Source of the DNA: a virus
Length of the DNA stretch: 23,384 bases
Virus record (IMG/VR): IMGVR_UViG_3300032323_000407
Coordinates: 1 to 23,384 of that record
Reading direction: 5' to 3' (one strand)
Shown here piece by piece: positions 1 through 23,384 of this stretch; position 1 is the stretch's first letter, and each line of letters opens with the position of its first letter. A program made the translations under genes and the position numbers. The notes beneath the pieces were generated by a model. That model was not told where the DNA came from. It saw nothing but the letters and a program-made list of their open reading frames with translations, and searched no databases.

Positions 1-903
1 ATCCCAGTAAGCGTTGAACACACCAGGGGATGCCAACATTACGTCAACGTCACCACCCTGCTTGTCAACCTTCTGTACTAGGTTAATCAGAGCTAGCTCA
101 GTCAGTGTACCTGGAGCTCCTCCTTGGCCAGCTATGCTGACTTCGGTTGACTTCCAAACTGGGTACTCTGTTGGGTTGATGTCGTGTAGAGTGCCAGACG
201 CCTTTACGATAGCTGCAAGACCAGTCCACTCCTTACCAAAGGAGTTAACTCCGTTGGATGAGCGAACTAGAATGTCGCCAGCGCTAATGTCGTTACCAAG
301 GGTACCACTAAGGGTAATTACGTTAGTGGTTTCGTTGATGTCTGTGATTTCTAGAGAGCTTGCTGCACCAGTCTGCTGCTTTACACCAGTTACTGGATCT
401 GCAATGTCAATAGTCATTCCGACCTGTAGGAAGTGGTCAGTGTCAACAGTTACAGTCTGACCTGCCTTAGCAGTAACTACTGCCAACTTACCTGAGCCAT
501 CTCCGTAAACCTGACGGTTTAGGTCGTTAGCTAGGTCCTTCTTTAGACCGTTGATTTCGTTGTCAACAACGTTGATGAAAGCCTGGTAGTCCTCGACTGC
601 CTGCTCGAATAGCTGACCGTCAACCTCAATAGAACCGTATAGGTTTGTGAGGTATAGGTGAGCCTGCTTGTACTTCTGTGCTCCGGCTACAGGTAGCTTC
701 TCACGAACTCCACGGGCACCAATTCCTTGGTTGCGTCCGATGTGAGTGTCGAAGATAACTTCTTTACCGTTACGGGTGATGTTTGCAGACGATGCTTCGA
801 TGAGCTGTAGCGCTGGGTTTTTGTCCCTTAGCTGCTCGTGAAGGTCGCCATACACTAGTTTGATCGCTTCTGACGCAAAGGTCAGAATAGACTGTCCTGC
901 CAT
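1..903 (-). CDS. Major capsid protein (HK97-fold type), 3' end cut by window
   Basis: Main building block of the phage head. The ATG is at 901-903 and the frame stays open to base 1, so 301 residues are visible and the C-terminus lies outside. A ribosome site AGGAG sits 8 bases before the start. The N-terminal 140 residues have the pattern of coat proteins made with a separate scaffold: VIFDTHIGRNQGIGARG, then REKLPVAGAQ and a helix ending in NRQVYGDGSG. Residues of about 150-205 are a beta-rich stretch (TVTVDTDHFLQVGMTIDI, later ISAGDILVRSS) resembling the insertion domain in this coat group. It follows scaffold and portal in the same direction, the usual order for a head operon. It is set apart from the scaffold by a terminator and about 155 bases of leader, so it probably has its own promoter and is made in excess. 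Family call is from sequence pattern, not a search. Confidence 0.85.
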   Translation of the reverse strand, partial: MAGQSILTFASEAIKLVYGDLHEQLRDKNPALQLIEASSANITRNGKEVIFDTHIGRNQGIGARGVREKLPVAGAQKYKQAHLYLTNLYGSIEVDGQLFEQAVEDYQAFINVVDNEINGLKKDLANDLNRQVYGDGSGKLAVVTAKAGQTVTVDTDHFLQVGMTIDIADPVTGVKQQTGAASSLEITDINETTNVITLSGTLGNDISAGDILVRSSNGVNSFGKEWTGLAAIVKASGTLHDINPTEYPVWKSTEVSIAGQGGAPGTLTELALINLVQKVDKQGGDVDVMLASPGVFNAYWD

Positions 904-987
904 GTAAATGACTCCTATGTTTAAGAAAGGGGGATTGTTTGCATCGTCTGGCCCTGACTCGGAATCGGCTGTACCAAAGACATACCT

Positions 988-996
988 AGGATACCA
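988..996 (-). promoter_or_regulatory. Possible extended -10 promoter for the capsid gene
   Basis: On the minus strand this reads TGGTATCCT, a TGN-TANNNT extended -10 pattern, about 85 bases before the capsid start. It lies between the terminator at 1063-1090 and the capsid ribosome site. No good -35 box is seen at the expected distance. The palindrome CATAATTATG is just upstream (995-1004), and TATCCTAG occurs twice on the minus strand around it. The need for a promoter is inferred from the terminator upstream; the exact box is uncertain. Confidence 0.35.
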
Positions 997-1062
997 TAAT
1001 TATGCTAGGATAAAGCCAGTGATCAGCCATGCACGTAAACGCCCTGCTAGATCACTTAAAAG

Positions 1063-1090
1063 AAAAAGCCCGCCGTTAAGCGGGTTTTTT
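1063..1090 (-). terminator. Bidirectional intrinsic terminator after the scaffold gene
   Basis: CCCGC (1069-1073) and GCGGG (1080-1084) form a 5-bp GC stem with a 6-base loop. Beyond a G-T wobble pair the stem is extended by an A tract on one side and six T on the other. Both strands therefore end in a T-rich run. On the minus strand it lies 10 bases after the scaffold stop and before the capsid leader, so it separates scaffold and capsid transcription. Confidence 0.8.
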
Positions 1091-1100
1091 CATTTGTAGA

Positions 1101-1955
1101 TTAAAGCGAGTTTGCCTGAGCTTTCATCTGCTGCTCAAACATCTGAGCCAACATTGACTTCTTCTCATTGCGATCTTTTGGTACGGAGAACTGGTCGGTA
1201 GGAATAGCTCCGCCAGATCCGCCGATAACCATTGGGGCATCTGCCTTTGGAGCTGCACCCTTTGTTGCATAACGGATACCAGATATTTCAGCTAGCTCCT
1301 TGGCTGCAGTGTAAACCGAAGCGTTGTCATCTGTTTCAAGTTGGCTTTCTAGGATCTTTAGAATACGGTTCATCTGTACATCAGAGATCTCGTAGCGAGA
1401 TGTTAGATCTTCGATTTCTGCCTCAAGCTGAGCCTGCTCCTGAGCGACCTCAGCCTCAAACTTAATGGACTCGATGTAGTCTTCTTGCTCTTTTAGCTTT
1501 GCATCGCGGGCTTCAAATTCTTTACGGATAGCTGGATCCATCTCGTATTCGCCGTCTGCTTCTTCAATAGCGTCTGCTTGCTCTTCAACAATGGCAGCTT
1601 CTTCAAGAAGTCCCTGCTCTTTTAGCTGCTCAGCTAGCGTGCGGTATAGGTAAACAGGATCAGAGATAGCAACCTCAGCTAGGCGTAGGCTGTCCCGGAT
1701 AACATCTGGGCTAATGTCCACATCCATAAACTCTTTGAATGGGGTGTACTTCTCTAGCTGCTGCTGGAAATACTTGTCTTGCTCCTGTAGGTGCGGAACA
1801 ATCTTTGCGTGCCAAGCTTCAGGTAGCTCTGCGAGTACCTTTTCATAAGCTGGGTGAACCTTGGTCTCAGTCTCTTGGACTGGAGCCTCGGGCGCATCCG
1901 GAGCTGCTACAGCCTCGGGCGCTTCTGGTGGGTTGATCTCGACTGCCTCAGACAT
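1101..1955 (-). CDS. Head scaffolding protein
   Basis: Probably the internal scaffold that guides coat assembly and then leaves the prohead. The 284 residues are strongly acidic. Residues 1-30 are a low-complexity Glu/Pro/Ala leader; about 33-70 are a conserved-looking block (HPAYEKVLAELPEAW, then YFQQQLEKYTPFKEF); about 120-205 are Glu/Gln/Ala-rich helix likely to form a coiled coil. A small basic, Met/Gln-rich end (DRNEKKSMLAQMFEQQMKAQ) is the kind of tail scaffolds use to bind coat. Position between portal and capsid is the usual scaffold slot. It starts 7 bases after the portal stop, and its ribosome site (AGGATAGGA) lies around that stop, so the two genes are probably translated together. 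The call rests on composition and gene order; no catalytic protease motif is seen. Confidence 0.75.
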   Translation of the reverse strand: MSEAVEINPPEAPEAVAAPDAPEAPVQETETKVHPAYEKVLAELPEAWHAKIVPHLQEQDKYFQQQLEKYTPFKEFMDVDISPDVIRDSLRLAEVAISDPVYLYRTLAEQLKEQGLLEEAAIVEEQADAIEEADGEYEMDPAIRKEFEARDAKLKEQEDYIESIKFEAEVAQEQAQLEAEIEDLTSRYEISDVQMNRILKILESQLETDDNASVYTAAKELAEISGIRYATKGAAPKADAPMVIGGSGGAIPTDQFSVPKDRNEKKSMLAQMFEQQMKAQANSL

Positions 1956-1962
1956 ACGTTTC

Positions 1963-4116
1963 CTATCCTAGTTGTTCTTGTGTAAGCCCAGTTTGATCTG
2001 GGAGTTGTCCCTGCGGCTGACCGTCAGCTGCTGGAAGTTCAGGTGCTCCGCCTTGCATCATCATCTGAAGCTCAGCTTGCTTTTGCAAGATCTGCTCGTG
2101 GATGCTGACGTGCTTCTGGAACTCTGCCTTTACTACATCTGGCAAAGCCTGGTAAGCCTGTGACTTGCGGAATCTGTTGTGAACCTCGACGTGAACTGCG
2201 TGGTTGTCCCAGTCGTTGACGTTCATAACTGGCGGTACCTGTAGAGGCTCTCCAGTGTTTGGATCTACCTTGTCCATGTCGCCGTTCATTGCGCCTTGGT
2301 TCCATTGGTCTTCGTACTGCTGAGCCATTTCCTCAGTGATCTTCTTCATCATCAAGTTCTCGCGCTGTGCAGCGTTTTCGTCAATCTTGATGGTGTTGTA
2401 GTACTGCTTTAGCATACCCATCTCTAGTACGCGTAGACCATCTTCTGGCGAGATGAAGCCCATCTTCATCCATTCAGTAACTAGCGCCTGTCTTGCAGCC
2501 TTGCTTGTTGGCAGCGCAGATCCAGACTCAACACGGATGTCAGTTCCAGATGCAATGTCTGCTCCGGAAAGCATCATTGCGTCAAAAGATCCGTCATCGC
2601 CAGTGATCTTGATTAGGCGCTTGTCATCAACGTACTGCACAAACAAGCTCAAAGCCTGTCTTGCCATCTTCTCGACTCCAGCTTCAATGCTGTTGAAAAT
2701 AGTAGTCAAGTAAGCATCGTCACGCTCACCAAGGTAAGCCATGGCTGTTGCGGCAGTAACACCAGCTCCAGCTTCTCCACGGCTAATCTGGTGCTGACCT
2801 GAGATGTCTTCAAAGTCAGTATGAAGCTGCTGAATCTCCTGAATAACGTAGTTAGGTAGCGGCTGCATAGGAACTGGAGTTGGGTATTGGAATCCAGGGC
2901 GAACTGGGATCCAAACACCTGCACGTGCAGTTACCTTGCGGGAGTCAACTGAGCCCTCTTGGTACATCATCTGAGGCTTAGCCATTAGGTTCTTAGCGTG
3001 GATGATCTGTGAGCGAGTCCTGTTGTATTCGCGCTGTAGAGGGATCAAAGACTTGATAACTGAGCGACGGTAGAACTTACCATTCTGAACACCGTGTAGG
3101 TGAGCAAATGGATACTGTCCGTGGTGGTAAGGAATACCGGAGTCTGAGTACTGAACAATCTCAGTGTCAACAATGGTAATCAAACCACCCTTTGGTAGCC
3201 ATGCAGTTTGGTTTGGCTTGATCCAAGCTTCGATGATTAGAACTGCATCTGGCTTAGCGTTGTCAACACCACGTAGATCAAGTAGCGCTGCATCCTGGAT
3301 CTCGCTGGAAGTAACCTTGGTTGGCTTGAAGTCTTTAGGCAGAACGCTAGCAAAGTTGCTCTTCACGTACTCTTCGCTCTTTGTGTACACGTTGAAGATG
3401 TACGGCTGCTTCTCTAGATCTTCTTCAGATAGATCTGGCACGAACAAATGAAACGGCGAAACAACTTCGTATTTTACGTCACCGGTGCCTGCTGGAACTC
3501 GGATAACCTTTTTTTCGCCGCTTAGTGGGTCTTCGATTTTCTGTGTCTCGTAGTGCTTGACGTTAGAATCCCAGAAGCACTTGATAAATCCATTTCCGCA
3601 GATAGCTCTCCAGAATTCTGCCTTCTGCAAGATCTCAGTCTGGAAGTGATTGTTGTCGTAAACTGACTGCCATACTTGTTCGCCGGCTGTAGCTGATAGT
3701 AGATCTTCTTCATCGTTTGATGCAGGAACTACGGAAGCTGATGGCTGCTGAGAAGTTGTCTTTGCAATCTCAGTACGGATGATCGGCTCAATGCGGTTCA
3801 CGGTAATACGTGGCAGCATTGATGGGTTTGGCTCTTCGACTAGACCCTGACGGCCAGCAACGCTTCGCCAGTCGTGGTACTGGTAGCCGTTGTAGAAAGC
3901 AAGCTGTAGGTACCAGTCATTCTCTTCGACCTTGCGGGCAGCCTTGCACTTCTCGTACTCGGACTTGGCCCATGCAACTAGCTTCTTTGACTGCTCCTGC
4001 TTCTTGAAGCGCTTTAGGATGCTGTCGTCAACAAGTTCGCCCGCTGTGGTTGGGGCTTTTTCTTGCAGGGATCTGTCTAGCGCAGCTATCTCTAGCTCTA
4101 GATCGTTAATTGCCAT
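1963..4116 (-). CDS. Portal protein (P22-like)
   Basis: Forms the dodecameric ring at one head vertex through which DNA is pumped and to which the tail joins. At 717 residues it matches the large P22-type portal class rather than the shorter lambda or HK97 classes. Visible blocks are DWYLQLAFYNGYQYHDW near residue 67, then LPRITVNRIEPIIRTEIAKT, a mid-protein stem/wing region with QREYNRTRSQIIHAKNL, and DISGQHQISRGEAGAGVTAA. The C-terminus is Gln/Met/Pro-rich (LQMMMQGGAPELPAADGQPQ), typical of a helical barrel followed by a flexible end. It sits between terminase and scaffold. The start overlaps the end of the preceding small membrane-protein gene by 11 bases, and GGAAG lies 6 bases before the ATG. 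Confidence 0.88.
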   Translation of the reverse strand: MAINDLELEIAALDRSLQEKAPTTAGELVDDSILKRFKKQEQSKKLVAWAKSEYEKCKAARKVEENDWYLQLAFYNGYQYHDWRSVAGRQGLVEEPNPSMLPRITVNRIEPIIRTEIAKTTSQQPSASVVPASNDEEDLLSATAGEQVWQSVYDNNHFQTEILQKAEFWRAICGNGFIKCFWDSNVKHYETQKIEDPLSGEKKVIRVPAGTGDVKYEVVSPFHLFVPDLSEEDLEKQPYIFNVYTKSEEYVKSNFASVLPKDFKPTKVTSSEIQDAALLDLRGVDNAKPDAVLIIEAWIKPNQTAWLPKGGLITIVDTEIVQYSDSGIPYHHGQYPFAHLHGVQNGKFYRRSVIKSLIPLQREYNRTRSQIIHAKNLMAKPQMMYQEGSVDSRKVTARAGVWIPVRPGFQYPTPVPMQPLPNYVIQEIQQLHTDFEDISGQHQISRGEAGAGVTAATAMAYLGERDDAYLTTIFNSIEAGVEKMARQALSLFVQYVDDKRLIKITGDDGSFDAMMLSGADIASGTDIRVESGSALPTSKAARQALVTEWMKMGFISPEDGLRVLEMGMLKQYYNTIKIDENAAQRENLMMKKITEEMAQQYEDQWNQGAMNGDMDKVDPNTGEPLQVPPVMNVNDWDNHAVHVEVHNRFRKSQAYQALPDVVKAEFQKHVSIHEQILQKQAELQMMMQGGAPELPAADGQPQGQLPDQTGLTQEQLG

Positions 4117-4462
4117 AGTCTACTTCCAAGTCTTTCCAAGCCTCATCCATACGCTGTTGGTCCTTGACCATTAGCTCATATTCTTCGCCGGTCAGATAAG
4201 GCCCATTATACACTGATTGAGGCATTGGTTCAGGCGTTGCAGCCTGCAACATTTGATAAGCGATTGGGTCTTTACTACTTAGAAGATTTAGTGCTTGGCT
4301 TAGTAGCTTTTGCTGATCCCTTGACGCTTGTTCCTGGCTCTTCAATGATCTCTCCAGAGTCTCCAGAGTTGGCTTCAGCACCTTTAGGTTGTACAGGCTT
4401 ACTAACGCCACTAACGCCAGCAAGCTCAGTGACAAAGTCGCTGAGTAGAGAATTGATACCAT
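4106..4462 (-). CDS. Small membrane-anchored coiled-coil protein, overprinted on the zinc-finger gene
   Basis: Unknown function. The 118 residues begin with one hydrophobic segment (about 3-24, ILYSATLSLSLLALVALVSL) followed by a charged, Gln/Glu/Leu-rich helix (about 28-62) and the block SKDPIAYQMLQA. Similar short proteins with one membrane segment, a coiled coil and a S-K-D-P tail lie near packaging or head genes in other phages. The first 188 bases are read in a different frame from the zinc-finger gene upstream (4275-4748). The overlap looks real because AAGGAG stands 7 bases before the ATG, inside that other gene. The shared bases encode the membrane segment and coil here but only a low-complexity Ser/Lys/Gly tail there, so this frame seems the constrained one. 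Stop overlaps the portal start by 11 bases. An i-spanin role was considered but the locus does not support it. Confidence 0.7.
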   Translation of the reverse strand: MVSILYSATLSLSLLALVALVSLYNLKVLKPTLETLERSLKSQEQASRDQQKLLSQALNLLSSKDPIAYQMLQAATPEPMPQSVYNGPYLTGEEYELMVKDQQRMDEAWKDLEVDYGN

Positions 4463-4748
4463 TTGTTAGCTCCTTGATTATTTTCGGTGCGGCCTCTAGC
4501 TGGGCCTTAGCTGTAGCTAGCTCGGCTGATAGTAGATCTACCGTGCTCTCGTGTAGGGCCTTGCTCTTCATGCCGCTAAATGTGGCTAGCTCAACAAGGC
4601 ATTCGTCGCAATAGTAAGCGCCCATGTTTGTTCCGGGGATGCTGCGACCTAGGTCCCAGAGGTTTCTTCCAGCGCTGCACCTGAGACACATGCCTGGGTA
4701 AGGAGCGCCTTGCTCGTAAAAGCGGAATGATGCTTTGAATACGTCCAT
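4275..4748 (-). CDS. Zinc-finger protein of the packaging operon
   Basis: 157 residues with four Cys in two CxxC pairs (C21, C24, C47, C50), a zinc-ribbon arrangement with a 22-residue gap. A helix of about 62-100 follows, then a Gly/Ser/Lys tail (about 101-157) that looks disordered. It lies between the terminase (stop 2 bases upstream) and the portal, with AAGGA 5 bases before the ATG, so it belongs to the head operon. A zinc-binding DNA or protein contact in packaging is a reasonable guess, but nothing shows the target. The last 188 bases are shared out of frame with the small membrane-protein gene. The true gene could once have been shorter, with the tail arising from read-through into the overlap. 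I do not recognise a named family. Confidence 0.75.
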   Translation of the reverse strand: MDVFKASFRFYEQGAPYPGMCLRCSAGRNLWDLGRSIPGTNMGAYYCDECLVELATFSGMKSKALHESTVDLLSAELATAKAQLEAAPKIIKELTNGINSLLSDFVTELAGVSGVSKPVQPKGAEANSGDSGEIIEEPGTSVKGSAKATKPSTKSSK

Positions 4749-4750
4749 TT

Positions 4751-6286
4751 TTATCCTTCCAATGATCTAACTGCTGTGATCCCGCGCCAACCATCGCCCC
4801 ATGAATCAGAATCATCTATGTCTGATAGTGGAGTGACTGGAGAGAATCGCTCACCAAAACTGGCGTGGAATCTGTGATTTGTAGTTTCCCCTTTGAGCTG
4901 CTCTGGCGTTAGGTCATCCATGAACGTCATTGCATACTTCAGGGCATCATAGCAGTGGTTGTTCACGTCTCTGATGTCTTCTTGCTTGTTGTGCTGCTCA
5001 GCCATTTTAGGGCTTGCCCACTTTTTCCACTTGAGTTTAGGTAGCTCAGCGATAAGGCGTGGACATTCATCCGTGATCATAAGAAAAGGTTTCTTAGTCT
5101 TCGGATTAAACTTGAAATACTGTGAGATCTTTTCGAGGCCAATACGGCGATCGGTAGGGATGGAATCCACAGAGATGTAGATACCTGCCTTCTGATACTC
5201 CTGGAGAATCGAAGTTCCGGTGTGCTCTTTGGTTTGCTTGATAGCTGGATCACCCGTGGTAAGCCAGACTTCGCAGCCGTATTCCGTCTTAATTTCCCTC
5301 GTTATTTTATTGACTATGGCAGCATGTTCTGCCACTGTTAGCTTAGCCTGATAATGCTCACGAAACACGGTCATGGTGCCATCATCCGACACGGCTATCC
5401 AGAGCCACACTGTTGGGTTAGTGTAGCCTGAGTCCATCGTACGGATGATGCGGTCATCAGGCTTAGGCTTAAAGGTTCCTCTGGGAATGCAGTGAGTTGT
5501 CGGTGAGAAGTCTGGGAATACAGCGCCACCTAGATGGACATACTGGCCTTTAGATCTAACCTCGCGCTCCTCTTCAGGCAGCATGTCCAGGAACTTGGCG
5601 ATAGCGTCCTTGCTAAGCGATGGATTGTCGTGGATCTGGGCCTCTACAATACCTATAGGCTTATTGCCCTCTTTGGCTGGCATGTAGATATCGTCATAGA
5701 TCCACTCCATACCCTGCACTGGGGTCTGAGACATCCACCAGACACCGTTGGTGTCCACTAGTCGGGCTAGACACTCACGGAATACGGTCTGTGGGCACTC
5801 TTCGTCAAAGTGTACAAAATGCCTAGAAGATCCGGCGAACTTGTCAAGATCCTGATCTTGGGACATAAACTCAACAAATGAGCCGTTGTTCAGGGTAAGT
5901 ACGTGGCGTTCGCGGGAGTAGCTCTGCTCCCAGGATCCGTTGATCAAGAAGGACTTAGGCAGCCATTGCTTGTAAAGCGGCAGGATAATTTTGTCCACAC
6001 CATTCAAGAAGTCCACTGCTACCACACGGCCTCGAATAGGCTCATCCGGTATCTGGCGGTATGGGTGAGAATGGGTCAGCCACCAGATGGCTTCAATGGT
6101 TGAGCCTAGCGATTTACCTGATCTGTTACCGCCAATGTACAGGCGATCTGGCATTTCGTGCTTGTGAAATAGCTCTTGCTTTTCGCTGGGGATATAGTCG
6201 TATAGATTTGGCTGGCGAGCAGCTTCGGTTAGCCCCTCGCCTAGTTGGAGCAAAACCGATGAAAAGTCGTAAGACTCTTTAGCCAT
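4751..6286 (-). CDS. terL: Terminase large subunit
   Basis: Motor ATPase and nuclease that packages DNA into the prohead. 511 residues, normal for the family. ATPase domain: Walker A GGNRSGKS (52-59), Walker B HFVHFDEE (156-163, D161 and E162), coupling motif SQTP (186-189). Nuclease domain, RNase H-like fold: acidic residues at D285 (TMDSGY), D346 (TTGDPAI) and D447 (HCYDALKYAM). Start at 6286 is preferred: the frame begins there and it overlaps the upstream nuclease gene by 8 bases. No ribosome site is seen before it; instead TGGTAAAAT ends 6 bases before the ATG (see promoter at 6293-6301), so it may be translated by coupling or from a leaderless transcript. No small terminase subunit is recognised beside it. 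Confidence 0.95.
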   Translation of the reverse strand: MAKESYDFSSVLLQLGEGLTEAARQPNLYDYIPSEKQELFHKHEMPDRLYIGGNRSGKSLGSTIEAIWWLTHSHPYRQIPDEPIRGRVVAVDFLNGVDKIILPLYKQWLPKSFLINGSWEQSYSRERHVLTLNNGSFVEFMSQDQDLDKFAGSSRHFVHFDEECPQTVFRECLARLVDTNGVWWMSQTPVQGMEWIYDDIYMPAKEGNKPIGIVEAQIHDNPSLSKDAIAKFLDMLPEEEREVRSKGQYVHLGGAVFPDFSPTTHCIPRGTFKPKPDDRIIRTMDSGYTNPTVWLWIAVSDDGTMTVFREHYQAKLTVAEHAAIVNKITREIKTEYGCEVWLTTGDPAIKQTKEHTGTSILQEYQKAGIYISVDSIPTDRRIGLEKISQYFKFNPKTKKPFLMITDECPRLIAELPKLKWKKWASPKMAEQHNKQEDIRDVNNHCYDALKYAMTFMDDLTPEQLKGETTNHRFHASFGERFSPVTPLSDIDDSDSWGDGWRGITAVRSLEG

Positions 6287-6710
6287 GGATCAATTTTACC
6301 AAGTCGGCTAGCGGTAGTCGTACCAGAGTTGAATCATGGTAGTCAAGATAAGTGCGTAGAGCGAATAGATCACCCAGTTCTGCATAAGCCCACCAGCCAC
6401 CAGCTCTAGGATAACCAACCCCAGCACGCTGGGTAACAAGGAATCCATACTTGGCATCAGCGTTCTTTTTTTCTGTACGCGCCTCTTCATACCATTTCTT
6501 TACTTGCTCAAATGAGGCATCTTTGGCGGATTTCCCGCCTTTGACCTCAAATACAATAAGCCCATAGCTTTCACGAAGCCATACATCGCCTTCATCGTCG
6601 CTCCCTTTTAGAACGTTTCGGTGAGCGTCGAGGGGGCTGTAGCCTACGGATAGTAGGTAGTTTCGCACTGCCGTCTCAGCTCTGGTGCCAATACTCTTAG
6701 ATTTACTCAT
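6279..6710 (-). CDS. PD-(D/E)XK nuclease, Holliday-junction-resolvase-like
   Basis: 143 residues with the spaced acidic pattern of the PD-(D/E)XK fold: E12 in the first helix (GTRAETAVRNYL), D42 (DDEGDVWL) and E55-x-K57 (LIVFEVKGG), then a helix with FEQVKKWYEEA. Size and spacing resemble small phage or archaeal resolvases and VRR/Hjc-like enzymes. It would cut branched or damaged DNA, and in a packaging operon would remove junctions before the terminase motor meets them; that role is inferred. It is the first gene of the leftward late operon: AAGGAG lies 9 bases before the ATG and the start is 34 bases from the divergent fibre gene. An earlier ATG nearer to AAGGAG is closed by a stop after four codons. 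Its stop overlaps the terminase start by 8 bases. Confidence 0.8.
   Translation of the reverse strand: MSKSKSIGTRAETAVRNYLLSVGYSPLDAHRNVLKGSDDEGDVWLRESYGLIVFEVKGGKSAKDASFEQVKKWYEEARTEKKNADAKYGFLVTQRAGVGYPRAGGWWAYAELGDLFALRTYLDYHDSTLVRLPLADLVKLIHG
6293..6301 (-). promoter_or_regulatory. Possible extended -10 box just before the terminase start
   Basis: Minus strand TGGTAAAAT, a TGN-TANNNT pattern, ends 6 bases before the terminase ATG. Transcription from it would begin at or next to the A of the ATG, giving a leaderless message; such messages are common in Actinobacteria. No ribosome site competes. The same layout (TGGTACAAT, 6 bases, ATG) occurs before the endolysin gene. It lies inside the nuclease coding region, so chance is possible. 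Confidence 0.35.
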
Positions 6711-6730
6711 GTCTCATGTCTCCTTGTTCC

Positions 6731-6741
6731 ACTATACTATC
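6731..6741. promoter_or_regulatory. Divergent promoter: overlapping -10 boxes for both late operons
   Basis: The 34-base gap between the two divergent operons holds ACTATACTATC. On the plus strand TATACT (6734-6739) is a -10 box ending 5 bases before the fibre-operon ATG, suggesting a leaderless or almost leaderless start. On the minus strand TATAGT (complement of 6731-6736) precedes the nuclease gene and its AAGGAG. The two boxes share bases 6734-6736. No convincing -35 box is seen on either side. Confidence 0.45.
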
Positions 6742-6744
6742 AGC

Positions 6745-7344
6745 ATGAGCTTTCTTAGTGAACGTAATTCGACATTTCAGCAGGTAAAGGATTTTCATCT
6801 AAACTCTGACGTCGATCAGAACGCTATCTCTCAGCATCACACACTAGGCCCGCTAGCTAACCAAGCATCGCCAGGCGATCACATCCATGACGGTAAGACT
6901 TCTGCCAAGCTGGAGCTAAGCAACCTAACTAGCAGCTCTATCCCATTTACCGTAGTAAAAGGCACTACTGGCACTCAGCCAACTTTCAATGGTGCCCCAC
7001 TATTTACGGGTAGCTATACCCGCTGGGGAAATATGTGCCACTTTCAGATTGACGTAGACATGGACAACATCACGAACTTCGGGACCGGGGACTACTATGT
7101 TGATCTGCCATTCAACGTCTCACACCCCTATCTATTTAGAGACGGATGTTTGCACGACATAAGCGCCTCAAGGCAATATGCCATTTCAGGCCACGTTGCA
7201 ATTGGGCAAAAAAGGCTTTATTTATTTACCACCGATGCTCAAGGTAACAGAAGTTTTGATGCTCCTTTTACTTCTACAGTGCCAGTGACTCTCAGCACGG
7301 CAGACAACTTTCACATCGCAGGAACGTACGAAATAGAAGAATAA
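6745..7344 (+). CDS. Putative virion structural or tail-associated protein
   Basis: First gene of the rightward fibre/lysis operon; 199 residues from the ATG at 6745 (MSFLSERNSTF). An in-frame ATG 60 bases upstream would run through the divergent promoter and into the opposite gene's start, so it is not used here. Residues 20-55 include HHTLGPLANQASPGDHIHDG, a His-rich segment seen in phage adhesin and fibre proteins just before the beta-rich body. The rest is predicted beta (FTGSYTRWGNMCHFQIDVDM, YYVDLPFNVSHPY, and a final NFHIAGTYEIEE), like the beta-sandwich tip domains of phage and prophage structural proteins that read 'value, wetting, range' type repeats. No enzyme motif is visible. A fibre tip or baseplate decoration is likely; exact role unknown. 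Confidence 0.65.
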   Translation: MSFLSERNSTFQQVKDFHLNSDVDQNAISQHHTLGPLANQASPGDHIHDGKTSAKLELSNLTSSSIPFTVVKGTTGTQPTFNGAPLFTGSYTRWGNMCHFQIDVDMDNITNFGTGDYYVDLPFNVSHPYLFRDGCLHDISASRQYAISGHVAIGQKRLYLFTTDAQGNRSFDAPFTSTVPVTLSTADNFHIAGTYEIEE

Positions 7345-7349
7345 TAGTG

Positions 7350-7355
7350 TAGAAT
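7350..7355 (+). promoter_or_regulatory. Possible -10 box for a leaderless collagen-like fibre transcript
   Basis: TAGAAT stands 7 bases before the ATG at 7363. The 18-base gap between the two genes has no ribosome site, so a leaderless start from this box is the simplest explanation for translation. No -35 box is obvious. Confidence 0.4.
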
Positions 7356-7362
7356 AAGCACT

Positions 7363-8751
7363 ATGCCTGCTATAACCTCAATTAGATTTCGTAGAGGCAC
7401 TGCCGCTCAATGGGCTTCCGCTAACCCAGTTCTTTCTGCTGGCGAAATGGGACTCGAAACCGATACCCGTAAGTTCAAGTTCGGTAATGGATCGCTGCAG
7501 TGGAACTCTATCTCTTACGCCTCTGCCGTTGGAGCAAAGGGTGAGGGTTTCCTCATTTCCGAAACAGCGCCTGTTGGGCCTGATATCGGTGATGTTTGGT
7601 ACTGCAATGACACCACTGGAGATCTAGCCGGCAGATCTTTTATCCGCTATGACGGATACTGGGTTGAGATCAACCCTGGAACCCTGGGCCCCAAAGGCGA
7701 CGCAGGCACTATCGCAGTAGGCACAGTAACTACTGGAGCTCCTGGATCTAGCGCAACAATCACTAACTCTGGCACTGCTTCTAGTGCCACTCTAAATTTC
7801 ACTATCCCTCGCGGTGACGTCGGTGCAACTGGTGCAACTGGATCAACTGGTGCAACTGGTGCAGCTGCAACTATTGCAGTGGGAACCACAACTACCGGAG
7901 CTGCCGGATCAAGCGCAACAGTAACTAACTCTGGAACTAGCTCAGCTGCGACATTCAACTTTACAATCCCTCGCGGTGACACTGGTGCAACAGGCGCAAC
8001 CGGTTCAGCTGGGCCCGCAAATACACTTACTGTTTCTGGCACCACAACTGGAGCAGCAGGATCTAGTGCATCTGTAACTGTCTCTGGTACATCGCCAAAC
8101 CAGTCACTTGCTTTTACAATTCCTCGTGGCGACACAGGTGCTACAGGTGCAACTGGATCAACTGGTGCTGCTGGTGCTGCAGCGACTATCGCTGTTGGTA
8201 CAACTACCACAGGTGCAGCGGGATCTAGCGCTACAGTAACCAACTCTGGAACCAGCTCAGCTGCCGTATTTGACTTCACAATTCCAGCTGGAGCAACTGG
8301 CGCAACAGGTGCAACTGGAAATACTGGTGCAACTGGATCCCAGGGTCCATCTGGTGTAGTTGCAGTAACTTCACCGATCACTAACTCCGGCACATCTACT
8401 TCTGCCACCATTGGCATTGACCAGACTTTGCTTGCGATCAACATGAAGCAGGTTGCAACTACCGTCACTGACAAGGCTGCCGGCTACACGATTCTTGCTG
8501 CAGACGAAAACACATTTATTCGCTCTACTTCAGCAACTGCCGTGACAATGACAATTGCCAACGTGCTTGCTATCGGTGAGTCAGTGCAGTTTATTCAGTT
8601 CGGCGCTGGCCAGATCACTTTTGCAGCAGGTGCGGGAGCAACTCTTCGCAGCGTTGACAACAAGCTAAAGTCAAACAAGCAATACTCAGTTGTTGCAATC
8701 ACTTGCGTTGCTTCTGGAGAGTACCTAATAACTGGCGATGTAGTAGCGTAA
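7363..8751 (+). CDS. Collagen-like tail fibre protein
   Basis: Long trimeric fibre, probably for host attachment; 462 residues. Residues 4-52 match the N-terminal domain found in phage tropism-determinant and fibre proteins (IRFRRGTAAQWASANPVLSA, then GEMGLETDTRKFKFGNG). About 64-105 form a small linker domain (GDVWYCNDTTG, SFIRYDGYWVEINPG). From about 116 to 330 there are four copies of a 51-54 residue unit: a beta segment (TIAVGTTTTGAAGSSATVTN) ending in FTIPRGD and a short Gly-x-y run (GATGATGSTGATG) like a collagen triple helix. Residues 365-462 form a C-terminal beta domain (YTILAADENTFIRS, ITFAAGAGATLRS, YLITGDVVA) that is repeated in the next gene. Alternating rigid beta and collagen pieces is a common way to build a slim fibre. 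Confidence 0.88.
   Translation: MPAITSIRFRRGTAAQWASANPVLSAGEMGLETDTRKFKFGNGSLQWNSISYASAVGAKGEGFLISETAPVGPDIGDVWYCNDTTGDLAGRSFIRYDGYWVEINPGTLGPKGDAGTIAVGTVTTGAPGSSATITNSGTASSATLNFTIPRGDVGATGATGSTGATGAAATIAVGTTTTGAAGSSATVTNSGTSSAATFNFTIPRGDTGATGATGSAGPANTLTVSGTTTGAAGSSASVTVSGTSPNQSLAFTIPRGDTGATGATGSTGAAGAAATIAVGTTTTGAAGSSATVTNSGTSSAAVFDFTIPAGATGATGATGNTGATGSQGPSGVVAVTSPITNSGTSTSATIGIDQTLLAINMKQVATTVTDKAAGYTILAADENTFIRSTSATAVTMTIANVLAIGESVQFIQFGAGQITFAAGAGATLRSVDNKLKSNKQYSVVAITCVASGEYLITGDVVA
7708..8352 (+). repeat. Four tandem in-frame repeats in the fibre gene
   Basis: Four imperfect units of about 153-162 bases, starting near 7708, 7870, 8023 and 8185, each coding for a beta segment plus Gly-Ala-Thr triplets. 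Units 2 and 4 are the closest pair; unit 3 is the most diverged. The reading frame is kept throughout. Such repeats can gain or lose whole units by recombination and so change fibre length. Confidence 0.85.
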
Positions 8752-8761
8752 GGATTAGATA

Positions 8762-9208
8762 ATGGCAACTATTGACTTCCCAAACAGCCCAACGGTAGAT
8801 GACGTATTTACCGCTGGTAATTCTTCGTACAAGTGGACCGGTGCTGCTTGGGTTAGCAATAACTTAGGAACCATTGAGGCAGAAGATGTTACCGGCCTAG
8901 CTGATTATGTAAGAACTTTTCCGACTCAGATCTCAAGCAAGACTGCAAACTACACCCTTGTAGCTGGCGATACTAACGATCTAATTCAAGCAAATGGAAC
9001 CTTTACCATCACAGTGCCAGCAAGCACTATCCCTGCTGGAACCAGGGTTGACGTTGTAAACATTGGAACTGGTGTGATCACTTTTGCTGGCAGCGGGCTG
9101 ACTATTCAAAGCAAGGATGGCGCTTTGACTTTGCCCGCTCAGTACTCTGGTGCTACATTGTTCTTCACTTCTACTACTACTGCCTTACTGATTGGAGACT
9201 TGGCTTAA
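8762..9208 (+). CDS. Short fibre or fibre-tip protein sharing the C-terminal domain of the collagen-like fibre
   Basis: 148 residues. The N-terminal 35 residues (DFPNSPTVDDVFTAGNSSYK, then WTGAAWVSN) are a small domain frequent at the start of phage tail and fibre proteins. Residues 55-148 align with the last 100 residues of the preceding collagen-like fibre: NYTLVAGDTNDLI against GYTILAADENTFI, GVITFAGSGLTIQSKDG against GQITFAAGAGATLRSVD, and LLIGDLA against LITGDVVA. The pair therefore probably arose by domain duplication and may form alternative or stacked tips. AAGGA precedes the ATG by 8 bases, 10 bases after the previous stop, and the stop overlaps the next ATG by one base (TAATG). Confidence 0.78.
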   Translation: MATIDFPNSPTVDDVFTAGNSSYKWTGAAWVSNNLGTIEAEDVTGLADYVRTFPTQISSKTANYTLVAGDTNDLIQANGTFTITVPASTIPAGTRVDVVNIGTGVITFAGSGLTIQSKDGALTLPAQYSGATLFFTSTTTALLIGDLA

Positions 9209-9783
9209 TGCTTATCCCATTAGGTATCTTGGCTTCAGCTGGTGGTACACTGCCAACTGGTGATTATGAGTTGATTGAAACGACAGTGCTTAGTTCGACA
9301 ACTTCTGGTGTTGTTTTTAGCAACTTAGGTCAATATGCATCTACTTATAAACATTTACAAATTAGAGCTACAATTCGAGGAAGTTTGTCTGCCCTGACTG
9401 ACACTATTTCTATTCGTTTTAACGGTGATACTGGTTCAAGTTATAGCCAACACGGATTAGCTGGCACTGGTACTTCAGTAGTTTCTTTTTCGGCAAGTCC
9501 CGCAGTAGTGACATCTGGGGCAATAGGAAACGCAGTAGCGGCATCCGCAATATCGAACGTTTTTACTGGAGCAGTCATAGACATCCTAGACGCATTTTCA
9601 ACTTCTAAAAACAAAGTATTTCGTGCACTAACGGGCTATGCTGCTGCAACAACTTTAAATTTAGTTGGTCTTGTTTCTGGAAATTACTCTAATACAGCTT
9701 CAATTACTTCAATAAACATTTACGCTGGAAACGCAAGCTTTGTCGCAGGGACCCGCATAAGTCTTTATGGCGTGAAGGGATAG
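9208..9783 (+). CDS. Beta-rich receptor-binding-like protein, paralogue 1
   Basis: 191 residues. After a hydrophobic start (MLIPLGILASAGG) comes a beta-rich fold that opens with YELIETTVLSSTTSGVVFSN, has IRFNGDTGSSYSQHGLAGTG in the middle, and ends ITSINIYAGN... with RISLYGVKG. The same opening, N-G-D-T-G-S-x-Y core and ISLYG ending recur in the next gene and in the N-terminal half of the one after. Proteins with this layout lie among tail fibre genes of other phages, and a lectin-like or tip role is likely though no sugar site is visible. The start is a TAATG overlap; a GGAG lies 11 bases before it. The DNA is clearly more AT-rich than the flanking fibre and lysis genes, e.g. around 9300-9360. 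Confidence 0.75.
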   Translation: MLIPLGILASAGGTLPTGDYELIETTVLSSTTSGVVFSNLGQYASTYKHLQIRATIRGSLSALTDTISIRFNGDTGSSYSQHGLAGTGTSVVSFSASPAVVTSGAIGNAVAASAISNVFTGAVIDILDAFSTSKNKVFRALTGYAAATTLNLVGLVSGNYSNTASITSINIYAGNASFVAGTRISLYGVKG

Positions 9784-9786
9784 CAA

Positions 9787-10257
9787 ATGCCAACACCTAC
9801 ATACGACCTAATAGCAAGCACTACTCTTGCTGCTTCTACCTCAGAAGTGGTATTTGGTTCTTTGCCGCAAACGTATCGAGATTTGATTTTGGTACATAAC
9901 GGAGCTCTATCAAATACGGACAACATTGTCTGGAGAGCCAACGGTGACACTGGTTCTAACTACATGGCGGTTCAGGCTGTTGGAGTTTCTTCGGGTGCTG
10001 TTTCAAATGGCCCTGGCGCAAGAACGAGTGGTTTTGCGGGGTCTAGCTATACGCAACAATCGGTAAACATAACCCAATGGCTTGATTACTCTGCTACTGA
10101 CAAGCATAAGGTTTCCATTGGTAGGGCCAACTCACCAACTCAAGAAGCTGGTATGACTATTTCAAGGTGGGGTAATACAGCAGCAATTACTAGCCTAAGT
10201 TTCCTTGGTGCTTTTGCTTCTGGGAACACGTTTTCAATCTACGGAGTAATCTCATGA
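9787..10257 (+). CDS. Beta-rich receptor-binding-like protein, paralogue 2
   Basis: 156 residues, the shortest of the three tandem relatives. It opens YDLIASTTLAASTSEVVFGS, then LPQTYRDLILVHNGAL, keeps the core RANGDTGSNYMAVQAVG, and ends ITSLSFLGAF... with FSIYGVIS. It lacks the extra loop in paralogue 1 near residues 80-120. GAAGGGA stands about 6 bases before the ATG, 3 bases after the preceding stop. The last four bases (ATGA) are the start of the next gene, so the two are probably translated together. Role as a fibre-tip or adhesin component is inferred from position and family resemblance. Confidence 0.75.
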   Translation: MPTPTYDLIASTTLAASTSEVVFGSLPQTYRDLILVHNGALSNTDNIVWRANGDTGSNYMAVQAVGVSSGAVSNGPGARTSGFAGSSYTQQSVNITQWLDYSATDKHKVSIGRANSPTQEAGMTISRWGNTAAITSLSFLGAFASGNTFSIYGVIS

Positions 10258-11609
10258 AGCTAATACAGACACAGACACTAGGCACAGCCTCATCTTCAAT
10301 CGTATTTTCAGGGATACCTCAAACTTTCACTGATCTTTACATTCTCTTTTCATTGCGCTCAACTTCTACAGTGGATGCAAGTGGTAGCTACTACACCGTA
10401 GCCATAAATGGAGGTGGTACTGGAACAACAACTAGATACCTACAAGGAAACGGTGCAAGTGCTGGCACGGCAGAATTGGGTGGTTTAGCTGGTATAGCTT
10501 CATCAAACGCTGCCACATCTAATATTTTTGCTAATGACTCAATGTATATACCTAATTACACATCAGCAGTTGCCAAATCCTATTCAGTAGATAGCGTTAG
10601 CGAAAACAATGCAACAGGCGCTTATCAGACATTAGTTGCTGGTTTATGGAATGTTGGTAGCGCAATTACTTCGCTTACTTTTACTGGAAGCTCGGGTAGT
10701 CACATGGCAGGCTCCACCATCTCCCTTTACGGTATCGGCGGAGCTGGCGATGGTTATGCACCGAAGGCAACTGGTGGTTCAATCAGCTTTGCAAACGGCT
10801 ACTGGGTACATACCTTTACCGCATCTGGCACATTTACACCAACTGCAGCGCTTACTAACGTTGAATACCTTGTTGTTGCTGGTGGTGGAGCTGGTGGTGG
10901 TCGTTTTGGTGCTGGTGGTGGTGGAGCTGGTGGTTATCGTTCATCAGTAACAGGTGAATCCTCTGGAGGTGGCGGTTCTGCTGAAGCAAAGCTTTCATTG
11001 ACATCTGGTACTGGTTATACAGTCACAGTCGGTGCTGGTGGTGCTGGAGTAAACGCGACAATAGCTAATGGTGGTTCTGGCAGCGACTCTGTCTTCAGCA
11101 CAATTACTTCTACAGGTGGTGGTGGTGGTGGGCTGGGACCAGCTGGTTCAGGTGCTAATGGCCCAGGTTTAACTGGTGGTTCTGGCGGTGGTGGTGGTTG
11201 CACAAACGGCACTAGAACTGGAGGAGCTGGAACTACAGCTCAGGGTTATGCAGGTGGAAGCGGAAGAACTTACACAGACCCTTATTCTTCTGGTGGTGGT
11301 GGTGGTGCTGGTGCTGTTGGTGGAAACGGAGGGGCACAAACTGGTGTGGGTGGTGTCGGTGTTTCTTCATCTATTACTGGTTCAGCAATTTTCCGAGCTG
11401 GCGGTGGTGGAGGTGGACAACAAGGCTTCCAGGTAGCTGGAGGTAATGGTGGTGGTGGCGCATCCTCCGCTGCAGGAAGTGGTAACGCTGTTTCTGGAAC
11501 AACTAACACAGGTGGTGGTGGTGGTGGTCTTGGTCAGGGTGCTGGTGGTGAGACTGGTAACTCAGGAAATGGTGGTTCAGGTATTGTGATAGTGAGGTAC
11601 GCAGCATAA
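10254..11609 (+). CDS. Glycine-rich adhesin-like tip protein, paralogue 3 fused to a polyglycine domain
   Basis: 451 residues in two parts. Residues 1-163 are the third copy of the beta-rich fold (KLIQTQTLGTASSSIVFSGI, PQTFTDLYILFSLRST, SAITSLTFTGSSGS, STISLYGIGG). Residues 180-215 form a short beta linker (WVHTFTASGTFTPT, VEYLVVAGGGAGG). From about 208 to 445 the protein is mostly Gly with Ala, Ser and Thr, in runs of 3-6 Gly broken by single larger residues, closing on GGSGIVIVRYAA. Such Gly-rich ends resemble the polyglycine type II sandwiches described for gp38-type adhesins of T-even phages, where loops between Gly strands contact the receptor. That comparison is inference. GGT codons dominate and make simple-sequence DNA. 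The start shares ATGA with the previous gene. Confidence 0.8.
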   Translation: MKLIQTQTLGTASSSIVFSGIPQTFTDLYILFSLRSTSTVDASGSYYTVAINGGGTGTTTRYLQGNGASAGTAELGGLAGIASSNAATSNIFANDSMYIPNYTSAVAKSYSVDSVSENNATGAYQTLVAGLWNVGSAITSLTFTGSSGSHMAGSTISLYGIGGAGDGYAPKATGGSISFANGYWVHTFTASGTFTPTAALTNVEYLVVAGGGAGGGRFGAGGGGAGGYRSSVTGESSGGGGSAEAKLSLTSGTGYTVTVGAGGAGVNATIANGGSGSDSVFSTITSTGGGGGGLGPAGSGANGPGLTGGSGGGGGCTNGTRTGGAGTTAQGYAGGSGRTYTDPYSSGGGGGAGAVGGNGGAQTGVGGVGVSSSITGSAIFRAGGGGGGQQGFQVAGGNGGGGASSAAGSGNAVSGTTNTGGGGGGLGQGAGGETGNSGNGGSGIVIVRYAA

Positions 11610-11950
11610 TGGCACACTTTGCAGAATTAGACGAAAACAACATTGTCACTCAGGTTCTCGTAACCGACAATGATTACCCTAACGAAGGCTACGACTGGCT
11701 AGTCGAGACATTTGGCGGTACTTGGGTTCAGACTAGCTATAACGCTACGATCCGAAAGAACTTTGCTGGCATTGGCTTTAGCTACGACGAGACCCGTGAT
11801 GCGTTTATCCCACCAAAGCCTTTTGAGTCTTGGTTGCTAAACGAAGAAACCTGCAACTGGGAAGCACCAAAGCCTTACCCAACAGATGGTAAACTATATA
11901 ACTGGGATGAAGAGTCCCAAGAATGGATAGAGTATGTCAACACTAACTAA
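11609..11950 (+). CDS. Small virion-associated protein found among fibre genes
   Basis: 113 acidic residues rich in Trp and Tyr. Clear blocks are MAHFAELDENNIVTQVLVTD, GGTWVQTSYNATIRKNFAGI, GFSYDETRDAFIPPKPF and NWEAPKPYPTDGKLYNWDEE. The set, in this order, is a conserved phage protein known from cyanophages and other aquatic phages close to tail fibre genes; its function is not settled, and a fibre-assembly or structural part is usually assumed. Start overlaps the Gly-rich gene stop by one base (TAATG), and the stop lies 17 bases inside the next gene. No catalytic motif seen. Confidence 0.7.
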   Translation: MAHFAELDENNIVTQVLVTDNDYPNEGYDWLVETFGGTWVQTSYNATIRKNFAGIGFSYDETRDAFIPPKPFESWLLNEETCNWEAPKPYPTDGKLYNWDEESQEWIEYVNTN

Positions 11951-12164
11951 GCTGGTGGTGGACTGCGCCACTGGAACCCAGAAAGAAATTCCTTTAAGTG
12001 CAGAAGAGCTAGCTCAGCGTGAAGCTGATCGCGTAGCATTCGAGGCTGCTGAAGCTGAAAGACTTGCTGCTGAGGCCGCAAAGGCAGCGGCAAAAGAGTC
12101 AGCTATTGCTAAGCTTGAGGAACTAGGTCTTACTGAAGAAGAGATCTCTGCTCTAACTGCCTAG
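11934..12164 (+). CDS. Small Ala/Glu-rich helical protein
   Basis: 76 residues. A short beta start (LTKLVVDCATGTQKEIPLS) leads into a long Ala/Glu helix (AQREADRVAFEAAEAERLAA and on to about residue 60), then LEELGLTEEEISALTA, a helix-turn-helix-like end. This build is common beside the preceding conserved protein in aquatic phages; function unknown, perhaps a fibre chaperone or linker. Start overlaps the gene before by 17 bases, with GGAT 6 bases before the ATG. The stop is 17 bases before the endolysin. Confidence 0.65.
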   Translation: MSTLTKLVVDCATGTQKEIPLSAEELAQREADRVAFEAAEAERLAAEAAKAAAKESAIAKLEELGLTEEEISALTA

Positions 12165-12166
12165 TC

Positions 12167-12175
12167 TGGTACAAT
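12167..12175 (+). promoter_or_regulatory. Extended -10 box for a leaderless endolysin transcript
   Basis: TGGTACAAT (TGN-TANNNT) ends 6 bases before the endolysin ATG at 12182. AGAGG directly before the ATG is too close to serve as a normal ribosome site. A separate lysis promoter placed so that the message begins at the start codon is the best reading. No -35 box stands out. Confidence 0.45.
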
Positions 12176-12181
12176 AGAGGC

Positions 12182-12805
12182 ATGAAAACCAAACCTCAAA
12201 TGCCCCTTGATGGCAAATTCAAGAAAGACTGGAAGGTCACGAGTCCCTTTGGGTACCGCGTGCATCCTATAGAGGGGTATAAAAAACATCATAATGGTGT
12301 CGACCTTTGGGGCCCAAAGGCCAAGATCTGGAACGAAGCCTGGCATGACGGCACTGTCATTGCAGCCGGGACCTCTAAGCTAAAGAACGCTGACGGCTCT
12401 CTTGGTGGAGTTGGATGGTACGTAGACATTAGATCCAAGATCAATGGCGAATGGTACGTAACCCGCTATGCCCACATGGTTGAGAACTCTTTGACCGTCA
12501 AGAAGGGCGAGAAGGTCAAGGCTGGAACAAGGCTTGGCATCATGGGCAACACTGGCGCATCTGCCGGTAGACACCTACATTTCGAGATTTGCAAGGGCAA
12601 GGTTCACCGCTGGACATCAGATGGTAAGGGCTTTGTAGATCCACTAAAGTTTGTTAGAGCAACTATTGAACAATGGGAGCTAAAGCAATCAGTAAACCTG
12701 GCTACACCCGACACGGGTGAGGTGTTGCCAGCTCCGGTACATGGTCCGGAGAAGAAAGTTGAGACGGTCAAAACAACTGTTAATACTAAAAAGATAAGGA
12801 AATAA
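12182..12805 (+). CDS. M23-family peptidase endolysin
   Basis: Zinc endopeptidase of the LytM/M23 type, expected to cut peptide cross-links of the cell wall at lysis. 207 residues. The catalytic domain runs from about 19 to 155: SPFGYRVHP, the first zinc motif H37-x3-D41 (HNGVDLWG), YAHM with H98, and HLH (H131, H133), i.e. all the metal and catalytic positions are present. The tail (about 165-207) is Lys/Thr-rich and lacks a recognisable wall-binding repeat; its positive charge may help binding. No signal peptide, so it needs the holin-like protein encoded 5 bases downstream. A virion-borne wall hydrolase is an alternative, but the holin neighbour favours lysis. It appears to have its own -10 box directly upstream. 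Confidence 0.88.
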   Translation: MKTKPQMPLDGKFKKDWKVTSPFGYRVHPIEGYKKHHNGVDLWGPKAKIWNEAWHDGTVIAAGTSKLKNADGSLGGVGWYVDIRSKINGEWYVTRYAHMVENSLTVKKGEKVKAGTRLGIMGNTGASAGRHLHFEICKGKVHRWTSDGKGFVDPLKFVRATIEQWELKQSVNLATPDTGEVLPAPVHGPEKKVETVKTTVNTKKIRK

Positions 12806-12810
12806 CCCGT

Positions 12811-13062
12811 ATGTGGCTAGATATCGCCCGCAGAACATTTGCAGTAATCGTCCTAAAGGTCACAGGTATCTTCGTAGGTGGAGCAGTAATTGGCCTAGAA
12901 GTAGCCCAGGCAGTAGCTATGGCTGCATTCGCCGGAATCATTGACGTTGCCCAGGAGCTATCAAGATCCTACCTAGCAGACGGCAAAATTGACGCTGATG
13001 AGATCAACAAGAGCTTTGGTAAGATTGCTGACAAGGAATCAAAAACCCCTAAAAGGGACTAA
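12811..13062 (+). CDS. Holin-like membrane protein
   Basis: 83 residues with two hydrophobic segments, about 9-28 (TFAVIVLKVTGIFVGGAVIG) and about 30-48 (EVAQAVAMAAFAGIIDVA), then a charged end (SKTPKRD). Small size, membrane segments, a polar C-terminus and a place right after the endolysin are the usual signs of a holin, which opens the membrane at a set time to free the enzyme. After the membrane part comes LADGKIDADEIN; similar D-G-K-x-x-x-D-E-I-N ends are seen in holin-like proteins of other actinophages, and it looks like a partial EF-hand loop, though calcium binding is unproven. AAGGA lies 10 bases before the ATG. Followed by a strong terminator. Confidence 0.72.
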   Translation: MWLDIARRTFAVIVLKVTGIFVGGAVIGLEVAQAVAMAAFAGIIDVAQELSRSYLADGKIDADEINKSFGKIADKESKTPKRD

Positions 13063-13080
13063 TAGACGCAATTGCGACAC

Positions 13081-13105
13081 GCCGGGCAGAAATGCCCGGC
13101 TTTCT
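13081..13105 (+). terminator. Strong intrinsic terminator closing the fibre/lysis operon
   Basis: GCCGGGCA (13081-13088), loop GAAA, TGCCCGGC (13093-13100): an 8-bp perfect stem with a GNRA tetraloop, followed by TTTCTATT. It stands 18 bases after the holin-like stop. Confidence 0.9.
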
Positions 13106-13140
13106 ATTAGGCTGGAGACACCGACATGGAGGAGACGATC

Positions 13141-13362
13141 ATGCTAGAGGGACTTACCCCACCTGTAAGAGAATTGCTGTGCGCTTTTATTATCAACGCC
13201 ACAGATCAGCTAAGTGATAAAGACATGGAGATCCTTCGGGAGAACCTTGATGATCCCAGATGGAGTCACAAAGGCTTATCCGTAGCTCTGACCGAGCGTG
13301 GCTTCAAGTGTTATGATGATCAGGTGCGCCAACATCGAACCGGGAAGTGCCGTTGTGCTTGA
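13141..13362 (+). CDS. Small HTH-like DNA-binding protein
   Basis: 73 residues from the ATG at 13141, chosen because GGAGGAG stands 6 bases before it; an in-frame ATG at 13126 would add five residues and has a weaker GGAG. The body is helical: LSDKDMEILRENLDDPRWSH, then KGLSVALTERGFKCYDDQVR and a final QHRTGKCRC. The pattern of a 'sensor' helix, a W-S/T-x-x-x-L-S-x-A-L-x-x-R-G turn and an R-x-H-R-x-x-x-C-x-C end recurs in small actinophage proteins usually described as helix-turn-helix. A small terminase subunit is a possible alternative, since none is seen next to terL. The gene overlaps the metallophosphoesterase start and comes right after the lysis terminator, so it begins a new unit. Confidence 0.65.
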   Translation: MLEGLTPPVRELLCAFIINATDQLSDKDMEILRENLDDPRWSHKGLSVALTERGFKCYDDQVRQHRTGKCRCA

Positions 13363-14323
13363 TGACCTGAGACCAAAGCCTAAGTGGGATTTGATCCAAC
13401 CCGCAAAACCTGTTTACATAAACGCTCCCAAAGAGCCTCGCAAGACCAAATCGCGCCATAAGGTTTGGTCAGTGCTGCCAGATCCTCAGATCGGCTATCG
13501 TCATGTTGACGGCAAGTGGCTGCCATTCCATGATGAAGCTGCAATGGATGTAGCTCTACAAATTACTAACTGGCTTTATTACAACGACCGTGTCGATGGT
13601 GTGATCAATTTAGGAGACTTCCTAGATCTACCAAGTCAGGGTCGTTTTGAACAAGAGGCAGCTTTCGCTGGCACTACTCAAGCAGCATTTGATAGAGGCC
13701 ATAAGTTCTTACAGGAGCAGCGTGCTGCAATTGGTCCTGATGCTGAGATAGTTTTGATCGAAGGCAACCATGATCGCCGCATGGAGAAGTTCATAATGAT
13801 CAATGCTGCAAGCGCATGGGGATTGAAGCGAGCAAACATTGATGAGCTTCCGGTAATGAGCATCCCTTATCTTTTGAGACTTGATGAAATTGGAGTTGAA
13901 TACATTGATGCCTACCCCGCCGGAGCCTACTGGCTTACCGATAACCTCAGAGCCATCCATGGAAACAAAGTTAGGTCAGGCGGATCTACCGCTGCAGCCT
14001 ACACAAACGCAGATCCACACATCTCAACCATTTTTGGACATGTCCACAGACAAGAACTTCAGTCCAAGACAACCTTTAACCGTGACGGATCTATTAAGTC
14101 AGTCGCAGTCAGTCCGGGATGCTTATGCCGAGTTGATGGAGCGGTCCCTAGTGTTAATGGATCTACACACATCGATGGAACATCTGCTAGATACTACGAG
14201 AACTGGCAACAGGGAATCACAGTAGTCACCCTCGAAGGCGACAAGCCATTCTTTGAATTAGTGCAGATCAATGATGGCGTGGCTTACTTCCGTGGCCAGA
14301 AGTTTACTTCTAAGAAGTCCTAG
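13355..14323 (+). CDS. Calcineurin-like metallophosphoesterase
   Basis: Two-metal phosphoesterase; substrate unknown, but phage members are thought to act on nucleic acid or nucleotide phosphates. All family motifs are present (numbering from this start): D43-x-Q (LPDPQIG), G87-D88 (NLGDFLD), G137-N-H-D140 (IEGNHDR), H202 (AIHG), G228-H-V-H231 (FGHVH). Length about 322 residues. The start is uncertain: GTG at 13355 gives an 8-base overlap with the upstream stop (GTGCTTGA), ATG at 13313 or GTG at 13298 would add 14 or 19 residues lying wholly inside the HTH gene and have no ribosome site. The first 35 residues before the enzyme domain are Pro/Lys-rich. Its stop overlaps the stop of the opposing NrdH gene by 3 bases or so, with no terminator between. 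Confidence 0.87.
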   Translation: MLDDLRPKPKWDLIQPAKPVYINAPKEPRKTKSRHKVWSVLPDPQIGYRHVDGKWLPFHDEAAMDVALQITNWLYYNDRVDGVINLGDFLDLPSQGRFEQEAAFAGTTQAAFDRGHKFLQEQRAAIGPDAEIVLIEGNHDRRMEKFIMINAASAWGLKRANIDELPVMSIPYLLRLDEIGVEYIDAYPAGAYWLTDNLRAIHGNKVRSGGSTAAAYTNADPHISTIFGHVHRQELQSKTTFNRDGSIKSVAVSPGCLCRVDGAVPSVNGSTHIDGTSARYYENWQQGITVVTLEGDKPFFELVQINDGVAYFRGQKFTSKKS

Positions 14324-14562
14324 ACGCCTTCAGGCTTAGGTAGCTTTAGGCCATTGATCATTTCCATTCGGAAACCGCTCCAATGGGTGCTGCCATTTAC
14401 GATAATTGGCGCAGCAGTGTAACCAAGCTCCTTGACGTACTCAACGGCAGCTTCGTCTTTGCTCATGTCAATCTCTTCATACTCAATCCCTAATCGGTTC
14501 ATCAGGCGCTTGCTGGTGTCGCACTGGACACAGGATGGGAGGGTATAAATGACTACTGACAT
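14320..14562 (-). CDS. nrdH: NrdH-like glutaredoxin
   Basis: 80-residue thioredoxin-fold protein. The active site is C11-V-Q-C14, the sequence typical of NrdH, the hydrogen donor of class Ib ribonucleotide reductase in Actinobacteria and others. Further NrdH marks are TAAPIIV with the cis-Pro, and HWSGFRMEMINGL at the end. In the cell it would keep a ribonucleotide reductase reduced for dNTP supply. No reductase subunit gene (nrdE/F) is seen in the window, so it may serve a host enzyme or one encoded elsewhere in the phage. AAGGA stands 6 bases before the ATG, 8 bases after the HNH gene stop. It is the last gene of the leftward early operon. Confidence 0.88.
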   Translation of the reverse strand: MSVVIYTLPSCVQCDTSKRLMNRLGIEYEEIDMSKDEAAVEYVKELGYTAAPIIVNGSTHWSGFRMEMINGLKLPKPEGV

Positions 14563-14570
14563 TTTGTTCC

Positions 14571-15179
14571 TTACTTGGTAGCGTCCTCTACACGCCTTTT
14601 CTCAGCGTCTAGAAGCTCTTGGGTGGTTGCCTTGGTTAAAGGATCATGTGCCTCGTACGCGCCTTCTGGCACGAATGGCAGGGTCTGCTCAGGGCGCTCG
14701 CCATAGTGTGGATCATTAGCGCCGTGCCAAGTGTTGTGGCAGAAGGAGCAGATCCGGTGGACGTTGCCAACAGCGTTATTCATTGTGTTCTTATCTGGGC
14801 CGTGATGGCGATCTGTAGCAGCGCGACCAATGCAGCCAACGATTGGAACAACACCACCGCCAGCGAACTTTAGGTTAGCCCATTCGCAGACCATGCCAGT
14901 TTCGATAGGGAATAGCTCAGCAGCTCTTTTACGGCCCGTAGAGACTGGGTCCTTGTAGCTGCCGATGTCTTTAGTGCCAGCGTAGCCATCTTCGATGTAG
15001 CCGGCGTCTGTGGATGATCCAGAGATAGGACCATTACCTTCTTTTAGATCGCCAGTTGCGTTGAAGACTAGATGGCCACCGCAGCAGCAGTCGGCGGTGA
15101 AGCTATCTGACCAAGCATCTTGACATTCATTGTGATGTCCAGCTCGGCAGAGATAGCAAAAGTCATCGCCAGTACTCAT
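14571..15179 (-). CDS. HNH endonuclease with N-terminal Cys-rich zinc finger
   Basis: 202 residues in two parts. The N-terminus is Cys/His-rich (C8-x2-C11, H15, H16, C19, C31-C33, H36), a likely zinc-binding module. The nuclease part lies at about 95-160: C98, C116, RHHGPDKNTMNN with H125/H126, NVHRICSFCHNTWH with H141, C144, C147 and H152. The DRHH start, the Asn in the middle and the later His, within a CxxC frame, are the HNH or beta-beta-alpha-metal signature. Possible roles are DNA end processing, host DNA cutting or, less likely, homing: no intron or split gene is beside it. AAGGA lies 8 bases before the ATG; the start is 17 bases inside the primase-helicase gene. Confidence 0.78.
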   Translation of the reverse strand: MSTGDDFCYLCRAGHHNECQDAWSDSFTADCCCGGHLVFNATGDLKEGNGPISGSSTDAGYIEDGYAGTKDIGSYKDPVSTGRKRAAELFPIETGMVCEWANLKFAGGGVVPIVGCIGRAATDRHHGPDKNTMNNAVGNVHRICSFCHNTWHGANDPHYGERPEQTLPFVPEGAYEAHDPLTKATTQELLDAEKRRVEDATK

Positions 15180-17652
15180 CTCGATCTTCCTTGCTATCTA
15201 CCATGGAGTCTGTGTTGATCCCTAGGTCTACCAATTCTATACCAGTAAACATCCTGATGCCCGCGCCGTCAGTCTCGCCTACGTTTAGGCGTGAACGAAT
15301 CTCTCGGGCAAGTGCATTCTGAGTGATGTACTTCTCACCATTGTCGATACACCAATCACGATAAGCGTTGAACACGCTTGTCTTGGTTGCTGTACCGGTC
15401 GAAGCAAGGACAATGCGCTCATCAATGAACTTAGCAATGTGATCTTCTTCATGGCGGTAAGTAAGTGTAGATAGCTTGATGGAGTCTGGTTCGTTGAAGC
15501 CCTGAGTCGTGACCCTAACTGCGCCATCAATGATCCACTGCAAGATGCCTGGGCCTTCAGTCTCGATCATTGTCTGTGCAAAGTTCTCTTTACGCTTCTC
15601 TGGTGGAATCGTCACCTTGAAGTCAATCTTGCGAAGCCTTCTCCAGAATCCATCGCCACCAGACTTCACCGCTGGCAAGTGGTTCACTGCCAAGAACAGT
15701 GTGTGTGTTGGCTTGAAGTCAAAAAAGTTCTGGTTCATAAAGCGAGCAGATAAAGTGTCGCCACCAGTTAGCATCTTTACACGGGACTCGTTGAACTTAC
15801 CATCGGGGCGTGTCTCAGATGCCATAGCAAAGCGAACACCACGTAGTCGGGCGATCTCTGTTGGGTGAGTTGTGTTGGATGCATCAAGCAAGAAGTTCTC
15901 AGGCATTGTGGCAGCATAGTCGCCAAGGATGCCTGAAACTACATCTAGGAGTGTCGACTTTCCGTTAGCACCCGAACCGACAAGCACCGGTAGCACGTGG
16001 AACCGCGAATCTCCGAAGAGAGATGCCCCAAGCAATTCCTGCAGGTACGCAATTCTCTCATCGTCTTGGAGTACTTCCTTGAGAAAACCAGACCATAGAA
16101 CGGTAGGGATTGAACGTGGTGCGATAGTCGTCTGCCTAGTAACAAGATCCTTATTTCGATCCGCCTGGCGAATCTCTCCAGTTTGTAGATTGACAATACC
16201 CACCGGAGTGCAAAGATCGTTTGGTTGGGAGTCCATTTCGAGGGCCGTAACTTGGACCTCTGGGTCCGTGCCCGCAATTGTAATTGCATTGATAATCCTG
16301 TCTTTGTTTAGTGATGCTTGCGCCCACTTCATCTGGCCGTCATTAGCTGATGTGTGCGCTACGAATTCAGCAGCGTCGATGGCTGCTTGGTAAAGAGCTT
16401 TCTCTTTGTCTGGAACGAACCGGCCGCCATCCCAGCGGAACCAACCAAGGTCTGGCACGAACTTATAGTGGCCTTGGTTGTGATAAACCAACCTACGTGC
16501 GTTGGCTGAATCAGTGCGTCCATAAGTTCCGTAGCTAGCCATGTAGATCTCAACCAAGTCATCATGGTTTAGATCCTGGTTAGCTGAAGGCTCCCCAAGG
16601 ACGCTGGCTGGGTCGCCTAAGAAAAAATCCGAGTGCTGGTGTCTGCGAAGTTCTTTGTCTAGCTTGTCCTGATCAAATGTCTCAACACGTGCAATAGCCC
16701 ACTTGTTGGCCCCTTGAATCTCACCTTGGTGCATCTCGCGCTTAGGTGCCTGAGTCAAGAAGAATTGGAAACGCTCAGACACTAAGCGGATAAGCTCAGC
16801 GCTAGTGTCCTGAGTGATGCAGCCATTGCGGTGAGCTGCGTTGATCAAAACTAATTGCTGTAGTAGCCAGCCGTGCCTTGACTTAGGTGCGCCGTTAGTT
16901 GGGCGAACTCCAGCGTAAAGGGTTGGTGTGAACTGGCAGTCATGCGCTGCATACTCCCATTCATTAGCTGAGCTAACCAATTGGTATTCTTCTGGCAATG
17001 ACATCTCACTTGTGATGCCGTGAGAGATAAGCACGTCGTTGACTTCATCAATAGTGATCGGTCGCCAGTTCTTAGGGAACTGAGTAAAGACATCTACAGG
17101 GTTGCCTGCATCCTTGAAGTTGCGGGAGCCGGGAGCTCTGAAGATGCGAGGTAGGTCAAACACGCTATCAAGCTGAATGCCTTGCGATGCTGCTAGGAAC
17201 TTACAAAATGCTCCCCAGCGGTTTAGTACACCAGTTGCAAGAGCGTTGTCCATGTGGTCATCTTCGATGGCCCAGTAAGGCTGAATGCCGTGGCCTGAGT
17301 AAACAATCGCTGTTGGGCCAACTCCGATTACATCGGTGATCAAGTTGACAAAGTCTCGCGCAGCCTGAACAGATCCAGCGCCACCATCTTTGTAATCAAT
17401 GTCAATGTATACGGCGGCTAGCTGATCGATGTCTCTGGCAGTAGCTCTGCCGTTTACATTTGATGGGTTGATCTCAAACCAAATGTTGTTCTCAAGCGCA
17501 TCAAGTGCAGCAATAACGCTGTCGGCTAAATCAACCTTGATGGTTTTAGCCATGAACTTTTGCTTAGAAGATTGATAGCAAATCGTTACGTTGTCATCTT
17601 CTTCTCTACCTAGCCTAAGCAGGAGATCTTTGAAGTTGGATGGTGAGTCCAT
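15163..17652 (-). CDS. AEP-type primase fused to SF3 (D5-like) helicase
   Basis: Replication initiator-type protein of 829 residues. Primase-polymerase part (about 30-190): YIDIDYK with D84 and D86, SGHG with H121, and the late block FDLPRIFRAPGSRNFK with D166; these match the archaeo-eukaryotic primase triad. A linker domain (about 240-480) follows. Helicase part (about 500-770): Walker A GSGANGKST (559-567), acidic Walker B-like FAMASET (E613), motif C FLAVNHLP (N657) and arginines FWRRLRK (671-674), the D5/SF3 set. A winged-helix end (about 740-829) holds FNAYRDWCIDNGEKY. It would unwind DNA and make primers, possibly also copy DNA, as no DNA polymerase is seen in the window. AAAGGA is 4 bases before the ATG. 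A terminator lies upstream, so it probably has its own promoter or read-through supply. Confidence 0.9.
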   Translation of the reverse strand: MDSPSNFKDLLLRLGREEDDNVTICYQSSKQKFMAKTIKVDLADSVIAALDALENNIWFEINPSNVNGRATARDIDQLAAVYIDIDYKDGGAGSVQAARDFVNLITDVIGVGPTAIVYSGHGIQPYWAIEDDHMDNALATGVLNRWGAFCKFLAASQGIQLDSVFDLPRIFRAPGSRNFKDAGNPVDVFTQFPKNWRPITIDEVNDVLISHGITSEMSLPEEYQLVSSANEWEYAAHDCQFTPTLYAGVRPTNGAPKSRHGWLLQQLVLINAAHRNGCITQDTSAELIRLVSERFQFFLTQAPKREMHQGEIQGANKWAIARVETFDQDKLDKELRRHQHSDFFLGDPASVLGEPSANQDLNHDDLVEIYMASYGTYGRTDSANARRLVYHNQGHYKFVPDLGWFRWDGGRFVPDKEKALYQAAIDAAEFVAHTSANDGQMKWAQASLNKDRIINAITIAGTDPEVQVTALEMDSQPNDLCTPVGIVNLQTGEIRQADRNKDLVTRQTTIAPRSIPTVLWSGFLKEVLQDDERIAYLQELLGASLFGDSRFHVLPVLVGSGANGKSTLLDVVSGILGDYAATMPENFLLDASNTTHPTEIARLRGVRFAMASETRPDGKFNESRVKMLTGGDTLSARFMNQNFFDFKPTHTLFLAVNHLPAVKSGGDGFWRRLRKIDFKVTIPPEKRKENFAQTMIETEGPGILQWIIDGAVRVTTQGFNEPDSIKLSTLTYRHEEDHIAKFIDERIVLASTGTATKTSVFNAYRDWCIDNGEKYITQNALAREIRSRLNVGETDGAGIRMFTGIELVDLGINTDSMVDSKEDRDEYWR

Positions 17653-17680
17653 GACATCCTTTCAATAATAAGAATAAAGC

Positions 17681-17719
17681 GCGGGTGCCGGCCGAGAGAG
17701 GAGGGTAGCCGACACCCGC
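17681..17719 (-). terminator. Hairpin terminator between SSB-like and primase genes
   Basis: GCGGGTGCCGGC (17681-17692) pairs with GCCGACACCCGC (17708-17719): 12 bp with one G-T wobble, 15-base loop. On the minus strand it is followed by GCTTTATTCTTATTATT, T-rich but broken, so termination may be partial. The loop and the stretch 17735-17750 both contain purine-rich GAGAGAGG on the plus strand (pyrimidine-rich on the coding strand). Confidence 0.7.
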
Positions 17720-17749
17720 TAGTATCCTAACGTTCCAGAGAGAGAGGGG

Positions 17750-18382
17750 CTAGAAGGTTAGGACGTTCTCTACTGCAGAAACAGAAACGCCTAGGTTCTC
17801 TGCGATCTCTGCTGCAGTGAAACCGTTTGACTGTAGTGTCTCAGCAACTTTGGCTTGCTTTGAGTCTAAGGTTTCAATTTTACCACCACTTGCAGCAGGT
17901 GTTGCACCCATGCTGCCAAGTAGCGAGTCAACATCTGGCTTTGAAGTGCCAGGAGTGATTTCAATGGCGTAAAGCTTTACGTCATTGTAGCGCTTGTTCT
18001 GGGATGGCTTGGTTCCGGACAGGGTGATCTTGAGTGTCGAGCCTAGCTCTAGCTTCTTGATACCCTTCTTCGCCATTTCATCCTTGGTGGCCTTCAACTT
18101 CTGACCGAACAAGAAAACGCGGCGTCTGCCGTCGTCATCTGGATCGGATGGATCTGCATAAGAAGTTGCTAGCGTCACTTCGATCTGAAGCTTTGGCTTG
18201 CCGTCATCCCAGAACTCAAGTTTGGTTGGGTCCTCGTAGTTGCGAACCTGCACTGTGCGCAAGTCAACAATAGTTCCCTGGTATCCTTCGCCGACCTTGG
18301 TGTCTTTGAATGATAGTGATGGAACTGATACTCCGCCTAGTAGATCGTCTACGCCTGGGAGGTTCTCTGTGTAATCTGTCAT
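17750..18382 (-). CDS. OB-fold-like protein, candidate single-stranded DNA-binding protein
   Basis: 210 residues. About 20-145 looks like a single beta-barrel domain: VGEGYQGTIVDLRTVQVRNY, then KPKLQIEVTLATSY, RRRVFLFGQKLKAT, LGSTLKITLSGTKP, DVKLYAIEITPG. Similar proteins lie beside replication helicases and nucleases of actinophages and are taken as ssDNA-binding. There is a flexible Gly/Ala linker, then a small helical C-terminal domain at about 165-210 (KVAETLQSNGFTAAEIAENL, GVSVSAVENVL) that resembles a helix-turn-helix of the sigma or resolvase type. An acidic SSB-type tail is lacking. AAGGA lies 5 bases before the ATG, 32 bases after the nuclease stop. Function is inferred from fold pattern and neighbours. 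Confidence 0.6.
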   Translation of the reverse strand: MTDYTENLPGVDDLLGGVSVPSLSFKDTKVGEGYQGTIVDLRTVQVRNYEDPTKLEFWDDGKPKLQIEVTLATSYADPSDPDDDGRRRVFLFGQKLKATKDEMAKKGIKKLELGSTLKITLSGTKPSQNKRYNDVKLYAIEITPGTSKPDVDSLLGSMGATPAASGGKIETLDSKQAKVAETLQSNGFTAAEIAENLGVSVSAVENVLTF

Positions 18383-18414
18383 GTTATTCCTTAGTTTTAT
18401 TAGTGTTTTTAGTT

Positions 18415-19176
18415 TCAGATCATCGACTCAACGTCTGAATGATCCGTCTCATCATAGCGACGACAGCTAAAGCAAAAACTTGCCTTAGGTTGCTTCTCTA
18501 TGACCTTGTCCCATCCGACTAGCTCAGCAGCATCGATCATTGATTCAAGTACTGCAAGCGATTCGAGTGCGACTTGAGCATCGTAGCGGAGCATTACCAC
18601 CACTGCGTTCTCAAGCTTGTCCTCCCTTGGTAGGAAGGTCAAGGATACGTGGCTAACGTTGTAGCCCTTTTGCGCCCAACCATAGCCGTACAGCATTGCT
18701 TGGATGCGGTATTGATCCTTGATTTTGCCCTTGCGAGCATCCTCAAGAGCTGTCTTGCCAACAACCTTCCAATCGTTGACAACACCGTTCCATCCGTTGT
18801 TGCCAGTAAAGGCAAACATGTCGCATGATCCGGTAAGTTTCAAATCTTTGTACTCGTGTACGAATAGGCGCTCTTCAAGTTTGTAGTCCATTGTGTAGCG
18901 CGAATTGAAACCGTCTTCAAGTGCGTTGTGCACTGCGGTTCCAATGAATGGATACCATGCGCCGTCAATGTTTCTTGGAGTCTTAGCGAGCTTGCGTGCG
19001 ATGCATTTGCGGCAGTCCATGCCGACCTCGCTGATGCCAATTTCAATTTGCTTAGATCGCTCAGTGACGAATAGCTCTGGGATCCTGGCCATCCATGTTT
19101 GCGCAGCAGCTACTGCAATGTTATCGGCCTGGTTGTATTCACTAATCTCAGTCTGGTGAATTTTGATCGTTGCCAT
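18415..19176 (-). CDS. PD-(D/E)XK nuclease, Cas4/RecB-like, with four Cys
   Basis: 253 residues. RecB-family nuclease motifs in order: GTAVHNALE (H83, E87), TGSCDMF (D119), VVNDWKVV with D135-x-K137, and QAMLYGYG (Q159, Y163). Two CxxC pairs flank this core: C55/C58 (MDCRKCIA) and C235/C238 (FCFSCRRY). In Cas4 and AddB, Cys around the nuclease core bind a 4Fe-4S cluster, usually one before and three after; here the split is two and two, so a cluster or a zinc site is possible. It would be a DNA exonuclease acting with the SNF2-like helicase encoded just upstream (29-base overlap) and the SSB-like protein downstream, in recombination or host DNA breakdown. GAGGAG is 4 bases before the ATG. No CRISPR array is present. 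Confidence 0.82.
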   Translation of the reverse strand: MATIKIHQTEISEYNQADNIAVAAAQTWMARIPELFVTERSKQIEIGISEVGMDCRKCIARKLAKTPRNIDGAWYPFIGTAVHNALEDGFNSRYTMDYKLEERLFVHEYKDLKLTGSCDMFAFTGNNGWNGVVNDWKVVGKTALEDARKGKIKDQYRIQAMLYGYGWAQKGYNVSHVSLTFLPREDKLENAVVVMLRYDAQVALESLAVLESMIDAAELVGWDKVIEKQPKASFCFSCRRYDETDHSDVESMI

Positions 19177-20665
19177 TTGTCTCCTCGTCTATGCGCCCAG
19201 TCAAATGCTGGACGACCTTGCGGCTAAAGTCTACGCCTCTTGCGCCATCTAGGAGAGATCGGGTAGTTAGTCGGCGTGTCGTTGACACTTCTGCAATGGC
19301 CATGTCAATTGTGTGCCTTGATAGCAAGTGCCAGATAGATACCTTGTGCATGTTTGACGCACGGTGAATGCGGTCCTCGATCTGCTCCAGCTTGTCAGGG
19401 TCATAGGGTAGGTCAAGCATGATCAGGTCATCAGCGGTGTCAAGGGTAATGCCAACACCCATGCTGCCGGATAATAATACAACCCTCAGCGGGTCATTAG
19501 GATCCTGAAACCTATTCTGTACATCAGCACGTTGCGATGCAGATAGATCACCAGTGAGCAGCTCAGCATTGATGCCGTGCTTAGCTAACTGATCCTTGAA
19601 CCATTTGAGAGTCTTGACGTACTGTGATGCGAGCACCACCTTGCCGTTTAGTCCTAGGTCCTCCATGTAGCCACGCTCAGCCATCCATTCAAGCAACCAG
19701 TCAAGCTTGCTAGAGTGCGACCCTGCATAAGTAGCCAGCTGCCGTGCAATGGTGCTAAACACAAGTAGCGCAGTGGGCTGTGGATCCGCCATGGCTAGCC
19801 GTTCTGCCTCTTTGTATGCCTCGCGCTGATCTTTATTCATTAGTAGTTCGATGAAGTGATAAGACTTAGCTGGCAGCTCTGGCAGTACTTCTTCTTTGGT
19901 GCGGCGAATGATAAGCGATCTATCTAGCTCTGCCCAGTCATAAGGATTCTTCAGTGAGCCAACCTTCTTGACCGTGCGAGTGCGAGAAACCTTCTGATCA
20001 TAGACATTGAACTTATCTTGCAGCCATGACCAGTGCGACTTGCCGACTTGCGATGGAGCCATGAATTTCCAAGTGCCGTATCGGTACTCAAGCTTGCCTC
20101 GATCAGGTGTGCCGGAGATAGCGATGCGCATCGATTGCTTTGAGTCATGTACCTTTAGCTTGTCCAAGCCGCGCCAGAAGTTTGTCTTGTTGTTAGGTTT
20201 TACAACTGGCAGTACAAGGTGTGATTCATCAATGGCAATGGCTGACCAGTAAGGCTCAAACAGTGCCGGGACTCTAGATCCTTTAGCCGTCGTTGCCAAA
20301 GCGTCGTGGTTTGCGACGACGATAATTGGATAGGTCCCATTTTCTGAGAGGACCGAAGACAGAACCTTGTTCTTCTTTTCTGCGCCGCCTGATGATAGGT
20401 CCACTACTTTTAGGCTCGGGTATCTCGGTATAACGAACCTCTCGATCGTGTCGATCCAAGCGGTCCTGGCATTCACTACAGGTGTGAGAATCAGCATCGC
20501 GTGGCTGTCCATCGGGTTGTACAGATCCGCGAGCTCGAAGCTGGTCAAGACTTCTAAAGTTTTGCCAAGCCCAGGTTGATCTGCCAATAAAATAGACCGT
20601 TGGGATGCTATCTTCTTCGCTGCCTCCCTCTGGTATGGGTAAAGTATCTCCTCGTAAATTGTCAT
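19148..20665 (-). CDS. SNF2-type DEAD/DEAH helicase
   Basis: 505 residues from the ATG at 20665. It has the two RecA-like domains of SF2 enzymes: Q-like YPYQREA (9-15), Walker A DQPGLGKT (29-36), motif II DESH (146-149), motif III SGTP (184-187), then in the second half GKVVLASQYVKT, LSGSMGVGITL (motif V) and QIEDRIHRAS (motif VI). This set matches compact phage and bacterial SNF2-like helicases with no accessory domain; role in replication, recombination or remodelling of bound proteins. A start 7 codons upstream (20686) exists, but AGGAGAGG lies between the two, 10 bases before 20665. Most of the N-terminal 127 codons are also open in the frame of the preceding gene (20283-20855). The stop lies 29 bases inside the nuclease gene. 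Confidence 0.9.
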   Translation of the reverse strand: MTIYEEILYPYQREAAKKIASQRSILLADQPGLGKTLEVLTSFELADLYNPMDSHAMLILTPVVNARTAWIDTIERFVIPRYPSLKVVDLSSGGAEKKNKVLSSVLSENGTYPIIVVANHDALATTAKGSRVPALFEPYWSAIAIDESHLVLPVVKPNNKTNFWRGLDKLKVHDSKQSMRIAISGTPDRGKLEYRYGTWKFMAPSQVGKSHWSWLQDKFNVYDQKVSRTRTVKKVGSLKNPYDWAELDRSLIIRRTKEEVLPELPAKSYHFIELLMNKDQREAYKEAERLAMADPQPTALLVFSTIARQLATYAGSHSSKLDWLLEWMAERGYMEDLGLNGKVVLASQYVKTLKWFKDQLAKHGINAELLTGDLSASQRADVQNRFQDPNDPLRVVLLSGSMGVGITLDTADDLIMLDLPYDPDKLEQIEDRIHRASNMHKVSIWHLLSRHTIDMAIAEVSTTRRLTTRSLLDGARGVDFSRKVVQHLTGRIDEETNGNDQNSPD

Positions 20666-20855
20666 CTGGCTCAAGCCTCTCCTCATAGGCGAATGCGATC
20701 TGCATCGCTAGTTCTGTAATTGTTGATTTGAAATCACGCCATGTCATGTTGTCATCAGCGTTGTAAAGCTCGTTGTCTAAGAATTCAACTGCATCGTTGA
20801 GTCCCTCGATCCAAGCATTGAATCCCTCTTCATCTGAATAGTATCTCTGTATCAT
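20283..20855 (-). CDS. Acidic small protein running out of frame into the helicase gene
   Basis: The start is well supported: ATG shares ATGA with the WhiB stop, the same coupling as along the whole chain. Residues 1-63 (MIQRYYSDEEGFNAWIEGLN, later MTWRDFKSTITELAMQIAF) are acidic and helical, have no other gene on top of them and look like genuine protein. No stop occurs before the helicase start at 20665, and the frame stays open for 127 more codons, to 190 residues. That part has a different look: Arg- and Pro-rich (IIRRRRKEEQGSVFGPLRKW, YRRRKPRRFG), with a lone CSEC. It may be a real overlapping extension or simply the shadow of helicase codons read after loss of an older stop. A frameshift joining it to the helicase is another option, but the helicase has its own ribosome site and full N-terminus. 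Function unknown. Confidence 0.55.
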   Translation of the reverse strand: MIQRYYSDEEGFNAWIEGLNDAVEFLDNELYNADDNMTWRDFKSTITELAMQIAFAYEERLEPDDNLRGDTLPIPEGGSEEDSIPTVYFIGRSTWAWQNFRSLDQLRARGSVQPDGQPRDADSHTCSECQDRLDRHDREVRYTEIPEPKSSGPIIRRRRKEEQGSVFGPLRKWDLSNYRRRKPRRFGNDG

Positions 20856-21145
20856 TTCTTACTCCAAATCACTTTTCTATCGTTAGGTGTTGTACCGCCC
20901 CAGATGCCGTACTCTTCTTTGTGCTTGATCGCATAGATCTTGCACTGATTGACAACCTCGCAGCTATTACAAGCCTGCTTAGCCATCTTGGCGATCGATG
21001 CTGCCATGCCATCTCCAACTTCTGGGAAGTAAAGATCCGGTGCTTGGCGACATGGTATCTGACCTGCCATTGCATCAATTTGGTCGTTTAGTTCAAACCA
21101 ATCTCGTAGTCGTTCGTATGAATCAAAGGGCCTCCTGGCTCCCAT
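20852..21145 (-). CDS. whiB: WhiB-family iron-sulfur transcription regulator
   Basis: 97 residues with the full WhiB signature: four cluster Cys C32, C59, C62 and C68 (PCRQAPDLYF; ACNSCEVVNQC), then the G-I-W-G-G turn (80-84), followed by TTPNDRK, the basic end. WhiB proteins bind a 4Fe-4S cluster and act on the primary sigma factor or DNA; they occur in Actinobacteria and their phages. Mycobacteriophage TM4 carries one that inhibits host WhiB2 and blocks superinfection. Here it could redirect host transcription early; that is inference. The start at 21145 is chosen because AGAGG lies 6 bases before it and because the longer frame from 21247 adds 34 residues of atypical sequence inside the zinc-ribbon gene. 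It overlaps that gene by 23 bases and the next by ATGA. Confidence 0.93.
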   Translation of the reverse strand: MGARRPFDSYERLRDWFELNDQIDAMAGQIPCRQAPDLYFPEVGDGMAASIAKMAKQACNSCEVVNQCKIYAIKHKEEYGIWGGTTPNDRKVIWSKK

Positions 21146-21329
21146 TGTTATCCTCTTCTTGTAGCCATAGGTAGTAGTCGTCGGGTAAATGTTCTTCTGG
21201 CTTGGCATAGTAGCCATGCTCAGTGATGGCACAGAATGTACAGACAACTCTGTTGCCGGTGATCACTGTGTCGCTTGAATCAACAACACGATCACATGAG
21301 AAGCATAACCATTTGGAATTCTTAGTCAT
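21123..21329 (-). CDS. Small zinc-ribbon protein
   Basis: 68 residues with two CxxC pairs, C9/C12 (WLCFSCDR) and C30/C33 (VVCTFCAI), spaced as in a zinc ribbon, then an acidic end (PEEHLPDDYYLWLQEEDN). Part of the chain of tiny coupled genes: its ATG overlaps the upstream stop by 8 bases (ATGACTAA) and its end overlaps WhiB by 23 bases. Function not recognised. A metal-binding adaptor that touches nucleic acid or the host transcription machinery would fit the fold. Confidence 0.75.
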   Translation of the reverse strand: MTKNSKWLCFSCDRVVDSSDTVITGNRVVCTFCAITEHGYYAKPEEHLPDDYYLWLQEEDNNGSQEAL

Positions 21330-21498
21330 CTAGCAAGCTCTCTTTGTAGCCGTCATAGTCTGCATCGCAGTGGCATGATCCGTTGCATGATGCGCAGGTG
21401 TCATCTTCATAGCCGATGATGCCGTAGTTGCATTCCCCAGCATCAGTGCAGTCTTCCATAGTGTCGCCGCATCCCGAGCAGATTAGTTCGTCATTCAC
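21322..21498 (-). CDS. Tiny Cys-rich protein with GTG start
   Basis: 58 residues, below the usual size cut. AAGGAG stands 7 bases before the GTG, a strong ribosome site. Eight Cys: C7 and C10 (LICSGC), C16, C23, then C35, C38, C42 and C44 (DDTCASCNGSCHC), an acidic protein with room for two metal sites. It overlaps the preceding tiny gene by 8 bases (GTGAATGA) and the next by 8 (ATGACTAA), the same architecture as its neighbours. Function unknown. Codon frame and coupling make chance unlikely. Confidence 0.75.
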   Translation of the reverse strand: MNDELICSGCGDTMEDCTDAGECNYGIIGYEDDTCASCNGSCHCDADYDGYKESLLDD

Positions 21499-21652
21499 CT
21501 TCGTTCTCCTTTTCTCTCAAGCGATCATACTCAGCATCAGCTAAGCAGGTGCACTGACTGATTCGTTTGCCACACTTCTGGCAAGGTGATAGGTAGATGT
21601 CATCTACATAACGCATTGATCCAGCGCTCTCTTGGATCCAAACATAGGTCAT
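21491..21652 (-). CDS. Tiny zinc-binding protein
   Basis: 53 residues. After an N-terminal MTYVWIQESAGSMRYVDD comes a metal-site pattern C24-x2-C27 (SPCQKCGK) and C34-x-C36 (SQCTCLA), then a charged helix (EYDRLREKEN). The ATG shares ATGA with the stop of the gene before, and its stop overlaps the GTG of the next by 8 bases. Too short for standard gene calls but consistent with the coupled chain. Function unknown. Confidence 0.7.
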   Translation of the reverse strand: MTYVWIQESAGSMRYVDDIYLSPCQKCGKRISQCTCLADAEYDRLREKENEGE

Positions 21653-21867
21653 AGTACTTCTTCGATTCTTCTAATTAGATCTTCTTTAGTAATTGCGATG
21701 GTGCCTCCATCAGGTGCGTAAACACCGATGTATGTATCAGATAGCATCTCGCGCAGCGCTGCACTGGTGCGAGACTGAGTCTCATGTGTGCCAGCGTTGT
21801 AGCCTTGGTTGAATGATCTGATGCTGTTATCTACGATGATCTCTTGTAGCTGTGTTGTTGCACTCAT
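21649..21867 (-). CDS. Small protein of unknown function in the coupled chain
   Basis: 72 residues from the ATG at 21867, chosen because GGGAGG stands 6 bases before it; an in-frame ATG at 21882 lies upstream of that ribosome site. The sequence (TTQLQEIIVDNSIRSFNQGY, SRTSAALREMLSDTYIGVY, then ITKEDLIRRIEEVL) is helical with no Cys, unlike its neighbours. Start and end both use ATGA overlaps. No family recognised. Confidence 0.68.
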   Translation of the reverse strand: MSATTQLQEIIVDNSIRSFNQGYNAGTHETQSRTSAALREMLSDTYIGVYAPDGGTIAITKEDLIRRIEEVL

Positions 21868-22097
21868 TTTCGGTCCTCCCATGGATCGTATTTTTTAGCC
21901 GGGTAATCTTCAGCAGTGAAGCCGATTGCTCTGTCTAAATCACCTGGCATACCGTGTGTTGCTTGGATGTCTTTTTCTGGTGGTACGCAGATGTGTTTCT
22001 TGCGCCACGATGTAATCGATGCGAGCGCGTTAGAGAGAGGTGCGTCCGTTATTTCCATCTCAGCACCGCAACTACACCTCTCCCTAACACTTGGCAT
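21864..22097 (-). CDS. Small Cys-containing protein
   Basis: 77 residues beginning MPSVRERCSCGAEMEI, with C8, C10 and later H35/C37 (KKHICVPP) as a possible zinc site, then a C-terminal half ending in PAKKYDPWEDRK. Short proteins with an E-R-C-x-C-G-A start and a W-x(2-4)-H-x-C later are common in actinophage early regions; function unknown. Its ATG overlaps the upstream TAA by one base (TAATG), and the stop shares ATGA with the next gene. Confidence 0.7.
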   Translation of the reverse strand: MPSVRERCSCGAEMEITDAPLSNALASITSWRKKHICVPPEKDIQATHGMPGDLDRAIGFTAEDYPAKKYDPWEDRK

Positions 22098-22468
22098 TAG
22101 TGAACTGTCAATCTCGATTTGCTGGTCGCCTTGTAAAGCTCAGGGTACTCAACAATAGGGAATGTCTCTTTTACTTTGTCGGTGATAAGGCTCTGCTCAC
22201 GCCATCTAGCGATGCTCGCAACCTTAGCGCCGTGAATCTGTAGTTCATCGTTGTTGCCGATCATGTCCTTGATGATCGCATCGATCTCTGCTAGCTCTGC
22301 TTCGAGACGCTTTTTAGCATCGTAAACCGAGCTGCGCTTAGCAAGTAGTTCATTGGCCAGTAATGGATCTGTTGGCTCAACTACTTTTGTTTTGCTCTTT
22401 GATTCTTTTGGCTTGCTAACTAACTTGGCCTTAGCCGCATCGATTAGTTCTCGCTCTGTAGTGTTCAT
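22097..22468 (-). CDS. Coiled-coil phage protein, unknown function
   Basis: 123 residues. Lys/Ser-rich N-terminus (about 1-32), then a coiled-coil helix (LLAKRSSVYDAKKRLEAELA, on through EIDAIIKDMIGNNDEL), then a beta segment VASIARWREQSLITDK and YPELYKATSKSRLTVH. The helix, G/N-x-D/E-x-L turn, K/A-x-W-R strand and ...ELYK...S-R-x... end resemble the C-terminal part of YqaJ-like phage exonucleases and free-standing relatives; this is a weak likeness. GAGGAG is 4 bases before the ATG. It begins the chain of overlapping genes that ends at the nuclease near 18415. Confidence 0.7.
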   Translation of the reverse strand: MNTTERELIDAAKAKLVSKPKESKSKTKVVEPTDPLLANELLAKRSSVYDAKKRLEAELAEIDAIIKDMIGNNDELQIHGAKVASIARWREQSLITDKVKETFPIVEYPELYKATSKSRLTVH

Positions 22469-22522
22469 TATTCTCCTCTGTATGGGTGGTGCGTGGATGT
22501 TGCTGGTACTACATTTTTACTA

Positions 22523-22816
22523 CTAACCACCGACATTAGTCAAATTCATTACTAGGGTGTCGCCGGTCATTCCTCCAGTGATGCTTGGCTTGCCGTTTGT
22601 GAAGTCAATCACAATGGCATAGCGATCTGGATGGGTCTTGGATGGCTGGATGTAGGCCGTAGCGTTCTCACGCTTGTAGGCCTCTACCGAGCTTGTAGAG
22701 CTAAACTTGACCCATTCGCCGTCCTTTAGGGCTTGACGAATTTTCAGTGGCAGCTTGGCCATTTGGGCCTCCAATTCTGTTATGCTGTTTTCGTGATCTC
22801 GGTGGTGCTTGATCAT
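22523..22816 (-). CDS. Small protein of unknown function with two possible starts
   Basis: 97 residues from the ATG at 22816, preceded by AAAGGAG 5 bases away; a second in-frame ATG at 22762 has an equally good GGAGG 5 bases before it and would give 79 residues (MAKLPLKIRQALKDGEWVKF). GTG at 22822 is in frame too but lies too close to the ribosome site. The body looks beta-rich (VEAYKRENATAYIQPSKTHP, YAIVIDFTNGKPSITGGM). No known motif. The gap to the next gene downstream (22469-22522) shows only its ribosome site. Confidence 0.65.
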   Translation of the reverse strand: MIKHHRDHENSITELEAQMAKLPLKIRQALKDGEWVKFSSTSSVEAYKRENATAYIQPSKTHPDRYAIVIDFTNGKPSITGGMTGDTLVMNLTNVGG

Positions 22817-22832
22817 TTTCACTCCTTTCGGT

Positions 22833-22870
22833 AAGTAGTCCCTGTCATTGATGGCAGGGACTACTTTTTT
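22833..22870 (+). terminator. 12-bp perfect hairpin, terminator-like only on the plus strand
   Basis: AAGTAGTCCCTG (22833-22844) and CAGGGACTACTT (22855-22866) pair without mismatch across a 10-base loop, and six T follow on the plus strand (22865-22870). No plus-strand gene lies upstream in reach. For the minus-strand genes it falls between one stop (22869-22871) and the next ribosome site, with no T run after it, so there it would be an intergenic mRNA hairpin. Confidence 0.6.
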
Positions 22871-23384
22871 AGTCCAGCTTGCTAGGTGGGACTTCTCCTA
22901 CTGGTATTTCAATGATCTCTTCGTCTGTGATGTCATAGCCGCGCACTTGAGCTACTGCCTTGCGCATCGCATAGGTAAAGCTAGGCCAGTAGCGCTGCGG
23001 GTCATCGGTGCGCATTTTGTGGAATGCTGACTTGGGGTAGATCGCGTCCAGCTCTTCTCCGGTGCTTAGTTTCCATAGCTCATTTTGCCATTTGCGGGTA
23101 TCGCCGTACGGATCTTTCCATCCAGCCGACTCTGTGAACCAGGTGTACCACTTGGACCAAGCGTTGCGAGTAGTGATCTTGGCGATCTCGTCTAGCTGCT
23201 TTTTGCGCTCTCCCACTGCCGATTCGTTTACCAGTGGTGTTGAGATAGATTCTGGCCCACCAAGGTACTCCCAATCGCTGCCGCCGTTGGCTTCAACGTA
23301 GGCATCAACGTCCGACTTGCGATACCAAGATGTGCCACCTTGGCGAACGAAATTGATAGGGGATGATTCCGGTTTTGTTCTCTG
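22869..23384 (-). CDS. Partial DNA-binding-like protein, 5' end outside the window
   Basis: Open from the window edge at 23384 to the stop at 22869-22871; 171 residues visible, N-terminus missing. GTG at 23216 is only an internal Val codon as far as can be seen. Residues just inside the edge (INFVRQGGTSWYRKSDVDAY) have the wing and last helix look of a MerR/excisionase-type winged helix, where 'GG..WYRKSDVDAYV' follows the recognition helix. The second half is Trp-rich (AWSKWYTWFTESAGWKDPYG, RKWQNELWKL) and ends acidic (ITDEEIIEIPVGEVPP). A regulator or DNA-bending protein is possible; a search with the whole gene is needed to be sure. Confidence 0.65.
   Translation of the reverse strand, partial: QRTKPESSPINFVRQGGTSWYRKSDVDAYVEANGGSDWEYLGGPESISTPLVNESAVGERKKQLDEIAKITTRNAWSKWYTWFTESAGWKDPYGDTRKWQNELWKLSTGEELDAIYPKSAFHKMRTDDPQRYWPSFTYAMRKAVAQVRGYDITDEEIIEIPVGEVPPSKLD

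Follow-up and report, generated by a model that had tools for sequence, protein, structure and literature searches.

Between a recombination-exonuclease homologue and a SNF2-type helicase gene, an uncultured phage carries a cassette of tiny genes that is real, conserved and variable. It belongs to a type already known from the early regions of phages, as cultured actinophages show the same habit, and its members fall mostly into unnamed families. As read from sequence, the cassette consists of accessory genes within a DNA recombination/replication operon, lodged between the first gene of the chain (g1) and the helicase gene.

The window analysed here is the whole virus contig IMGVR_UViG_3300032323_000407 (23,384 bases), which carries genes for a terminase, a portal-like protein, proteins of the tail region, a primase (D5_N), a helicase and an exonuclease. 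The source is an uncultured tailed phage, probably of an actinobacterium. The actinobacterial host is suggested by the WhiB marker and by the actinophage relatives of the terminase and the helicase, the terminase being 43-44% identical to those of Arthrobacter phages such as Jasmine. The same phage that encodes WhiB and the Cys-rich proteins also has a glutaredoxin gene (14320-14562, minus strand; Pfam E 5e-13).

The gene chain and its recombination setting

Seven minus-strand open reading frames follow one another from 22468 to 20852, overlapping stop to start by exactly 1, 4, 4, 8, 8 and 23 nt, as a preliminary description of this DNA had reported, and the start codons chosen for the chain agree with those of homologues. 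Five of the seven products are Cys-rich, again as described, with three Cys in g2, eight in g5 and four each in g4, g6 and WhiB. Together they contain 23 Cys in 353 aa (6.5%), compared with 0.40-0.50% across the proteins called in four relatives. However, the chain does not end in WhiB, as had been stated. It continues downstream with g8 (20283-20855, minus; 190 aa), which starts 4 nt inside whiB and extends 383 nt into the helicase gene, then with the SNF2-type helicase gene itself (g9, 19148-20665, minus; Pfam SNF2-rel_dom E 3e-22, Helicase_C E 8e-15), the constant right border of the cassette, and with a Cas4/RecB-like exonuclease gene (g10, 18415-19176, minus; phrog_1674 exonuclease E 2e-42) that overlaps the helicase gene by 29 nt. 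PADLOC hits to the helicase were rejected, as the matches represent generic SNF2 similarity.

The constant left border, g1 (22097-22468, minus; 123 aa), is a separate gene for a homologue of the RecE/YqaJ-type exonuclease C-terminal domain. It matches residues 238-351 of the 372 in phrog_434, a RecE-like recombination exonuclease (E 3e-6), which corresponds to the C-terminal third, and its homologues in two relatives, L022 and L121, match the same region (E 7e-7 and 3e-6). A complete YqaJ exonuclease from another relative, L053, matches phrog_434 too (E 4e-63). Identity of g1 to its relatives is 80-88%. There is no nuclease domain on the g1 chain, the separate exonuclease gene being the one downstream. 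We infer that g1 is an accessory domain that has become detached from a recombination exonuclease, so that the cassette would belong to a recombination module.

The genes of the cassette are intact and, wherever selection is measurable, it is purifying. Nei-Gojobori dN/dS ratios are 0.10 for g1, 0.15 for g2, 0.16 for g4, 0.20 for g5 and 0.13 for whiB, and 0.43 for g3 in a single pair; synonymous sites are saturated in g6 and in x4, an accessory mini-gene of some relatives. Neither the Cys content nor the conservation nor the fixed location can be put down to chance. That these very short frames, with few matches to named families, are open by chance or result from misassembly has practically no probability left, being already refuted by intact homologues on many independent contigs, by dN/dS ratios of 0.10-0.43 and by invariant ligands.

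Tight packing alone is unremarkable. In four relatives, 42-60% of same-strand neighbours overlap or lie no more than 5 nt apart (19/45 to 34/57), percentages that are approximate since the rough caller used missed most tiny Cys genes. Equal dosage, which had been proposed from the packing, is unsupported and does not follow from it, because overlap is ordinary in these genomes and most genes have ribosome sites of their own. In the window, g3, g5, g6, whiB, g8 and the helicase gene each have a Shine-Dalgarno sequence (-4.1 to -10.2 kcal/mol) and g4 has none (-1.4 kcal/mol); only the step out of g1 is consistently without one. In the window and nine relatives covering all four clades, the end of g1 reads T(A/G)ATG and lacks a strong Shine-Dalgarno sequence, whichever gene comes next (-2.7 kcal/mol in the window, 0.4 to -3.1 kcal/mol in the relatives). 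Promoter-like sites were in no excess over shuffles, and an Rfam search returned nothing. A hairpin with a 15-bp stem lies at 22833-22866, in the gap between a 171-aa and a 99-aa gene; its end is about 5 nt short of a strong ribosome site, and on the plus strand it looks like a terminator. In L008, another relative, the equivalent place holds a hairpin with another sequence.

Membership of the cassette across relatives

IMG/VR was scanned with the helicase, WhiB, g2, g4, g5 and g6, and about 17 distinct contigs span the full interval from g1 to the helicase gene. In clade A (the window and L001-L008; helicases 79-80% identical), the order is g1-g2-(x)-g4-(x)-g5-g6-(x)-whiB-g8-helicase wherever the full interval is present. 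Clade B (L022-L031, L165) has g1-(g3)-g4-(x)-g5-whiB-helicase, without g2, g6 and g8. In clade C (L033, L034, L041), g1 and g2 are followed by g4 with an extra 4-Cys half, a 31-aa CxxC..CxxC protein and the helicase; no WhiB was found within these records of 46.0, 43.4 and 26.8 kb, respectively, which may be fragments. Clade D (L120/L121) harbors g1, five genes of its own including those for three 4-Cys mini-proteins, whiB, g8 and the helicase gene, and L171 presents a further variant of the interval. Overall, 3-9 tiny genes lie between g1 and the helicase gene, mostly encoding four- or eight-Cys proteins, and WhiB is present in three of the four clades.

Members have been gained, lost, fused and swapped, and the stop-to-start overlap persists. 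The mini-gene x4 illustrates this mobility, as it lies before whiB in L001 and L002, upstream of g5 in L029, and is fused ahead of g5 in L008, where x4 and g5 share a single open frame (2147-2428). From these clade-by-clade gene lists and the moves of x4, the slot is constant, the order mostly kept and the membership dependent on the clade. Related phages with the genes scattered in random order, or with frames broken by stops, had been named as evidence that would speak against the chain. Order is instead kept where genes co-occur, x4 excepted, and none of the frames in relatives is interrupted. The expected co-occurrence in other phages holds in about 17 relatives for the type of locus and the order, but not for the chain as a unit, as its members are separable: three relatives have g2 and g4 but no WhiB that could be found in their records, and both genes are found elsewhere in other phages.

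Several of these other settings can be described. Clade F (L042-L111) carries g2 homologues, and most of the loci examined have an opposite-strand WhiB about 2 kb away. At L053, the single clade-F locus fully inspected, a YqaJ exonuclease (Pfam YqaJ E 5e-17) is followed by a candidate recombinase, a coiled-coil-like gene and g2; we take the second of these genes to be a recombinase, its PHROG matches being only of unknown function. In L135 and L136, the g4 homologue adjoins a gene that by eye resembles an Xre-type regulator. Small CxxC proteins also occur at other places in these genomes. In the L138 region, about ten near-identical 52-aa Cys-rich frames are repeated in tandem, one roughly every 159 nt (contig G001, 32218-34209, plus strand), possibly a reverse reading of a repetitive tail-fibre gene.

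No named family was found for g2-g6 in Pfam, PHROGs, NCBIfam or PADLOC searches. Mini-proteins of the g2, g4, g5 and g6 types probably bind zinc, judging from their ligand patterns, and in the g2, g4 and g6 alignments the ligand positions rank among the most conserved residues. The best sampled is g2 (21864-22097, minus; 77 aa), for which the IMG/VR scan gave 121 matches, 80 of them kept, with 56 distinct sequences among those examined. Its pattern had been given as C-x-C...C, in which the Cys are correct but the site is incomplete. The site is C-x-C...W-x3-H-x-C (C-x-C-x24-H-x-C in the window), and C8, C10, H35 and C37 are all invariant in a 35-sequence alignment. AlphaFold2 models residues 1-40 as a beta-hairpin followed by a helix (pLDDT 81-86 by block; 51-68 for the remainder). 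A fold search of this model against the PDB gave no match at E<=0.001, and no g2 was found in bacterial genomes. The next gene, g3 (21649-21867, minus; 72 aa), has no Cys and is a replaceable member: a homologue occupies the same position in L007 and clade B and is missing from most of clade A.

Relatives of g4 (21491-21652, minus; 53 aa) are 60-76% identical. Its CxxC...CxC pattern becomes CxxC...C-P-K-H in some relatives (L005, L007, L022), where a nearby His takes the place of the fourth ligand Cys, a swap expected for a zinc site. The two 4-Cys halves of g5 (21322-21498, minus; 58 aa; GTG start) are reduced to one in L002, L003 and L008, which lack the second. A g5-like CASCNGxCxCDxxYD stretch ends g4 in L033, L034 and L041, and a g4-like stretch lies within g5 in L007 (E 8e-5); profile comparison of g4 with g5 was not significant (probability 2%). 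Finally, g6 (21123-21329, minus; 68 aa) is a zinc-finger-like protein whose four Cys are invariant in seven sequences and which, in the viral scan, was seen only at the g1-helicase locus. It matches the CRP1 LIM finger weakly by profile (E 5e-4), and its C-x2-C-x17-C-x2-C arrangement has, in alignment, the spacing of the DksA/TraR finger. Membership of the DksA/TraR family was rejected: neither Pfam (E<=1) nor NCBIfam (E<=0.1) gave a hit to the family, and the N-terminal helix with two conserved Asp is absent, just 8 residues preceding the first Cys.

The WhiB protein, g7 (20852-21145, minus; 97 aa), is by sequence a true WhiB-like (Wbl) regulator. It matches Pfam Whib (E 1.4e-15, 58 bits; cut-off 23.6) and, by profile, WhiB1 in the PDB (E 1e-12). 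The four Cys (C32, C59, C62 and C68, with a CxxC-x5-C core) and the GIWGG form of the G[VI]WGG turn are invariant in seven sequences. Identity to WhiB proteins of cultured phages is about 32-40% among the best matches listed. Cellular Wbl proteins such as WhiB1 and WhiB7 dock on the primary sigma factor.

The g8 frame inside the helicase gene

The most surprising thing near the cassette is the overlap of g8 with the helicase gene. This gene is present in the window, in L001-L008 and in L120/L121, and combines a helical N-terminal part of about 63 aa with about 127 codons read off-frame within the helicase gene. In all nine g8-bearing sequences examined (the window, L001, L002, L003, L005, L006, L007, L008 and L121, with L003 and L006 near-identical), the frame runs through 353-380 nt of the helicase gene without meeting a stop. 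By contrast, it is interrupted by 4-12 stops before nt 350 in eleven helicases that lack g8. For each of eight sequences, shuffling codons while preserving the helicase protein reaches the observed open length in no more than 0.24% of trials. Where a T-ending codon would create a stop, none is observed, against 4.7-7.1 expected per sequence, and such codons are near-normal elsewhere.

The g8 frame is kept open, and its amino-acid sequence is not detectably kept. Within the overlap, the helicase gene shows no reduction in synonymous divergence, and the amino acids of the g8 frame change as rapidly as those of control stretches. Because of this lack of synonymous-site constraint, the tail of g8 is not claimed as a conserved protein; AlphaFold2 predicts it to be disordered (pLDDT 31-46). 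With relatives devoid of g8 as a built-in control, the overlap offers a clean case in which to ask why a long frame stays open while its amino acids drift.

Possible roles of the cassette

Similar clusters of small genes are known from several other phages. The best precedent found for the mini-proteins is in lambda, where seven small ORFs lie between exo and xis, among them Orf73, a TraR/DksA homologue with a CxxC-x17-CxxC motif; it binds RNA polymerase, inhibits it and increases phage yield (PMC9239242). The likeness lies in small, functionally obscure ORFs near recombination genes and in the four-Cys spacing that Orf73 shares with g6. However, g6 has no Pfam DksA/TraR match and carries its finger N-terminally with no helix ahead, and lambda has no WhiB. 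The host takeover module of Bacillus phage SPO1 consists mostly of small early genes, several of them growth-inhibitory; it is likened here by description, as 26 genes in a 12.4-kb terminal region, and the consulted portion of that account presents no WhiB or zinc theme (PMC6873191). The mycobacteriophage TM4 protein gp49 (WhiBTM4) belongs to the same Wbl family as g7, and is reported to lower whiB2 expression and to block septation (cited in PMC10202952, PMC13148394). Screens of mycobacteriophage genes found small proteins and some WhiB proteins to be toxic (PMC11075535, PMC13148394). The same habit is seen in cultured Gordonia and Mycobacterium phages, in which tiny CxxC genes neighbour a WhiB or a helicase gene (Squiddly gp70-71, Lambo gp57-58, Patio gp76, SirPhilip gp50-54); as in the cassette, they overlap or are close-spaced and encode 2-4 spaced Cys. 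Against 50,697 phage records, g1, g2 and the clade-F g2 had no match, and g6 had one weak match, in a Staphylococcus phage (E 0.02).

Modulation of the host is the first-ranked reading, ahead of accessory roles in DNA metabolism and of a slot of unrelated genes, and is held tentatively, at a little under an even chance. The points counted for it are the comparison of loci, purifying selection, the invariant ligands, the Shine-Dalgarno pattern, the homology of WhiB to Wbl structures in the PDB and the phage precedents; counted against it are the recombination/replication neighbours, which fit a role in DNA metabolism equally well, the negative fold search with g2, and clade C, which retains part of the cassette and in whose records no WhiB was found. 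Under host modulation, the cassette products would be made early, alongside the recombination enzymes, if early timing is assumed, and, if they indeed contain zinc, would be small proteins folded around metal that bind host or phage protein targets. WhiB, like its cellular Wbl counterparts, would most likely dock on the primary sigma factor of the host and shift host transcription. The zinc mini-proteins would most likely each have a single target on RNA polymerase or the replication machinery, like lambda Orf73, and each protein would act singly and not in a fixed-ratio complex. The earlier suggestion of host takeover via RNA polymerase is plausible by analogy with phage WhiB proteins and lambda Orf73.

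The main rival is an accessory role in recombination and replication, which we consider somewhat unlikely. The tiny proteins would be accessory subunits of the phage machinery (the exonuclease, the detached C-terminal domain g1, the SNF2 helicase, the primase and others), serving as zinc-dependent DNA or protein clips, with WhiB alone being regulatory. Such a role accords with the position of the cassette between g1 and the helicase gene in every relative that has both, and with the clade-F locus in which g2 lies downstream of the YqaJ exonuclease and the probable recombinase gene. Yet the enzymes are constant and the turnover of members is high, as is more typical of dispensable accessory genes, and clade B retains all the enzymes without g2, g6 and g8. 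Alternatively, the members may have no common role, an insertion-tolerant slot of the early region having gathered unrelated small genes whose Cys serve the stability of proteins shorter than 80 aa. This is unlikely. In its favour, overlap is common genome-wide, and small CxxC proteins occur elsewhere in these genomes and next to WhiB or helicase genes in cultured phages of Gordonia and Mycobacterium. Against it, co-occurring members keep their order, they are under purifying selection, and the slot repeatedly holds unrelated 4-Cys mini-proteins in four clades.

Going beyond host modulation, the slot could be a site dedicated to exchange, where actinophages take up combinatorial sets of zinc mini-proteins against host RNA polymerase together with WhiB, with the g8 frame being selected for the act of translation or for a disordered tail, and not for its amino acids; this combined proposal is unlikely. 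The slot between g1 and the helicase gene is in any case a definable source of new families of tiny, probably zinc-binding actinophage proteins, which can be tested for host targets.
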